Shown: one piece after another, positions 1 through 64,000 of the stretch
Layout of the letters: each line of letters begins with the position of its first letter
How positions within the stretch are numbered: position 1 is the stretch's first letter
NCBI GenBank assembly: GCA_020725805.1
Contig: DYEF01000065.1
Location: 1 to 64,000 of the forward strand
Length of the DNA: 64,000 nt
Direction: 5' to 3'
Source of the DNA: Bdellovibrio sp.
GTDB lineage: Bacteria; Myxococcota; SpSt-1050
The notes under the pieces: generated by a model
Seen by the model: only the letters and a program-made list of their open reading frames with translations
Databases searched by the model: none
What the model was told of the DNA's origin: nothing
Position numbers and translations under genes: made by a program

Positions 1-117
1 GGGGACGGATTATCTGAAGTACTTAAAATCATTATGAAAAGGATAAAGCAGATGCTTAGTAAAGAGAAAAAAGTGAATAAAAACCAGCTAAGATTTAGTT
101 TTGCGGAGGATGTATGA
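1..117 (+). CDS. C-terminal fragment of an unidentified protein
   Basis: An open frame enters from the left edge and ends at TGA 115-117, giving 38 residues ending in SFAEDV. The visible part is lysine-rich with an amphipathic helical look. I recognise no family; too little is present to assign one. The next gene starts 83 bases later behind its own possible promoter, so this is probably the last gene of an upstream unit. Confidence 0.45.
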   Translation, partial: GDGLSEVLKIIMKRIKQMLSKEKKVNKNQLRFSFAEDV

Positions 118-154
118 AAAATTTTGGGGTATTTCCAGAAGCAAAATTATTTAC

Positions 155-182
155 TTGACAAATAGATTATATAAATAATTAT
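155..182 (+). promoter_or_regulatory. possible sigma70 promoter for the aminotransferase gene
   Basis: TTGACA at 155-160 is followed, after 16 bases, by AATTAT at 177-182 (4 of 6 matches to TATAAT). It lies just upstream of the ATG at 201 and would give a short leader containing GTGGGG as a possible ribosome site. The -35 is perfect; the -10 is weak. Confidence 0.4.
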
Positions 183-200
183 GAACCGCAGTGGGGTACT

Positions 201-1316
201 ATGCATTTATCACCATTTAAGCTTGAAAGATTCTTTGCCAAATATGAATTTAAGGCACCGTATCTGCTCTGTACTTCCGACTGTGAGTCTCTCTCGTTCG
301 AGGAACTGATAAACCTCGATAAATCATACTATGAAAGAATAAAAAAATTCAGTCTCGGCTATGTTAATACAGACGGACAGGAGGAACTTAAAAAAGAGAT
401 TGCAGGACTATATACCTCAATAGGTCCTGAAAATATAATTGTAACCAACGGAGCCGAGGAAGCAATTTATCTCTTTATGAATGTTGCACTCAACAAAGGT
501 GACCACATAATCGTTCAGTACCCCTTCTACCAGTCCCTCGGGGAAATCGCCAAACACCTCGGAGCAAATATATCTTTCTGGGAGATTGAAAAGAGAGACA
601 GATGGGAACTGAATATCAGCTATCTCAGGGAAAATATCAGGGACGAGACGGAAGTTATCGTTATGAATATGCCTCATAACCCCACAGGCTATATAACAGA
701 TAAAAAAATCTTCAGTGAAATTACCGATATTGCAAGAGAGAGAAATATTCTGCTGATAAATGACGAAGTATACAGAGGGCTTGAGTTTAATTCGGAGGAC
801 AGACTGCCGAATATCTGCGACAGCTACGATAACGGGGTTTCTATCGGCGGACTTTCGAAGGCTTACGGACTTGCCGGTCTGAGAATCGGCTGGATTGCCT
901 CACAAAACAAAAACATAATTAACGAAATAAACCACTACAAGGACTTTACCACGATATGCAACAGCGGGATAAGTGAACTTCTGGCAATATTTGCACTCAG
1001 ACACAGAGATTATCTGCTCAGAAGAAGCCTCGGCATTATAAACGAAAACATAAAAATCCTGAACGACTTTTTTACAAGATTTTCCGGTATTTTCGGTTAC
1101 TTTCAGCCGAAAGGCGGCACTGTTGCATTTCCTGAACTAAAGACCGGGCAGGACATCGAGGAATTCTGCATAGACCTTGTAAACAAAACAGGCGTCCTTC
1201 TGCTGCCGGGCAATTATTATGATTATGACAACAGACACTTCAGAATAGGATTCGGCAGGAGAAATATGCCCGAGGCCCTTAATGTATTTGAAAACTATAT
1301 AAAAACAATTATCTGA
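201..1316 (+). CDS. PLP-dependent aminotransferase, class I/II
   Basis: 371 aa, fold-type I aminotransferase. Visible motifs are PHNPTG at 158-163, the NDEVY aspartate (D188) that pairs with the pyridoxal nitrogen, the Schiff-base lysine K220 in GGLSKAYGLAGLRIGW, and a C-terminal R348 in FRIGFGR that would bind the substrate carboxylate. The protein is slightly shorter than typical aspartate aminotransferases (about 395 aa) and resembles the group that includes capreomycidine-synthase-like enzymes, so the amino acid substrate is not known. It is followed after 47 bases by the small DUF2892 gene on the same strand. The family is secure; substrate specificity is not deducible here. Confidence 0.9.
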   Translation: MHLSPFKLERFFAKYEFKAPYLLCTSDCESLSFEELINLDKSYYERIKKFSLGYVNTDGQEELKKEIAGLYTSIGPENIIVTNGAEEAIYLFMNVALNKGDHIIVQYPFYQSLGEIAKHLGANISFWEIEKRDRWELNISYLRENIRDETEVIVMNMPHNPTGYITDKKIFSEITDIARERNILLINDEVYRGLEFNSEDRLPNICDSYDNGVSIGGLSKAYGLAGLRIGWIASQNKNIINEINHYKDFTTICNSGISELLAIFALRHRDYLLRRSLGIINENIKILNDFFTRFSGIFGYFQPKGGTVAFPELKTGQDIEEFCIDLVNKTGVLLLPGNYYDYDNRHFRIGFGRRNMPEALNVFENYIKTII

Positions 1317-1363
1317 AACCTTTTTCAGGAAAATATCATCATAATTCTGTCAGGAGGTGCGCT

Positions 1364-1558
1364 ATGAAGTGCAATGTAGGTGGTACAGACAGAATTCTGA
1401 GAGTAATAATAGGGCTAATAATTATCGCTCTTGGCATATATTTTGAAAGCTTTCTGGGATTCATAGGATTAATACCGGTTCTGACTGCTGTTTTCAGGAT
1501 ATGCCCGCTATATATTCCTCTCAGGTTTTCGACCTGTGATACTAATACAAAGGATTAA
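1364..1558 (+). CDS. DUF2892 (YgaP-like) small inner-membrane protein
   Basis: 64 aa behind an excellent AGGAGG site (1352-1357). The N-terminus MKCNVGGTDRILR, two short hydrophobic helices (about 11-27 and 28-45) and the end ICPLYIPLRFSTC match the DUF2892 membrane module, which occurs alone or fused to rhodanese as in E. coli YgaP. Function of the stand-alone form is unknown. Its stop codon abuts the stop of smpB on the other strand, so the two genes converge with no spacer. Confidence 0.85.
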   Translation: MKCNVGGTDRILRVIIGLIIIALGIYFESFLGFIGLIPVLTAVFRICPLYIPLRFSTCDTNTKD

Positions 1559-2011
1559 TTATCTGCGAGGTTTGAGAATCCTCTCAAGCCTCCTCTTTTC
1601 CTCTTTTGCCCTTATTCTGTCTCTCTTGTCTTCCTTCTGCCTTCCTCTTCCGACACCGATTTCTATTTTGGCAATACCCTCCTTAAAATATATCTGAATA
1701 GGCACAACAGTAAATCCCTTAAGAGTAATCTTTCCTTCTATCCTCTCAATTTCATGCTTTTTGAGAAGCAGCTTACGTTTTCTGTTCGGTTTATGGTTCA
1801 GAAAGGAAGCCGCCTTGTAATCCGCTATATGGGAATTTACCAGAAATGCCTCACCATTTTCAATCTTTACATATGCCTCCTTTATCGAAGCAGTACCGTT
1901 TCTGAGTGACTTGACCTCGGAGCCCATCAGCACCATTCCGGCCTCATACTTCTCGACAATCTCATAATCTCTGAAGGCATCCGGATTTTTACAGACTACT
2001 TTTACTGACAT
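1559..2011 (-). CDS. smpB: SsrA-binding protein SmpB
   Basis: 150 aa, the normal size of SmpB, the partner of tmRNA in trans-translation (rescue of stalled ribosomes). Diagnostic stretches are the N-terminal DYEIVEKYEAGMVLMGSEVKSLR, HIADY followed by HKPNRKRKLLL, and the basic C-terminal tail GRGRQKEDKRDRIRAKEEKRR that enters the decoding centre. The start has AAGG four bases upstream and overlaps the end of panC by 10 bases, so translation is probably coupled. No tmRNA gene was recognised in the window. Confidence 0.97.
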   Translation of the reverse strand: MSVKVVCKNPDAFRDYEIVEKYEAGMVLMGSEVKSLRNGTASIKEAYVKIENGEAFLVNSHIADYKAASFLNHKPNRKRKLLLKKHEIERIEGKITLKGFTVVPIQIYFKEGIAKIEIGVGRGRQKEDKRDRIRAKEEKRRLERILKPRR

Positions 2012-2859
2012 CGTGCCTTGAGTAACCTGTTGTCTATCAGACGGGTCTTTCCTACAAATACCGCTGCGGCAAGTACCATATCCTGCGAAAAATCACTGAC
2101 CGGTTTGAGATTTGAGGCATTCAGTATATCTACGTACTGAACCCTGATACCCCTGAATTTTTTAAGATAATCCCTGACGAAGCGGGTAATCATTGAAGGG
2201 CTCGAGAATTTCCCTTTTCTGTAAAGACCTGAGGCAATATAGAGACTATCTGCAAAACGGGCAGATATACCCCTCTCCTCTTTTGAGAGATATGAATTTC
2301 TGGATGACATTGCCAGACCATCTTCTTCCCTGACAGTCTCTGCACCAATAATCCTGACGGGCATATTCAGGTCTTCCGTCATTTTTCTGATGAGAAGATA
2401 CTGCTGATAATCCTTCTTCCCGAAAACTGCCGTATCCGGCATCACTATATTGAAAAGTTTGGCAACTACAGTGGCAACACCTCTGAAATGTCCCGGTCTG
2501 AATCTGCCGCACAGGGGTTTGGATATTTCAGTTACCTCGATATAGGTCTGGTATTCGGAAGGATATATACTATCAGAATCAGGCATAAAAACGATATCAG
2601 TACCCCGCTTTCTGAGTTTACTGAGGTCCCCCTTTATATCCCGGGGATACCTTGAAAGGTCCTCCTTTGGTCCGAACTGGGTAGGATTCACAAAAATGCT
2701 CACTACAACTATATCACCATATTCCCTTGCAATATCCACAAGCCTCAGATGTCCCTCGTGAAGATAACCCATAGTCGGCACAAATGAGATTGAACGGCCC
2801 TTCTTTTTGAGACTTAGAGCGGTCTTCTGCATACTGCTGACGCTTTTTATGATTTGCAT
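2002..2859 (-). CDS. panC: Pantothenate synthetase
   Basis: 285 aa. Condenses pantoate with beta-alanine using ATP in the cytoplasm, the last step to pantothenate and hence CoA. The nucleotidyl-transferase motif PTMGYLHEGH (H34 and H37) is present, as are VSIFVNPTQFGP, FGKKDYQQ and GLAMSSRNSYLS, all typical of PanC. A GAGG site lies 8 bases before the ATG. The gene sits between a deoxynucleoside kinase (5-base gap) and smpB (overlap) in one unit. No panB or panD is seen in the window. Confidence 0.97.
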   Translation of the reverse strand: MQIIKSVSSMQKTALSLKKKGRSISFVPTMGYLHEGHLRLVDIAREYGDIVVVSIFVNPTQFGPKEDLSRYPRDIKGDLSKLRKRGTDIVFMPDSDSIYPSEYQTYIEVTEISKPLCGRFRPGHFRGVATVVAKLFNIVMPDTAVFGKKDYQQYLLIRKMTEDLNMPVRIIGAETVREEDGLAMSSRNSYLSKEERGISARFADSLYIASGLYRKGKFSSPSMITRFVRDYLKKFRGIRVQYVDILNASNLKPVSDFSQDMVLAAAVFVGKTRLIDNRLLKARCQ

Positions 2860-2864
2860 ATAGA

Positions 2865-3503
2865 TTACCTCGCGGAAGGGATAAAATCCTGCCTGCCGCC
2901 CTTCATCTGTCTGATATTTTCAACAAGTTTTTCATAATCCTCAGGGTATTTTACAAAATCAATCTCCGATGTATGCACTACAAGGAGCGGTGAATTCTCC
3001 CACCTGTAGAAAAATTCATTATAGGCCTTAATAAGTCTTTCAAGGTATCCTATCGAAATATCCTTTTCGTATGGCCTGTTACGTTTTTTAATGCGGCTGA
3101 TAAGGACATCGATTCTCGCATTGAGATATATTACAAGGTCAAATTTTACAGGCTCCCTTATTACCAGATCCCAGATCTTTTCGTAGAGCACAAGTTCGGG
3201 GTCAGTAAGATTGATATATGCAAAAATTCTGTCCTTTTCATATATGAAATCAGATATTGTAACCTTGTGAAAAAGGTCCTGCTGCTTGAACTGTTCAACC
3301 AGTCTGTATCTCTCAAACAGAAAGTGAATCTGCGTCTGAAAGGCATATCTCTGAGGCTGTTTGTAGAATTTCTCGAGAAAAGGATTCTCCTCATGAGGTT
3401 CGAGTATAAGCCGCCCGTCAAAGGTCCTGCTAAGCATCTTTGCAAGTTCTGTCTTGCCAACTCCGATTGGTCCTTCAATTGCGATGTTCATCTGCTTAAT
3501 CAT
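2865..3503 (-). CDS. Deoxynucleoside kinase (dCK/dGK family)
   Basis: 212 aa. Phosphorylates deoxynucleosides for nucleotide salvage. It has the P-loop GPIGVGKT (11-18), the ERYR substrate-site region, the EKDRIFA segment corresponding to the family's D/E-R-S motif, and the lid R-N-R-P-Y-E. Size and motifs fit the bacterial deoxyadenosine/deoxycytidine kinase family; base preference cannot be read from sequence. A weak AGGA precedes M1; M5 is an alternative start. It is the first gene of the unit leading into panC and smpB. Confidence 0.88.
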   Translation of the reverse strand: MIKQMNIAIEGPIGVGKTELAKMLSRTFDGRLILEPHEENPFLEKFYKQPQRYAFQTQIHFLFERYRLVEQFKQQDLFHKVTISDFIYEKDRIFAYINLTDPELVLYEKIWDLVIREPVKFDLVIYLNARIDVLISRIKKRNRPYEKDISIGYLERLIKAYNEFFYRWENSPLLVVHTSEIDFVKYPEDYEKLVENIRQMKGGRQDFIPSAR

Positions 3504-3547
3504 AACTCAAATCCTAATTACAAAATTTACTTTTGTCTATGAAAATA

Positions 3548-5017
3548 TTATTTAATTTTTTCAATATAAGGCTTCTTTATTCCCTTATCCAGAAAGTTCT
3601 TCAGTTTATTCCTGCTGACGATATTATCATATAAATCCTTTTCATCTACTCCTTCACTGATAAGTTTTTCTGCAAGCTTCTTTTCGTTTTCTATTATCTT
3701 TTCCAGTATAGAAGCAGAAATAACACCTTCATATTTTACCCCGTTGATATAGACAGTGGGCAGAACCCTGATTCCGAGTTCACTCCCCTTCTCCTTATCA
3801 TTCTCCGTATACTTCTGAATCTTCTCCGAATCCTTCATCTGTCTGAGCTGCTCTGTATCTATACCGAGTGCTGAGGCAATTTCAAAAATCCTCTCTTCAT
3901 CTGCAAAATCAGGCTCTTCCATTATCTTATCGAATAGAACCCAGAACTTCTTCTGAACAAGGGCGGATGCGAGCAATTTTGCCACATTATCTGAACGTTT
4001 GTGAGATGAGAGCGGATAGTGTTTGACAAAAAGCCTTACCTCCTTCTCGTACTTTTTTACAACTGTATTTAATGCCGTATAGAAACGTTTGGTATACGGA
4101 CACTCATAATCGGCAAAAAGGACGATTGTAACAGGCGCATACCGTGGGCCCTTAAGAGGCACGAATCTCAGGTCCTCTTCATATATATTATCAGATTTCT
4201 TCTGAGCAGCATCAGGGTTGTCAGTCCTGTCCTTTATCTTTAGGCTGTATGCAACATCCTTTCCGTTTTTAACAAGTTCATTATATACATCACCCTTTTT
4301 GATTCCGGCCCTAAGAAGGGTTCCGGCCTTTTTAAGGTGAGTTTCAATAATACCCGAAATCTCTTCCTTTGTACCGAACTTATCAAACCTTACTCCGTTT
4401 ACAAAGAAGACCGGGGGGACATTGACGCCGAAATTCACACCAAGATTCATATCGCCGAGTGCCGGCAGTTTTGCGAGGTCACCCTCACCATATTTTTCGA
4501 ATACAAGTTTTGAGTCTATGCCGTTTTTTTCTGCAAAATCAAGCGCCGTTGGTTTGTCAATTGTTTTGCTGTTTACAACAAACTGAATAAACTCGTTCTT
4601 CTTGCCGCCATTTATGGAAAGTATAAACAGGTTCGAAAGCGGGATTGCGAGTTCGTTCTTATAGACAGGGAAAGAATAGAGATAGAGCGAAATATCGTTG
4701 TTCTGCAAAATGATATCCCTGAAAATCCTTACTGCCTCAAGCGTTTTTTCATCGCTGAAATCCGCAAAGAGGATAATTCTGACGATTGCATCACCAGAAC
4801 CCAATATAAGACGGGAAGATTCGGGATAGATCCTGTATACAGTATCCGGTGGCTCAACAGTTACTACAATATTTGTATTGGAAGGATTTCGGAGACTCTC
4901 TTTCGGGGTATCTCCTGAACCCTTCCCGACCCTGTCTGTACCTGTAATAAAAAAACCGATGTAGGCAAAAACCGATACCAGTACCAGTATACTAACAATA
5001 ACCCATTTCCTTTTCAT
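3548..5017 (-). CDS. Membrane-anchored protein with two DsbA-like thioredoxin folds
   Basis: 489 aa. Residues 5-24 form an uncleaved signal anchor, so the rest should face the periplasm. Two DsbA-type domains follow. The first (about 68-232) has FADFSDEKT where the CxxC site should be, with no cysteine, but keeps the cis-proline region (VPPV, about 200-203). The second (about 283-445) has FADYECPYT with a single cysteine C306 and its cis-proline at P420. C306 is the only cysteine in the protein, so classic dithiol oxidation is impossible; a monothiol, isomerase-like or binding role is more likely. The stop of the upstream kinase is 2 bases from its ATG, so the two are certainly co-translated. 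Confidence 0.85.
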   Translation of the reverse strand: MKRKWVIVSILVLVSVFAYIGFFITGTDRVGKGSGDTPKESLRNPSNTNIVVTVEPPDTVYRIYPESSRLILGSGDAIVRIILFADFSDEKTLEAVRIFRDIILQNNDISLYLYSFPVYKNELAIPLSNLFILSINGGKKNEFIQFVVNSKTIDKPTALDFAEKNGIDSKLVFEKYGEGDLAKLPALGDMNLGVNFGVNVPPVFFVNGVRFDKFGTKEEISGIIETHLKKAGTLLRAGIKKGDVYNELVKNGKDVAYSLKIKDRTDNPDAAQKKSDNIYEEDLRFVPLKGPRYAPVTIVLFADYECPYTKRFYTALNTVVKKYEKEVRLFVKHYPLSSHKRSDNVAKLLASALVQKKFWVLFDKIMEEPDFADEERIFEIASALGIDTEQLRQMKDSEKIQKYTENDKEKGSELGIRVLPTVYINGVKYEGVISASILEKIIENEKKLAEKLISEGVDEKDLYDNIVSRNKLKNFLDKGIKKPYIEKIK

Positions 5018-5019
5018 AA

Positions 5020-6963
5020 TTATTCCCTCTTTTCGAATATGACAATTTCCGTCTGATATAAAAGATATACAAGCCTGTTGATAATCTCATCTGATGTCAT
5101 TCTGTATTTCTTGTAGATTGCATTAAGACTCGTATTATTGAGGTCATAGGTAATTTTCAGTTCCTCAGGAGTAAGTCTGAAATTTTCAGGATTAATCACC
5201 CTTTCCTTTGCAAAAGTTATCTTACCTGAAACAAGCGGGGTAAGTGTCTTCTCTACGATCGAATAATTCATCTTGTTCCTTACGGCCTCGGATATGAGCG
5301 CAAACGCACCCATACCCATCGGATTTGAAATGTTCTTGCTGACCGAATGGGCATAAAACTCATATATTCCTTCTTCCCAGTTAAACAGTTCGAAATATCT
5401 CATACGCATCTGCTCGGTGAGCAGTTTTATCAGGTCTGCCGGTTTTATATAACCCTTTTCAATAAGGATATTCCCGATTTTCTGCTTCTTCTTCTCCTGT
5501 TCCTTAAGTGAGAGATTAAGACTCGCCCTCGTAATGATATTTCTGCTGACAAGGATCTCCCCGAAGAGTTCATCTTTCTTGCTGGTATCAATATGCTCGG
5601 GGAATCCGTCTCTCAGATAAACAGCCTTTTCGATATCATTATTCTTCAAAAGAAGTTTCCCTGTAACCTTTGCAGAGGCAAATCTGTAGAAGAGTTTTGT
5701 AACCGGCACTTCCTTCAAATAACCCTGATACTGCGGGCTTGTAGAAAACATACCCGTCTTATCTTCAGGTCCCGACTGAAATGCATCGAGAAGCTCCGGA
5801 TACTGGTCAAGAGGTTTGAAAGTCTTATTATCCGTGGAGGCAAAGGTACCCGGCGGCAGATTATATATTTTGATTATGTTTATCAGGGCATCGACAGCAA
5901 AAGGACCTATAACCTTACCCTGTCTGTCCTTGAGGAAAAATTTCAGTTCCTTTACCCTGCTTCTGGACTCCTTCTTCTTCGGACCTGCAGAATTTATATA
6001 TGCAGATGATTTCTGGGATATGTTATGAACCTGTTCAAGCAGAGTCTCATCCGTCGGGAAGAGAGAGCGCATAAACGAAGAGAGAATATTTACATTGGTC
6101 GAAAGCCTGTTCTCTATCATATACTGCATAATTGCCGAAGAGAACTCAAGCGCCGACTGATACCTCTCATCAGGGTTCTTTTTCAGTGCTTTTAAGAGTA
6201 TATCCGTCAGCCCCGGGCCCATATATTTAATCAGTTCATTTCTGTCTCTCGGTTTAGCCTCCCTCATCTCCTTGAGTGCCTCAAACTCATTCTCGATATT
6301 AAAATACATCTTCTGTGAAAAAATCTCATACAGCACAAGTCCGGCCACATAGACATCTGTACGGTGGTCGAGCGTCTTCCCCTCAACCTGTTCCGGGGAC
6401 ATATATCCTATCTTTCCCTTGATATATCCGGCCCTCGTTACATTTTTCTGCATTGCTGCCTTGGCAATACCGAAATCACCTATCTTTACCTCACCATCGA
6501 GTGAGATAAGAATATTTGACGGAGAAAGGTCACGGTGAATTACCTTCAGTTCGTGATTATCCGGCCCTTTTACATTATGAATATAGTCAAGTCCCTCGAG
6601 CAGTTCGAGCATTATATGGAGGCCTATATCTTCCGGTATTCTGATACCCGCACCTACACAGTACTCGATTATCGTCAGCAGGTCTTTCCCGTGGACATAT
6701 TCCATACAGATATAATACTCCTCATCCACCTGACCCACATCGAGAATCTGTATGATATTCGGGTGCATCAGACAGGACATCAGTCTGGCCTCATCGAGAA
6801 ACATAGTAATATAATGCTTGTCCTCTACAAGTTCAGGATTAATCTTCTTGATGACTACCAGAAACTGGGGGGTTCTGAGCGGCGTTGCAAGAAATATTTC
6901 GGCCATACCGCCCTTTCCTATCTTCTTTATCAGAGTATAATTTCCAAAAAGTACCGGTTTCAT
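5020..6963 (-). CDS. Ser/Thr protein kinase with GYF-like and DUF4388 (PATAN) domains
   Basis: 647 aa, cytoplasmic, no membrane segment seen. The eukaryotic-like kinase domain (about 8-280) is intact: glycine loop GKGGMAEIF (16-24), lysine K39, HRDLSPSN (D145 catalytic), DFG 163-165 and SPE 189-191. Residues about 340-395 resemble a GYF_2-type domain (FFLKDRQGKVIGPF...). Residues about 415-540 match DUF4388/PATAN (GYLKEVPVTKLFYRF..., then the LFGEILVSRNIITRASL and IGNILIEKGYIKPADL repeats), common in myxobacterial regulators. The combination suggests a signalling kinase whose output depends on protein-protein contacts. It is encoded between an M20 peptidase and the DsbA-like protein with gaps of 2-3 bases; the substrate is unknown. 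Confidence 0.93.
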   Translation of the reverse strand: MKPVLFGNYTLIKKIGKGGMAEIFLATPLRTPQFLVVIKKINPELVEDKHYITMFLDEARLMSCLMHPNIIQILDVGQVDEEYYICMEYVHGKDLLTIIEYCVGAGIRIPEDIGLHIMLELLEGLDYIHNVKGPDNHELKVIHRDLSPSNILISLDGEVKIGDFGIAKAAMQKNVTRAGYIKGKIGYMSPEQVEGKTLDHRTDVYVAGLVLYEIFSQKMYFNIENEFEALKEMREAKPRDRNELIKYMGPGLTDILLKALKKNPDERYQSALEFSSAIMQYMIENRLSTNVNILSSFMRSLFPTDETLLEQVHNISQKSSAYINSAGPKKKESRSRVKELKFFLKDRQGKVIGPFAVDALINIIKIYNLPPGTFASTDNKTFKPLDQYPELLDAFQSGPEDKTGMFSTSPQYQGYLKEVPVTKLFYRFASAKVTGKLLLKNNDIEKAVYLRDGFPEHIDTSKKDELFGEILVSRNIITRASLNLSLKEQEKKKQKIGNILIEKGYIKPADLIKLLTEQMRMRYFELFNWEEGIYEFYAHSVSKNISNPMGMGAFALISEAVRNKMNYSIVEKTLTPLVSGKITFAKERVINPENFRLTPEELKITYDLNNTSLNAIYKKYRMTSDEIINRLVYLLYQTEIVIFEKRE

Positions 6964-6966
6964 AAC

Positions 6967-8286
6967 TCACCCGCAATATTCCTTTACAAGTTGCTTAAGT
7001 AAATTCTTACCCCAGATGAGTGAATCTGCAGGTACCCTCTCATTTTCAGAATGAATAAGCTGGGTATATGAAAAATCACCATCAAGCTTCAGCGGTGTAA
7101 AGCCATAAACAGTAATTTTCCTCCTGCTGAAGTATTTTGCATCCGTAAATCCCGGAGACATATAAGGGGTAACTACTGCGCTCTTATCTTCATTCTCTAC
7201 AACCCTCTTTATCACATCGAATAACTCTGTTCTGCTTTCGAACTGAACCGGGTCACCATAGGATTCGACCTCGATCGTGACATCGTCACCTACGACCTCA
7301 CGTACCTCGTCAACGGCCTCTTCGAGGGAGATACCCGGCAGATATCTCAAATCAACCTTAAGATATGCAGTCCTTGGAATGACATTTACCTTATCACCGC
7401 CACTAAAGACGGCCGGAGATGCTGTATTTCTCAGAAGTGCCCTGAAATATTTCTTCTGGTTGACATTTCTGATGAGATTATCGGTCACTATTTCATTGGT
7501 CAGATTATAGAGCAGAAGCCTTAAAAACTTGCCTTTTATTCCCGCAAGATCACCTATGGTCTTTAAAAATACCGAAGCATCATTTGTAATATGAAGCGGA
7601 AGCGGAATATTCGAAAGCCTCCACGCAGCAAGTCCAAGTCTCCCAAGTGCATTTCGGAAAACAGGCATCGAACCGTGGCCGGAATCTCCTTCTGCAGTAA
7701 TTTTAAGCCAGGCAAATCCCTTCTCTGAAGTCATAACAGGATATAATCTCCTGCCGCCTATATTCATCGAGAATCCGCCAACCTCTCCGAGACCGAATTC
7801 GGCATCGATTAGTTCCGGATGTTTTTCAACGAGATATCTGGCTCCGGCCTGTGAGCCCTCCTCCTCATCGCAGGTAATTGCAAGAATGATATCCCTTTTG
7901 GGGCTGAACCCCTCTGCCTTAAGTTCCTTCAGGACGACCATCGACATTGCAATAAAATGTTTCATATCGAGTGCGCCTCTCCCCCAGACGGCACCTTCCT
8001 GAACAGCTCCCGAAAACGGAGGAAACTTCCAGCCTCTTTCGTCAGCAGGAACCGTATCTATATGTCCTGTGAGAAGAAAAGGAGTCCTTCCGGTTCCCTT
8101 TATACGGGCCACAAGATTCGCTCTTTTCGGAGATGACTCTATAATCTTAGGTTCAATACCAAAAGAACTCAGATATCTCGCACAATACTGAACGGCTTCC
8201 ATCTCATTGCCGGGCGGATTGGACGTATTAATTTTGATAAGATCCGACAGAAGACCTACAACCTCTTCCTGACTGTAATCAGACAA
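6967..8286 (-). CDS. M20 family metallopeptidase (ArgE/DapE/ACY1-like)
   Basis: 439 aa. Di-zinc amidohydrolase family that removes acyl groups or cleaves dipeptides. Ligands are visible: H75 and D77 in GHIDTVP, bridging D107 in GRGALDM, E141/E142 in TCDEEEGSQAG, a dimerisation-domain GHGSMP, and a late MSPGFTDAKYF. Cytoplasmic, no signal peptide. The start codon is TTG (rc of 8284-8286), chosen because GGGAGG lies 6 bases upstream and no ATG occurs before the conserved N-terminus. Its stop lies 3 bases before the kinase ATG. Exact substrate is not predictable from sequence. Confidence 0.9.
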   Translation of the reverse strand: MSDYSQEEVVGLLSDLIKINTSNPPGNEMEAVQYCARYLSSFGIEPKIIESSPKRANLVARIKGTGRTPFLLTGHIDTVPADERGWKFPPFSGAVQEGAVWGRGALDMKHFIAMSMVVLKELKAEGFSPKRDIILAITCDEEEGSQAGARYLVEKHPELIDAEFGLGEVGGFSMNIGGRRLYPVMTSEKGFAWLKITAEGDSGHGSMPVFRNALGRLGLAAWRLSNIPLPLHITNDASVFLKTIGDLAGIKGKFLRLLLYNLTNEIVTDNLIRNVNQKKYFRALLRNTASPAVFSGGDKVNVIPRTAYLKVDLRYLPGISLEEAVDEVREVVGDDVTIEVESYGDPVQFESRTELFDVIKRVVENEDKSAVVTPYMSPGFTDAKYFSRRKITVYGFTPLKLDGDFSYTQLIHSENERVPADSLIWGKNLLKQLVKEYCG

Positions 8287-8680
8287 ATTCCACCTCCCTG
8301 CTGAAACAGGAGATAATTATATAATTAAGTTTTTCAAAATAGTAAAACAGAAAATCAAGTAAATTTCGTATTACAATTAAGACCCAAAACCATTGAACAT
8401 AAGGCATCCCCTGTTTGTATAACTGGCACCTGACCCATAACCGGCAAAAATTAAGCAATAATATCAATATGTTACAGAGCTTATTGACAGATTCAGACCA
8501 GATCTTAAGCTGCAAACCTGAGCAGAAAAACAGAATATGAAAATGAATAAAAAGCGGATGATTCCTTCTTATAGTGCACTATCCACAACTTCACATTCCA
8601 AAGTTCATCAGACCCACATACGGCTTTTCAGAAACCGGTACGGTATACCGGTTAATATATCCTTATTGCTCAAAGTTTAT
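8287..8680. other. 394-bp intergenic region downstream of dnaK
   Basis: No convincing gene. It should hold the promoter of the M20 peptidase operon (an AT-rich palindromic stretch with TATAAT on the minus strand at 8316-8321, -35 unclear) and the 3' untranslated end of dnaK, including a perfect hairpin at 8633-8653. A 78-codon minus-strand frame crosses it but starts with TTG, has no ribosome site and resembles nothing. Confidence 0.5.
8633..8653 (-). terminator. hairpin downstream of dnaK, possible terminator
   Basis: A perfect inverted repeat, AACCGGTA - CGGTA - TACCGGTT, starts 28 bases after the dnaK stop. On the minus strand it is followed only by TTTCTG rather than a long U run, so it would be a weak intrinsic terminator or a 3' stabilising stem. 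Confidence 0.35.
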
Positions 8681-10582
8681 CTATTTCTTCTCCTCATATT
8701 CAGCATCGACCACATTTTCCTTGGAAGAACCTGAAGCGCCGCTACCCTGCTGCTGATTTGCCTGTGCACCTGACGGACCAGCAGCTGTCCTGTAGAGATG
8801 CTCCGCCATAGAATGAGAGGATGAAACCAGATTATTCATTGCATCCCTGATTTTGCTTATATCTCCACCCTCTTTAAGAACATCTTTGGCCTGTTTCAGG
8901 GCCTGCTCGACCTTATCCTTTGCATCCTGAGGAATCTTATCCTTGTTTTCGTTTAATGTCTTCTCAATCTGATAAACCAGTCCGTCAAGTTTATTCCTCT
9001 CCTCGATCTCCTCTCTTCTCTTCTTGTCCTCCTCCTCGTGGAGCTTGGCCTCCTGAACCTTCTTCTCGATCTCCTCTTTTGAGAGTCCTGAACTGGCTGT
9101 AATTGTTATCTTCTGTTCTCTCCCTGTAGCCTTGTCCTTGGCGGAGACATGCAGAATACCGTTTGCATCAATATCGAATGTAACTTCGATCTGAGGCACC
9201 CCTCTGGGGGCAGGAGGAATACCATCCAGAATAAACATCCCTAAAGACCTGTTGTCCCTTGCCATCTCCCTCTCTCCCTGAAGGACGTGAACCTCTACCG
9301 AAGTCTGATTGTCTGCTGCAGTTGAAAATATCTCTGATTTCCTGGTCGGAATAGTGGTATTTCTCTCAATTATTTTTGTCATTACACCGCCGAGCGTCTC
9401 CACACCCAGAGAAAGCGGCGTCACATCCAGAAGGAGTAAATCCTTAACATCCCCTGCCAGCACACCGCCCTGAACAGCTGCACCTATAGCAACCACCTCA
9501 TCAGGATTAACCGACCTGTTTGGTTCCTTACCGAAAAACTTCTTTACCTCCTCCTGAATACGCGGCATTCTGGTCATACCGCCGACGAGCACTACTTCAT
9601 CGATATCCGAGGGCTTCAGTTTGGCATCCTCTAAAGCCTGTCTGACCGGACCAAACGATTTCATAATCAGGTCTTCACAGAGTGCTTCGAGTTTGGTCCT
9701 CGAAAGCTTTATGTTCATATGCTTCGGACCGCTCGCATCTGCCGTAAGAAATGGCAGATTAATCTCTGTCTCCAGAGCAGTCGAGAGCTCTATCTTCGCC
9801 TTTTCCGCGGCATCTTTCAGTCTCTGAATAACCATTTTGTCGGAGGAGACATCTATCCCTGTATCCTTTCTGAACTGCTCTATCAGGTATTCTATTATTC
9901 TCTGGTCGATGTTGTCTCCGCCCAAATGCGTATCTCCGTTCGTGGACTTCACCTCGACAACGTTCTCACCAACCTCCAGTATCGAGATATCGAACGTACC
10001 ACCTCCGAAGTCATAGACCGCTATAACCTGATCCTTCTTCTTATCCATCCCGTAGGCAAGTGCCGCAGCGGTCGGTTCATTAATAATCCTGAGGACATTC
10101 AGACCGGCTATAGTCCCTGCATCCTTCGTGGCCTGTCTCTGCGAATCGTTGAAATATGCCGGTACTGTAATAACGGCATCCTTTACCGGCTGACCGAGGT
10201 ATCTCTCTGCAGCTCTCTTCAGCTTCATAAGAATCTGTGCGGATATCTCGGGAGGAGAATATTTTTTGCCTCTGATTTCTACCTGTGCATCTCCGTTCGG
10301 CGCCTGCACAACCTTATATGGGACCATCTTTATCTCCTGCTCCACCTCATTGAACCTTCGCCCCATAAACCTTTTTATAGAAAATATGGTATTTTCGGGA
10401 TTTGTAATTGCCTGCCTTTTTGCTACCTGACCTACGACTATCTCATTCTCCTTAATGAAACCTACAACCGAAGGGGTCGTTCTGGTACCCTCTTCGTTTT
10501 CAATGACCTTAACATCCTTTCCTTCCATAATAGCAACCACAGAATTTGTCGTACCAAGGTCGATTCCGATAATTTTACCCAT
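8681..10582 (-). CDS. dnaK: Chaperone protein DnaK (Hsp70)
   Basis: 633 aa, full length. ATP-dependent folding chaperone. The nucleotide-binding domain begins [16 protein letters not shown] and carries [14 protein letters not shown] and [13 protein letters not shown] signatures. The substrate domain has [32 protein letters not shown]. The lid is followed by a Gln/Gly/Ser-rich tail ending [13 protein letters not shown] lies 8 bases before the ATG. Neither grpE nor dnaJ is adjacent; the gene stands alone, divergent from a ferredoxin. No CIRCE element was seen upstream, only a sigma70-like site. Confidence 0.98.
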
Positions 10583-10657
10583 TATTCTTACCTCCTGTCT
10601 TAAATTTGATAAACTTTATTTTCTTTGCCATTCTCCTTAATCCTTAAACCTGAGTGA

Positions 10658-10685
10658 AAAATAATCACTAATATAAATATGTCAA
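10658..10685 (-). promoter_or_regulatory. sigma70-like promoter of dnaK
   Basis: On the minus strand TTGACA (10680-10685) is followed after 16 bases by TATTTT (10658-10663). It predicts a leader of about 70 bases ending in the GGAGG site. I saw no CIRCE-type inverted repeat or clear sigma32 match nearby. Confidence 0.5.
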
Positions 10686-10821
10686 GGCTTGGCAGAAAAA
10701 CCTTAAAAAGACCATCAGATACCTGAAAACCTAAATTTTGGTAATTCATTTTCTTGACAAACCAGCAAAAATAAAATACGAGATTTTGACTTATTTTGAA
10801 CCCATTACGGAGGTTTTTGGT

Positions 10822-11007
10822 ATGGCAATGAAGATTACAGAAGAATGCATCTCCTGCGGAGCCTGCGAACCTGAGTGTCCGAGAAGCGCAATATCCGAGG
10901 GAGAAAAGATATTTGTAATAGACCCCAATGTATGCACCGAATGTAAGGATGAAGGTGGCCCGAAGTGCGTTCCGGTATGCCCGGTTGACTGCATAAAAAA
11001 GGCCTAA
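10822..11007 (+). CDS. 2[4Fe-4S] ferredoxin (Alvin type)
   Basis: 61 aa electron carrier. First cluster ligands C9, C12, C15 and C19-P. The second half has C38-x2-C41-x7-C49-x3-C53-P with an extra C57; the 7-residue insertion between the second and third cysteine is typical of Allochromatium vinosum-type (YfhL-like) ferredoxins, which have very low and unequal redox potentials. A longer frame begins at 10738, but ATG 10822 is chosen because ACGGAGG precedes it and the product then starts directly with the conserved [11 protein letters not shown]. Its stop overlaps the mutS2 stop on the other strand by a few bases. Confidence 0.95.
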
Positions 11008-13361
11008 TCGCTCTTAATTTCAACAATAGTAACCCCGTCACCGCCGTCACTGAGTTCTGCCGGCCTGAAGGCCGAGACATATATAGACTGTCTGAGATAT
11101 TTTCTTATACCTGTCTTCAGTGACCCGGTTCCGTGACCGTGAATAATCTTTAACCTGCTGTAGGATTTTCTGTAGGCAAAATCGAGTTCCTTTTCGATTT
11201 CGGAAATAGCGTCATCCAGATAGAGTCCCCTGACATCGATCTCTTTCTGGTACTCGATTACTCCGCCCTTATATTTAACCTCATTCAAAGGTTCGCTTGG
11301 GAGATTAAGTTCAGGTTTCTTTTTTGAATCAGTTTTTGTAATATCCTTACTGGCAAGCCAGATGTTTTTGGAATTGATATTGACAAGATATCTGTCTTTT
11401 TTAGGGTCATATTCTATTACATATCCCTCCGATTTCAGACTCCCGGAATATACGGATTCACCTATACCAAAACTCTTCATTCCCTTGTCGCCTGAATCAT
11501 TATCCCGGGCGCTGTGAGTATTAATGAAATCCCTTATCTCTTTCTGGAGATTTACTGCCAGCTTCATATCTGATTCCTTCTGAATACGGGTTATCTCGGC
11601 AGATATCCTGTTGTAGAAGATCTCAAGTTCCGAAATGATCTTATCCCTTTTCCTGTTCAGGTCCTCGAGCCTGCTCTGATAATCTGCCTTCTCTCTCTCG
11701 ACAAGCATATTGAATTCTTTATTTCTCTCTTCCCTTTCCCTCTCAAGTTCCGAAATCTTTTCAGAAAGCTCCTTCTCGCGCAGCTTTACAAGATTCGTAA
11801 TTTCAAGATATTCCCTGTATTCATCTCCGAGCAGACGCGCGGCATTCTCAATAATCTCTTCCGGAATTCCCATATCCCTTGCAATCCTGAGAGTATATGA
11901 TTCCCCGGAGACCCCTATCATAAGTTTATATGTGGGCTTCAGCAAAACAGGGTCAAAACCCATTGCAGCATTGACAATATCCTTTCTCCCTGATGCCCAT
12001 ATCCTGAGCTCATGGAAATGCGTTGTAACGAAGACAAAGGCCCCCTTTTTAATCATGCTCTCTATGATGGATGCTGAAAGTGCCGAACCCTCCTTCGGGT
12101 CTGTATCGGAGGCAATCTCGTCCAGCAGAACAAGGTCGTCTTCCGAACAGTTGTCGAGAATATACTTCAGCCTTTTTATATGACCTGTAAAGGTCGAGAG
12201 ACCCTGTTCCAGACTCTGTGCATCCCCGAAGCAGGTATAGACCCTGTTAAAAAGCCTCATTCTGCTCTTTTCATAAGCCGGGAAAAAGAGACCGGATTTC
12301 ATATGCAGGAGCGCAAGCCCTATCGATTTTAGTAAAACGGTCTTGCCGCCGGCATTTGGTCCAGAAATAATCAATCCCTTTACACCATCCTCAAGATATA
12401 CGCTATTTGTAACCACATTGAGATTCCTGATTACGAGTATCGGATGACGTATATCCTGAATATCAACCTCATAACCTATCTTCAGTCCGGTTCCTTCTGT
12501 CTTTAAACTATATCTGCCCTTTGCAAATATAACATCAATCCTGACAAGAATCTCATAATCGCGGCGCAGGTTCTCCGAAAACTTACTGATAATACCGCAC
12601 AGGTCCCTTAAAATATTCTCCTCTTCCTTGATGGCAAGTGACTCTGCAAATACAAGTTCGTTTCCAAGATTAATTACAGACTCAGGTTCAATAAAGAGGG
12701 TCTCACCTGTACTTGATGAGCCGTGAATAATCCCCTTAATACTTCCCTTAAACTGGGTCTTTACCGGAAGCACATATCTGTTGTTTCTGATAGTATAATA
12801 GAGATCCATCATCATTTTCTGGGTATCCGGCTTGCTGAGATAATCATCGATTATCCCTATTATTCTCTCCCTGATTCTTCTGACCTCAAAACGGAGGTTC
12901 GTAAGCTTTTCCGAACAATCATCCCTTATTATACCCTTTTCATCTATTATTCTGTTGATAGCAGAAAAAAGCTCATCATACCGGTCAAGATTCTCCGCAA
13001 GACTATATAGATACGGATACTCCTCGCGCCTTGACCTTACAAAGGAGCGAATCTGCCTCACAAGAGATATCATATCCTTTATAGTCAGTATGTCGGTCCC
13101 TGAAATAACACCGCCCTTCGTGATTCTTGCGAGGTGCGGTCTTATATCGGTCAGTGAGTTGAGAGAAATATCCTCATTGTCACGAATTGCCGAGACCGCC
13201 TCACGGACAAACTCATATTCCCTCTCGATATCTTCTCTGTTATTCAGAAATATTATATTATCAAAATATTCCTTACCGTTTACTGTATGGGCAAATTCCT
13301 TTAGTTTTTCCCTGACAAAATCGAATTCGAGGTCTTTCAGGGTAATTTCATCGGCAATCAT
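11004..13361 (-). CDS. mutS2: Endonuclease MutS2
   Basis: 785 aa. MutS-family ATPase lacking the mismatch-recognition domain; family members suppress recombination or act in ribosome collision rescue. Walker A GPNAGGKT sits at about 334-341, followed by Walker [19 protein letters not shown] and [10 protein letters not shown] coiled-coil rich segment (about 530-620, many E/K/R) precedes the C-terminal Smr nuclease domain (about 705-785) with [11 protein letters not shown] and [11 protein letters not shown]. Downstream of xerD and a small lipoprotein, 5 bases after the latter. Complete and of normal length. Confidence 0.96.
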
Positions 13362-13366
13362 AGAAT

Positions 13367-13630
13367 CTATTCTGACCCGGTATCAGATAGTATCTCTGCA
13401 TCGGATATCTGCACACTGCATCTGGAATGGAATGTATAATAATATGAATTGAGGTAGTCAGTACACTCCTGTTTGTCTCCGTCTTTCGACACTTTCAGAA
13501 GCAGCGCCTTTACCTGTTCGTCGAGACAGGATTCTGCCTTATCCTTCAGGTCTTCGCAGGGCTCGGACGAACAGGAAAATAAAAGGGAAAAAAAGAACAA
13601 CAGACAAATAAATAAAACACGGAGATTCAT
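13367..13630 (-). CDS. Small Cys-containing lipoprotein
   Basis: 87 aa. The N-terminus is a lipoprotein signal with lipobox LFSC, lipidated C20, followed by CSSEPCEDLKDKAESC. Four further cysteines (C25, C35, C56, C71) could form two disulfides. I recognise no family. It is retained as real because it lies between xerD (46-base gap) and mutS2 (5-base gap) on the same strand and has a textbook signal peptide. Serine at +2 would predict outer-membrane sorting under E. coli rules. Confidence 0.7.
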   Translation of the reverse strand: MNLRVLFICLLFFFSLLFSCSSEPCEDLKDKAESCLDEQVKALLLKVSKDGDKQECTDYLNSYYYTFHSRCSVQISDAEILSDTGSE

Positions 13631-13676
13631 ATAACTACATTTAACAAATTTTTTACCAATGTAAAGAAAATACTAA

Positions 13677-14567
13677 TCAGCCTCTCGGATGAAACTTTTT
13701 ATACATCTCTACTATCCTTTTCGTATCCAGATGGGTATAAATCTGAGTCGTGGATATATCGGAATGACCGAGCATCTCCTGAACTGCCCTCAGGTCTGCC
13801 CCGTTCTGAATCAGGTGTGATGCAAATGAATGCCTCAGAATATGCGGATATATATCTTTCTTAATCCCTGCAAGAGTTGCATAATGTTTCAGAATCTTCC
13901 AGAGCCCCACCCTCGAGAGCCTCTTCCCGCTCTTATTCAAAAAGAGAAAATCTGTCTGACCACTCCTGATAAACAAAGCCCTCGCATTCCCGATGTATTC
14001 CTTGAGTTTTAGGATTGCCTTCTGGCCTATAGGAACAAGTCTCTCCTTCGAACCTTTCCCAAAAACCCTTATAAATCCGGCATCAAGGTTTACATCGTTT
14101 GTCCTGAGATTGCACAATTCCGATGCTCTGAGACCGGCGGAATACATAACTTCAAGTATCGCCGCATCCCGCACACCGAATTTATCCTTGGAGTCTGGTT
14201 GCATAAGAAGTCTCTCAACCTCCTCTACAGTGAGATACTCCGGCAGATTCATTCTGACCTTTGGTATATCAATCAGCGACGAGGGATTAGAGTTTATATA
14301 TCTTTCACGCAGCAAAAACCTGAAAAACTGCCTGACTACAACCATATTATGGTGCTGCGTCCTCCTGTCGAGTCCAAGGGTATCGAGATACCTGAGATAA
14401 TCAACTATATTTGTCTGTGTTATACTGTTGATATCATCTGTAATATCCGAGATAAAGGTTATGAATCTCAGAAGTTCCCTCGAATAGGAATCAATAGTAT
14501 TTTTGGAATAACCTCTCTCCGATATAAGATAATCGATAAACAGATCCTGAAATCTTTCCAGACTCAT
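13677..14567 (-). CDS. xerD: Tyrosine recombinase XerD-like
   Basis: 296 aa, the usual Xer length. Site-specific recombinase that resolves chromosome dimers at dif with FtsK. Catalytic residues are all visible: R147 (YSAGLRASEL), K171, H242-x2-R245 (HILRHSFASHL), H268 (MLGHSD) and nucleophile Y277 (TTQIYTHLD). The N-terminal SAM-like domain (about 4-90) is present. Its ATG overlaps the upstream gene's stop by 4 bases. XerC versus XerD identity is a judgement; only one Xer gene is in the window. Confidence 0.92.
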   Translation of the reverse strand: MSLERFQDLFIDYLISERGYSKNTIDSYSRELLRFITFISDITDDINSITQTNIVDYLRYLDTLGLDRRTQHHNMVVVRQFFRFLLRERYINSNPSSLIDIPKVRMNLPEYLTVEEVERLLMQPDSKDKFGVRDAAILEVMYSAGLRASELCNLRTNDVNLDAGFIRVFGKGSKERLVPIGQKAILKLKEYIGNARALFIRSGQTDFLFLNKSGKRLSRVGLWKILKHYATLAGIKKDIYPHILRHSFASHLIQNGADLRAVQEMLGHSDISTTQIYTHLDTKRIVEMYKKFHPRG

Positions 14568-15136
14568 TTTTTTGAATTAAGGGAGTTGAGTTTTTCTCTC
14601 GTTCTTGCCAGAATCTCTCTTACTGAATTGAAATCAGTAACGGTCAGGGGGTCGCCGTTGAAGTTATAAATTTCGATTACAATTTTATCCAGCCTCTTTC
14701 CGGCATTCATAAGGTTACCGATAATATCCTTCTCCTCCTTACTGTAATCCTTATAAAACGGGCTCTCAGGGGCGATCTTCTGAACATACATAAAGTCATA
14801 TATCTGATAAAGTCTTGTCTTATAGGGCGTTATATCAACTCTGACCTTGTCGCTGGTCTTCTTCTCTTCTCTTTTAAGATTTATCTCATTTTCGAAGTCT
14901 TCGATCAGCGAATCGAAGTCATTTAATACCCTGACATATTTCGGGATATTCTCCTCGGTCAGAAGCTCCGTCTCCCTGAAATATTTCTTGTATATCACAA
15001 AAGAAATAACAATCAGGAATGCGAGCAGAAAGATCCATCCCTCGGACCTGACAAACTTCAGAAAGGGTCTGTCCTGATAACTCGACTGGATATCCTTAAT
15101 ATCCGCGCTACTGTCGTTTTTATATTCACCTTTCAT
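14564..15136 (-). CDS. Single-pass membrane protein of unknown function
   Basis: 190 aa. A short charged N-terminus (1-33) is followed by one transmembrane helix (about 34-50, WIFLLAFLIVISFVIY) and a mostly helical, charged C-terminal domain likely in the periplasm. No cysteines, no recognised domain. It leads the unit with xerD (ATGA overlap) and has its own promoter upstream. Being coupled to xerD suggests nothing specific about function; it is conserved-looking but unassigned. Confidence 0.7.
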   Translation of the reverse strand: MKGEYKNDSSADIKDIQSSYQDRPFLKFVRSEGWIFLLAFLIVISFVIYKKYFRETELLTEENIPKYVRVLNDFDSLIEDFENEINLKREEKKTSDKVRVDITPYKTRLYQIYDFMYVQKIAPESPFYKDYSKEEKDIIGNLMNAGKRLDKIVIEIYNFNGDPLTVTDFNSVREILARTREKLNSLNSKK

Positions 15137-15153
15137 AAATCACGCCCAAGTAA

Positions 15154-15182
15154 AATATATATTCAGTTGTCTGATATGGCAA
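15154..15182 (-). promoter_or_regulatory. sigma70-like promoter of the xerD-mutS2 unit
   Basis: Minus strand TTGCCA (15177-15182), 17-base spacer, TATATT (15154-15159): five of six matches in both hexamers. It lies 18 bases upstream of the ATG at 15136, implying a very short leader. Confidence 0.6.
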
Positions 15183-15209
15183 GATATTTGATTTACGGAT
15201 ACCGGTTAT

Positions 15210-16727
15210 TCAGTTACAGGCCGCTTTATATCTGATAGTTACATTATTGGGGCAGTTTGCCGGTACTGCATTACCGGTAAAATATACAGAGTTATGTTCG
15301 CTATTATAGACAAAACCGTTCAGGTCGTCTCTTGGTATATTTATATTATCTCTAAATACCTCTATTGAACCTACTTCAGGCCTTCTTGACAGATAGTATT
15401 CGACATTGCAGGACCTGTTAAAATGTTTTTCAAATAAATAATCAGCCCAGTCGGGACTGCATATCGATGCAAAATGAGAATTTTCAAATTTACTCATAAA
15501 CTCCGCATATCTTTTTGCAGCAACTGCGCCCTTCCCATCAATCACATCGCCACAATCCAGAGGTTTCGGTTCACTGCTACCCGGGTCAAATCCGGCTATT
15601 ACAAAGACATTTATCAGCTTCTCGTTTCTGATTGTCTTAAAGAAATCAGAATAAAAGCTGACAGGCGCACTGGAATTATCATCGGAATCAGTCAGAATAA
15701 GAAGAGTCAGATATGAATAATCATTATCCAGAAAGCCCTTATTCCCCGCCGGATCATTTATATTTGGGTCAGAAAGTGCCTTTTTCAAAGCCAAAAGACA
15801 GGACTCTTTTCCGTCTGGTCTATCCTGCAATACACTGCTGTTGGCAAGAAATGCCTCTTCAAATTTTTCGGTTACAGGTTCAAAGGCAGGATTTCTCGGG
15901 TGCGGGGGAGGAAAATCAGATATAATCTTCGGGTAATTCTCGCTGCCAATAAAAACACCGGGATAATACCACTTTTCACCGATAAGAAACGGTTCATCAG
16001 ACTCCTCTAAGACAACCGACAGATTGAAAATTATATTATATTCATTGCTGAGAGTATCTCTCTTTGTAAGATATGATATGAATTTTTTGAGATTAGGTTT
16101 AATATTCTCTCTCTCATCTGCCATACTCTTTGTAGTATCGATACACCATAGAATATTTTCACCCTTAATCGAATTTGAAACGAATGTATCGGTTATATTC
16201 CTGTCATTAGTTACCTCGCCTTTTATTGACTGTGCTAAAATATTTACATAAATTGCAGAGTCGCTCGCATTAGAGGCGTCAGTAATTATCTTCAGTTTTG
16301 CCTCGTCATAAGCCGCTGTATCAGAACATCTATCGGCAGTATAACGGACTTTTACTATGACAGACTCACCTCTGGCAAGAACCAGTGGCATAACCGGTTT
16401 ATCAATGACAGCAAATCTCTCTGCCTTATCTGAAATAATTTCTACGTTCTTTATCTCCAATGATTTATCACCGCAGGAGATAAGTCTGATTTCCCTTTCG
16501 GACGTTTCATCAGGCAGGGCATCCTCAATTTTGATGCTCAAAGGCTCAATACAAAGTTTTGAAGATTTTTCAGCCCCGGCATTATCCGGATTTTCTGATA
16601 TAATATCATAGGTAATATTATCGGTTAGAGAAGAAACATCCTGAAGAACTCCGTTCTCTTTTGCGTCGCAGGCAAATAATAACGCAATAACTAACCCAAA
16701 AATGGCTGTAAATTTTACTCTTTTCAT
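15210..16727 (-). CDS. Lipoprotein with HYDIN-like and von Willebrand A-like domains
   Basis: 505 aa. Lipoprotein signal with lipobox LFAC (C20); the next residue is Asp (D21), which in E. coli retains lipoproteins in the inner membrane. Residues about 60-170 look like an ASPM/HYDIN-type immunoglobulin-like domain (ETSEREIRLISCGDKSLEIKNVEI, then VILARGESVIVKVRYTA-like pattern). Residues about 190-430 resemble a VWA domain: ILWCIDTTKSM is a MIDAS-like D-x-T-x-S, and LTLLILTDSDDNS a later strand. The C-terminal 70 residues contain paired cysteines. The gene has its own promoter and stands just downstream of the Cys-rich lipoprotein operon. Binding partner unknown. Confidence 0.75.
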   Translation of the reverse strand: MKRVKFTAIFGLVIALLFACDAKENGVLQDVSSLTDNITYDIISENPDNAGAEKSSKLCIEPLSIKIEDALPDETSEREIRLISCGDKSLEIKNVEIISDKAERFAVIDKPVMPLVLARGESVIVKVRYTADRCSDTAAYDEAKLKIITDASNASDSAIYVNILAQSIKGEVTNDRNITDTFVSNSIKGENILWCIDTTKSMADERENIKPNLKKFISYLTKRDTLSNEYNIIFNLSVVLEESDEPFLIGEKWYYPGVFIGSENYPKIISDFPPPHPRNPAFEPVTEKFEEAFLANSSVLQDRPDGKESCLLALKKALSDPNINDPAGNKGFLDNDYSYLTLLILTDSDDNSSAPVSFYSDFFKTIRNEKLINVFVIAGFDPGSSEPKPLDCGDVIDGKGAVAAKRYAEFMSKFENSHFASICSPDWADYLFEKHFNRSCNVEYYLSRRPEVGSIEVFRDNINIPRDDLNGFVYNSEHNSVYFTGNAVPANCPNNVTIRYKAACN

Positions 16728-16756
16728 ACTTTACCCCCTTGAGTAAAGCCAGTCAT

Positions 16757-16785
16757 ATTATATCCAAAAACCATCCAATTTTCAA
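16757..16785 (-). promoter_or_regulatory. sigma70 promoter of the VWA lipoprotein gene
   Basis: Minus strand TTGAAA (16780-16785), exactly 17 bases, then perfect TATAAT (16757-16762). The predicted transcript starts about 22 bases before the ATG and includes a GGGGG ribosome site. Confidence 0.7.
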
Positions 16786-16831
16786 CTTTAAGCAAATTTC
16801 TCAGTAATTCCGGCTCCTGCACATAGTCACA

Positions 16832-17596
16832 TTACTGCACACTCATACAGGTACAGAGTGTGTTTCCGGCAGTAGTACACATAATAGCAGGTGCTTCACA
16901 GTCTGTCTTGGTTGTACAGGAATGAGAACACCCATTATATTTCGCACCACTTAGAGGATTGGTAAACTCAACACAGATAAATCCGTTTGCCGTATCACAG
17001 TCTCTGTTATCATTACAGGCATTACACATCTTCCCGGTACCGCTGCCACAGGGGGATTTGCACTCACATATACCGCCATTACAAAGTCCGCAATTTACAT
17101 ACCCACATTGTTGATCACATTCATTATCAGATTTACATTCGGGGGGCACACATACATTATTTTTACAGATAAAGTCTGAGTCATTACACCAGATTTTACA
17201 CTCATCATTATTAGAGCATTTATCTGAACATAAATGCTCGTCACAGATGTAATTTATACATTTGTCTGACGGACAATCAGAATTCTGACAACATTTATTC
17301 AACGCCAGGACACAATTTCCGTCTTTGCAGACCTGACAGTTCGGGTCACATGCAGGATTACAGACTATCTGCTCGATACACAAAAATGACTTTCCAACAT
17401 CACATTTGGTCTTTCCGTCTGTCCTGTTTTTACAGTCATCATCGTTTACACACTCCTCGCACCTGCCTTCAAAAACATTGCAGTGCCACCCACACGGACA
17501 ATCATTATTATTTGCACATATTCCATAATCAACACAATAGCCATTTTTACATATCTTATTGGGCTTACACTTCTCAGAACAATTATCAGTGCACTC
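16832..17596. repeat. direct repeat, copy 2 (type A lipoprotein C-terminal block)
   Basis: About 765 bp encoding residues 130-383 of the type A copy 2 gene. It is a diverged direct duplicate of 20130-20891; long identical stretches are visible, for example around 16949-16970 versus 20242-20263. The repeat ends close to the shared coding block, while upstream sequences differ. Confidence 0.8.
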
Positions 17597-17983
17597 AGTA
17601 AAACCAGTATCAGAACTCACATCAAAACCACCATCTGTAATCTCGACCTTTGTTTCACAGCCGTCTCCCCACAGACCATTAGAGTTGACATATCCTTCCT
17701 TACACCCGCATAATCCTTTTATGCAAACAGAATTTTTGCCGCAGGACAGACCACAGGCACCGCAATTCTCAGGGTCTGATATCTTATTGGTCTCACAACC
17801 GTTCTCCCAGTCGAAATCGCAATCTTCATACCCCTCTATGCAGACGCAGCTATCTCCTTCTATTTTCGTATTTTGCGGGCACACAAGGTCACCACCTGCA
17901 TCCTTTCCCGGACTACTTTTATTTTCAACAGATATGCAACCAAAGACTAATAATGTAAAAATAATAGGAAACATAATTCTCAT
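16832..17983 (-). CDS. Cys-rich lipoprotein, type A copy 2
   Basis: 383 aa. Start at 17983 is chosen over an in-frame codon at 18016 because GGAGGT lies 8 bases upstream and the signal peptide then begins MRIMFP. Lipobox VFGC, lipidated C16. The N-terminal part (about 35-112) holds two myxobacterial-type modules ending W-x-N/D-G-C-E (DFDWENGCET, GLWGDGCET). From about residue 129 to the end it is nearly the same protein as the type A copy at 20130-21209 (CTDNCSEKCKPNKICKNGYC ... LCTCMSVQ), with dozens of cysteines in disulfide-knot spacing. Probably a rigid surface-exposed module stack. Last gene of the unit from 19977; 17 bases after the type B gene. No known function. Confidence 0.85.
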   Translation of the reverse strand: MRIMFPIIFTLLVFGCISVENKSSPGKDAGGDLVCPQNTKIEGDSCVCIEGYEDCDFDWENGCETNKISDPENCGACGLSCGKNSVCIKGLCGCKEGYVNSNGLWGDGCETKVEITDGGFDVSSDTGFTECTDNCSEKCKPNKICKNGYCVDYGICANNNDCPCGWHCNVFEGRCEECVNDDDCKNRTDGKTKCDVGKSFLCIEQIVCNPACDPNCQVCKDGNCVLALNKCCQNSDCPSDKCINYICDEHLCSDKCSNNDECKIWCNDSDFICKNNVCVPPECKSDNECDQQCGYVNCGLCNGGICECKSPCGSGTGKMCNACNDNRDCDTANGFICVEFTNPLSGAKYNGCSHSCTTKTDCEAPAIMCTTAGNTLCTCMSVQ

Positions 17984-18000
17984 TACAATCACCTCCAATA

Positions 18001-19122
18001 TTATTGACAAATACATTGCTTATACTGAGTATCACAGGATTTTCCAAAGCAATCCTCAGGGGTATAACACTCTACTCCGCAGGTGCCTCCCTTAAATGGA
18101 TTCATAGGGTCAATAGGTTGACATATTAAAGGGGATGGGCAGTTACTTAATGTTACTGAACAGCTCTTGCAAAAATCAGGATTAACGGGTTGACAGCTTG
18201 CGGGATTTGTCTTGCTATTACAGAATTCTTTAGTGTAATCACAGCTTCCATTACATGCATCCTGAATCTTCTGGCAGGTTTTTGATACAATTTCACAAAA
18301 ATACCCTTTTGTCATATCACACTGCTGATTACTGATACACTCAACACATTCAAATGAATCCCCGATATCGCAAAACTTTTTTACCGGATTATTCGAACAC
18401 TCTTGATCGGAATGACAAATCTTTACTACCTTCTTACATATCTTATTCCCTTTATCACAATACTGGTCTTCACAACAATCTTTGTCAACAAGACATCCAG
18501 ATACACAACTTGGCGAATCATCAATAATTTCACAATAAGTTCCGCAGATGCAAACGAAATTGCTGCAGCCCGAACCTAAGTCACTTAAAACATCAGTTAA
18601 AATATCAAAATGCTGAATATCTCCGCTTATAATATCTTCCAAAATATCCTTTACATCCTCAGTTCGGATTTCTACAATATCATTTAATTCAACTCTATTC
18701 TCACACCCGTTCTGCCAGTTTTTATCTTCATTAATATAACCACTCACACATTCACACTTGCCGTTTTTGCAGAGTGAATTCTCTCCGCAATAATCCAGAC
18801 AATTCCCACAATGGAATTTATTGCTTAGAATCTCAGTCTCACAGCCGTTTGCCCAATTGTTATCACAATTTGCATAACCATACATACAGACACATCCGCC
18901 GTTTACACATTTTGCAGAGTTCCCGCAATCGACATTGCACAAAGTTTCGGCATCTTCCTCCTCTTCTTCCATCTTCTGACATACGAAATTTTCATCACAG
19001 AAAAAGCCCTTAAGACAGGTACCGTTTTCGAAACATGGTTCACCCTCCCCACCCATTTTTGCCTTTTCAACACAACCGAGCGGTAGCACCAAAAAAAAGA
19101 ATAATATTATTGCCCTTTTCAT
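18001..19122 (-). CDS. Cys-rich lipoprotein, type B copy 2
   Basis: 373 aa. AGGAGG precedes the ATG; lipobox PLGC (C17). After a short Glu-rich spacer come two modules of the W-x-N-G-C-E type (NNWANGCETE, KNWQNGCEN), then an Asp/Ile-rich tether (EDVKDILEDIISGD...), then a Cys-rich block beginning FVCICGTYC and ending QCICQ. That last block matches, at moderate identity, the type B protein at 21230-22381. It has no enzyme motif. Placed between the CsgG/FlgO-like gene (18-base gap) and type A copy 2 (17-base gap), so the three are co-transcribed. Confidence 0.82.
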   Translation of the reverse strand: MKRAIILFFFLVLPLGCVEKAKMGGEGEPCFENGTCLKGFFCDENFVCQKMEEEEEDAETLCNVDCGNSAKCVNGGCVCMYGYANCDNNWANGCETEILSNKFHCGNCLDYCGENSLCKNGKCECVSGYINEDKNWQNGCENRVELNDIVEIRTEDVKDILEDIISGDIQHFDILTDVLSDLGSGCSNFVCICGTYCEIIDDSPSCVSGCLVDKDCCEDQYCDKGNKICKKVVKICHSDQECSNNPVKKFCDIGDSFECVECISNQQCDMTKGYFCEIVSKTCQKIQDACNGSCDYTKEFCNSKTNPASCQPVNPDFCKSCSVTLSNCPSPLICQPIDPMNPFKGGTCGVECYTPEDCFGKSCDTQYKQCICQ

Positions 19123-19140
19123 ACAACACCCTCCTGAAAA

Positions 19141-19977
19141 CTACTCTCTGCTATCAAAATCCATATAAAACATTACGCCGGAGGCAATAAGAAGTCCACC
19201 CCCCAGAATATAAGATGTCAGTGCAAGGGTATTATAAAAACCAACCCTATTACTCCAGTAATCCGGATTTTCACCAAGCTTGAAATTTTCATTGGCAACA
19301 TATGCATTATATGTAAATAATCCCCCTAAACTCATTACGGCCACCCCGCCACCCAGCAACAAATAATTAACTATATTACTCTTCCTGTTTTCCCTACCTT
19401 CCTTCTTCTGTAGAGTAATCCCTGCATCAGATTTTAAGTCGGATATTCTGGTTTCAGTTTTTTCTGCCATTTTCACCGGCTTATGGAGTATAGCAAATTT
19501 ATTAAACGTTTCTATAAACTTCCCGATTATCTCAGATATGCTTTTTTGCGTCATAATTGACTCTCTAAACACCAGTTTGTTCTGTCTGATATCCAGAATA
19601 TTCAGTATTGCCGTATAATTCTCTCCGATTATGGCCGCAGAACCGGACACTAAATAATCCACATCCGTTGCTTTTGAAAATAATAACAGACATTCATCAG
19701 TATTCTGACAACCTGCAATACCTCGCTTTTCAAGTTCTGTTTTCAGTGTCGAATCATTTATTCGAATAATGCTAAATGATTGATTGTTAATAATCTCAGT
19801 GGACAAAACATCTGTAAGTATATTGGCTATATCGCCTGAACTACTATTTTCAGGCCTGACTTCATAGAACAGAATCATAATCTTTTTATCTACCGGCTTC
19901 TTTTCTTCAGGAGTCAAAACTTCGGCATACAGATAATCTGCACAAATAAAAACAAGAAGGTATATCAATTTTCCCAT
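19141..19977 (-). CDS. Secreted CsgG/FlgO-like protein with C-terminal membrane helices
   Basis: 278 aa. A signal peptide (1-18, cleavage likely after YLYA) precedes an alpha/beta domain (about 30-165) that resembles the CsgG/FlgO/LpoB-type fold: KKIMILFYEV, IIRINDSTLKTELEKRG, CQNTDECLLLFSKATDVDYLVSGS, then YTAILNILDI. In myxobacteria such domains often precede membrane-anchored envelope proteins. Two hydrophobic stretches follow (about 207-230 and 246-272), so the C-terminus is membrane embedded. It heads the unit that carries the second B-A lipoprotein pair and has a near-perfect promoter. Role unknown; an assembly or stabilising partner for the lipoproteins is only an inference. Confidence 0.7.
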   Translation of the reverse strand: MGKLIYLLVFICADYLYAEVLTPEEKKPVDKKIMILFYEVRPENSSSGDIANILTDVLSTEIINNQSFSIIRINDSTLKTELEKRGIAGCQNTDECLLLFSKATDVDYLVSGSAAIIGENYTAILNILDIRQNKLVFRESIMTQKSISEIIGKFIETFNKFAILHKPVKMAEKTETRISDLKSDAGITLQKKEGRENRKSNIVNYLLLGGGVAVMSLGGLFTYNAYVANENFKLGENPDYWSNRVGFYNTLALTSYILGGGLLIASGVMFYMDFDSRE

Positions 19978-20002
19978 AAATTAAGACCTCTGAATGATTA
20001 TA

Positions 20003-20031
20003 TTTATAAACAAAATTACCTGAATTGTCAA
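20003..20031 (-). promoter_or_regulatory. sigma70 promoter of the second Cys-rich lipoprotein unit
   Basis: Minus strand TTGACA (20026-20031), 17 bases, TATAAA (20003-20008). It lies just downstream of the terminator at 20071-20105, marking a clean transcription boundary between the two lipoprotein cassettes. Confidence 0.8.
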
Positions 20032-20070
20032 AACATTACAACCCGGCTCAAAATAACAAATCTTACATAA

Positions 20071-20105
20071 AATAAAAAAGCCTTCTGAATTTATCAGAAG
20101 GCTTA
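20071..20105 (-). terminator. Rho-independent terminator after type A copy 1
   Basis: Perfect 10-bp stem AGCCTTCTGA / TCAGAAGGCT with a 5-base loop (20079-20103), followed on the minus strand by six U residues. It lies 25 bases after the stop of the type A gene at 20130. Confidence 0.92.
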
Positions 20106-20129
20106 TAATCAGATTATGCTATTAAAACT

Positions 20130-20891
20130 TTACTGTACACTCATACAGGAGCAGAGGGTTCCTCCGCCAGCCAGACACATAATTGCGGGTGCTTCGCAAT
20201 CTTCTTTAGCTGCGCAGGCGTGCGTGCACCCCTTATAGGTCGCACCACTTAGAGGATTGGTAAACTCATAACAGGTAAATCCGTTTGTAGTATCACAGTC
20301 AGAATCATCGTTACAGGCATTGCACATTACACCTGTTCCGCCACCGCAGGGGGATTTGCACTGGCAGTTTCCGCCGACGCATTGACCACAACCTGCTCCG
20401 CACTGCGGGTCACACTCAGTATCTGTCTGACAACCCTGTGGCATACAAACATTATTATTGCAGACATAAGATGAATCCCTGCACCAGTCCTTACACTCCT
20501 GATCAGTTGAGCAGACATCCGAGCAGGTATGTGCCTGCTGGCATTCGTAGTTTACACAGTTGTTTGACGGGCAGTCGGAGTTCTGGCAGCATTTATTGGG
20601 GGCCAGTACACAATTACCATCCTTACATACCTGACAGTTCGGGTCGCAGGCAGGATTACAGACCGGCGGCTCAATGCACAAAAATGTCTTGCCGATATCA
20701 CACTTAGTCTTGCCGTCTGTCCTGTTCTTGCAGTCATCATCACTTGCACACTCCTCACATCTGCTCTCAAAGGAGTTGCAGTGCCATCCACAGGGACAAT
20801 CATTATCATTATTGCAGTTTCCGTAATCTATACAATAGCCGTTTTTACAGATCTTATTAGGTTTGCACCTTTCAGAACAGTTATCGGTGCA
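20130..20891. repeat. direct repeat, copy 1 (type A lipoprotein C-terminal block)
   Basis: About 762 bp encoding residues 107-359 of type A copy 1, in direct orientation to 16832-17596 and about 3.3 kb away. Homologous recombination between the two would delete or duplicate the intervening CsgG/FlgO-like and type B genes. Confidence 0.8.
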
Positions 20892-21209
20892 ATCTGTTCC
20901 TCCCTCATCAGGCAACAACTCCTCGCCCGCATCGACCGATTCGGTCTTACAGGTATATGTAACAAGGTCACACTTATTCCCTTTTTTCTTATCGATACAA
21001 TCTTTGTCTTTCAGACATTCGGGAACTTTGCAGACAGAACTAACACACTTCTCGCCGGCTGACTTGTTGCAGTCATTATCTGACTTACAGATATTGCTCT
21101 TTGCATCCTTACTGGTACCGGCATCGGCATCGTTTGCAGGATTATCATTACATACAAATACAAACAGCGTCGAAAACATCACAAAGAAAACAAACAAAAA
21201 CTTTTTCAT
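20130..21209 (-). CDS. Cys-rich lipoprotein, type A copy 1
   Basis: 359 aa. AAGGAGG before the ATG; lipobox VFVC (C20). Residues about 40-90 form a short Cys module (CKSDNDCNKSAGEKC...) different from the N-terminus of copy 2. A Asp/Glu-rich joint (about 92-105) leads to the shared block (106-359) with about thirty cysteines, ending LCSCMSVQ. The shared block is near-identical in spacing to the gene at 16832-17983. It is the last gene of a two-gene unit with the type B copy 1 gene (20-base gap) and is followed by a strong terminator. Surface or outer-membrane location is inferred from the lipobox with Asn at +2. Confidence 0.85.
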   Translation of the reverse strand: MKKFLFVFFVMFSTLFVFVCNDNPANDADAGTSKDAKSNICKSDNDCNKSAGEKCVSSVCKVPECLKDKDCIDKKKGNKCDLVTYTCKTESVDAGEELLPDEGGTDCTDNCSERCKPNKICKNGYCIDYGNCNNDNDCPCGWHCNSFESRCEECASDDDCKNRTDGKTKCDIGKTFLCIEPPVCNPACDPNCQVCKDGNCVLAPNKCCQNSDCPSNNCVNYECQQAHTCSDVCSTDQECKDWCRDSSYVCNNNVCMPQGCQTDTECDPQCGAGCGQCVGGNCQCKSPCGGGTGVMCNACNDDSDCDTTNGFTCYEFTNPLSGATYKGCTHACAAKEDCEAPAIMCLAGGGTLCSCMSVQ

Positions 21210-21229
21210 AAAATATCCTCCTTGTTAAC

Positions 21230-22381
21230 TTATGGACAGGAACACCAGCCAAACATATTGCAGGTGTACCCGAAACATTCACTGTCATCATTGCATTGTT
21301 TGGTACATTTTTTTGTTGTCAGACCACAGGTAAGACTGCTCAGGACACAGACAGGGTCAAGCACCTGAGAACAGGCAGCACACCAGTTTGAAGGTATATC
21401 CTCACATTGTTTTTTTACAGGATTACACCACTGGGTCCCCTGATTGCAGGTCCCGTAACACTCATCCACCTTATATTTGCACATATGACTTCCGTCACAA
21501 TAGTAATTGGACTGACAGTGGAGGTCATTCGTACATTCATAACAAATCCCTGAAATTGCCTCACAGTGCGGTTTTGAGCCATCTTTACAGTCCGAATCAT
21601 CAGAGCAGCTCGTCTTTTCACACTTTCCTGACTTACATACCGTATTTGCGCAGCAATCTGTATCCTTCTTGCAACCGGCGACACAGTTCGGATTACCGCC
21701 TTCAACAACACATATCGAGCCACACAGACATATATAATCGGCACAGGGGTCTGTTATTACATCAGGCTGGATATCCTGAATTATATCCGCACCTGTATCC
21801 GACGGTGTATCAGCCGGAGCATCTTCTATATCCACAATATCATATCCGGCATCGGCAACTTCACAGACATTGGTAGCAGGATTGCACTCACCGATCTTGC
21901 AGTGCTGATTTTCATAACACTCAACACATATACCTTTCTCCGGATGACAGTTTGGAATATTAAGAGGACAATCCAGATTTTTTTTGCAAAGAACAGATGC
22001 ATCATCACTTATATCTGTCTGGTCCGAAAGACCGGTATCGGAGGCATCGGAATAAATATCTTCCTCAGTTGTCTCCGTAATAATATCCTTTATGCATTCG
22101 TAGCAGCTGCCATTCAATACATTGCAGCACCTGTTATCTCCGCAGTCCTCATCCTTCTGACAAAACGTATTCTGGCAGCGACAGACTCCCTGCTGGCATT
22201 TTCCGTCGAAACAGTCTGTATCCTCTCTGCACATAATACCATCCTTACAGGATGTTACCTTACCGGAATCCTTTACAATATTTATATCCTGAGGCAACTC
22301 GGATTTCTCCTCGCATCCAAATAAAAAGGATAAAAGGATAATGGGTACAAAAGTCAAAACTGACTTATTTAAGATATACAT
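21230..22381 (-). CDS. Cys-rich lipoprotein, type B copy 1
   Basis: 383 aa. Lipobox LFGC (C23). Modules in order: a Cys block (about 42-95), an acidic Asp/Ser/Thr tether (TEEDIYSDASDTGLSD...), a second small Cys block, a second acidic tether (DIVDIEDAPADTPSD...), then a C-terminal Cys block beginning YICLCGSICVVEGG and ending WCSCP that corresponds to the end of the type B gene at 18001. The ATG has no ribosome site and lies 6 bases after a perfect TATAAT, so the message is probably leaderless. First gene of the B1-A1 unit. Function unknown; architecture suggests a tethered, disulfide-rich surface protein. Confidence 0.82.
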   Translation of the reverse strand: MYILNKSVLTFVPIILLSFLFGCEEKSELPQDINIVKDSGKVTSCKDGIMCREDTDCFDGKCQQGVCRCQNTFCQKDEDCGDNRCCNVLNGSCYECIKDIITETTEEDIYSDASDTGLSDQTDISDDASVLCKKNLDCPLNIPNCHPEKGICVECYENQHCKIGECNPATNVCEVADAGYDIVDIEDAPADTPSDTGADIIQDIQPDVITDPCADYICLCGSICVVEGGNPNCVAGCKKDTDCCANTVCKSGKCEKTSCSDDSDCKDGSKPHCEAISGICYECTNDLHCQSNYYCDGSHMCKYKVDECYGTCNQGTQWCNPVKKQCEDIPSNWCAACSQVLDPVCVLSSLTCGLTTKKCTKQCNDDSECFGYTCNMFGWCSCP

Positions 22382-22387
22382 ACTATT

Positions 22388-22416
22388 ATTATACTAAAAT
22401 CGGAATTTGGTGTCAA
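22388..22416 (-). promoter_or_regulatory. perfect consensus sigma70 promoter, leaderless
   Basis: Minus strand TTGACA (22411-22416), 17-base spacer, TATAAT (22388-22393): all twelve bases match consensus. The -10 ends 6 bases before the ATG of the type B copy 1 gene, so transcription should start at or next to the initiation codon. Confidence 0.85.
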
Positions 22417-22430
22417 ACAATTAAAGTCCG

Positions 22431-23243
22431 TCATAATAAATATCTGGCAGTGTTTTCAATCACATCTTTCATAAAAAGAAGCCCCTTAGAGGCAGTCAAT
22501 CCATCGGCTATCCTCTCATCAAATGTAATTCTGATTGGCATAACTGTTTTAATAGCTATCTGGCCTTCGTTGGTCACAATAGGTTTCTTATATATCTTCC
22601 CTATGTTGATAAAGAACGGGCAATTGCCATATTCGTACAGGTGATGAAAGACTGCATCTATTCCTATTGAACCTAAATTAGTCACAAATACACTTGAAAA
22701 AAACGGGTCCTCTTCTGTAAAGGAGGCAGGGAGAAGCCCGAAGAAATCAAGTAAATATATAAATCTGACTGCTGCCATCAGTACAAGCCGCGGTATCTTC
22801 GAAAAAATACCTGACTTCTTATCTGCATCGAGACTGCCGCCGGATTTTGCATTTTTAATGGCACTACTGACTATCCCGACAAACTCATCAAAGTTCAGGT
22901 CTGCCGAAAATCTCAGCTTTACTTCTCTCATAGGGCTCTCTGCCGTCTTTTCAGGTTTCATCGAAAAGGCTATACTCATCTCTTCTCTCTGATAAATCCT
23001 TCTGCCCCTGACATATCTGTTCAGCTCCGGGTGTTTTACAAGTCCCTTCAGTATAGAGTAGAGAAATATATAGAAAACAGTTATTTTTACAGGTGATTTT
23101 CTGTTATAATCCTCGATAAACCTGAGTGTATCGCCTACATCTGCCTCGATTTCAAGAAAGACCGCCGCATCAGACCTCTTTGGCATTATGTACGGCATCA
23201 GAACTCTGTAAGGAGGCACCTTGACTCTTTTATCTCTTGTCAA
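22431..23243 (-). CDS. Stand-alone 2-oxoacid dehydrogenase E2-like acyltransferase domain
   Basis: 270 aa covering only the CAT/E2 catalytic fold; there is no lipoyl or E1/E3-binding domain. VFVTNLGSIGIDAVFHHLYE and the C-terminal MPIRITFDERIADG are recognisable. The usual D-H-R-x-x-D-G has Glu for the catalytic His, while the later Asp is kept, so ordinary acyl transfer by the E2 mechanism is doubtful. The start is TTG at 23243, 8 bases after GAGG that overlaps the end of hutU. Last gene of a long co-directional run. No E1 or E3 genes are nearby. Function is unknown. Confidence 0.78.
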   Translation of the reverse strand: MTRDKRVKVPPYRVLMPYIMPKRSDAAVFLEIEADVGDTLRFIEDYNRKSPVKITVFYIFLYSILKGLVKHPELNRYVRGRRIYQREEMSIAFSMKPEKTAESPMREVKLRFSADLNFDEFVGIVSSAIKNAKSGGSLDADKKSGIFSKIPRLVLMAAVRFIYLLDFFGLLPASFTEEDPFFSSVFVTNLGSIGIDAVFHHLYEYGNCPFFINIGKIYKKPIVTNEGQIAIKTVMPIRITFDERIADGLTASKGLLFMKDVIENTARYLL

Positions 23244-23253
23244 AACCCGTTCC

Positions 23254-24903
23254 TCATTTTAAGTGAGGTATTTTTATTTTATGCTTCTTTGCCATTTTTA
23301 TGGCTATATCATAACCGGCATCAGCGTGTCTTAATACTCCCATAGCAGGGTCAGAATTGAGAACCCTTGAGAGCCTTTGGGATGCATCCTTTGTCCCGTC
23401 TGCTACTATAACCATACCTGCGTGCAGTGAATAACCTATTCCAACACCGCCACCGTGGTGAAACGAGACCCAGCTTGCACCATTTACGGCATTAATAAGG
23501 GCGTTCAGAATCGGCCAGTCTGCGATAGCATCTGAACCGTCTCTCATCGATTCTGTCTCCCTGTTGGGAGATGCAACAGAACCACAGTCAAGATGATCTC
23601 TTCCGATGACAATAGGGGCCTTTACCTTCCCTTTTTTTACAAGGTCATTAAAAATCAGACCTATTTTCTCCCTCTCACCATATCCGAGCCAGCATATTCT
23701 CGCCGGAAGTCCCTGAAAATGTACTTTTTTCTGTGCCATATTCAGCCATCTCTTAACATTCTCATTTTCGGGTAATGCCTTCTTAACTGCCTCATCGGTC
23801 ACATATATATCATTCCTGTCGCCGGAGAGGGCTACCCATCTGAACGGACCCTTCCCCTCGCAGAAAAGCGGTCTTATATACGCAGGGACAAATCCCGGAA
23901 AATCAAAGGCGTTCTCAACTCCGCCCTCTCTGGCCATTGCCCTGATGTTGTTGCCATAATCAAATACATAGGAACCTTTTTTCTGCAGGTCCAGCATAGC
24001 CTGTACGTGTATTGCAATTGACTCAATAGCCCTCTTTCTGTACTCAGAGGGATTAATCTTTCTCAATCTGGACGCCTCATCAAGCGATAGACCCTTCGGG
24101 ATATATCCGTTTATTACATCGTGAGCACTCGTCTGGTCTGTAACAAGGTCCGGAATAATACCGCGTCTGACAAATTCCGGAAATATATCCGCTGCGTTTC
24201 CAAGCAGGCCTATAGACAAAGGTTCCCTTCTGTTCATTGCATCCTTTGCAAGTTTTACTGCCTCATCGAGACTTTCAGCTGATTTGTCCAGATATCCGGT
24301 TTCGAGCCTTCTCTTTATCCTGTGAGGGTCCACTTCAACACAGATTGCCACACCGTTATTCATTGTTACGGCAAGCGGCTGGGCACCTCCCATACCTCCG
24401 AGACCGGCTGTAAGGACGAGCCTGCCTGAGAGGTCAGAATTAAAGTGCGTCTTTGCGGCGGCGGCAAAAGTCTCATAGGTACCCTGCAGAATCCCCTGCG
24501 TCCCGATATATATCCAGCTTCCGGCAGTCATCTGTCCGTACATAATCAGCCCCTTTTTATCCAGCTCCCAGAAGTAATCCCAGCTTGCCCATTTTGGGAC
24601 GAGATTTGAGTTTGCAATAATCACCCTCGGTGCATCCTTATGAGAGCGAAGCACACCAACTGCCTTCCCCGACTGAACGAGCATCGTTTCATCATCATTA
24701 AGTCTTTTCAGGGTCTTAACAATCCTGTCGAATGCCTCCCAGTTTCTGGCTGCCTTGCCGAATCCCCCGTAGACTATCAGGTCCTGAGGTCTCTCGGCTA
24801 CATCAGGGTCCAGATTATTCATAAGCATCCTGAGTGCCGCTTCCTGAATCCAGCCCTTCGTCTGAAGCCTACTCCCGCGGGGTGCTCTGATTATCCTGTT
24901 CAT
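23254..24903 (-). CDS. hutU: Urocanate hydratase
   Basis: 549 aa, full length. NAD-dependent hydration of urocanate to imidazolone propionate, second step of histidine breakdown. Typical stretches are [35 protein letters not shown] (NAD site), [17 protein letters not shown] and, near the C-terminus, [16 protein letters not shown] with [23 protein letters not shown] lies 4 bases before the ATG. No hutH, hutI or hutG is adjacent, so the remaining pathway genes are elsewhere or absent. Confidence 0.97.
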
Positions 24904-24974
24904 ATATCCTCCCTTAAATTAATCCTGATTTTTGTATATATCTGAAAAGCAAAACATCTGAAGTCCTGATTGAA

Positions 24975-26330
24975 TTAAACCGGGAGAAGAAGTGTAACCT
25001 TTGTACCAATGCCTACCTGACTCTCGATTTTAAGCTCTCCTCCCATAGCTTCTGCATAACCCTTGGCAATCTTTAACCCCAGACCCATACCTCCCTTTTC
25101 TCTCGTATCCATATTTGAAACGGCCTGATAAAAAGGCTCGAAGACCATATGTATCTTATCCTCATCAATCCCGCATCCTGTATCCTCGATTGTAATGGCT
25201 ATATATTTTTTGGGGGTTATACCGAATCTCTCTGCTGACATTTCAGGACTTATAGTCTTTTCGGAGAGAAATACCGCAACGGAGCCCCCTTCTGATGTAA
25301 ATTTTATTGAATTATCAAGGAGTTTTGAAATAACTGTCTTCAGTTTCTCCTCATCATACTGATACAGAGAATTCTCCACATAAGGGGTAAAACTGACTCT
25401 TAAGGCCTTTTTTTCAATAGCGTTGTAATACGAATTAATAATATTTTTCAGATCTTCAACAATATCTCTGTTCTCTTTTTTAACCTCGATAGTGCCAGAC
25501 TCTATAGAACTCAGAATCAGGATATCATTGATAATCCTCAGAAGCTCCGTTCCTTTCTGGTTGATAGTCGAGGCATATTCCCTTACTTCACTGTTATCAG
25601 AACATTCCTTACCGAGCATCTCAGAAAAACCTATAATAGAAGTCAGGGGAGTTCTCAGCTCATGGGTAATTGTCTTGATAAATGCCGTTTTATATTTTGA
25701 TACCGATTCCACCTCGTTCAGCATTTCGTTCAGTCTGTTATTTAATATCTCTATTTCGGCATAATTCTCCTTTTCTGCCTCCAGATGCATTTTTGATGTC
25801 AGATACATCTTATAGGATGAATACAGAAAAGCCGTCAGCAGTTGCTTGATATCTTTCATAAGCTGAGAGGCTTCCTGATTTGACATAATCCTGAATCCGT
25901 TAAGAGAACTGCGTATCTCATCCTCGCTGTCAATAAATTTTCTGACGGACTGCTCGGTCCTTTCCCTGTTTTCGGCACTAATGTAAGGACCGAGAATCAG
26001 ATATCCGACCACATCCGTTTCATAATCGAGAGGAGACAGGAGATATGAGAAACCTGTCTCACAATCCACTCTCTTCATACCAACCGAAGGCAGATTGTTC
26101 AATAATCCCTTTCGGGTCTTTTCACAGACCTCCTTAAATACCTTATCATTGGTTCTGCAGATATTTTGTGCTGGAAGTCTTATTTCTGAATATTTCTTCT
26201 TTGATGTATCGAAAAGCGAAAGCTCTACCCTTACTATATTCCCGATTGCCCCGAACAATTCCTTGACTGTATCTCTGTCAAGAAGCTTGTTAAGTCCTAT
26301 CTCCGAAATACTGTAAATATCAAAATCCAT
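24975..26330 (-). CDS. Sensor histidine kinase with PocR-type input domain
   Basis: 451 aa, no membrane segments, so cytoplasmic. Residues about 1-145 resemble a PocR ligand-binding domain (KELFGAIGNIVRVELSLFD, later GFSYLLSPLDYETDVVGYLILGPYI) with cysteines C58, C69 and C90. A helical linker (about 150-215) precedes HisKA with phospho-acceptor H223 in ITHELRTPLTSIIGFSEML, and a complete HATPase domain (DNSIKFTSEGG, EDTGCGIDEDKIHMVFEPF, GGMGLGLKIAKG). No response regulator is adjacent. It starts 5 bases after the MglA-type GTPase gene, hinting at a shared pathway. Confidence 0.9.
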   Translation of the reverse strand: MDFDIYSISEIGLNKLLDRDTVKELFGAIGNIVRVELSLFDTSKKKYSEIRLPAQNICRTNDKVFKEVCEKTRKGLLNNLPSVGMKRVDCETGFSYLLSPLDYETDVVGYLILGPYISAENRERTEQSVRKFIDSEDEIRSSLNGFRIMSNQEASQLMKDIKQLLTAFLYSSYKMYLTSKMHLEAEKENYAEIEILNNRLNEMLNEVESVSKYKTAFIKTITHELRTPLTSIIGFSEMLGKECSDNSEVREYASTINQKGTELLRIINDILILSSIESGTIEVKKENRDIVEDLKNIINSYYNAIEKKALRVSFTPYVENSLYQYDEEKLKTVISKLLDNSIKFTSEGGSVAVFLSEKTISPEMSAERFGITPKKYIAITIEDTGCGIDEDKIHMVFEPFYQAVSNMDTREKGGMGLGLKIAKGYAEAMGGELKIESQVGIGTKVTLLLPV

Positions 26331-26335
26331 CTTAT

Positions 26336-27025
26336 TTACGCCTTTGGTTTGATGTCCAGTTTGCCAACGAGAGACAGGTCGATATGCTTGTAGATATTCT
26401 CCAGAAATTCAGTCTGTGAAATCTTGAATTTGGTTTCAAAATTGTGTCTTTCGCAGAGATATCTGTGAGTCAGGGATAGTAATCCGAACAGAGTCTCAAT
26501 AACTCCGAATCCCTTTATAGCCACCGCCTTGAAGACAGGCTCCCTCCCCTTTCTGGCAATCATATCTATTTCGGCATCACTCTTGATATTCGGCAGATCC
26601 CTCTTATTGAACTGGATTACAACAGGTATCTCGTCGGGATTCAATCCGTTTGCCTTCATATTATCCATAAGGTTATTCCACGATTCGTTATTGGCATCAT
26701 TTAATGAAATCTGCGAATCTGCAATAAAGGCAACAGCATCGGCTCCCGCGAGCACAAGTTTACGGGTGGAATTGTGTATCACCTGTCCCGGTACGGTAAA
26801 GAGTTTTAGTTTTACCTTTATTCCGGAAGATGTACTGAAGAAGACCGGCAGAAGGTCGAAAAAGAGGGTTCTGTCATCCCTCGTATCAAGGGTCATCAGT
26901 CTCCCTCTTCCTTCCTGCCGTATCATCTGATGAATCGCCTGTAAATTTGTTGTCTTTCCTGAAAGTGCAGGTCCGTAATATACAATCTTCAGTGTTACTT
27001 CTTTTTGAGCAATATTGAACTGCAA
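26336..27025 (-). CDS. MglA-type small Ras-like GTPase
   Basis: 229 aa. Walker A is GPALSGKTTN, the switch region has DTRDDRTLFFDLLPV, the G3 region is FTVPGQVIHNSTRK (no DxxG, as in MglA proteins) and the base-recognition motif is QFNKRDLP. MglA GTPases set cell polarity and motility in myxobacteria; related proteins occur in many non-motile bacteria. Start is TTG at 27025, supported by a GGAGGAG site. No MglB-type roadblock partner is adjacent. Encoded between nagB and the PocR kinase. Confidence 0.9.
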   Translation of the reverse strand: MQFNIAQKEVTLKIVYYGPALSGKTTNLQAIHQMIRQEGRGRLMTLDTRDDRTLFFDLLPVFFSTSSGIKVKLKLFTVPGQVIHNSTRKLVLAGADAVAFIADSQISLNDANNESWNNLMDNMKANGLNPDEIPVVIQFNKRDLPNIKSDAEIDMIARKGREPVFKAVAIKGFGVIETLFGLLSLTHRYLCERHNFETKFKISQTEFLENIYKHIDLSLVGKLDIKPKA

Positions 27026-27043
27026 ATTAACTCCTCCTCTGCT

Positions 27044-27775
27044 TCATTTCTTTATCATCTCTGCCGCCTCTTTATCAATGATAAAAGTACAGTCTCTGTG
27101 CAATCTTAGAACCGAGGCCGGAAAACGCGGAGTTATATTCCCTGAAATGGCACGCTTTATAGTCTCTGCCTTATCTCTCCCCGAGGCGAGCAGAATAATC
27201 TTCTTTGAATGCATAATCGTCCCGAGACCCATAGTAATAGCCTTTGCGGGAACTTTTGATAACGAACCAAAATATTTGCTGTTGGCTATTCTGGTTTTTT
27301 CCGTAAGAGATTCAATGTGTGTTTCGGGCACGAACTCATCCGAAGGTTCATTGAATCCTATGTGCCCGTTGTGACCAATGCCGAGAATCATCAGGTCAAT
27401 AGGTCCCTTTGCCCTGATTAACTCCTCATACCTTGTACATTCCTCTTTTATATTTTTCGCCATTCCGTCCGGTATATGGATATTTTCCTTCCTCACATTT
27501 ACATGCCTGAAAAAATTCTTCTGCATATAGGAATAATACGAATTCGGATTTTTACGGGGAAGATTTACATACTCATCCAGATTGAAAGTAACCACATTTT
27601 TGAAATCTACAAATCCGTTCCTGTGTATCAATACGAGTTCCTTATACATCTGAACTGGGGTCCTTCCTGTGGGGAGACCCAGAACGAGATTCGGTTTCAA
27701 TGCAATACTCGCAGCCACAAGCAGCGCCGCCTGCCGGCTTATCTCGTTATAATCTTTCATTACAATCAGATTCAT
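27044..27775 (-). CDS. nagB: Glucosamine-6-phosphate deaminase
   Basis: 243 aa, typical length. Converts glucosamine-6-phosphate to fructose-6-phosphate and ammonia. LGLPTGRTPVQMYKEL binds the sugar phosphate, FNLDEYVNL carries the catalytic aspartate and LGIGHNGHIGFNEP the catalytic His/Glu pair. Its ATG overlaps the stop of dciA by 4 bases. It lacks nagA nearby, so it may serve cell-wall amino-sugar recycling rather than a dedicated catabolic operon. Confidence 0.95.
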   Translation of the reverse strand: MNLIVMKDYNEISRQAALLVAASIALKPNLVLGLPTGRTPVQMYKELVLIHRNGFVDFKNVVTFNLDEYVNLPRKNPNSYYSYMQKNFFRHVNVRKENIHIPDGMAKNIKEECTRYEELIRAKGPIDLMILGIGHNGHIGFNEPSDEFVPETHIESLTEKTRIANSKYFGSLSKVPAKAITMGLGTIMHSKKIILLASGRDKAETIKRAISGNITPRFPASVLRLHRDCTFIIDKEAAEMIKK

Positions 27776-28086
27776 TTTATATAAAACTTAATATCCTCAA
27801 CGGCCTCTGTCCGGAGGTAGTCATTGATTTTTTTAATCATATCCGCCTTATAAAAGGTAATATTATGCAGCCAGACAGAATCATGAACCTGAACAAGCAG
27901 TTTTTTTTTCCTGAGTTCCACCGGTCTTGAATTTCTGCCGAGTTCCAATCCAACAATCTTTTCCCAGTTGTTCAGAATTGCTCCGAGCGTCATCCCTTCC
28001 TTTATCCACTGACTGCTTCCGACAAGCTCGGAAATCACGGTCACTGCCGGTCTGACTGCCTCTGTATTATATCTCTTCTTAACCAT
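27772..28086 (-). CDS. DUF721 protein, DciA-like
   Basis: 104 aa. The segment GAILNNWEKIVGLELGRNSRPVELRKKKLLVQVHDSVWLHNI is the DUF721 core, the K-homology-like domain of DciA, the ancestral loader of the replicative helicase DnaB. DciA proteins often have an extra disordered tail, which is missing here. Start and the upstream stop share one base (TGATG). Role in replication initiation is by family only. Confidence 0.85.
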   Translation of the reverse strand: MVKKRYNTEAVRPAVTVISELVGSSQWIKEGMTLGAILNNWEKIVGLELGRNSRPVELRKKKLLVQVHDSVWLHNITFYKADMIKKINDYLRTEAVEDIKFYIK

Positions 28087-28793
28087 CAGAAAGCCAATGT
28101 AAGCATCAAATTTCCTGAAACATAATTCATATATGATGCAAAATCCTTTGCCTCAAAGCTGGCTCCCTCCGCAATCTTTGCCGCACCCTCTTCAAGACTC
28201 GTCTTCTTCTGCATAATTGCAATATTATACCTTGCCTGAATTCCGATAAGCATAAAGGGAGCAACCTTGAAGTCAATACCTCCTCCGGCATAGACGTGTG
28301 CCCCGTAACTCTTTTCGTCGAGAACAGAAATAATTGCCAGACCCGTTCCGGCCCCGAGATATGGATGTACAACAAGTTCAACAAGATAAAACCTGACCCC
28401 TGCATCAATGGTCTGAAGAGTCAGATTCTTCCCGTCCATTTTATCCCTTTCTGCCTTGAGTGCCGAATCTATGACCGAGGCTGCAGGGTCATCTGTACCC
28501 GGAAGTTTGATTATTTTACCAGACGGAGACCTTGTTACATCAGAAAAACCAAAGCTGTTATACCTGTAACTGAGTTCCAGAAATCCGAGCAGCACGTCTG
28601 CCCCGCCGAAATAGCCTATTCCGTTTTTATAGTCAACCATAATGCCTGATGTGTCATTCAGCTTAAGGAGCGTATTATCTCCGAAACTGCTGAGTGGATA
28701 TGCTCCTCCGCCGCCAATGGAAAGACCAAGTTTTGCAAAAACGTTTACTGAAAAAAGAGTAAAAACGAGGGAAAGAATCAGAACCTTCTTCAT
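28086..28793 (-). CDS. Outer-membrane beta-barrel protein
   Basis: 235 aa. Signal peptide (1-20, cleavage after VFA) and alternating hydrophobic strands, many glycines and aromatic girdles (LGLSIGGGGAYPLSS, GYFGGADVLLGFLELSYRYNSFG, VRFYLVELVVHPYLGAGTGLAI) ending in the C-terminal phenylalanine LTLAF typical of BAM substrates. About eight strands fit the length. GGGAGG lies 6 bases before the ATG. It follows the TPR protein by 14 bases. Function beyond porin-like or OmpA-like barrel is unknown. Confidence 0.82.
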   Translation of the reverse strand: MKKVLILSLVFTLFSVNVFAKLGLSIGGGGAYPLSSFGDNTLLKLNDTSGIMVDYKNGIGYFGGADVLLGFLELSYRYNSFGFSDVTRSPSGKIIKLPGTDDPAASVIDSALKAERDKMDGKNLTLQTIDAGVRFYLVELVVHPYLGAGTGLAIISVLDEKSYGAHVYAGGGIDFKVAPFMLIGIQARYNIAIMQKKTSLEEGAAKIAEGASFEAKDFASYMNYVSGNLMLTLAF

Positions 28794-28807
28794 AAAAATC
28801 CTCCCTT

Positions 28808-31090
28808 TTATTTCATCAGTTCCTTTGCTTTCTGTGCAAACGGGCCGTTTGGATCCTGTTCCAGATACTTCTGCATAACTTCGGCAACCGCCTCTTTTGG
28901 AGCCTTATTTTCCTTGTAAAGAAGCCCTAACTGATAAAATCCCTCTGCGCCAAGTTTCGGGTCTGTCTCTGCGGCAGTCTTGAACATCTCTTCTGCCCTT
29001 TCATTGTTCTTGTTCTTCTTGTGCATTTTGCCAAGGGATATTGCAAGCTCCACAACCGCTTTCTTGTTACGCATAGCCTTAAATCCTGACATTGCAAGTT
29101 CAAACTCCTCGATTGCCCTCTGTTCATCCTGCTTTGCCAGATATACCTTCCCCTTTTCCATATGGGCAAACGGGTCTTCCGGATTGATGCCAAGTGCCTT
29201 CGATGCTTCCTTAAGTGCATCATCGAGCGAACCCTTCTGTCTTAAAGCCCTCGACATCAGAACATAGGCCTCGCTCTTATCCCTCTCCTGCATAAGATTT
29301 GCAGCCCGCTTTATAGCCGAAATAGCCTCATCATACTTCTCCTTGGATATCAGAAATTCACCTTTTTTCATATAAAAAGAGGGATTCTTGGGGTCCAGTT
29401 TGATAGCGTTATCAAAGGAAGAAATAGCCTTCTCCACATTACCGGAATTTGCATAAATCTTGGCGAGCTCAAAGTGAATCATAGGATTATCCTTATCCAG
29501 AGCAAGTGAAGCATTCAGAAAATCCTCACCCTCCTTGGTATTCCCTTTATTGTAGTTGATTACACCTTTGACAAATATTGCAAGAGACTCTTCCCTCGAA
29601 GACAATTTATTCTCGGCCTTAAGTTTCAGAATCTCATCCACAATCTTCATAGCCTCATCAAATTTTGCTGAATCCATACTGAGGATAAGGGCTTTCCCGA
29701 GCATTGAGCCGGTATGCTCCTTATTATCCTTGAGTGCAAGTTCGTACTGACCGAGAGCCTGATTCATATACCCCTGTTTGTAGGAAATATCTCCCATAAT
29801 TTTATAGGACCTCGGGTCCTTTGCCTTCGGGTCATTACCGGTCTCCGAAAGATGTGCCTTCTTGATAAAATCCGTTGCCTCATCATAATTGCCAACCTTC
29901 ATCAGTGCAATTCCGAGAGCCCAGAGGAGTCTTGAATGCTGTGCGCCTTTCATAACCTCTTCCTTGCCCAGCTGAATTGCCGAATTGGCATCACCTCCGT
30001 ATATCTTCATCAGCATCTGTGCGGCCGACAACGTTGCGGAATTATCCTTCTTCTGAATTGCATCGTTTATATGTTCTGTTGCCGCCTTTACCATTGCAGC
30101 ATCTCCGCCATATTCACCAAACAGAATAGCTTCAACATACCCGAGCGTAGCCTTGAAATTGCCGGAATCCTCAAGTTTGATGGCAGACTCAAGTGCCTTT
30201 TTGGCTTCCAGATATCCGGAGTATGTATCGAGTTTCATATTCTCAATTGCAATATTTGTAAAATTCTTGATCTTCTTTGCCTTGTTTGCTGTATATGCAA
30301 TAAACCCGATTATACCTGCGGAAATAACAGCGAGAATAATAATCAGCATCATTGTACGTTTTGCCTGATCTTTTTTGAGAATATCATCAGTCGAGGCAAA
30401 ATCCTCTGCTGTAGGAGGCGGAAGCTTGGTAATCTTCTTCTGGGGTTTGACATCTATCGACTCTGTCGCCTCACCGGTCTCCTGTTCTGCCGGCGTCTCT
30501 TTCGGAGTCTTTTGCGGTTCGAAAGGTCTGTCTGTTGGCGGTGGTGCCTTTCTGGGCGGCATCGAGGTCTTCTTCTTCATACCCGGTTTCTGTGACGAGG
30601 GGGCTTTTCTGGGAGCAACCTTCTCCGTACTCTCCTCCTCTTCACCCTCACTCAGGGCATTGGGAGGAGTAAGATTGACGCCTTTTTCAAGAAGAAGTGC
30701 CTTCGCCTCGAGATTCGAAGGGTCAAGTTCGTAAGCCTTCTTCAGCGCCTCTATCGCAGCGTCGTTTTCATTCAATTTGAGATGGAGATTACCTTTCATG
30801 AAAAAGGCTTCTGCATTATTTGCATCTACCTTAATTACCTCATTTAATGCCTCGATACCTTTGGCAAACTTGGACTGCTTCATATAGACACGGGCAAGGG
30901 CGAGATAACCCTCCTTGGGATGAGTCTTGATTCCTCTCCTTGCCATGACCATAGCCTCAACCATTCTGCCTTTTTCGAGATAGGCGTCCACCAGTTCCAC
31001 AAAGACCAGTGAATTCGGGTCCTGTGTAAACTGCATCTCTAACTGAGATATATCCTTGTTCTGTTTTGTCTTATCTTCCTGAGTGCTCAT
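28808..31090 (-). CDS. TPR-repeat membrane protein
   Basis: 760 aa. Start at ATG 31090 (GAGG 6 bases upstream) is preferred to the in-frame 31141 codon, because the promoter -10 lies at 31132-31137, downstream of that codon. Residues about 1-135 carry cytoplasmic TPR repeats, about 140-235 a Pro/Lys/Glu-rich linker, about 248-270 one transmembrane helix (MLIIILAVISAGIIGFIAY), and the remaining 480 residues many TPR repeats on the other side. Such proteins organise envelope complexes; no binding partner is evident. It heads a long run through OMP, dciA, nagB and mglA. Confidence 0.88.
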   Translation of the reverse strand: MSTQEDKTKQNKDISQLEMQFTQDPNSLVFVELVDAYLEKGRMVEAMVMARRGIKTHPKEGYLALARVYMKQSKFAKGIEALNEVIKVDANNAEAFFMKGNLHLKLNENDAAIEALKKAYELDPSNLEAKALLLEKGVNLTPPNALSEGEEEESTEKVAPRKAPSSQKPGMKKKTSMPPRKAPPPTDRPFEPQKTPKETPAEQETGEATESIDVKPQKKITKLPPPTAEDFASTDDILKKDQAKRTMMLIIILAVISAGIIGFIAYTANKAKKIKNFTNIAIENMKLDTYSGYLEAKKALESAIKLEDSGNFKATLGYVEAILFGEYGGDAAMVKAATEHINDAIQKKDNSATLSAAQMLMKIYGGDANSAIQLGKEEVMKGAQHSRLLWALGIALMKVGNYDEATDFIKKAHLSETGNDPKAKDPRSYKIMGDISYKQGYMNQALGQYELALKDNKEHTGSMLGKALILSMDSAKFDEAMKIVDEILKLKAENKLSSREESLAIFVKGVINYNKGNTKEGEDFLNASLALDKDNPMIHFELAKIYANSGNVEKAISSFDNAIKLDPKNPSFYMKKGEFLISKEKYDEAISAIKRAANLMQERDKSEAYVLMSRALRQKGSLDDALKEASKALGINPEDPFAHMEKGKVYLAKQDEQRAIEEFELAMSGFKAMRNKKAVVELAISLGKMHKKNKNNERAEEMFKTAAETDPKLGAEGFYQLGLLYKENKAPKEAVAEVMQKYLEQDPNGPFAQKAKELMK

Positions 31091-31131
31091 ATTATACCTC
31101 GTATGTAAGTAAGTACCAAAAAGCGGAATGC

Positions 31132-31160
31132 ATAATAGCAAAATATAATTAACGTGTCAA
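31132..31160 (-). promoter_or_regulatory. sigma70 promoter of the TPR-OMP-dciA-nagB run
   Basis: Minus strand TTGACA (31155-31160), 17 bases, TATTAT (31132-31137). It predicts a leader of about 35 bases before ATG 31090 and rules out the longer reading of the TPR gene. Confidence 0.8.
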
Positions 31161-31187
31161 AGACAATATGTGAAAGTTTTGCCGATT

Positions 31188-31865
31188 TTATTTTTTAACC
31201 GCGACTCCTACCAGCCGTCTTTTCAGAGAATAAGGCAGTTCATATTCAATCAGAACAGATTTGGCTATTTTACCGGTCTTTTTAATAGCCCTTGTATAAA
31301 TCTTCTCACTCTCTTCGGTCAAAAGACTTACAGCCACACCACCGCCTGCTAGATTTGAGATGGAGAAATACGGCCAGTCATTGATATTGATTGCCGCCTT
31401 CGAGATTATCAGTTGAGCTGAAAGACTCTCTCTCTGAACCATCTTCTCCTCTACTTTATAGTTCTTAAGACCTGCGATTCTGATAAATTCCCTCAAAAAA
31501 TTTGCCTTTTTCCGTTTTGGCTCAAAAAGTGTAACATTCGCACCCGGGAGGAAAAAGGACCAGAAAAGAGAAGGAAATCCTGCCCCCGAACCAATGTCTG
31601 CTATATTGGATATCCGGATTTTCTCTGACAATAAATACTCATTTGTCCTCTTTAGCGCCAGAAAAGAATCCAGATAGAGAAATTCGGCAATTTCCCTTTC
31701 ATTTGAAAGCCCTATAAGATTGGCAATATTCTGCCACTTGAGAAGGAGTTCTATATGTATTTCTGTAAGATTACGAAGATCCTGATTATCTGCGCTATGC
31801 TTGATAAAATATTCAAGAATTCGTCCGGCTCTATCCATATCTATTCCATAAGACTGCAGGAGCAT
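31188..31865 (-). CDS. rsmG: 16S rRNA (guanine-N7) methyltransferase RsmG
   Basis: 225 aa from ATG 31865. Methylates G527 of 16S rRNA. The SAM-binding glycine loop ADIGSGAGFPSLFW and the following TLFEPKRKKANFLREF are clear. A longer frame starts at 31919 without a ribosome site; 31865 has GAGGG 6 bases upstream and its N-terminus LLQSYGID aligns with LLKDAGIS of E. coli RsmG. The gene overlaps the end of the subtilase gene by 25 bases. Confidence 0.9.
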   Translation of the reverse strand: MLLQSYGIDMDRAGRILEYFIKHSADNQDLRNLTEIHIELLLKWQNIANLIGLSNEREIAEFLYLDSFLALKRTNEYLLSEKIRISNIADIGSGAGFPSLFWSFFLPGANVTLFEPKRKKANFLREFIRIAGLKNYKVEEKMVQRESLSAQLIISKAAININDWPYFSISNLAGGGVAVSLLTEESEKIYTRAIKKTGKIAKSVLIEYELPYSLKRRLVGVAVKK

Positions 31866-34003
31866 CCGTATCCCTCGGAAGAATTCTCCTCCTTTTTCAT
31901 CTCTACCGGATAGACGCATTTTTTGTCAATACATCTGAGCCCCTGCGAACAATCTGCATCCTGACCACAATCCCCGTTAAAATGAGAGAGACATCTCTTA
32001 TTCTCACATACAAGACTGCTGTCGCAATCCAGATTGGATTCACAGCTGTAACCCAGAAGACCTCTGCAGTAATTGTTTCTGCACAACATACCGGTTTTAC
32101 AGTCATTTTCATTCTCACAGAATCCGATTTTCAGAGCCATTCTTACTGCCTCATAGGCATTCATCAGACCAAAACCCCACCTGTAATCAAAACCGCCGAA
32201 CTCTTCATAAGGTGCCGATGCCGTCCGCCTGATTATACGTTTTGCCTCATTAGCGGTAAGTTCGGGATTGACAGATAGTAATAGTCCAACCAGTCCGGCT
32301 ATATGAGGACAGGCCATTGAAGTCCCCTGCATTGCAATATGAAATCTGTCGACCTGTGTACCTGCCTGAAGCTGAATTGCATCGGAAGAAAATGCACTTA
32401 TGATAATCCTGCCGGGTGCGGCAATATCAGGTTTTGGCCCAGTTCTCGTCTCATCTCCGCTCGGTCCGATACTTGAAAAATACGCGATATCTCCCGGATT
32501 ATCCCTCAGCGTATGGACATTTCTGTCGATATCAGTATATTCCTTCCTTGAAACTGCGGCAGCAACTGTAATAACATAGGGAGAGGATGCCGGCATACCG
32601 ATTGTCCTTTTTGAATCACCGGGAATCAAGCCATTATCACTCCTATCTGAAAATGAAGACCCGCCTGAGAAGAAATCCTCATCGGCAAACCAGGCATCGA
32701 AATAGGCATCTCCTTTTGCCTTAAAATAAAACTTCATATCCGAAGAGACACAGTCCCCGCAGTTTTTATTTATCAGGATGAGATACATTACTTTATCGCT
32801 CGGCGAATAATAGGCAGAATCAAATCCGATTTCAGCATACTTTTTCCCATCATAAACAATTGAATCTGAAACGCCTTCTTCGCCGTTATAAAATACGGTC
32901 TCTGCAAGTTCATCGACCCCGTCTCTGGAAATCCCTATCGCTACCTGAAGATTCTTTTTATTCTCACGCCACAGGTTGATAATGGCTGCACCGGATGAAC
33001 TTTTGATATTCATAAGGGTCTTTTTCGGCATATCTTCGGCCTGATATCCCAGATGAATATTCGAAGAACCCTCATTACCGGCTGCTACCACAATCACCTT
33101 CCCCTTTGCCTCACCTTTTTCAAGCATATCTGCTATAGCAAGCTCCTCCGGAGAATTTCCGTCATGAGGACCGTAATGTCCTCCCAGACTCATATTTATT
33201 ACTACAGGCATTTTCAGGGATTCAGCCCGCCTCAGGACATACTCAATCCCGTCAATAAGATTTTCGAATGTCCCGCTCTTTGCAACGACAAAAACCCCCT
33301 CAGGGGCAAGTCCCTTATACCTTTTCGAGTCAGAGCCCATAATCCCCGAGCAATGAGTCCCGTGACCAATGACATCCTTATACGGACACTCCTCTTTATT
33401 TATTCGGTCAGTATCACATTCATCACCATAGCCGTATTCGGGAGGTGAAATCTTATTTTCCGGATTGACATCCTGATACCAGATATATTTAGTACGCATC
33501 TCCCCGCCGTCCGTAATGAAATCCTGATGTGTATAATCGAGCCCGGTATCTGTAATCCCGAGGACAACCCCCTTACCCGTCACAGGAAAAGGAAGTCTGA
33601 ACACAGAGTGCACAAGGTCTGCCTTTACAAAAGGTATACTCTTATCCAGATAAATTCTCTTCTGAGTTGCAGCAGAGATGTATTGTATCTCTTTTCTCAG
33701 TTGCAATTCCGGAATATCCCTTACATCTACCCTGCCGGTAATCACATTTCCGAATACTCTGAAGTAATACCCCTTATTCTTAAGAAACGATATAGTCTTT
33801 TGCGGGTCATCTGAAATAATACTCACCGTTGTGGTAAAGCCATCCGCCTTAATCAGATTAATATCCGGTAATACCTTCTGCTTATAATAAACGACACCCT
33901 TTTTGAGCATTAGATTTTTCAGGAGTGGGTCGATATTATTTTCAGTAGCATTCAACAAAAGAGAAAACTGAAATGCAAACAGAATTAAAATGAATCTATT
34001 CAT
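31841..34003 (-). CDS. Secreted subtilisin-like serine protease with Cys-rich tail
   Basis: 720 aa. Signal peptide (1-20). A propeptide-like region (about 21-125) precedes the S8 catalytic domain: D152 (GITDTGLDYTHQ), H214 (IGHGTHCSG), oxyanion N310 (VVAAGNEGSS) and S562 (MQGTSMACPHIAG), with a long insertion (about 325-475) between them. Residues about 625-700 form three or four small Cys modules of the form C-x5-C-x5-C similar to those of the lipoproteins in this window. It ends EGYGCSCSLME, reminiscent of a shortened MYXO-CTERM-like GCSC but without a following membrane helix. GGGAG before the ATG. Confidence 0.93.
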   Translation of the reverse strand: MNRFILILFAFQFSLLLNATENNIDPLLKNLMLKKGVVYYKQKVLPDINLIKADGFTTTVSIISDDPQKTISFLKNKGYYFRVFGNVITGRVDVRDIPELQLRKEIQYISAATQKRIYLDKSIPFVKADLVHSVFRLPFPVTGKGVVLGITDTGLDYTHQDFITDGGEMRTKYIWYQDVNPENKISPPEYGYGDECDTDRINKEECPYKDVIGHGTHCSGIMGSDSKRYKGLAPEGVFVVAKSGTFENLIDGIEYVLRRAESLKMPVVINMSLGGHYGPHDGNSPEELAIADMLEKGEAKGKVIVVAAGNEGSSNIHLGYQAEDMPKKTLMNIKSSSGAAIINLWRENKKNLQVAIGISRDGVDELAETVFYNGEEGVSDSIVYDGKKYAEIGFDSAYYSPSDKVMYLILINKNCGDCVSSDMKFYFKAKGDAYFDAWFADEDFFSGGSSFSDRSDNGLIPGDSKRTIGMPASSPYVITVAAAVSRKEYTDIDRNVHTLRDNPGDIAYFSSIGPSGDETRTGPKPDIAAPGRIIISAFSSDAIQLQAGTQVDRFHIAMQGTSMACPHIAGLVGLLLSVNPELTANEAKRIIRRTASAPYEEFGGFDYRWGFGLMNAYEAVRMALKIGFCENENDCKTGMLCRNNYCRGLLGYSCESNLDCDSSLVCENKRCLSHFNGDCGQDADCSQGLRCIDKKCVYPVEMKKEENSSEGYGCSCSLME

Positions 34004-34524
34004 CTATACTCCCTTAAACCGGATTTTTATTAACATTAAAAAAGGACTTTAACAATAACAAACAAACGAAGATTTAGAATAATAAGAAAATACAAAACAA
34101 GTTTGTTGTCTTAATTTTATAACGGAATCACACACAGGAGTGCTGAAAAATAAATCTCAAAAAAACACTCTGCACAGACCATATTACCGGGACAATCTTT
34201 ATTTCTCTGACATAAAATATATTCTGACTTACAACCAAAGGCAGCAAAGAGGGCAAATGAACAACAAAAACATATCTCCGGATATTATGCCTGGTGATTT
34301 ATAATTATTTACCCGCTCCTGTATCTATCTTATATCAATCAATAATCCTTTTGTTAAAATCCGCCTCATATATCCGTCTTTTTCATTCTCACAAAATTTA
34401 CTCAACCAATATTACTGATTAGAAATATTTATTCAAATCACAGCAATCTGTAATTATTTGATTGATATAAACCTGCAATTTGTGTATGTATAAAATACTT
34501 TTTTGATTCGGGAGAATATACCTT
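34004..34524. other. 521-bp AT-rich intergenic region between divergent genes
   Basis: No gene is seen. It separates the subtilase gene (leftward) and the acyl-CoA synthetase gene (rightward) and must hold both promoters. No good TTGACA/TATAAT pair was found; the nearest candidate for the rightward gene is TATAAA at 34489. It contains an imperfect inverted repeat, TTATATCAATCA-ATAAT, at 34330-34346 and 34453-34470. Confidence 0.5.
34330..34470. repeat. spaced inverted repeat upstream of the acyl-CoA synthetase gene
   Basis: Left arm 34330-34346 (TTATATCAATCAATAAT) and right arm 34453-34470 (reverse complement TTATATCAATCAAATAAT) differ by one inserted A, with about 106 bases between them. 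It may be an operator pair for a looping or dimeric regulator; no protein is assigned. Confidence 0.45.
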
Positions 34525-35985
34525 ATGAAAGAGACAGAGCGATTCAATAAAATGTTCAATCCGCAGACGATTGCAGTTATCGGGGCATCATATAATCTCA
34601 AGAAGTGGGGATTTCATATTCTTCACAACATCCTAAATGGCGGTTACAAAGGCAAGGTATTCCCTGTAAACATAAGAGGCGAAGATGTGCTGGGACTCAA
34701 GGGATACAGCAGCATAAAGGAAATAGAAGTGCCTGTTGACCTTGCAATTATTGTAGTCCCGAGAGAGTCTCTCTTCGATGTGCTCAAAGATTGTGCAGAG
34801 AAGAAAGTCAATTCAGTCTTTGTAGTAACTGCCGGTTTTGCCGAACTCGGAGAGGCAGGCAAGAAGATGCAGGAGGATATCAGGGATTTTGCTATTCAGA
34901 ACGACTTAATGCTCGGCGGACCAAACGGTGAAGGTATAGTCAATGCAAGAATAAATTTATATGCACAGATGGCGGTTCACTATCCTAAGGCCGGTCGTCT
35001 CAGTATGGTCTCTCAGAGCGGTAATGTCGGGGCTACTATGATGCAGCTTGCTAATATGTCCTGCTTCGGTTTCAGCAAATTCATCTCGAGCGGGAATGAG
35101 GCAGTCCTGAAGCTTCCGGATTATATCGATTATTTCAGCAATGATGATGAGACTGATGTAATTGTAGCGTATATCGAAGGTATCAAAGACGGAAAGAGAC
35201 TCATAGAATCGATAAAAAATGCGACTCAGAAAAAACGTGTCATTGTAATTAAGGGAGGAAGAACCGAGGGAGGACTAAGGGCAGCACAGTCTCATACGGG
35301 TGCAATGACTTCTGATACGGCTATTTTTGAGGCGGCAATAAAGCAGACAGGCGCAATATATGTAGAAGGATTGCAGGAACTCTATGACTGTGCTCAGATA
35401 TTAGTCAGGGAACCACTACCCAAAGGTAATCGTGTAGGGATACTCACTGTAGGTGGTGGTTGGGGAGTACTCTGTGCAGATGCCTGTGAGAAATACGGCC
35501 TCAAGGTTGCAAAACTTTCTGAAGAGACACTCAAGAAACTGGATACTGTTATGCCACAGTGGTGGGCAAGGAATAATCCTGTCGACTCGGCAGGGGGAGG
35601 AAAAAGAAGAACGATGACATACGGAGTCGAGGTACTTCTTCAGGCAGAAGAAGTCGACTCGGTTATAGTACTCGGGAATGCCCTCGGATATATGTCCACG
35701 TCCATACTTGGTAAATCCAGATTCTACGATCAGGGACTCAATATGGTATGTGCCGTTCTCAAGGATGCAGAGATGGAGATAGTAGAGGAATACGACAGAC
35801 TGCTTTTGACATACAACAAACCTCTTGTATTATCCACCGACGCCAAACACAACGCCTATGGAATACAGAATGAGGTCATTCTCAAACTCGAGGAAAAGGG
35901 CATACCTGTCTTTCACTCACCTGAGAGAGCGGCGAAGGCCCTGAGCTTCCTTACAAATTATTCAAAGAAAAAACTCCGCTGGTAA
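34525..35985 (+). CDS. ADP-forming acyl-CoA synthetase, alpha subunit
   Basis: 486 aa. CoA-binding Rossmann domain (NPQTIAVIGASYNLKKWGF, about 11-130) followed by two succinyl-CoA-synthetase-like flavodoxin domains. The phosphohistidine is H257 in AAQSHTGAMTSD, the same position as His257 in archaeal ACD alpha subunits. There is no ATP-grasp (beta) domain and no beta-subunit gene in the window, so it must pair with a distant subunit. The enzyme class converts acyl-CoA + ADP + Pi to acid + ATP, energy-saving in anaerobes. GGGAG about 11 bases upstream of the ATG. A lone plus-strand gene, convergent with the asparaginase-like gene. Confidence 0.88.
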   Translation: MKETERFNKMFNPQTIAVIGASYNLKKWGFHILHNILNGGYKGKVFPVNIRGEDVLGLKGYSSIKEIEVPVDLAIIVVPRESLFDVLKDCAEKKVNSVFVVTAGFAELGEAGKKMQEDIRDFAIQNDLMLGGPNGEGIVNARINLYAQMAVHYPKAGRLSMVSQSGNVGATMMQLANMSCFGFSKFISSGNEAVLKLPDYIDYFSNDDETDVIVAYIEGIKDGKRLIESIKNATQKKRVIVIKGGRTEGGLRAAQSHTGAMTSDTAIFEAAIKQTGAIYVEGLQELYDCAQILVREPLPKGNRVGILTVGGGWGVLCADACEKYGLKVAKLSEETLKKLDTVMPQWWARNNPVDSAGGGKRRTMTYGVEVLLQAEEVDSVIVLGNALGYMSTSILGKSRFYDQGLNMVCAVLKDAEMEIVEEYDRLLLTYNKPLVLSTDAKHNAYGIQNEVILKLEEKGIPVFHSPERAAKALSFLTNYSKKKLRW

Positions 35986-35987
35986 AA

Positions 35988-36503
35988 TTACTTTATCTCT
36001 TCGAAAATACCGGTTTTGCGGTTTTTACGGACATTATTGTAATGAAAATACTTTCCGTTCATTGAGATATAGACACCTTCCGGCAAAACCTGAACAAATG
36101 CCAGAGAACTACCCAGATTAAACATCCCGTCACTCGAACCGAATCTGTAAGGTACCATCGCACCGGTCAGGACCACTGTCTTGTGTTTTACCTTCTTCCC
36201 CAGATATCTGGCCGTCACCTCCATTGTATCCGTCCCGTGAGTAATCAGAATCTTTTTATGAGGTGTAGACAGGCAGTTCTGAAGAATTATCTCCCTGTCG
36301 CTATCCTTCATATAGAGGCTGTCAATCATCATAAGTGTCCGGATCTCAATATCAAGCCTGCATCTGCCTAAATTTAGCATCTCCTGAAGATGGGTATCCT
36401 TGAAAACGAGCTGGCCTGTTATCTCATTATACTCCTTATCAAAAGTCCCGCCAGTGACAAATATCATTATTTTCTTATCTTCAGGACTACTCTCTCTCTT
36501 CAT
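35988..36503 (-). CDS. Asparaginase N-terminal-domain protein
   Basis: 171 aa, matching only the N-terminal half of L-asparaginases (about 330 aa). The nucleophile threonine T20 in VTGGTFDK, THGTDTM (T91-D92) and LTGAMVPYRFGSSDG are present; the C-terminal domain is absent and no frame downstream resembles it. Similar single-domain proteins exist in proteobacteria, so it is probably not a truncation. Whether it hydrolyses asparagine is uncertain. GGAGG and its own promoter lie upstream. Confidence 0.83.
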   Translation of the reverse strand: MKRESSPEDKKIMIFVTGGTFDKEYNEITGQLVFKDTHLQEMLNLGRCRLDIEIRTLMMIDSLYMKDSDREIILQNCLSTPHKKILITHGTDTMEVTARYLGKKVKHKTVVLTGAMVPYRFGSSDGMFNLGSSLAFVQVLPEGVYISMNGKYFHYNNVRKNRKTGIFEEIK

Positions 36504-36524
36504 AAATCCTCCGTAGACAAGACC

Positions 36525-36553
36525 TTAATATTACTCTGCCCGTTAAGTGTCAA
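36525..36553 (-). promoter_or_regulatory. sigma70 promoter of the asparaginase-like gene
   Basis: Minus strand TTGACA (36548-36553), exactly 17 bases, TATTAA (36525-36530), about 15 bases before a GGAGG site. It isolates this gene from the AT-rich restriction-modification pair upstream. Confidence 0.72.
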
Positions 36554-36584
36554 TCAGATTTCTTGTTTTAAAAAAATTTGTTAT

Positions 36585-37121
36585 TTAAGAGGCCGGCAAA
36601 CCAAGCCAGGCAAGTGGCACATTATTGTACACATAGTGACAATTTACACTTTCAATATAATCGAGCACATCTTTATATTTTGGATGTTTAAACCATTCAC
36701 TCAGAACATAGACATATTCTACCTTTAATCCCATTGGTTTTACCAGCTTCTGATACTGTTTTTTCTTGAAATCACATGTCTGTAACTTTTCGTCTACAGA
36801 ACCTTCAACATTCTGAGTTTTATTCTCTATTATAAATAAAGTCTCCCTAACAATTACTAATATGGAGTCGTCAGGATACAACAATCTTGATATAATTTTT
36901 TTATAATCAATTTTATTTTCATCGAGAAACTTATAAAATTCATTCTTTCTAAAACATCGAGCTAAGAGTTTTCCATTATAATACACTAATATGCCGGCTT
37001 TATCTTTTTCTTTTTTCAATTGATATCCGGGTGTTTTTTGAAATATTTTACACAAGTCTGATTCAAGCTCAAATAACAGACCTGTCGTAGTATTTGCCCC
37101 TCCTTTCCCCCCTTTTTTCAT
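36585..37121 (-). CDS. Type II restriction endonuclease, PD-(D/E)XK fold
   Basis: 178 aa. The N-terminus KGGKGGANTTTGLLFE is common to a group of small restriction nucleases. The catalytic core is visible as P83-D84 followed 14 residues later by E99-N-K101 (LFIIENKTQ), then QTCDFKKKQYQKL typical of the adjacent helix. Its ATG overlaps the methyltransferase stop (ATGA) with GGAGG inside the methyltransferase end, so the toxin-like nuclease is translated after its protective partner. Recognition site cannot be read. The DNA is visibly AT-richer than its neighbours. Confidence 0.82.
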   Translation of the reverse strand: MKKGGKGGANTTTGLLFELESDLCKIFQKTPGYQLKKEKDKAGILVYYNGKLLARCFRKNEFYKFLDENKIDYKKIISRLLYPDDSILVIVRETLFIIENKTQNVEGSVDEKLQTCDFKKKQYQKLVKPMGLKVEYVYVLSEWFKHPKYKDVLDYIESVNCHYVYNNVPLAWLGLPAS

Positions 37122-38050
37122 AAGTCCTCCTTAAATAATAATGGAGTATTTCTGGCTTCATTTAGAAATCCGTCAAAGCGCTTGCGTGACAATCTGATAT
37201 ATTCATCACTCATCTCGCAACCAATAAAATATCTCTTATATTTAATTGCTGCTATTCCTGTTGTTGAACTACCTGAAAATGGGTCAAACACTAAATCCTC
37301 CATATCAGTTGACGAAAGGATTATTCTCTCCAGTAATTTTAATGGTTTTTGTGTAGGATGTTTTCCATATCTCTTTTCATCATTAGAAGGAGGATATATT
37401 GTCCATACAGTCTTCATTTGCTTATTATTATTCATTTTCCTGACCAAATCATAATTAAATTTATGTCTTGATTTTTCATTTTTTGCTGCCCAGATAATAG
37501 TCTCAGTAGAATGTGTGAAATATCTGCAAGATAAATTCGGTGGAGGATTAGGCTTTTCCCATGTAATATCATTTAGTATTTTAAATCCCAATTGCTGCAT
37601 CGCAAAACCAACTGAATAGATTACGTGGTGCGTCCCCGATACCCAGATAGAACCGGTCGGTTTCAATAATCTCTGGCACCGGGAGAGCCATTCCAAATTG
37701 AATATATGGTTTTTATCGACACCTCTTGATTTATCCCAATCACCTTTGTCAACCTTAACCATTTTCCCGGAGACACAGGTAATTCCGCCATTAGATAAAA
37801 AATAAGGTGGGTCTGCAAATATCATATCAAAAATTCCATCCGGATATTGTTTGATTAATCTATCCATAAAATCAATGCAATCTGTTTGATATAAGAGAAT
37901 GCCATCACTAGTATATACACAATACTCGTTCGGGAAAACCAGATCCTTAATTATTGTATTAGTAAGAGATATATCCTTCTCATGGACTCTATTAATATTT
38001 CTTTTGATTTTACCACCCAATTTCATATTAAAAACCATTAACAAAGGCAT
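37118..38050 (-). CDS. Adenine-specific DNA methyltransferase (beta class, M.DpnA-like)
   Basis: 310 aa. Catalytic DPPY at 80-83 (IFADPPYFLSNGG) precedes the SAM motif DPFSGSSTT (256-264), the order of beta-class N6-adenine methyltransferases. Stretches such as KVDKGDWDKS, NLSCRYFTHSTETIIWA and GKHPTQKPLKLLERIILSST closely follow M.DpnA-type enzymes, some of which modify GATC, but the target here is not proven. M1, M5 and M9 are all possible starts and none has a ribosome site. Only 9 bases separate it from trmFO. Together with the following nuclease it forms a compact, AT-rich R-M cassette, likely acquired. Confidence 0.88.
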   Translation of the reverse strand: MPLLMVFNMKLGGKIKRNINRVHEKDISLTNTIIKDLVFPNEYCVYTSDGILLYQTDCIDFMDRLIKQYPDGIFDMIFADPPYFLSNGGITCVSGKMVKVDKGDWDKSRGVDKNHIFNLEWLSRCQRLLKPTGSIWVSGTHHVIYSVGFAMQQLGFKILNDITWEKPNPPPNLSCRYFTHSTETIIWAAKNEKSRHKFNYDLVRKMNNNKQMKTVWTIYPPSNDEKRYGKHPTQKPLKLLERIILSSTDMEDLVFDPFSGSSTTGIAAIKYKRYFIGCEMSDEYIRLSRKRFDGFLNEARNTPLLFKEDL

Positions 38051-38059
38051 TAAAAAAAA

Positions 38060-39394
38060 TCAACAATATATTTTTAGGTTAAAGGTTTTTCTATACTCTT
38101 CTATTCTCTCTATCGCCTCTTCTGCCATTTTTTCGGAGTAACGTTTTGCCCCGTTGTGAAGAAAAAGTCCTTTGTTTATATTGGTAGGAACGTACTCTTT
38201 ATTTACAGAAATCCGGCCTGTAATATATCTGTATAACAATCCCATTGCCGTCATATCGGGCGGCGGGATAAAATCCTTGCCCTTTATATAAGAGACTACA
38301 GAAAGACCGGCAATCATACCTGATGCAGCCGCTTCCACATATCCTTCGACACCGGTGAGAGTCCCTGCAACAAATATTCTTGGATTATTTTTTAAGGACA
38401 GATTTTCACTTAGTACCTTAGGAGAGTTCAGATAAATATTTCTGTGCATCTGACCGTACCTGACAATCTCACAATTCTTCAGGGCCGGAATCAGCCTCAA
38501 TACCTTTTCCTGAGAACCATACCTCATACGGGTCTGAAATGCCACAACGGAATATAATGTCCTTTCTCTGTTTTCGGCCCTAAGCTGAACTACTGCAAAA
38601 GGCATATTTTTCCTGTCAAACCCCAGTCCAACCGGCTTAAACGGGCCAAATGCAAGTGATTTATATCCACGCCTTGCAATCTCCTCGGCCGGCAGACATC
38701 CTTCAAAGAATTTCAGATTCTCGTCAATATGAGACTCAACCAGTTCCGCACTAATTATTGCATTGTAGAGAGCCCTGTATTCTTCCTCGCTGAGCGGACA
38801 ATTGATATAATCACCGCTACCCTTTTTGTACCTCGAGCCAAAGAATGCCTTACTCATATCAACAGATTCATAGGTAATGATCGGGGAGACGGCATCATAA
38901 AAATAGAGAAAGTCACTCCCGCCGGCAATATTCATCAGAGAACCGGCGGCATCAGGAGATGTAAGAGGCCCGGTTGAAATTACAACCGCATCATATTTGT
39001 CGGTCAGAATATTAAAATCCCTTACTTCTTCCCTGATTATTCTGATATTTTCATCCGATGATAGTCTTTCGGTAATTGATTTCGCAAAAAGCTCTCTGTC
39101 GACGCTCAGTGAATCACCGGCCGGTACAAAAGCATTATCAGCCGACTCGATTATAAGACTGCCCGACCTTCTTAGTTCCTCCTTAAGCAATCCCTGCGGG
39201 GACCTGACGTCATTGGATTTGAGTGAATTGCTGCAGACGAGTTCGGCAAGATATTCAGACTTATGCGCCTCCGAAAATTTTACCGGCTTCATCTCATAAA
39301 TATCCGCCCTGATTCCGTATCTTGCTATAAGAGCGGCACACTCAGAGCCGGCAAGTCCGCCGCCAACTATGGCAATGATGCCTTTATTCTTCAT
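38060..39394 (-). CDS. trmFO: Methylenetetrahydrofolate-tRNA-(uracil-5-)-methyltransferase TrmFO
   Basis: 444 aa, full length. FAD- and folate-dependent enzyme making m5U54 in tRNA. The FAD loop VGGGLAGSECA (9-19) is followed by YEMKPVKFSEAHKSEYLAELVCSNSLKS, the TrmFO signature, and a C-terminal GTLTGVEGYVEAAASGM. Its ATG overlaps the topA stop by 11 bases. TrmFO rather than SAM-dependent TrmA is typical of Gram-positives and deltaproteobacteria-related groups. Confidence 0.97.
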   Translation of the reverse strand: MKNKGIIAIVGGGLAGSECAALIARYGIRADIYEMKPVKFSEAHKSEYLAELVCSNSLKSNDVRSPQGLLKEELRRSGSLIIESADNAFVPAGDSLSVDRELFAKSITERLSSDENIRIIREEVRDFNILTDKYDAVVISTGPLTSPDAAGSLMNIAGGSDFLYFYDAVSPIITYESVDMSKAFFGSRYKKGSGDYINCPLSEEEYRALYNAIISAELVESHIDENLKFFEGCLPAEEIARRGYKSLAFGPFKPVGLGFDRKNMPFAVVQLRAENRERTLYSVVAFQTRMRYGSQEKVLRLIPALKNCEIVRYGQMHRNIYLNSPKVLSENLSLKNNPRIFVAGTLTGVEGYVEAAASGMIAGLSVVSYIKGKDFIPPPDMTAMGLLYRYITGRISVNKEYVPTNINKGLFLHNGAKRYSEKMAEEAIERIEEYRKTFNLKIYC

Positions 39395-41657
39395 TCGATA
39401 AAGCTTCTTTTTCCGGTCTTATCTTGAATTTGCACTTTTTGTTTGAACACTCAAGGAAATGTCCGCCCTTTTTTGTATCTTTTTCAAACATATATCCGGC
39501 ACCGCATTTGGGGCATCTCTCAAAAACAACAGGATAAGAACTGATAAACTTGCACTTCGGATAGTTGCTGCATCCGTAAAAGACCTTACCCCTCGAGCTC
39601 TTTCTCTTTATAAGTTCACCACCGCAGTTTTCGGGGCACTTTATACCGGTTGTAAGAGTTTCGGTATATCTGCATTCGGGGTATTTGATACAGGAAATAA
39701 ATTCACCATATCTGCCATCCTTTACAACAAGCTCCGACTTACACTCAGGACAGAATCTCCCTTCGATAATCCTGTCTCTTGTCAGAAGGACATTCCCCTT
39801 TTCATCTCTGTAAAAGGCCTTCGTGTTTTTGCATTTGGGGTAATTTGTACAGGCAAGATATGAACCGAATTTATTTACCCTTACACTCATAAAGGAACCG
39901 CACTTGTCACACCTGATATCGGTTACCGAAAGTTCATCCCTGTACGCATTGAAGTTTTTGATTGCATCTCTCAGCATATTCTCGAACGACGAATAGAACT
40001 TCTTCAGCATATCGATATAATCAATTTCACCTTCCTCGATTCTGTCGAGCTTATCCTCCATAAGGGCTGTAAATTCGGGATTCATTATTTCCGGAAAGGC
40101 CTTATCGAGCAGTTTCGTAATCATAAAACCAAGCTCTGTCGGGATAAAACGGTTGTTCTGCTTTTCAACATATTTGCGGTCCTGAATATTGGAGATAATC
40201 GCGGCATAGGTTGACGGCCTCCCTATCCCTCTCTCTTCAAGCTCTTTTATTAGCGTCGCCTCTGTATATCTGGCAGGAGGTTGTGTCTCCTTTTCCAGAA
40301 TCTCAATATCCTCAAGATTGAGATGGTCACCTGCCTTCAGGTCAGGGATATTCGCCTCTTCGCCGTTCTCACCATTGGAACCGTTCTCATCCTTAAGATT
40401 AAAGAGTTTCAGAAATCCTTCCGATATCAGTCTGGAACCTGTAGCCCTGAATTCATAGGCACCCGACTCAATAATCACCGTCCTCTGTGCATAGACAGCA
40501 GGATTCATCTGGGAGGCCACAAATCTCTTCCATATGAGTTCATAAAGCCTGAAATGGTCCCTTGGCAATACCTCTCTCAAGGAATCAGGAGCATATTCAA
40601 CGTGGGTTGGTCTGATAGCCTCGTGCGCATCCTGTGAACGTCCCTTGGTGCTGTAATAATTCGGATTTTCAGGCAGATAATCCTTCCCCCACCTCTCGGA
40701 TATAAATTCCCTGACCGATCTTATCGCCTCTTCGGATACCCTCACGGAGTCAGTCCTCATATAGGTAATGAGACCTTCGAGCCTTCCGTCTCCTATATCC
40801 ATACCTTCATAAAGGTCCTGTGCAAGAGACATTGTCTTCTTGGCAGAAAAGCCAAAAGCATTGAATGCCGCCTGCTGAAGTTTGCTCGTAATAAACGGGG
40901 GCGGAGGATTCTTTTTGCGCTGAGAGTCATTAACCGCAGATACCCTGAAATATGAAAGCTGCCTGATGTGATTTCTGATATTCTGAGCTTCCTTTTCGCT
41001 CTCGACCGAGACCTTTTTATCTCCTATAGAGACAAGTTTTGCCCTGAATTTATCTGGCATCTCTCTGAAGAAGACACCGTCAAATTCATAATACTTCTTC
41101 CGCTCGAATTTCCTGATTTCCTCTTCCCGCATCACAACAAGTTTAACGGCCACAGACTGAACCCTTCCGGCCGAAAGTCCGGGCATTACCTTTCTCCATA
41201 ATATTGGGGAGATTAGATATCCGACAAGTCTGTCGAGGATTCTGCGGGCCTGCTGACTCTGATATTTGTTCATATCCAGCTTCTGGGGATTCTTTATACT
41301 GTTTATGACCGCATTTTTTGTAATCTCATTAAAAAGAACTCTGTAGATCTTCTCCTGAGGGACGTTTAGTTCTTCTGATATATGTACAGCAATTGCCTCA
41401 CCTTCCCTGTCAGGGTCAGGACCAAGAAATATTTTATCGGATTTTTTTGCAAGTTCCTTCATCTTCTGAATAATCTTACCTTTTCCCTTAATGACAAAAT
41501 AGACCGGTCTGAAATCTTTCTCGATCTCAACACCCAGATCACCCGAAGGCAGGTCCTTAACATGCCCCTGAGAAGCGATTACATTAAAATCCTTCCCGAG
41601 ATATTTATTGAGGGTCTTTGCCTTTGACGGTGACTCCACTATCAGAAGATTTGCCAT
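39384..41657 (-). CDS. topA: DNA topoisomerase I (type IA)
   Basis: 757 aa. TOPRIM domain starts LLIVESPSKAKTLNKYLG with the D81-x-D83 metal site (GPDPDREGE); the nucleophile tyrosine is Y299 in GLITYMRTDSVR. The C-terminus carries four four-cysteine zinc ribbons (about 595-750), each C-x2/3-C ... C-x5-C. Relaxes negative supercoils. GGAG 9 bases before the ATG; 2 bases after the dprA stop, and overlapping trmFO, a common topA-dprA arrangement. Confidence 0.97.
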   Translation of the reverse strand: MANLLIVESPSKAKTLNKYLGKDFNVIASQGHVKDLPSGDLGVEIEKDFRPVYFVIKGKGKIIQKMKELAKKSDKIFLGPDPDREGEAIAVHISEELNVPQEKIYRVLFNEITKNAVINSIKNPQKLDMNKYQSQQARRILDRLVGYLISPILWRKVMPGLSAGRVQSVAVKLVVMREEEIRKFERKKYYEFDGVFFREMPDKFRAKLVSIGDKKVSVESEKEAQNIRNHIRQLSYFRVSAVNDSQRKKNPPPPFITSKLQQAAFNAFGFSAKKTMSLAQDLYEGMDIGDGRLEGLITYMRTDSVRVSEEAIRSVREFISERWGKDYLPENPNYYSTKGRSQDAHEAIRPTHVEYAPDSLREVLPRDHFRLYELIWKRFVASQMNPAVYAQRTVIIESGAYEFRATGSRLISEGFLKLFNLKDENGSNGENGEEANIPDLKAGDHLNLEDIEILEKETQPPARYTEATLIKELEERGIGRPSTYAAIISNIQDRKYVEKQNNRFIPTELGFMITKLLDKAFPEIMNPEFTALMEDKLDRIEEGEIDYIDMLKKFYSSFENMLRDAIKNFNAYRDELSVTDIRCDKCGSFMSVRVNKFGSYLACTNYPKCKNTKAFYRDEKGNVLLTRDRIIEGRFCPECKSELVVKDGRYGEFISCIKYPECRYTETLTTGIKCPENCGGELIKRKSSRGKVFYGCSNYPKCKFISSYPVVFERCPKCGAGYMFEKDTKKGGHFLECSNKKCKFKIRPEKEALSNEE

Positions 41658-41659
41658 AA

Positions 41660-42769
41660 TCAGTAACTCCTTTTTCTGTATATCTTGCCGGGTAACTGCT
41701 CTATTATACCCTTAATCTCCATTTTCAGAAGCAGTTCATTTATCTCACCCGGATTTTTATGTGATTTAACGAATATATCATCAATATGCAGTTCCTTACT
41801 TTGTGCAATTATATTGAAAATCAAAAGTTCATCATCAGTCATATTCTTCTCTGTAATGCCCTCGGTCTTTTCATTTCTGTCAATGCCCTCATTAAGTCCA
41901 AGAAAATCGAGAATTACCTTTTCGGAATAGATAATCTTTGCCCCTCTGGATATCAGATAATTCGGGCAGTACGACTTTTCTGAGTTAACCGGACCCGGCA
42001 GAGCAAAAACCGGAACAGACTTTCTGAAGGCATACTCCGCCGTCAATCCTGCTCCGCTCTTTTCTGAGCCCTCGATAACAAGAACAGCCTGAGAAATTTC
42101 AGCAATATACTGATTTCTTCTCACAAAGGTATATTCATTTGTCTCTTCAAGCGGGCCATATGCAGAAATTATCAGACCACCAGAATCAACAATTTTTTCA
42201 AAAAGCGGAATATTTACCGCAGGATAAGGTTTATCTATGGGCGTCCCCAGAAAGGCAATTGTCTTACCATGATTTTTCAGGGCAGAAGAGTGAGCAACCG
42301 TATCTATACCTGTAGCACCGCCGCTTACGATATTCGCGCTTTTGGCAATTATTTCGACAAATCTTTCGGTCATTTCAATCCCGTAATTAGTAGGACTTCT
42401 GGTCCCCACAACCGCAATATTCCTGTTGTCAGCAACAGACAGATCACCCCTGTAGAAGAAGACCGGCAGAATTCTTAGTCCCGCAAAAACCGAAGGATAA
42501 TTCCTGTCACAGAGAGTTGAAATCTTTATCCCCAGATCACTGCAAACAGACAGAATTCTGTCAATGTCGGTATCCTTAGACGATATATATTCAATCTCGT
42601 CATCGGAAAACCTGTATTTTTCCCTCTTTCCGGTAAGAAAATAGCTTAAACTCTCATACCCGCTCTCCCTGAAATCCATAAGCAGGTCGAAAAGTGACTT
42701 CTCACCGAAGCCCTTCTTTCTGAGCCTTTTAAGACCGATTATTTCCTTTATGAGGCCGTTTTCCGACAT
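41660..42769 (-). CDS. dprA: DNA processing protein DprA
   Basis: 369 aa. Binds incoming single-stranded DNA and loads RecA during natural transformation. The Rossmann-like core has AVVGTRSPTNYG, IVSGGATGIDTVAH, GTPIDKPYPAVN and FVRRNQYIAEISQAVLVIEG. The C-terminal winged-helix-like domain (about 300-369) is present. With comEA at 44597 this suggests competence potential, although other com genes are not in the window. It is the first gene of dprA-topA-trmFO and has a promoter just upstream. Confidence 0.96.
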   Translation of the reverse strand: MSENGLIKEIIGLKRLRKKGFGEKSLFDLLMDFRESGYESLSYFLTGKREKYRFSDDEIEYISSKDTDIDRILSVCSDLGIKISTLCDRNYPSVFAGLRILPVFFYRGDLSVADNRNIAVVGTRSPTNYGIEMTERFVEIIAKSANIVSGGATGIDTVAHSSALKNHGKTIAFLGTPIDKPYPAVNIPLFEKIVDSGGLIISAYGPLEETNEYTFVRRNQYIAEISQAVLVIEGSEKSGAGLTAEYAFRKSVPVFALPGPVNSEKSYCPNYLISRGAKIIYSEKVILDFLGLNEGIDRNEKTEGITEKNMTDDELLIFNIIAQSKELHIDDIFVKSHKNPGEINELLLKMEIKGIIEQLPGKIYRKRSY

Positions 42770-42805
42770 TAAAACTCTAACCTCTCAAAATTAAAGGTTT
42801 TCCCA

Positions 42806-42832
42806 TTTATATCTTAATATCAAATCTGTCAA
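42806..42832 (-). promoter_or_regulatory. promoter of dprA-topA-trmFO
   Basis: Minus strand TTGACA (42827-42832), 15-base spacer, TATAAA (42806-42811); ATAAAT with 16 bases is an alternative reading. Followed by a GAGG site and the dprA ATG at 42769. Confidence 0.6.
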
Positions 42833-43411
42833 ATAAAATTAGAAAAAAGTTTCTAACCTTTTGATATCAGGCTATATTTTTTATATCGTTTACCTTATAT
42901 AGTAAAGTATCATTAATCAGAACCAGTTAATCCGGGATTTTGTAATATTCAATAAAGGTGCCGAAACGGAAAATATTGATCCTGTTATAACCACTTTAGG
43001 TGCCAGTTACAAATTACTCAATTATTACAATTAGTTAGCGAATAGCCACTCTGATTAATAATAAATATAGCCGTTGAGAAACCAGACAAATATGAATAGG
43101 GATATCAAATCAGAATCGGGCTCCTAAAGGTTTGGTATGCTTCTACCAAAAACATGGCAGTTCCTAATACAATAAAAGCCATTTATTTGATAAGTGCCGG
43201 TCACCACTAAAAGAAACTAATACCACATCTTACCAAATAAAGAAAACTAACCGAATTAAAATCCCTGTTCTGCTTCCTTTGCATCCTTAAAGCTAAGCTA
43301 AAGTATTAGATTAAAACTTTATGCTAACATATTAATATAATGAGATATTTTACATTTGTATGAATTGACTGTATTCGCGGTAACTATATTCTTACAACAG
43401 ATTGTTTTAAT

Positions 43412-43440
43412 TTGACTAACTTTCGTTTGGGTAATATAAT
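43412..43440 (+). promoter_or_regulatory. sigma70 promoter of the Cys-repeat lipoprotein gene
   Basis: TTGACT (43412-43417), 17 bases, perfect TATAAT (43435-43440). Transcription would begin near 43447, which fixes the ATG at 43466 as the start. Confidence 0.8.
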
Positions 43441-43465
43441 TACTCTTGTGATATGTTATGACGTT

Positions 43466-44572
43466 ATGAAGACCGGTAATGTAATTTATCCCTTTTTAAT
43501 CCTTTCCCTTTTCAGCTGCTCAGTTGACTATTCAGTCCTTGAGGAAAGATTCTGCAATTCCCAAAATCAATGTATAGAGGGCTATAAGTGTGATCTGGCA
43601 ACCGGCAAATGCATAAAATCACCGGATTCATCGGATATATCTTTCAGGGATATCATATCGGATATTGACAGCGGGCTCACTGACCTGTTAACGGAAGATG
43701 TTAAGGACGACACCGATGACAGAAGTTATTCTGATACATATCAGGACATAATTTCAGATATCAAAGACACAGGATATCCGGATATATCAAATGACAGCGG
43801 CCTGTGCGAAACCGGTATATTTACCTGCAGGGATAATGACCTCTACAGATGTGATGAAAACGGCCTAATGGTACTCGAAAAGAGCTGTGAAATGGGATGC
43901 AAAAATGACCATTGTATTGAATGTCTGCCCAACGAAAAAGTCTGTACAGATGAAGAGAATCTCAGAATATGCAATCAGGAAGGTCTCTTCGAATCCCAGA
44001 AATGCACTTATAAATGCTATAACAATCAATGTGTAATCTGTCTGCCTACCGACAAATACTGTAACGGCAAAAAGGCCCTGAAATGTAATCCGATCGGCAC
44101 AAAATGGGAAGAGAAAGATTGTGAAATCGGGTGTTCGGCCGGAGAATGTATGATATGTGAACCGGAAGTTACAAAAAAATGTGTCGATAATGATATTTAT
44201 ACCTGTACTGCCTCCGGAATGGATTATTCAAAGACACAAAACTGTTGTCATGAAAACAACTGCACAGATGGCAATTGCGTAATTACTGCACCAAGAGTAA
44301 CAGATTACAACCCGAAAGACTGGAAAGTCGGAGGCACTATTTACTGGGATATATACGGATGCTTCTTTGTCAGTAATGCATCGAAGGTGATGATAGATTT
44401 TGGCGGTTCGTGGAAAGAAATTACCGAATACGACAATTATGAATATTCAATGAGAACAGAAGAACGTATTCAGATTAAGGTCAAGGTCCTGACCGGCACA
44501 GAATTCAATTTTAAGGTTGTAAATCCCGACGGTCAGAGTACTCAGCAATATCCTATAAAAAAACACTATTAA
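43466..44572 (+). CDS. Cys-repeat lipoprotein with C-terminal Ig-like (IPT/TIG-type) domain
   Basis: 368 aa. Lipobox LFSC (C18). After one Cys module comes a long Asp/Ser-rich tether (DSSDISFRDIISDIDSG...). Residues about 125-270 contain four repeats of roughly 42 residues, each C-x-D/N-x2-LYRCD-type start, a Gly turn and C-x3-C-x4/5-C ending (for example SCEMGCKNDHC, KCTYKCYNNQC, DCEIGCSAGEC). The C-terminal 85 residues look like an IPT/TIG-type beta domain (APRVTDYNPKDWKVGG ... FNFKVVNPDG). The longer TTG start at 43412 coincides with the -35 box and is rejected. There is no ribosome site; two tiny frames precede the ATG. Likely surface-exposed. Confidence 0.8.
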   Translation: MKTGNVIYPFLILSLFSCSVDYSVLEERFCNSQNQCIEGYKCDLATGKCIKSPDSSDISFRDIISDIDSGLTDLLTEDVKDDTDDRSYSDTYQDIISDIKDTGYPDISNDSGLCETGIFTCRDNDLYRCDENGLMVLEKSCEMGCKNDHCIECLPNEKVCTDEENLRICNQEGLFESQKCTYKCYNNQCVICLPTDKYCNGKKALKCNPIGTKWEEKDCEIGCSAGECMICEPEVTKKCVDNDIYTCTASGMDYSKTQNCCHENNCTDGNCVITAPRVTDYNPKDWKVGGTIYWDIYGCFFVSNASKVMIDFGGSWKEITEYDNYEYSMRTEERIQIKVKVLTGTEFNFKVVNPDGQSTQQYPIKKHY

Positions 44573-44596
44573 TAACATTGTAAAAAACTCACAGAT

Positions 44597-45112
44597 TTAA
44601 CAATCGACGCATAAATATTTTTCTATCCTTAAAAGATTCTTTTTGCCTATCCCCCTGATCTTTCCGAGGTCATCTGTCCTCCCGAATCTTCCGTTCTTTA
44701 TCCGGTATTCTATAATTCTTTCTGCAACTGACTCTCCTATACCGTCAATACTGATAAGGTCACTTAAACTTGCACTGTTTACATCAATCCTTAGCCCAAG
44801 CATAAGTCTCTCATAACCGCTCATCCAAAACGAACTTATTCTGCAGTCTTTATCCAAAAAAGCCTTTTTCCCGTATCCGACGTCAATGTCACTGATAACG
44901 CAACCGCATCTCTCGAGCAGTTCCAGACTTGGCAGATCCGTATACCTCCCCTTACAGTATAATGTCTTATAAACCCCGCAGCTCAACGGGACCTTATAGT
45001 CACAAAGAATATCTTCGGAATAGTACGAGAGTCCTCTCCCCTCCCTTACCATCCCCAGAATACCCGCAGTTAAAGCAATTAAAGCAAAGAACAAAAACGA
45101 AAATCTACTCAT
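44597..45112 (-). CDS. ComEA-like helix-hairpin-helix protein
   Basis: 171 aa from ATG 45112; a TTG 15 bases earlier is possible. One N-terminal hydrophobic helix (about 3-22) anchors it in the inner membrane. The C-terminal domain (about 109-168) is a double helix-hairpin-helix: IDVNSASLSDLISIDGIGESVAERII and LGKIRGIGKKNLLRIEKYL, as in ComEA, the periplasmic DNA receptor of competence. The middle part has several cysteines and is not recognised. It overlaps the aspartokinase-like gene by 8 bases. Confidence 0.85.
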   Translation of the reverse strand: MSRFSFLFFALIALTAGILGMVREGRGLSYYSEDILCDYKVPLSCGVYKTLYCKGRYTDLPSLELLERCGCVISDIDVGYGKKAFLDKDCRISSFWMSGYERLMLGLRIDVNSASLSDLISIDGIGESVAERIIEYRIKNGRFGRTDDLGKIRGIGKKNLLRIEKYLCVDC

Positions 45113-46322
45113 TCTTATCCAGTTCAAACGTCTCGTGCAGAATCCTCAGGGCAAGTTCCAGATAGTCCCTGCTTATGGCTACAGAAATCTTTATGTCGTT
45201 TGCATTGATATAATTGATATTTATCCTGTTTTTGGCAAGCACAGAGAATATCTTGAAGGCAACATCAGGAGCCTTATAGAGTCCCGAACCTATAACAGAG
45301 ACAACCGCTATGTTATCATCATACTCAACCGAGGAAGCCCCACACTCCTTTGCAAATTTCTCGGTAATTATATATGCCCTCTTTGCATCATCACGCAGTA
45401 CCGTAAATGAAAGGTCTGATAGTCCGTCTATTGTCACAATATTACTGATATCGAAGATATTTATACCATTCTCGACAAGGGGAGAAAAAATGCGCGCCGC
45501 AACTCCCGGCCTGTCCTGCAACTGATGTATGGATACCTTGGCTTTGTTAGGGTCACCGATTATGGATTTGACAATACTCTTTTTCATCTTTCCTCCCGAA
45601 ATTAATGTATATTTCTCTGGCTCATAAAAACTTCTGAATTCTATTTCGATACCCCATTCTTTTGCAAGCATAAGGTCATCGAGGTCGAAACTCGACGTAT
45701 TGAGAGAAAGGATATTTGCTGCCTCGTCATAATCAAGTTCCCTTATAAGCCGGGCCTTCGACACATACTCCCTGTTGGAGGTAAAAAACAGCAAATCTTC
45801 CCTGTAATAGAGCACCTTACTCTGCCCCAGCAGTTTGGCAAAAAGAATAGGAGTTACCCGGTCTGTTCCTCCGAGTATTCTGTCTATCTGACCCTTTTCA
45901 TCAATTACTGAAAGACCGCTTACCAGAAGGACCGTACCTCTCTGAATATTCTTTTCAATAAATTCACGGTAAAAATCCGGAATCGTCGGCTCTGTAAAGA
46001 GCTTGCGCTTCGGAATCTGAATCAGATTCTGGTCGAATTCAATAGTATAAATACCTTTTGAGAGAAGGGCAAATTTCAGAATTCTGGAGGAAATATTTTC
46101 TGTAGGCCTGTAAAGCTGGTTGAATTCCGATTCCTGACTGATATTGTAAAAAGAGGAAATACTCTCCTTGAGGCTTTCATAGAATTTCCTGATATAGGGG
46201 ACAATGATTATCAGGCTTTCCTGTGAATCAAAATGGCGCTTGATGATATCTACACTTCTTCTGATATTTTCCACCGAATCGAACATCTTATGAGACAATC
46301 TGAGAATAGAAATCTTCTGCAT
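45105..46322 (-). CDS. Degenerate aspartokinase-like protein with two ACT domains
   Basis: 405 aa. Start at ATG 46322 follows AGGAAGG; an ATG at 46340 overlaps the previous gene and lacks a site. The C-terminal two-thirds read as aspartokinase: ILGGTDRVTPILFAKLLG (GGSD-like), then KARLIRELDYDEAANILSLNT, and two ACT domains (about 265-330 QLQDRPGVAARIFSPLVENGINI and 340-400 VIGSGLYKAPDVAFKIFSVLAKNRI). The N-terminal KFGGTS motif is replaced by ISILRLSHKMF and the DVDGVYTADP segment by REDLLFFTSN. Kinase activity is therefore doubtful; a regulatory or different role is possible. Between ppx/gppA and comEA. Confidence 0.72.
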   Translation of the reverse strand: MQKISILRLSHKMFDSVENIRRSVDIIKRHFDSQESLIIIVPYIRKFYESLKESISSFYNISQESEFNQLYRPTENISSRILKFALLSKGIYTIEFDQNLIQIPKRKLFTEPTIPDFYREFIEKNIQRGTVLLVSGLSVIDEKGQIDRILGGTDRVTPILFAKLLGQSKVLYYREDLLFFTSNREYVSKARLIRELDYDEAANILSLNTSSFDLDDLMLAKEWGIEIEFRSFYEPEKYTLISGGKMKKSIVKSIIGDPNKAKVSIHQLQDRPGVAARIFSPLVENGINIFDISNIVTIDGLSDLSFTVLRDDAKRAYIITEKFAKECGASSVEYDDNIAVVSVIGSGLYKAPDVAFKIFSVLAKNRININYINANDIKISVAISRDYLELALRILHETFELDKNE

Positions 46323-46323
46323 T

Positions 46324-47244
46324 TTATTCGCCTTCCTCATTCATTTTGAATATTATCCCCCACCTCACACCTCGTGTGGAGACCCGGACTGATTCTCTTC
46401 TGAGATAATCCATTATATTCCTTACAATCAGAATTCCGGCGGGCAGAATATCCGCCCTGTCCGGTTCAATACCTGTAATCTTTGCCCTCTCCTGACGGCT
46501 CATCTGCGATATGGTCTCAAACAACCCCTGAATCTCTCTGAAACTTATCGTTTTATTCTCAATAATCTCCGGCCTGTACTCTGCCATTCCCTCAAGGATG
46601 GCTCCGATATTCGTAATCGTCCCGCCTGAGATATGGACCGCTGTAAAATTTCCTGTCACATCGTAAGGGATATTCTTTTCGAGTATCTCATTGATATAAC
46701 CGGATGCCTGCAAAACGGCGTCTCTCTGATACACCTCTTTTGCGGAAAAATACTTTTCGTAGATTCCTACTGCCCCGAGTTTGAGGCTTCTGGTGAACTT
46801 TATATCCGAGTCTATGCCTGTAGATATCTCGGTTGAACCGCCTCCGATATCCACTACACATATCTCCTTTGAAGGATTCAGATATGATACTGAATAAAAA
46901 CTGTAAAAACCCTCTTTCTCTCCGTCAATTATTTCAATATCGCCAAGACAGGCACCCGAAAGTTTCTTGAGGACATAATCACTGTTCTTTGCACTGCGAA
47001 GAACCTCAGTGGCAACATATTTTACCTTATCAACTCCCTTATTGTGAATCTTGTCCGAAAATTCCCTTAAGGCATTAAGGGTTATTTCGATATTCTCCTC
47101 CCTTATTGTGCCGTCATCTCCAAGGCCCTTGCCAAGCCTTGTAATACGGGATAGTTCGGTTACATTCCTGATGTCCCTTCCCTCGACATCGGCAATTGTA
47201 AGCAAAACTGAATTTGTACCTATATCGACTACAGCAGTCTTCAT
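46324..47244 (-). CDS. Ppx/GppA family phosphatase
   Basis: 306 aa. Exopolyphosphatase/pppGpp-phosphatase family, ASKHA fold: AVVDIGTNSVLLTIAD (phosphate 1), GEKEGFYSF, VVDIGGGSTEIS (phosphate 2) and ADILPAGILI. Only the two N-terminal domains are present (E. coli proteins are about 500 aa), which is common in this lineage. Substrate (polyphosphate or pppGpp) cannot be decided. 15 bases after the aminotransferase gene. Confidence 0.92.
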   Translation of the reverse strand: MKTAVVDIGTNSVLLTIADVEGRDIRNVTELSRITRLGKGLGDDGTIREENIEITLNALREFSDKIHNKGVDKVKYVATEVLRSAKNSDYVLKKLSGACLGDIEIIDGEKEGFYSFYSVSYLNPSKEICVVDIGGGSTEISTGIDSDIKFTRSLKLGAVGIYEKYFSAKEVYQRDAVLQASGYINEILEKNIPYDVTGNFTAVHISGGTITNIGAILEGMAEYRPEIIENKTISFREIQGLFETISQMSRQERAKITGIEPDRADILPAGILIVRNIMDYLRRESVRVSTRGVRWGIIFKMNEEGE

Positions 47245-47259
47245 CTCTCTCTACCCCTC

Positions 47260-48453
47260 TTACCTCTTATTTTCTATAGCATCCTTCATCCTCTTCAATC
47301 CCTCGACAATCTGCTCTCTCGATGTTGCATACGAAAGCCTTATGTATTCATCTTTCTCGCCGACGTTCTTTGAACCAAAGCAGGTCCTCGAAAGCACAGC
47401 AACCCCGGCCTTGTAAAGCAGATAATCCTGCAGTTCCCTTGAATCCTTGAATCCCAGATTCCTGCAGGCCTCTGTAACATTCGGGAAAACATAGAAGGCA
47501 CCTTTTGCCTTAAGACATTTTACTCCCTTTATATCGTTGAGAAGGCCGACTATAAGGTCTCTTCTTGCCTTAAACTCCTCTGCCATTTTATATGACTCCG
47601 ACTGGTCACCTCTCAGGGCCTCGATAGCCGCATACTGGGTAAATGCGGCGGTACAGGAATCCGAATTGATAATCATCCTCGTCACAACCTTGGCAAGTTC
47701 CTGAGGCATTATTCCCCAGCCGATTCTCCAGCCCGTCATTGCATATGTCTTCGAGCATCCGTCTACAATTATGGTCCTTTCCTTCATACCCGGAATAGAC
47801 GAGATGGTCTCGAATTTTGAATCAAAGCAGAATCTGTGATATACCTCGTCGGACATTACATAAAAATCATGTTTCATTGCGAGTCCTGCAATGGCTTCAA
47901 GGTCAGATCTGGAAAGTGAACCGCCGGTCGGGTTATGAGGTGAATTTATTATAAGCAGTTTCGTTCGGGGAGTGATAAGCTTTTTCAGTGTATCTATATC
48001 GCAGGAGAACTCCTTCTCCTCAACAAGTGGCAGAGGGACAGGTTTGCCGTTTAGAAAATTAATAACTGATTCGTATATCGGAAATCCGGGATTGACATAG
48101 ATTACCTCATCTCCTTCATTTACAAGCGCATGCATAGTATGAAAGAGAATCGGTTTTGCACCCGGAGTAACAACTACCTCGGAAGGGTCAATCTTAACTC
48201 CCCTAAGTTCGAACGACTTCTGGGCAATGACCTCCCTCAGTTCGGGTATTCCGTTTGCCGGTTTATAATGTGTCTCATTGCGGTCAATAGCATCTTTGCC
48301 GGCCTTCTTTATATTTTCAGGTGTATTGAAATCGGGTTCACCGATTGAAAAAGAGATAATACTCTTCCCCTGTGCCTTCAGTTCGTTGACCTTTGCAAGA
48401 ACATCAAAGGCAGTCTCTGTCCCGAGTCTTGAAATCCTGTCTGCAAACTTCAT
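47260..48453 (-). CDS. Aspartate/aromatic-type aminotransferase (class I)
   Basis: 397 aa from ATG 48453, chosen because GGAGG lies 7 bases upstream and the product then begins MKFADRISRLGTETAFDVL; the frame extends to 48561 with an unlikely hydrophobic leader. PLP motifs: NSPHNPTGG (N174), MSDEVYHRF (D202) and Schiff-base lysine K235 in DGCSKTYAMTGWRIGW. The Ig-subfamily features suggest aspartate:2-oxoglutarate transfer. It is the first gene of a unit that continues with ppx/gppA, the aspartokinase-like gene and comEA. Confidence 0.93.
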   Translation of the reverse strand: MKFADRISRLGTETAFDVLAKVNELKAQGKSIISFSIGEPDFNTPENIKKAGKDAIDRNETHYKPANGIPELREVIAQKSFELRGVKIDPSEVVVTPGAKPILFHTMHALVNEGDEVIYVNPGFPIYESVINFLNGKPVPLPLVEEKEFSCDIDTLKKLITPRTKLLIINSPHNPTGGSLSRSDLEAIAGLAMKHDFYVMSDEVYHRFCFDSKFETISSIPGMKERTIIVDGCSKTYAMTGWRIGWGIMPQELAKVVTRMIINSDSCTAAFTQYAAIEALRGDQSESYKMAEEFKARRDLIVGLLNDIKGVKCLKAKGAFYVFPNVTEACRNLGFKDSRELQDYLLYKAGVAVLSRTCFGSKNVGEKDEYIRLSYATSREQIVEGLKRMKDAIENKR

Positions 48454-48630
48454 AAATATACCTCCGTTGAAGAAAGTGAAGTAATAAAACCAAATAAATA
48501 CCAATTGGTCAACCAAAAATGGATAAAATACGCAATACGGATTTTTTACGCAGTGTGTCATAAAAATACTTGCAAGCTATGATAAATAATGTTAGTAAAT
48601 TTATGTTTTAACTTCATTAAAGGAGGCAAA

Positions 48631-50427
48631 ATGTCCGGTATTTATGAAAAATTGTCACCCCAGACGGGTGCAGGTTTTATATTTGACAGAGCAACAGAGA
48701 AAAGGTTTTTCACTCCTGAAGATTTCGACGAAGATACCATTCAGTTCAGAAATACAGCACTGGATTTTATAGTAAACGAAGTAATGCCGAACATCGAAAA
48801 GATAGACGAACACGACTATGACCTGCTCGTGAAACTTCTTAAGAAGGCCGGTGAACTGGGACTTCTGATGTGTGATATCCCCGAAAAATTCGGAGGGGCC
48901 GAACTTCCGAAAGCCACATCAATGGGAATCAGCGAGGTCATAGGGATGAGCGGCTCCTTTTCAGTCGCACTGATGGCACATACAGGAATCGGGACACTCC
49001 CCATTCTCTTCTTTGGCAACGACAAACAGCGCGAAAAGTATCTCCCGAAACTTGCAACAGGTGAACTCATCGGTGCCTACGCCCTGACGGAGACCGGTTC
49101 CGGCTCTGATGCACTCGCAGCAAAGACAAAGGCTGTACTTACACCGGACGGCAAGTACTATATTCTCAACGGCGGCAAACAATTCATTACAAATGCCGGA
49201 TTTGCCGATGTCTTTACCGTATTCGCAAAAATAGACGGAGATAAGTTTACAGGTTTTATCATTGAGAAAGGGACACCGGGATTCTCGGTAGGTAAGGAAG
49301 AGAACAAGATGGGTATCCGTGGTTCGTCAACCTGTCCGCTCATTCTCGAAGACTGCAAAGTCCCCGCAGAGAATGTCTTGGGTGAAATCGGCAAAGGACA
49401 CAAGATCGCATTTAACATCCTCAATGTCGGAAGATTCAAGCTCGGCGTTATATGCATCGGTGCCGCAAAGGATGTCCTGAAGACTTCAATCAAATATGCA
49501 AAAGACCGCAAGCAGTTCGGAAGACCGATAGAATCATTCGGTATGATAAGGGAAAAGTTTGCCAATATGGCAATTCAGATTTATGCCGGTGAGACCGTAT
49601 CATACAGGGTAGCAGGTCTTATGGACAAGATACTCCATACAATCGACAAATCTGCTCCCGACGCACAGCAGAAGACAATCGAGGGAATCGAGGAATTTGC
49701 AATCGAAGATTCAATAATGAAGGTATTCGGCTCGGAGATACTCGACTATGTCGTCGACGAAGGAGTTCAGATACACGGCGGATACGGATATACAAGGGAA
49801 TATTCAGTCGAACGGGCATACAGGGATTCGAGAATCAACAGACTCTTCGAGGGGACCAACGAGATAAACAGACTCGTTATCATCTCGACTATTATGAGAA
49901 GGATTGCGGCAGGCAAGATCAATATCGCCGAAATTACAAAGAAAATGACAGAAGAACTAAAGGACACATCACTCATTACGAAAGATATCAAAAATTCACC
50001 TGTCTCAGATTCGGTCAAACTAACTGAACTTCTCAAAAGGGCTTATCTGTATCTGTTCAGCAAACTGGTCCAGAAACACGGAGAAGGACTCGCAAAGGAA
50101 CAGGAATACATTAGAGCTCTTGCAGATGCAACAATAGCAATATGTGCTATGGACTCAGTATGCGGCAGGGCACTGAATTCAAAGGAAATGCTTGGAGACG
50201 AAAGAGCCAGAATACAGATTGATATGGCGAATGCCTTTGTAGCAGAGACATTCGAGAAGACTTTCGCGGAACTGAGACTTCTAGCCTCCTCAGGTGCATC
50301 GGGAGAAGAACTCGCCAGAGATATGAAAGTACTCGGTATGCTGTACAGAACTCCTGAATACAACCTGATAGCCCTGAAGCGTTCAATCGCGCAATATTTC
50401 GTAGATAAGGAAGAATACAGATTATAA
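48631..50427 (+). CDS. Acyl-CoA dehydrogenase with C-terminal extension
   Basis: 598 aa from ATG 48631 (AAAGGAGG 5 bases upstream), not the earlier in-frame 48589 codon. FAD-dependent first step of beta-oxidation or a related reductase. N-terminal helical, beta and C-terminal helical domains are complete: YALTETGSGSDA (flavin site), VFGSEILDYVVDEGVQIHGGYGYTREY and catalytic Glu in LFEGTNEINR. The extra C-terminal region (about 430-598) is like that of VLCAD/ACAD9 and Bacillus FadE-type enzymes. No other beta-oxidation gene is adjacent. Divergent from the aminotransferase. Confidence 0.94.
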   Translation: MSGIYEKLSPQTGAGFIFDRATEKRFFTPEDFDEDTIQFRNTALDFIVNEVMPNIEKIDEHDYDLLVKLLKKAGELGLLMCDIPEKFGGAELPKATSMGISEVIGMSGSFSVALMAHTGIGTLPILFFGNDKQREKYLPKLATGELIGAYALTETGSGSDALAAKTKAVLTPDGKYYILNGGKQFITNAGFADVFTVFAKIDGDKFTGFIIEKGTPGFSVGKEENKMGIRGSSTCPLILEDCKVPAENVLGEIGKGHKIAFNILNVGRFKLGVICIGAAKDVLKTSIKYAKDRKQFGRPIESFGMIREKFANMAIQIYAGETVSYRVAGLMDKILHTIDKSAPDAQQKTIEGIEEFAIEDSIMKVFGSEILDYVVDEGVQIHGGYGYTREYSVERAYRDSRINRLFEGTNEINRLVIISTIMRRIAAGKINIAEITKKMTEELKDTSLITKDIKNSPVSDSVKLTELLKRAYLYLFSKLVQKHGEGLAKEQEYIRALADATIAICAMDSVCGRALNSKEMLGDERARIQIDMANAFVAETFEKTFAELRLLASSGASGEELARDMKVLGMLYRTPEYNLIALKRSIAQYFVDKEEYRL

Positions 50428-50560
50428 TTCATATTCCGGAATCACTGACCGGTTCTTTTATCTGCCATAAGAGTTTTTAGGCGAAATAGAGAGAATCCGT
50501 CTTTTAATAAACAGATTCTGAACTGATAATTCTGCTATTTAGATATTCGTCAGGATATAG

Positions 50561-52831
50561 CTATTTGCAAAACGGATTGGACCCTATTTCGAGAGGATAG
50601 CTTTTGGCCTCCTTTATAAATTCATCTATCTGGGAACAACTATATGGATTCAGAACCAATCCTCCGCTCTCTTTTCCCGACAGAGAACTTCTCAGAAAAG
50701 CAGCAGCCTGATACTGCGCCGATTCCCTGACCCCTTCGGTGAAACTCTTGAGGTAAAATATATGCTCCGCGGGGTCAAACTGATAATATGCCGCCGTTTG
50801 CATCTCCGAATGATAGGAACCCCGGTGCGGCGTCTGAACCTGAGGCACACCTTCAATAACCCTCAGTGCATCGACCTGCTCGAGTTTCATAAAGTTTCCG
50901 AGCATTTCGGTTCCGTTATGGGGGACCACCTTGTCATTCTTGGCCGCCTGTATTAGGACATTCATATTAACTCCGCCTTCGGTGAAGTATCTCTTCGTAA
51001 AATTCAGTACCTCAATCTCGTCTACAAGTGTCTGAATTGAGATAATGAACGGGAGATACATATCCTTAAGTTCCCAGATTTCGCCGTTTTCAGAGAGGTC
51101 CAGAGAAAGTAGTTTATAGAAGGCCGCTGCGGGCACATTGAATACCGATGCTCTGAAATCATTTATGAGACTGACAATCGAAATACCGAGAAAAGAACCG
51201 AGTGATTGTGAAGTGAACAAGGAATTACCGGCATCAAAATCCTGAATACCGTCTCCTGATTCTTCACTGATTACAACGCCTTTTTCATCTGCAACGGAGG
51301 GAATAATATCTGTTTTGAGACCCTTCATCATTCGGTAAAATGCAATCGTATCAATCGCAGACTGCCTGAGCCAGTTTACCGTAGTAATCATATCGTTTAC
51401 CTTTATAAAATCCAGTGACTGGGTATCGCAGTATAATCTCCCGTCTTCACATCTCGGTTTACCCGAGCGAATACCGTGACCGATAATATCAATACCTCCG
51501 ATTGCAAAGCCAAAGGACGAGAAAGTCCCGGCAAGTGCCATTGAAGTCTCCTTACACACCTCGAATGCGTGCTGAAATAGGACAAAAGGTGCCGGAGAGA
51601 GAATCCCTTTTTCCGTATCCTTTACCGGCAGTATAAGGATAAACTGAATTCTGTTGTATTTGAGCGGCAGATATCTTTTTTTGGAAGAATCATAATTGAG
51701 CCTGTTCTTTTCATTGAGATAATAAGGCGAATCATAAAATCCGATGATTATTGAATCCACGTTTCTGAAATCATAATCATAAAACTCGTCTATACTCTTG
51801 ATATCCTCTGCACATGGGAGATATTCCTTCATCTTTTCGGTAAGTTTTCCTCCCTTGTCTATAGGTTTGAAGATGTCTGTAATCTCGACATTAAAATCAG
51901 ACAGGCCGTCGATCTGCGATTTGATATCACTCATAATACCTACATTCTGATGAGTTCTGAATTTCGAAAACATAATAATATCCCTGCGGCTGATACCTGT
52001 TTTGTTTTCCAGCGCATCGAAAACAGGCTCAAGCAGTTTTCTGTATGGTTCGAGTTCGGGATAGCGGGATTCGACAGATTTTTTTAGCTTCAATGCCTCG
52101 AAATTTGCCGCAGTAGTAATACATTCCTCGGATTTTATCAGATTTCCCTCACTGTCTTCTATTCTGGCCCTGAGTCTGTTCGTAATCAGGAAGATATATT
52201 CACTCTCCTCTTTCAGGATTTCCCTTACCTGTGCAAAGAGAGTCCCTTCATTATTTGAATGAATCTCAAGCGGCACAAGGTCTTTCTCTATCTGTTCAAT
52301 ATCATTATTTGTCATCAGTGAATCGAGTGGCAGTAAGAAAACAGCATCTTCTGAAAACCTCATCTTATTGAATTTTTCCTTTACAAGAGGTGTAATTTTA
52401 TATTTTCCCTCCTCACTGTTCAGCATAACAAATCTGGCCACAAGAAAAGGATAAGTCGGGAAACCGGTCAGCTCCTCCATCCCGTTCAGAAAAATATCCT
52501 TCGGATAGTTCAGTCTGATACCGGTGGGGCTTGATGAATCAATCTTTGTATAATAATCGTTCGGGAAGGGAAACATCTCGGCAGGAAGAGAGATTTCGGT
52601 TTTATTATAGGGGCCGTAGACTCCGGCTACACCACTTTCACACCTTACTATATCTTCAGATACATCAGATGATACATCCGAAACCGCATCCGAAACGACA
52701 TCTGAACCGGTATCTGAGATAATATCCGCGGACAAATCAGAAATATCGTCTGTAATATTCCCACCGTTTTCTGACGAGCAACCAGAGAGAATAACAAAAG
52801 GGAAAAGCAGAAAAATAAAAAGGGAACGCAT
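50561..52831 (-). CDS. Lipoprotein with alpha/beta-hydrolase (lipase-like) features
   Basis: 756 aa from ATG 52831 (GGGAGG upstream). Lipobox LSGC (C18), then an Asp/Ser tether (DISDLSADIISDTGSDVVSD...). The region AEMFPFPNDYYT with later domains resembles bacterial virulence-factor-type lipases. A later block has LFQHAFEV, GGIDIIGHG and TSQSLGSFLG; the nucleophile elbow reads S-x-S-x-G instead of G-x-S-x-G, with the central Ser intact. Near the C-terminus AAKNDKVVPHNG could carry the catalytic Asp. Probably a surface esterase or lipase; substrate unknown. Follows the 214-aa secreted protein by 64 bases. Confidence 0.75.
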   Translation of the reverse strand: MRSLFIFLLFPFVILSGCSSENGGNITDDISDLSADIISDTGSDVVSDAVSDVSSDVSEDIVRCESGVAGVYGPYNKTEISLPAEMFPFPNDYYTKIDSSSPTGIRLNYPKDIFLNGMEELTGFPTYPFLVARFVMLNSEEGKYKITPLVKEKFNKMRFSEDAVFLLPLDSLMTNNDIEQIEKDLVPLEIHSNNEGTLFAQVREILKEESEYIFLITNRLRARIEDSEGNLIKSEECITTAANFEALKLKKSVESRYPELEPYRKLLEPVFDALENKTGISRRDIIMFSKFRTHQNVGIMSDIKSQIDGLSDFNVEITDIFKPIDKGGKLTEKMKEYLPCAEDIKSIDEFYDYDFRNVDSIIIGFYDSPYYLNEKNRLNYDSSKKRYLPLKYNRIQFILILPVKDTEKGILSPAPFVLFQHAFEVCKETSMALAGTFSSFGFAIGGIDIIGHGIRSGKPRCEDGRLYCDTQSLDFIKVNDMITTVNWLRQSAIDTIAFYRMMKGLKTDIIPSVADEKGVVISEESGDGIQDFDAGNSLFTSQSLGSFLGISIVSLINDFRASVFNVPAAAFYKLLSLDLSENGEIWELKDMYLPFIISIQTLVDEIEVLNFTKRYFTEGGVNMNVLIQAAKNDKVVPHNGTEMLGNFMKLEQVDALRVIEGVPQVQTPHRGSYHSEMQTAAYYQFDPAEHIFYLKSFTEGVRESAQYQAAAFLRSSLSGKESGGLVLNPYSCSQIDEFIKEAKSYPLEIGSNPFCK

Positions 52832-52895
52832 ATAATCCTCCCGTAAATCTGACATATTCTATCATTCTAATTAATTCAAAAAAAGAAAATTTTAC

Positions 52896-53540
52896 CTAAA
52901 AATCATCTTTGGCTTTAGGTCTGTTTTCGATATCTTCTACCTTCTCTTCTACAAGTTTTCTTGTGTTTTCGAAGTGTTTGAGCATTTCCCTGCTGATAAA
53001 GACAACCCCTACCTTATCATCACATACTACAGCCATATTATAGTAGTTCTGATTCGATGATTTCATCTTTATGGTCATTTTGGAACATCTGTTTTCGATG
53101 ACCTTTGTATCAAACGGAATATTCTTTTCAAGTTTACCCATAAATCCCTTGAAATACTTCAACATATCATTCTGACAGGACTTATCCATAAAAGCAATAA
53201 AACCCACATTTATCACAGACTGCTCTTCCTTATTATAGCACAATGCCTTATCTTTAGTCAGGGCGATACTCTCAATCTCTACACCTTCGCAGTTTTTATA
53301 ATCATCCGAATCAGCAGTAGTATTGACTACATCGACTTTGAGTTTGTCAAATACGAGGTCAACCGTGTGTACATATGTTTTGTTTTCAATTGAACATTTC
53401 CGGGAAATATTAAAGGCCTGCGTACCTTTCAGGTCCTCTGTCAGATATTTATACACAAGCCCTACACCCTCCTCGAACTGATATGCAGGGTCCTTCACCT
53501 CGGAAAAAATAAGAAGATATAATATCAGCAGCTTTGTCAT
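52896..53540 (-). CDS. Small secreted protein of unknown function
   Basis: 214 aa. A short hydrophobic N-terminus (LLILYLLIF) may be a signal peptide. About six cysteines (for example C49, C83, C100, C122, C152 and C175 approximately) suggest an extracytoplasmic, disulfide-bearing protein. I recognise no family. Its ATG follows the stop of the PHA-granule-region gene directly, so co-translation is likely. No ribosome site of its own. Confidence 0.6.
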   Translation of the reverse strand: MTKLLILYLLIFSEVKDPAYQFEEGVGLVYKYLTEDLKGTQAFNISRKCSIENKTYVHTVDLVFDKLKVDVVNTTADSDDYKNCEGVEIESIALTKDKALCYNKEEQSVINVGFIAFMDKSCQNDMLKYFKGFMGKLEKNIPFDTKVIENRCSKMTIKMKSSNQNYYNMAVVCDDKVGVVFISREMLKHFENTRKLVEEKVEDIENRPKAKDDF

Positions 53541-53543
53541 ATA

Positions 53544-53816
53544 TTAACCAAGAACCTCGTTCAGTTTTTCCTGTATTGAGTCAACAATCTGTTTTTCCAT
53601 AATTCTTAGTAAAAATCCCAGAGTTAATTCCCCTTCAATAGAATTATCCATAATCACAAATTGTCCTTTTGCTCCGGAACCCTCAAAATTAACGACATAA
53701 TCACTTTCCCATCTATAATTCAGATTATACCTGTTTGCAAATTCAGGAATAACATTCGCAATCCTTTTTTTAGCCTCTTCTTTCCCCAAGGAATGATTCT
53801 TAACAATTCTTGCCAT
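53544..53816 (-). CDS. Polyhydroxyalkanoate-granule-region family protein (PF09650-like)
   Basis: 90 aa from ATG 53816 (AGGAGG 6 bases upstream). HSLGKEEAKKRIANVI, RYNLNYRWESDYVVNFEGSGAKG and the amphipathic end FLLRIMEKQIVDSIQEKLNEVLG fit the small family found beside PHA-synthesis genes, though no PHA genes are nearby. Function unknown; it resembles an START-like or antitoxin-sized cytoplasmic fold. Confidence 0.68.
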   Translation of the reverse strand: MARIVKNHSLGKEEAKKRIANVIPEFANRYNLNYRWESDYVVNFEGSGAKGQFVIMDNSIEGELTLGFLLRIMEKQIVDSIQEKLNEVLG

Positions 53817-53933
53817 AAAAATCCTCCTGACAGATAGACATCTACCAAAACACACTATAAAAGTAAAGAATTTATATCCATCATTATGAACCCGCAGAGC
53901 TTACAAATTCAGATAAACACCTAATAATTCAGT

Positions 53934-55502
53934 CTACGACTGCATCCTGTTTTGTGAATCCGTCCTATCAGTAACTAACTTCCCGGAAATATCTTTTTCA
54001 TAGAAGAGATTGGAGATACGGTCTGTAATAATCTGCAGCATAATAGAGCTCTCCTGTGAAATCCTTGTTCTCTCGGAAAACCAGACGAATCTGACATCCA
54101 TATCTACCGAATTGAGCAGATTCTCCTGAGCATCAACTGTAAGCTCTTCATCAGAATACGGTTTGCTGTATTTTATTACCGGGAATCTTGCAATAACGGT
54201 AGGACGTTTCTGCGTATCATCGTAATCAGGATTTCTGATAAGCAGAAGGCTTTCTTCCTTATCGCCTGATTTTCTGGTGACCTCAAAGGAGAATATCTCT
54301 GTCTTTACTATAAAATCCCTCATAACACTTATAAAATCATCTGCATTTTTTACCTCATCAAATCTTTTCAGAAACTCAGGCAGATAAAACCGGAACAACT
54401 CCGCGTGATGTGAATGGAGAGGCTGTGAATATGACAATGCATATCTGATATATGAAAATCCCCCGATAAACCTGACGATACCGATGGTAATAACCATAAG
54501 GGCCAAAAGCGCTATACCTACCTGCAGAGAATCCCCGAAATATGAAAAAATCGCTGCAAGGGCAAATACAATACTGATTGTATAAAGGATTACTACTGTC
54601 TTTCTCTGCGAATACCCCTTCTGAAGAAGTCTGTGGTGGATATGACCGCGGTCGGGAGAGAAGATAGGCCGTTTCAGAATAAATCTCCTGAACATAGCAA
54701 CTAAAGTATCCATAATCGGAAGCCCGAGACTGATTATCGGAATCAGGAGTGCCACAGTCGTCCCCTTCTTCATAGATGTCCATAGCGAAGAGGTCGCAAG
54801 GATATAACCTATAAACATTGAACCTGTATCACCCATAAATACCGAGGCAGGATTGAAATTATAATATAAAAAGCCAAGAAGTGCCCCTCCAAGGGCGGCA
54901 GATATAAGACAAATTATTATATTATTCGAAGCAAAACCGAAGACAAAGTTCGTCACACAGACAAAGAATGCCAGACCGGCTGCAAGACCATCGATACCAT
55001 CCACCAGATTAATTGCGTTTATTATTCCGACTATCCAGAGGAGTGTAACAACCGGTGCAAATATTCCCATCTCCACGACACCGATGAACGGGAGCGATAT
55101 GCTCTGTATCTTGAAACCCATAGCATAGCTGAATATCGCAACGATGGACTGTAGAAAGAACTTCCTCGATGCCTTCAGTCCGTACAGATCATCGATTAAT
55201 CCTATGGCAGCAACGACAACCCCTCCTGCAATAAGGGAGACCGACATCTTATAATCGGATATAAATACCCCGCCGACACCGCTCTTTACGAAGAACAGAC
55301 CAATGAGAGGAGTAATAAACGCAATAAGTATTCCTATACCACCTGTCCTCGGAATCAGTCTCTGATGAATAGTCCTTGCAGACCTCTGAGGGTCATCCAG
55401 CCACTTGTATTTTATCGATATATTCCTAATAAGCGGAACGAGTATCAGTGAAATCAGAAGGGAGAGAAAGAAGGCAATGGTATATGTAGTCGGGAACGTC
55501 AT
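53934..55502 (-). CDS. Glycosyl-phosphate transferase, WecA/MraY family
   Basis: 522 aa. Polytopic (about ten or eleven helices up to residue 340). Signature loops are GIIDDLYGLKA-like (AAIGLIDDLYGL), NAINLVDGIDGLAAG, FMGDTGSMFIGYILA and DRGHIHHRLLQKGYS, which mark UDP-HexNAc:polyprenol-phosphate HexNAc-1-P transferases that start O-antigen, teichoic or capsule chains. Unusual is a soluble C-terminal extension (about 370-522, VMRDFIVKTEIFSFEVTRKSGDKEE...) not found in WecA. It is the last gene of the lol-like unit. Confidence 0.9.
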   Translation of the reverse strand: MTFPTTYTIAFFLSLLISLILVPLIRNISIKYKWLDDPQRSARTIHQRLIPRTGGIGILIAFITPLIGLFFVKSGVGGVFISDYKMSVSLIAGGVVVAAIGLIDDLYGLKASRKFFLQSIVAIFSYAMGFKIQSISLPFIGVVEMGIFAPVVTLLWIVGIINAINLVDGIDGLAAGLAFFVCVTNFVFGFASNNIIICLISAALGGALLGFLYYNFNPASVFMGDTGSMFIGYILATSSLWTSMKKGTTVALLIPIISLGLPIMDTLVAMFRRFILKRPIFSPDRGHIHHRLLQKGYSQRKTVVILYTISIVFALAAIFSYFGDSLQVGIALLALMVITIGIVRFIGGFSYIRYALSYSQPLHSHHAELFRFYLPEFLKRFDEVKNADDFISVMRDFIVKTEIFSFEVTRKSGDKEESLLLIRNPDYDDTQKRPTVIARFPVIKYSKPYSDEELTVDAQENLLNSVDMDVRFVWFSERTRISQESSIMLQIITDRISNLFYEKDISGKLVTDRTDSQNRMQS

Positions 55503-55568
55503 ATCTGTATATTATCAAATCCTTTAATCATTTTTTCAATAAAAATAATTTATAAAAACTTCCTGTGC

Positions 55569-56906
55569 TCAACACGGCACAATACTTCCATACAGGTCAT
55601 AGCTGTCCGCATCCTCTATCCTGACCTTTACAAATCCGCGGCACCTCTTCTGACTCTTCCTGATAAAGACCATACCGTCAATCTCAGGGGCCTGTCCGTA
55701 ATATCTGCCCAGATAAAATTCCTTTTCCTCAGAATCAATAAGCACATCGTAAACTCTGCCGATATGCTGCTGATTCAGATTGTAGGATATCAGTTCCTGA
55801 GTTTCATATAATTTCTGATATCTCTTCTTTATCGTTCTGATATCAACCTTCTTCGGGAGGTTATACGCCTGAGTCCCCTCCTCATCCGAATATTCGAAAA
55901 ATCCGACGTTATTCAGTTTATACTCCGACAGAAACCTCATAAGTTCATTAAAATCCGATACTGACTCACCCGGAAAGCCGGTTATAAATGCAGACCTCAG
56001 CACAACATCCGGTATTGCACTCCTGATATCCGAAATCAGTTTTCTGATAAATACCGAACCGTGCCCCCGTCTCATCAGCCTGAGAATTCTGTCACTTATA
56101 TGCTGAAGAGGCATATCGATATAATGAACTATTCTGTTGCTCCTGCATATCAGTTCGAGCAATTCCTTTCTGATACGGCGCGGATAGAGATAGTAAAGCC
56201 TAATCCAGAAGGAACCAGAAAGAGTATCGATCTCCCTCAAAAGGGTCATCAGGCCATCTCTGTAACCAAGGTCAAATCCGTATGCCGTCAGGTCCTGCGA
56301 AACAAGTCCGATTTCATAATATCCTGCCTTAACGAGATTCTCTGCCTCCTTCAGTATGTCATCCACCCTTCTGCTCCTGTACCTGCCCTTTATGTGCGGG
56401 ATGGCGCAGAACGAACATCTGTTAGAACAGCCGTCTGCAATCTTTATATATGTGCTGCTGCCGGATAAGAATCTGTAATCCCTTTGTGAATACCTGTATA
56501 GCATACTCACCGGCTTCTTCTGACCATGATAACGTTTTGAACGTCTGCCGCTTACTATATCAACGACTATTCTGTCAATTTTCTGATATTCATCTGAACC
56601 GATAAAGCCATCGACCTCGGGCAGAAGGTTCTCTATCTCATGGCTGTATCTCTGGGCAAGACAACCGAGTAAAATTATCTTCTGACTATCCTTTCTGCTG
56701 CGGTGAAATGAAAATACGGTATCAAGGGTCTCCTCTTTCGAGGCCTTTATAAATCCGCAGGAATTTATCAGAATCACATCAGCCTTTTCAGGTTTATCAG
56801 TCCTTATAAATCCTTTTGTCAGAAGTAACGATAAAAGTACATCACTGTCTACCTCATTCTTGGGACAACCGAGAGTATGGATATAAAAGAGAAAGCCCTT
56901 CTGCAT
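55569..56906 (-). CDS. rimO: Ribosomal protein S12 methylthiotransferase RimO
   Basis: 445 aa. Adds a methylthio group to Asp of ribosomal protein S12. Auxiliary [4Fe-4S] cluster cysteines C14 (HTLGCPKN), C50 (INSCGFI) and C82 (LLGCLAQR), then the radical SAM C160-x3-C164-x2-C167 (GCSNRCSFCAIP), and a C-terminal TRAM domain (about 375-440). The LGCPKN signature separates RimO from MiaB. 8 bases after lolA. Confidence 0.95.
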   Translation of the reverse strand: MQKGFLFYIHTLGCPKNEVDSDVLLSLLLTKGFIRTDKPEKADVILINSCGFIKASKEETLDTVFSFHRSRKDSQKIILLGCLAQRYSHEIENLLPEVDGFIGSDEYQKIDRIVVDIVSGRRSKRYHGQKKPVSMLYRYSQRDYRFLSGSSTYIKIADGCSNRCSFCAIPHIKGRYRSRRVDDILKEAENLVKAGYYEIGLVSQDLTAYGFDLGYRDGLMTLLREIDTLSGSFWIRLYYLYPRRIRKELLELICRSNRIVHYIDMPLQHISDRILRLMRRGHGSVFIRKLISDIRSAIPDVVLRSAFITGFPGESVSDFNELMRFLSEYKLNNVGFFEYSDEEGTQAYNLPKKVDIRTIKKRYQKLYETQELISYNLNQQHIGRVYDVLIDSEEKEFYLGRYYGQAPEIDGMVFIRKSQKRCRGFVKVRIEDADSYDLYGSIVPC

Positions 56907-56914
56907 ATCAGAAT

Positions 56915-57550
56915 CTACTTGAACATATCCTTTGGCAACGGAGAGACCTCTGCATCATCCGGTATCTTAAAACTGAAAAAGGAGTCCTTCAGTCCCGTAT
57001 CAAATTCCAGATTCCTGAAATGAAAGACATTCCTGTTACCGATTTTGTCAGTAATCTCTATCTTCTCAACGTTGTACGTCTTTTTCCTCAGATGAATGAC
57101 AAGACGGGCAATCTGGGCAGATTCCTCCCGGGGGACAAGAAGTAATCTGAAAAATTCAGCCTCCTCGTCGGCCTTTTCGACATTGAATTCTCTCTCTATA
57201 CTGCCTTCACCATAGAGAAAGAGAAGAACAAGTTTTATCTGCGAAGACTTAAAATCATCATCCACATAAACTATGCCGTCATCCTTGAGATATACCCAGA
57301 GATTATTCCCCTTTATTACGAAATCCTTCTGCTTGGGAGTCTTGTAATTCCATCTGAACATACCACTCTTTTTATAGTACAGAACACCGGTCGATTCCAT
57401 CAGGAGGGTACCATTCGAACCATAATACGACTGAATGAATTCCGCCTTGAAATCCTTTATTTTATCATAACGGCTCTGAAGCAGACTTACGATATCGGGA
57501 TTCTTATCGTACAGAAACAACACAGCAAAAGCCAGAAAGATTCTCATCAT
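56915..57550 (-). CDS. lolA: Outer-membrane lipoprotein carrier protein LolA-like
   Basis: 211 aa. Short hydrophobic N-terminus (1-15) then a LolA half-barrel: LLQSRYDKIKDFKAEFIQSYY, GVLYYKKSGMFRWNYKTP, FVIKGNNLWVYLKDDGIVYV, and later strands to FFSFKIPDDAEV. LolA shuttles lipoproteins across the periplasm from LolCDE to the outer membrane. Its ATG overlaps the preceding lipoprotein gene by 4 bases, and rimO follows by 8. Fits the many lipoproteins encoded in this window. Confidence 0.9.
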   Translation of the reverse strand: MMRIFLAFAVLFLYDKNPDIVSLLQSRYDKIKDFKAEFIQSYYGSNGTLLMESTGVLYYKKSGMFRWNYKTPKQKDFVIKGNNLWVYLKDDGIVYVDDDFKSSQIKLVLLFLYGEGSIEREFNVEKADEEAEFFRLLLVPREESAQIARLVIHLRKKTYNVEKIEITDKIGNRNVFHFRNLEFDTGLKDSFFSFKIPDDAEVSPLPKDMFK

Positions 57551-58257
57551 TTTTTCTCTCCTGCCTTCTCGAATTTATATGATACCCCGTCTTTCAGGAT
57601 TATCCTGAAATAGCTATAATCCAATACTTTCAGATTGCTCTCCTTTTCCTTCATATAAGTGACCGAGTCAGGTTTACCGAATATTATTATTACCTCATTC
57701 TCGCCAAGACCTGTTGCAAAACTCTTGTTGAAAACGGCCTCACGCGCCTCAGCACTCAGACCCTTAAGATAACTGTCGGCACTATTCTGTGAAAAAATCT
57801 CATAGAAGAGGTTGTAGAATTCATCGGGATTATCCACATCCGGTCTTATAACCGCAATACAATTTTTATAACCCGATAGTTTATCAACCTTAAGATAAAC
57901 CCATGGATAGAACCTTGGCGTCAGAAGAGGCCTGTTTGCAGGGGGAAATTCTACCCTTTCAATCATTACTTCCGTATTAAAAGGTATAATACCCTTTTCG
58001 GTGCCGGGCAGAATGGGTTTTCCGTCAATACCTTCCAGATACACCGTTTCACTGAATCTTCGGGTCGAGAGCAGGCAGGTCTCCGAATTGCCGTAAAAAT
58101 CACCGTAATAGAAGGAATATTTTACAAAAAAACGTTTTTCCCTGAGGCTTTCATTTATATTCTTCTGATTCTCCTCGCTCATTCTGATATTTTTCTGGCA
58201 GGTTGCACCATAAAACATAAAGACCAGAAGCATTGTTGCAGATAAATAATATTTCAT
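57547..58257 (-). CDS. Lipoprotein of unknown function in the lol-like unit
   Basis: 236 aa from ATG 58257; GAGGGAG lies 6 bases upstream, so the TTG at 58263 is not needed. Lipobox YGATC with C20. The C-terminal part ATGLGENEVIIIFGKPDSVTYM resembles the end of GWxTD or BamE-like small lipoproteins, but I would not assign it. No LolB-like motif. Sits between the permease (12-base gap) and lolA (overlap), so a role in lipoprotein handling is inferred. Confidence 0.65.
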   Translation of the reverse strand: MKYYLSATMLLVFMFYGATCQKNIRMSEENQKNINESLREKRFFVKYSFYYGDFYGNSETCLLSTRRFSETVYLEGIDGKPILPGTEKGIIPFNTEVMIERVEFPPANRPLLTPRFYPWVYLKVDKLSGYKNCIAVIRPDVDNPDEFYNLFYEIFSQNSADSYLKGLSAEAREAVFNKSFATGLGENEVIIIFGKPDSVTYMKEKESNLKVLDYSYFRIILKDGVSYKFEKAGEKK

Positions 58258-58269
58258 AAACAACTCCCT

Positions 58270-59544
58270 CTACATCGTTATCGCCTTTGCCGGGTCTATC
58301 CTTGATGCCCTTATCGACGGGAGAAGAGCACCGATTGCACAGAAGAGAACAGAAAAGGCTATTGCCACAAGAAAGATATAAAGATTCGGCTCAAAAAATG
58401 TATCCGGTTTATAGGGAAAATCCGGAATTCTGCTCTTTGCAAAGTAATCCGTCAGCCTGATAAAGAGATACCCTGCAAATACCCCCGTAAGGCCGTTTAT
58501 CAGTCCCGCAACGGATGCCTCGAAGAATATCATATATCTTATGTTCCCCTTTGTAGCCCCTACAGCCCTCAATATACCTATCTCACGCCTCCTTTCATAT
58601 ACAAGGAGAGCAAATGTATTGGAGATATTGATTGCCGAAAGTGCCACAATAAGAATCGAGAGCATCCCGAGGAAGAGTGTTGCTATGCTTATAACACCTC
58701 CGATTGTCTTCCTCGTCTTGTCTATCTCGAGACCCATTGCAGTTATCTCCGAAGTAATTTCAGGCACCATCTGTGAACCCGAGGCAAGTACATACAGTTT
58801 CTTGTACTTGTTTATCTCGCCTGTCCCGTCGATATCCTTTTTGAATTTTCTTACATATTCAATGGGTATCGTAATCCCGAGCAGAATTGCCTTGTCCGAG
58901 AATCCTACCAGCTGGCACTCATACTCCTTTACCTTTGATGAATCCTTTGTACCGGCAAGATAACTCTTACCTACCACAAGTTTGAATCTGAAGCCTATAA
59001 TGGCATCCGGAGTAAGACGCGGAAGTTTCATTGCCTGAGCGATATTGGAATTATAGAGTTCGAGCAGATGTTTTGAGACTATAACCGGTATGGGGCCATC
59101 CTCATTGTACTCGAACCTGAAATCCTTTCTGATATCATCTTTAACGATTTCGGTGTCTATACCGGTGGCGGCAAGGTCGGTCACTATTCTTCTCGAATAG
59201 AACTCCCCTCTTGCCTGAATTGGAATATCAAGAACAACCTCCTTATACACGCCCTTTACGCCATTGATCGAGGAGATTGCCTCTGCCGTTGAATCCTCTA
59301 TATTGGAAGACGATATGCCACCGAACGAAAAGATACCTATAGTTGAACTCTTGGGTGTAACCTCGATTATGTTTACAGGCAGCTGGGCCAGTATCTTGCC
59401 GAATACAACCGACTTGATTCCGTTTCCAAGTGAGACAAAGAAGACAAAAGATGTAATTCCGAAGATTATTCCGACAGATGAGAGAAGAACTGCCTTCCTG
59501 TTTCTTATGAGATTTTTTACTGCAAGAGCCGAAATTCCATTCAT
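58270..59544 (-). CDS. FtsX/MacB-type ABC transporter permease
   Basis: 424 aa. One N-terminal helix (about 15-38), a large periplasmic MacB-PCD domain (about 40-270) and three C-terminal helices (about 275-305, 330-352, 385-412), ending in PAKAITM. KNLIRNRKAVLL and VYERRREIGILRAVGATKG are typical of LolC/E and MacB. With the adjacent ATPase (1-base gap) and LolA it could be the LolCDE-like lipoprotein extractor, but only one permease gene is present, so it may be a homodimer. Confidence 0.9.
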   Translation of the reverse strand: MNGISALAVKNLIRNRKAVLLSSVGIIFGITSFVFFVSLGNGIKSVVFGKILAQLPVNIIEVTPKSSTIGIFSFGGISSSNIEDSTAEAISSINGVKGVYKEVVLDIPIQARGEFYSRRIVTDLAATGIDTEIVKDDIRKDFRFEYNEDGPIPVIVSKHLLELYNSNIAQAMKLPRLTPDAIIGFRFKLVVGKSYLAGTKDSSKVKEYECQLVGFSDKAILLGITIPIEYVRKFKKDIDGTGEINKYKKLYVLASGSQMVPEITSEITAMGLEIDKTRKTIGGVISIATLFLGMLSILIVALSAINISNTFALLVYERRREIGILRAVGATKGNIRYMIFFEASVAGLINGLTGVFAGYLFIRLTDYFAKSRIPDFPYKPDTFFEPNLYIFLVAIAFSVLFCAIGALLPSIRASRIDPAKAITM

Positions 59545-59545
59545 A

Positions 59546-60220
59546 TCATACCCTCACGAGCCTTCGTTCCCTTATGGCATAAATTTCATCTGCAATTTTC
59601 GTAATTCTCTCCTCGTGTGTCACCATCAGAAATGTTACATTCATCTCCTTTTTTATGGACATAAAAAGTTCAAGTATCGCTCCTGCAGTAATATCGTCCA
59701 GATCGCCTGTAGGCTCGTCGCAGAGGAGGACATCAGGTTTCATAAGAAGCGCACGGGCTATCGCCACACGTTGTTTCTCCCCGCCTGAGAGAGTAGGAGG
59801 ATACTGATTCATCCTGTGTGTGAGCTGAACCCGTTCGAAGAGATAATCCACCCTCTTCTCAATATCCTTAATCTCCTCATGGTAAAAATATGACGGCAGG
59901 GATACATTCTCACGACAGTTAAGGTGGTCGAGCAGATTAAAATGCTGAAAAATAAAACCTATCTTCTCATTTCTGAATCTGCTGAGTTCCTTATCGGAGA
60001 GATTCTTGAGTCTTACACCTCCCACGACAGCCTCGCCTTCATACGAACTGTCGAGTCCACCGATTATATTGAGCAATGTCGATTTACCTGAACCTGACGG
60101 ACCGATTATTGCTACGATACTGCCTCTTTCAATACTGAGACTTACTCCTTCAATAATTGACTTTCTTACACCGTCAAAGAGAAAGGATTTTCCGACATCT
60201 TTAAGTTCTATCAGAGGCAT
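59546..60220 (-). CDS. ABC transporter ATPase, LolD/MacB-like
   Basis: 224 aa from ATG 60220; a GTG two codons earlier overlaps the upstream stop and is less likely. Walker A GPSGSGKST, Q-loop region HFNLLDHLNC, signature LSGGEKQRVAIARAL, Walker B VLLCDEPTGDLD, H-loop VTHEE. Pairs with the FtsX-type permease 1 base downstream. Energises lipoprotein release or a MacB-like export. Confidence 0.92.
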   Translation of the reverse strand: MPLIELKDVGKSFLFDGVRKSIIEGVSLSIERGSIVAIIGPSGSGKSTLLNIIGGLDSSYEGEAVVGGVRLKNLSDKELSRFRNEKIGFIFQHFNLLDHLNCRENVSLPSYFYHEEIKDIEKRVDYLFERVQLTHRMNQYPPTLSGGEKQRVAIARALLMKPDVLLCDEPTGDLDDITAGAILELFMSIKKEMNVTFLMVTHEERITKIADEIYAIRERRLVRV

Positions 60221-60222
60221 AA

Positions 60223-61923
60223 TCACTTATTCTTGACGTTGATTCCTATATCGAGAGAGAGACCGTCGCTCTCCGGAATAACATAAATAAACATATTATC
60301 GAGTCTACCCAGAAGTTCCCTTACAAGCATAAAAGAGAATTTATATATTCCGGTCGAAGCAACAGAATCCAGACTCTTTTCATCGATACCATCAAGAATC
60401 TTCTTTAAGGGAGAAAATGAGACATACAGAATCTGGGAAGACGGGTTATTTACAACAGAAAAGATATCCTGCGGAATCTTATACGAAGGCTTTTTGTTCT
60501 TATCTGCGGGCTTCCGGATGATATTCTCCGGTTTGTCTCCGGTATAAAATGCGTAGAAATTACCTTCATCTGTATACCAGTATGAATTATATGCTGCACC
60601 AAAACGGGACGATGTAAGACTGATATCCATCACTTTAAGTCCCTCTACCTGCTGTCCCTTCTCTTTCATACTGCCCGAAAACCTCTGGAGCAGTTCCTCC
60701 GAAGTCTTTGTATCTGTAAGACTCATAGAATAAAAGACATTGAAAAGCTTATTGAATGCCTCGCCCTTGAAACCACTTTCAATAGCCCTGTTTATATCAG
60801 CCTGACCTCCGGCGGCTACCGCATAAACGAGTGTCCCCTTTATCAGAGGGAGAATATCCTTTTCGACGTCTACCTCCATATACTTCAGCATAGGACCAAA
60901 CATCTTTTTGTTTATAATCATCATCTGATACGGGTCTTCTTCCTTCATAAGGCTGTACAGGGCTGAGAGATTAAGACTTACCTTTGCAAGCAAAAGCGGG
61001 TCTTCAGGTACAATATAGAGCAGTCTTTCAATCTCGTCTCCGGACGACTTTACAAAATATCTGTTAACATTCTCCATCGATTTACTCGATAACCCTGTAA
61101 AGCTGTACAGACTGATTCCTTTGGCTGATATATCGAATGAAAGAAGCATTCCGTTGAAATTCTCCTTTACCGACGCAATCATCTGCTTCATCTCGCGGTT
61201 GAGCATAAAGCCCGGAGTCTCGATATTCCTGCCGCTGTTAATGAAGAAATAGGCCTGCCCGCTTTTTACCCTCTTTTTCAGACCTGAAAAGAGAGTACTC
61301 TTTGAGAGTGAATTTAATTCCTTTGTATCAACAATCTTTCTTATTGCAGCCTCAGCCTTATCGGGGATTCCGTAAATCACAAATCCCTTATAGAAGGCGT
61401 ACATCAGAACCGGCTTCTCTCCTTTGGGTCCCTGTCTTATTGCCGTTATTATTCTTGCATCCATATATGATTTGGTTTTGAATATCTCTGTCTTCTCCTT
61501 CTCCCTCGACAGGCGGTTTAATGTATTCTCTGCCTTTGAACGGTCGGAATATGGCATAATGAGCAGATTTACATTCTGCTGTCTGCCCTCCACACTGACT
61601 GCTACGGAAATGACGGCAACCGAACCGTCAGGGTCAAAACCCGCCTCTGTTATACTCTTTTTGTCGAGAAGATTTATGCCGAGTTTCTGCGATGCCAGAT
61701 CAATCTCCTTCTTCAATGCCTCGAAGGCAATCCCGTTTTCAAAAAGCCTGAAAAATTGCATAATACCACCCATCATCGAACTGACGGACGGAATCAGAAG
61801 TACATTCTGGGTATCCTGAGGTATTACGGCAGTTATCTCGGTCTTCTTCTTCTCGCAGCCGGAACAGGAGAATAAAAAAACCATTACGAAAATCAAAATC
61901 AGTCCCGAATATCTTTTATTCAT
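60223..61923 (-). CDS. Large lipoprotein, DUF3352-like
   Basis: 566 aa from ATG 61923; GGAG 8 bases upstream, rather than the in-frame 61959 codon. Lipobox LFSC (C20) followed by a second cysteine SGCEKKK. The rest alternates strands and helices (ITAVIPQDTQNVLLIPSVSSM, VAVISVAVSV..., AYFFINSGRN) in the style of DUF3352-type myxobacterial lipoproteins; no enzyme motif is seen. It leads the ATPase-permease-lolA unit, and its GTGA-like end overlaps the ATPase start, suggesting a substrate or cofactor role for that transporter. Confidence 0.72.
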   Translation of the reverse strand: MNKRYSGLILIFVMVFLFSCSGCEKKKTEITAVIPQDTQNVLLIPSVSSMMGGIMQFFRLFENGIAFEALKKEIDLASQKLGINLLDKKSITEAGFDPDGSVAVISVAVSVEGRQQNVNLLIMPYSDRSKAENTLNRLSREKEKTEIFKTKSYMDARIITAIRQGPKGEKPVLMYAFYKGFVIYGIPDKAEAAIRKIVDTKELNSLSKSTLFSGLKKRVKSGQAYFFINSGRNIETPGFMLNREMKQMIASVKENFNGMLLSFDISAKGISLYSFTGLSSKSMENVNRYFVKSSGDEIERLLYIVPEDPLLLAKVSLNLSALYSLMKEEDPYQMMIINKKMFGPMLKYMEVDVEKDILPLIKGTLVYAVAAGGQADINRAIESGFKGEAFNKLFNVFYSMSLTDTKTSEELLQRFSGSMKEKGQQVEGLKVMDISLTSSRFGAAYNSYWYTDEGNFYAFYTGDKPENIIRKPADKNKKPSYKIPQDIFSVVNNPSSQILYVSFSPLKKILDGIDEKSLDSVASTGIYKFSFMLVRELLGRLDNMFIYVIPESDGLSLDIGINVKNK

Positions 61924-61935
61924 AAACAGCACTCC

Positions 61936-61966
61936 GGTATAAAAACCTGATATTGCCATTTATACC
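61936..61966. repeat. inverted repeat upstream of the large lipoprotein gene
   Basis: GGTATAAA (61936-61943) and TTTATACC (61959-61966) form a perfect 8-bp palindrome with a 15-base spacer, just upstream of the ribosome site of the 566-aa lipoprotein. It could be an operator or a leader hairpin. Confidence 0.45.
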
Positions 61967-62031
61967 AAAATTTTCCATTAATAAAGGAATTTCTGAATAA
62001 TAATCGTCAAAGTTTATATAACAGAAAAATC

Positions 62032-63015
62032 TTATCCGGCACTGATTTTTCCTGATGCAATCTTCATTGCCTGCATTATCCTGATATTGTTTTCATAGTA
62101 AAAGCCGCCTTTACGATATGCCCAGTAACAGATATAATCAAACCCTCCGACCTTTTTCCTCCTGATATTTCCGATATCTATCAGATATTTGGTCTTTCTC
62201 AAATCTTCTTTGATTATGTTGCCAATCCTGTATCTTTCATCCTCGATGAATCTCCAGCAGGGATAAATATCACCATTTATGTCAACCGAAAATATTCTCT
62301 TACCCAGTTCACAGAACGGTTCTTTGTGAAAACTGACTTTTCCTTTTTTAATTCCTGATTCTATTATTCTGTCGAACAACGGGACAGAAAGAAGACCACC
62401 CGATTTTGTAATTTCAATATATCTGATCAAAGCTTCTGTAAGATAATCTGCAATGATTCCAGGACGAATCTTTGTCAATCCGGTATCCGAATAATCAAAG
62501 GCAATGCTCAGCTTCGAAAAACCATTTTTATAAAAAAAGGTAATCATATCCGGAAGGAGAGAGAGATTCGACGAATTTACGGTAGTACGGATATCTGTTC
62601 TCTCCCTGCAATCAAATAAACGGTTCGAGTAATTCTTTTCCGAAATATTAATATCCGCCGAAAGGATTATTCTGAAATCATTCTTTAACAGAAAATCACA
62701 GACCTCTCTGTCCAGAAGTTTCCCGTTGGTGTTAACGGAAAGACTGAAGCTGTATTTTCTGGTCTTTAAATAACTGACGGCATATTGCATCAGGTCAAAA
62801 TCCAGAAGCGGCTCCTTGCCGAAAAATCCGAGTTCAGGTATTCTTTTCTGTCTCCTGCTAATTACAGCTATCCGGTCAATTATGTCTCTGAGGACATCTC
62901 TATTTATACGGCTACCGTCGTTAAGGTTTTTAAGATAACAGTAACCACAATTCAGATTACATCTGTGATTTATAAATAATGCCCAGATGATTTTATCTTT
63001 TTTTCTCTTTTTCAA
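62032..63015 (-). CDS. Radical SAM enzyme with SPASM-like C-terminus
   Basis: 327 aa. Cluster C19-x3-C23-x2-C26 (HRCNLNCGYCYLK), a GGE-like FFGKEPLLDF, SAM strand SVNTNGKLLD, and C-terminal cysteines C235, C253 and C296 (EPFCELGKR, DIYPCWRF, GFDYICYW) consistent with SPASM or twitch auxiliary clusters, as in anSME and peptide maturases. The start is a forced TTG at 63015, as an in-frame stop lies just upstream. It overlaps the FAD oxidoreductase gene by 23 bases. A peptide or protein substrate is expected but none is visible nearby. Confidence 0.82.
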   Translation of the reverse strand: MKKRKKDKIIWALFINHRCNLNCGYCYLKNLNDGSRINRDVLRDIIDRIAVISRRQKRIPELGFFGKEPLLDFDLMQYAVSYLKTRKYSFSLSVNTNGKLLDREVCDFLLKNDFRIILSADINISEKNYSNRLFDCRERTDIRTTVNSSNLSLLPDMITFFYKNGFSKLSIAFDYSDTGLTKIRPGIIADYLTEALIRYIEITKSGGLLSVPLFDRIIESGIKKGKVSFHKEPFCELGKRIFSVDINGDIYPCWRFIEDERYRIGNIIKEDLRKTKYLIDIGNIRRKKVGGFDYICYWAYRKGGFYYENNIRIMQAMKIASGKISAG

Positions 63016-64000
63016 CTCTTTTTCTTCTCAGGATATCCGCTGCGGTATCCCTGCCATAAATAATCGCATCCTGCATAGCAGAATATTCCCACCTTCCATA
63101 CCTGCCTATACTGTAAACTTTATTCTTTGCCAGATATTCGAATATCAGAGATGTCGACTTTCTGTAATTTCTGTCGAATATGACATAGGCACAGTTTATA
63201 AAAAACGGCTTGATATTTATTATATCTGCATCCTCCCGTATGAAACCAAGTCTTTTCAGAAGATGCGGAATTCTCCTCTCCAGATTCCCCGAGTCACATC
63301 CCGTACCGCTTCTGTATGAATATTCGAGATAGAAGGTGTTACAGTCATCCTTTGTCAGTGACCTGTCGAATGCGGAATATGACCCGATACGGTAAAACGG
63401 TATATCCTTCTCGGGGAGATAAACCCAGTGCGGGATATTATCCGAGACCCTTCTGGTGATTATGTTGAAATAGCAGACTTCGGTATTGACCAGTTTTTTA
63501 CCTGCATCAAGGACATTACCGGGTGCATCTTCTATAAGGCTTACAAATCTGTTCAGCGGGATTGTGGAGACGAGATATTTATATCTGTAAACAGTATTGT
63601 TGGAAAGATATACGAGCTGCTTTTTGATATTTATTCTGACAGGTTCTGTCTTATAAATGACTTCCGATGGTATCTTTCTCAAGAAACCCCTGATAATCGA
63701 TTCTATTCCCTCCCTCTGCGGGTAATAAAAGGACGAGTTATATCCCACATCCGTTTTCGGAATACCGAGAGCCCCGTCGATAACATCCTCAATGTTCGGG
63801 ACCGGGATATATTTTTCACAAAACCCCGCCGACATCTCTTCCGGGGCAACCGTCCAGATCTTCGAATTGTACGGAATCAGGAACTCATCCGCAATACCCT
63901 CACCGAATTCGCCATAGATAAAATCCCTGAAACTTTTATATTTCTTCCATTTTTTATTCATCCTTGCACGGATAAAATCCCTGAGGCAGCGGGCGACTAT
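62993..64000 (-). CDS. FAD-dependent oxidoreductase, amine-oxidase/UDP-galactopyranose-mutase-like (5' part outside window)
   Basis: The frame stays open to the window edge, so the N-terminal FAD-binding part is missing; about 335 residues are visible, ending RRKRVEKEKKR. Features such as FLIPYNSKIWTVAPEEMSAGF, FYYPQREGIESIIRGF, YLVSTIPLNRFV and GRYGRWEYSAMQDAIIYGRDTA match the C-terminal part of protoporphyrinogen-oxidase/UGM-type flavoproteins, often linked to sugar-nucleotide or glycan chemistry. Its end overlaps the radical SAM gene. Confidence 0.82.
   Translation of the reverse strand: MVARCLRDFIRARMNKKWKKYKSFRDFIYGEFGEGIADEFLIPYNSKIWTVAPEEMSAGFCEKYIPVPNIEDVIDGALGIPKTDVGYNSSFYYPQREGIESIIRGFLRKIPSEVIYKTEPVRINIKKQLVYLSNNTVYRYKYLVSTIPLNRFVSLIEDAPGNVLDAGKKLVNTEVCYFNIITRRVSDNIPHWVYLPEKDIPFYRIGSYSAFDRSLTKDDCNTFYLEYSYRSGTGCDSGNLERRIPHLLKRLGFIREDADIINIKPFFINCAYVIFDRNYRKSTSLIFEYLAKNKVYSIGRYGRWEYSAMQDAIIYGRDTAADILRRKRVEKEKKR

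What the first reader, a model, noticed from the sequence alone, without database searches (positions are those of the whole stretch)
16832..22381. Duplicated two-gene cassette of disulfide-rich lipoproteins (B1-A1, terminator, CsgG/FlgO-like, B2-A2)
Four Cys-rich lipoprotein genes fall into two types arranged as the same ordered pair twice. Type A proteins share residues 106-359 (A1) and 129-383 (A2) almost cysteine for cysteine; the type B proteins share their C-terminal block at lower identity. A strong terminator and a new promoter split the copies, and the second copy has gained a secreted CsgG/FlgO-like gene in front. Conserved pairing of A with B through duplication suggests that the two products work together, perhaps as a surface complex. 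I know of no described system with this layout.
Basis: partly seen in the sequence, partly recalled or inferred. Interest (0 to 1): 0.75.

Follow-up and report, generated by a model that had tools for sequence, protein, structure and literature searches.

The report
Paired disulfide-rich lipoprotein genes, reshuffled copy
A poorly known deltaproteobacterium carries two neighbouring pairs of genes for very cysteine-rich, probably lipid-anchored envelope proteins; the pairing is old and conserved, one partner contains a small fold resembling scorpion toxins and defensins, and the second pair was put together from parts of different genes rather than copied whole.

Summary
The four Cys-rich genes, their order, terminator and promoters are real. 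A1 and A2 share 48 of 48 cysteines over their C-terminal ~250 residues (72% identity; far above Cys-fixed shuffles). The pairing claim largely survives: B followed by A recurs in all three available genomes of the class, at this locus and at a second, older locus. The 'duplicated cassette' claim does not: B2's C-terminal half is 73% identical to a solo B gene on another contig (B3) but 33% to B1, while A2 is closest to A1, and both carry new, mutually similar N-terminal modules. The second operon (G-B2-A2) is therefore a mosaic, not a block copy, and has no counterpart in the sister genome as assembled. A and B are themselves distant paralogues, so adjacency may partly be inherited. New: all twelve genes assigned to type A carry a strict CS-alpha-beta signature (scorpion toxin/cis-defensin framework), absent from B and from the other Cys-rich proteins examined; its profile matches solved scorpion peptides (1.4e-6, 2.3e-5). 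Most likely an envelope-anchored disulfide-rich pair whose A partner displays a knottin-like binding module. Partnership and biochemical function are inferred, not shown.

The parts
21230..22381 (-). B1: type B Cys-rich probable lipoprotein, 383 aa, first gene of operon 1
   Evidence: ORF; orthologue 66% identical in sister genome, 38% in same-order genome
20130..21209 (-). A1: type A Cys-rich probable lipoprotein, 359 aa, strong SD, 20 nt after B1
   Evidence: ORF; 74% identical orthologue in the sister genome, directly after its B1
20358..20432 (-). CS-alpha-beta (scorpion-toxin/cis-defensin-like) module of A1, residues 260-284
   Evidence: strict 6-Cys + GxC signature; PDB profile matches 2lix 1.4e-6, 6mrq 2.3e-5
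20078..20104 (-). intrinsic terminator after A1
   Evidence: 11-bp stem, loop 5, TTTTATTTTA tail
22388..22416 (-). sigma-70-type promoter of B1-A1, TTGACA-17-TATAAT, ends 7 nt before ATG (probably leaderless)
   Evidence: 12/12 consensus; same element at nearly the same spacing in the sister genome
20003..20031 (-). likely promoter of G-B2-A2, TTGACA-17-TATAAA
   Evidence: read from sequence
19141..19977 (-). G: probably secreted protein with a C-terminal pair of hydrophobic segments; CsgG/FlgO label not confirmed
   Evidence: no Pfam/NCBIfam/PDB match; 29-30% identical paralogue at G000:C66; no orthologue in sister genome
18001..19122 (-). B2: type B Cys-rich probable lipoprotein, 373 aa; C-terminal half of B3 type
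   Evidence: 73% identity to B3, 33% to B1 over the C-terminal half; tree 99/98
18679..18927 (-). MXAN_6577-like Cys-rich N-terminal repeat module of B2 (residues 66-148)
   Evidence: 45-49% identical to A2 residues 35-117; NF041328 0.006, below cut-off
16832..17983 (-). A2: type A Cys-rich probable lipoprotein, 383 aa; C-terminal half of A1 type
   Evidence: 72% identity to A1, 48/48 Cys
17633..17881 (-). MXAN_6577-like N-terminal repeat module of A2 (residues 35-117), shared with B2
17060..17137 (-). CS-alpha-beta module of A2 (residues 283-308)

Best explanation
B and A are two paralogous families of large, disulfide-rich, probably lipid-anchored envelope proteins that are kept as an ordered two-gene operon (B then A). 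Each is modular: signal/lipobox-like start, variable Cys-rich N-terminal module, acidic linker, conserved Cys-rich C-terminal domain with an even number of cysteines (48 in A, 32 in B) that should be fully paired in the periplasm or outside. The A C-terminal domain contains an invariant CS-alpha-beta (scorpion-toxin/cis-defensin-like) module. Most likely mechanism: both proteins are exported, oxidised and displayed from the envelope as stiff knottin arrays; B is the co-expressed partner or base and A carries the CS-alpha-beta module that binds something outside (another cell's surface, a protease or a polymer). In this species a second operon (G-B2-A2) was assembled with an A from the A1 line, a B from the solo B3 line and matched new N-terminal modules, giving a second specificity. 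Shown: genes, homology, conserved order, mosaic origin, signature. Inferred: surface display, A-B contact, binding role.
For: Conserved order B->A at two loci in 3 of 3 genomes of the class; type assignment of the second locus: A326~A 8e-14 and B538~B 2.7e-25, against 1e-7 and 8e-6 for the cross comparisons, real scores 103 and 187 against Cys-fixed column permutation maxima 32 and 61. Mosaic origin: B2-B3 73% against B2-B1 33%; A2-A1 72%; trees 99/98 and 92/87. The two N-terminal modules within cassette 2 match each other (48.6%). CS-alpha-beta signature in all twelve genes assigned to type A and in no B or other Cys-rich ORF examined; chance under composition shuffling 0-0.35% per protein; profile hits 2lix 1.4e-6 and 6mrq 2.3e-5, above the 0.005 reached by a B-module control profile. 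Even, fully conserved Cys counts and no CxxCH haem motif.
Against: A and B are distantly homologous, so adjacency could be inherited from tandem duplication. B3 has no A; A genes at G002:C89 and C225 have no B. Only three genomes in the class are held, so few independent events. Structure models are poor (mean pLDDT 46.5 and 48.0), so neither the fold of the CS-alpha-beta module nor an A-B interface is demonstrated. Some lipoboxes are non-canonical. No experimental data.
Confidence: 0.5

Rival explanations
1. A and B sit together only because they descend from an old tandem duplication; each is an independent envelope protein and there is no A-B complex.
For: A and B are distantly homologous over most of their length (hhalign 2e-15, score 117 against permutation maximum 51). 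Tandem Cys-rich genes are common in the phylum (G016:C23 four in a row; G006 and G007 pairs). B3 and some A genes stand alone.
Against: In cassette 2 a B3-type B stands before an A1-type A in the same order, which plain inheritance of one tandem duplication does not predict; N-terminal modules of the two partners match.
Confidence: 0.27
2. Structural Cys-rich envelope proteins, cross-linked by intermolecular disulfides into a protective coat, working like the chlamydial OmcA/OmcB pair.
For: Two adjacent, very Cys-rich envelope protein genes, as recalled for chlamydial omcA/omcB; even Cys numbers.
Against: The Cys pattern with repeated knottin-like frameworks points to intramolecular disulfides; lineage-specific swapping of N-terminal modules fits binding specificity better than a coat. 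Not tested directly.
Confidence: 0.12
3. Radical-SAM-modified proteins: Cys-rich lipoproteins whose Cys are thioether-cross-linked by a PapB-like radical SAM/SPASM enzyme.
For: PapB-like genes abut or closely neighbour Cys-rich relatives at three independent loci: B3 (convergent, conserved in two species), G016:C23 (directly after four Cys-rich genes), G002:C85.
Against: None stands next to the cassettes of this window; all matches are far below the family cut-off of 340 bits (61-195); loci were chosen for Cys-rich genes, so the association is only suggestive; cytoplasmic modification before export of ~40-kDa lipoproteins would be unusual.
Confidence: 0.08

Closest known systems
Myxobacterial Cys-rich repeat proteins (TIGR04201), e.g. 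TraA
   Same: Secreted Cys-rich repeat arrays thought to be disulfide-bonded; TraA is a cell-surface recognition protein encoded in a two-gene operon with traB (PMC3325183). A relative of A/B in G016 carries TIGR04201 repeats above cut-off.
   Different: A and B themselves do not reach TIGR04201; no PA14 domain match; lipobox-like start; the partner is another Cys-rich protein, not TraB.
MXAN_6577-like cysteine-rich protein (NF041328)
   Same: N-terminal repeat modules of A2 and B2 match weakly (3e-5, 0.006).
   Different: Far below the curated cut-off (16-24 bits against 100); C-terminal domains lie outside the model.
Cis-defensins / CS-alpha-beta peptides (xanthusin-1 of Myxococcus xanthus, scorpion short toxins, ToPI1)
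   Same: C-x5-C-x3-C-x4..9-GxC-x4-C-x-C framework with gamma-core GxC; profile matches; bacterial cis-defensins with GXC known from myxobacteria (PMC11561630).
   Different: Here the module is embedded in a ~360-aa Cys-rich probable lipoprotein, not a small secreted peptide; the xanthusin-1 match (0.0045) is no better than a control profile.
Chlamydial OmcA/OmcB cysteine-rich envelope proteins
   Same: Two adjacent genes for Cys-rich envelope proteins, one a lipoprotein (recalled, not tested).
   Different: No sequence similarity claimed or tested; here both partners are large and homologous to each other.
PapB ranthipeptide maturase systems
   Same: PapB-like radical SAM genes beside some Cys-rich relatives.
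   Different: Not next to these cassettes; matches far below the family cut-off; these proteins are large, ranthipeptide precursors are peptides (recalled).

Membership tests
TIGR04201 / TraA-type Cys-rich repeat proteins | match to the 22-aa repeat model at the 25-bit cut-off | tested here: not met
   no match for A1, A2, B1, B2 at E<=1; a G016 relative reaches 41 bits
TIGR04201 / TraA-type Cys-rich repeat proteins | PA14 recognition domain, as in TraA | tested here: not met
   no Pfam PA14 match
MXAN_6577-like (NF041328) | score of at least 100 bits | tested here: not met
   23.9 and 16.5 bits
CS-alpha-beta / cis-defensin fold (module only) | six-Cys framework with CxxxC, CxC and GxC | tested here: met
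   A1, A2 and all other A-type relatives
CS-alpha-beta / cis-defensin fold (module only) | helix packed on a beta hairpin by cis disulfides | tested here: inconclusive
   model places helix 263-270 and hairpin 275-284 but at pLDDT about 58; profile similarity 1.4e-6 to 2lix
CS-alpha-beta / cis-defensin fold (module only) | small secreted defence peptide or toxin | tested here: not met
   embedded in a 359-383 aa protein
CsgG/FlgO | Pfam/NCBIfam profile match of G | tested here: not met
   none at 0.1 / 1
Bacterial lipoproteins | signal peptide with lipobox [LVI][ASTVI][GAS]C | tested here: inconclusive
   hydrophobic start ending in Cys in A1, A2, B1, B2; -1 residue is G in B1, B2, A2 but V in A1
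Two-component A-B surface complex | physical interaction | not testable with these tools
   no complex prediction or experiment possible

The most novel reading that the evidence does not exclude
A class of bacteria displays defensin/scorpion-toxin-like CS-alpha-beta modules on large disulfide-rich lipoproteins (type A) together with a dedicated partner (type B) carrying an inhibitor-cystine-knot-like framework, and makes new specificities by swapping N-terminal modules and re-pairing A and B from different loci: a bacterial surface recognition or inhibition system built from knottins.
Probability: 0.2. Interest if true: 0.72.

Novelty: new variant of a known kind. Interest (0 to 1): 0.5.

Why it matters
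Very Cys-rich envelope proteins are widespread in myxobacteria-like phyla but almost all unexplained. A conserved two-gene unit, with a recognisable toxin/defensin-type module fixed in one partner and evidence of modular re-pairing, gives a defined and small system in which to ask what such proteins bind. It also puts CS-alpha-beta-like modules inside large bacterial proteins, which bears on the debated bacterial origin of defensins.

Tried and rejected
Simple tandem block duplication: rejected because B2 groups with B3, not B1. Similarity as Cys-spacing artefact: rejected by Cys-fixed shuffles and column permutations. Haem proteins: no CxxCH. Structure prediction of A1 and B1 from three-sequence alignments gave poor models; Foldseek of the B1 model found only weak EGF/knottin matches, best E 0.5; the A1 fold search could not be queued. 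No Rfam family in the window. No plasmid record holds A1. A wider named-genome scan found only the sister MAG 'Deltaproteobacteria bacterium isolate SKW273'. VLDLR matches of type A (0.02-0.5) are weak and not pursued. The xanthusin-1 match is at the level of the control. Literature searches gave no description of these pairs.

Full report
Observation. All features lie on the minus strand in the order B1-A1-terminator-G-B2-A2, followed by a lipoprotein-like gene V (15210-16727) with its own promoter. B1-A1 and G-B2-A2 read as two operons: A1, A2 and B2 have strong Shine-Dalgarno sequences and start within about 20 nt of the preceding stop, B1 starts 7 nt after a perfect -10 element that is conserved in the sister genome, and an 11-bp stem with a T-rich tail separates the operons. 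A1 and A2 are 72% identical over 273 columns and all 48 C-terminal cysteines coincide. B1 and B2 are related (E 7e-13) but far less (about 26-33% identity).

Relatives. The collection holds only three genomes of the class. The sister species (same genus; its contig carries the title 'Deltaproteobacteria bacterium isolate SKW273') has one B1'-A1' pair in the same synteny, but its contig ends about 110 bases after A1'. The same-order genome G002 has B-Aa-Ab in a row. Another pair, 538 aa then 326 aa on G000:C67, is conserved in all three genomes. Profile comparison assigns the 538-aa protein to B (2.7e-25; to A 8e-6) and the 326-aa protein to A (8e-14; to B 1e-7); permuting non-Cys columns while keeping Cys columns never approached the real scores. 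So an ordered B->A unit exists at two loci and is at least as old as the class as sampled here. Outside the class, tandem Cys-rich genes recur: four in a row in G016, one of them A-like at 3e-17, and pairs in G006 and G007. Full-length A and B are otherwise rare in 195 genomes of the phylum.

Not a block duplication. B2's C-terminal half is 73% identical to B3, a solo gene on another contig, and 33% to B1; A2's is closest to A1. Trees give 99/98 for B2 with B3 and its orthologue, 99/98 for B1 with its orthologue, and 92/87 for A1 with A2 to the exclusion of the sister's A1. The N-terminal parts of A2 and B2 are MXAN_6577-like repeat modules, up to 49% identical to each other and unlike those of A1 and B1. 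Cassette 2 is therefore a mosaic: an A of the A1 line, a B of the B3 line, matched N-terminal modules and the extra gene G. No A2, B2, G or V orthologue was found in the sister genome, where the XerD-side neighbour is another protein; because both contigs end there, loss in an assembly gap cannot be excluded. Pairing is not absolute: B3 is solo in two genomes, and G002 has A genes without B at C89 and C225.

A module in type A. Each of the twelve genes I assign to type A (A1, A2, the sister's A1, Aa, Ab, two at C89, one at C225, three A326, and a 776-aa relative with two copies) holds the strict pattern C-x5-C-x3-C-x4..9-GxC-x4-C-x-C. No B protein and none of the other Cys-rich ORFs in the fetched loci, including the A-like G016 protein, has it. 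A profile of the 13 copies matches a scorpion potassium-channel toxin (2lix, 1.4e-6) and the scorpion trypsin inhibitor ToPI1 (6mrq, 2.3e-5), both with the same six-Cys framework; ToPI1 is described as CS-alpha/beta (PMC10788795). The Myxococcus defensin xanthusin-1 follows at 0.0045. As a control, a short Cys-rich profile from type B matched spider knottins at 0.005, so only the first two hits stand clearly above the level that a Cys framework gives by itself. The A1 model has a helix and hairpin there, at low confidence. This supports a CS-alpha-beta-like module but does not say what it binds.

Mechanism. Export and the Cys-ended hydrophobic starts suggest lipid-anchored envelope proteins; even and conserved Cys numbers suggest complete disulfide pairing. 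The best-supported account is a co-expressed pair of knottin-array proteins, A carrying a fixed CS-alpha-beta module, with specificity tuned by N-terminal modules and by re-pairing. Contact between A and B, surface exposure and ligand are inferred. Rivals are inheritance of adjacency without function, a structural coat, and radical-SAM thioether modification. The last rests on PapB-like genes beside Cys-rich relatives at three independent loci, none in these cassettes.

Verdict. The anatomy is right and the pairing is conserved, but the duplication story is wrong in an informative way. It is a new variant of the Cys-rich surface-protein kind known from myxobacteria rather than a wholly new system.

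Noticed in passing
L038:1356-2369 (+) with B3 at L038:2363-3436 (-); orthologous in L037; L113:7883-9208; L116:68-1171: PapB-like radical SAM genes abut or closely neighbour Cys-rich lipoprotein genes at three independent loci; possible thioether-modifying enzymes for Cys-rich lipoproteins.
   Followed up: partly
L116:7810-8220 (+): A 136-aa ORF 89% identical to part of the radical SAM protein at L116:68-1171, just upstream of the B538/A326 pair: a partial second copy.
   Followed up: no
B-type proteins, e.g. window 21600-21700 (-): The segment GCxxDxDCC...C...C of type B has an inhibitor-cystine-knot-like framework; its profile matches spider theraphotoxins at only 0.005.
   Followed up: partly
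window 22381-22416 (-): B1 probably has a leaderless mRNA: perfect consensus promoter 7 nt from the ATG and no SD, conserved in the sister genome.
   Followed up: partly
window 15210-16727 (-): V: lipoprotein-like protein with a sub-threshold VWA match; relatives, mostly longer proteins (about 1100 aa), in all three genomes but no short orthologue in the sister.
   Followed up: partly
L113:2001-9208: G016 has four consecutive Cys-rich lipoprotein-like genes followed at once by a PapB-like radical SAM/SPASM gene.
   Followed up: partly
window 43412-44572 (+): Another Cys-rich (8.3%) lipoprotein-like protein without a known family.
   Followed up: no
window 62032-63015 (-): Radical SAM protein with a weak SPASM match, not near Cys-rich genes.
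   Followed up: no
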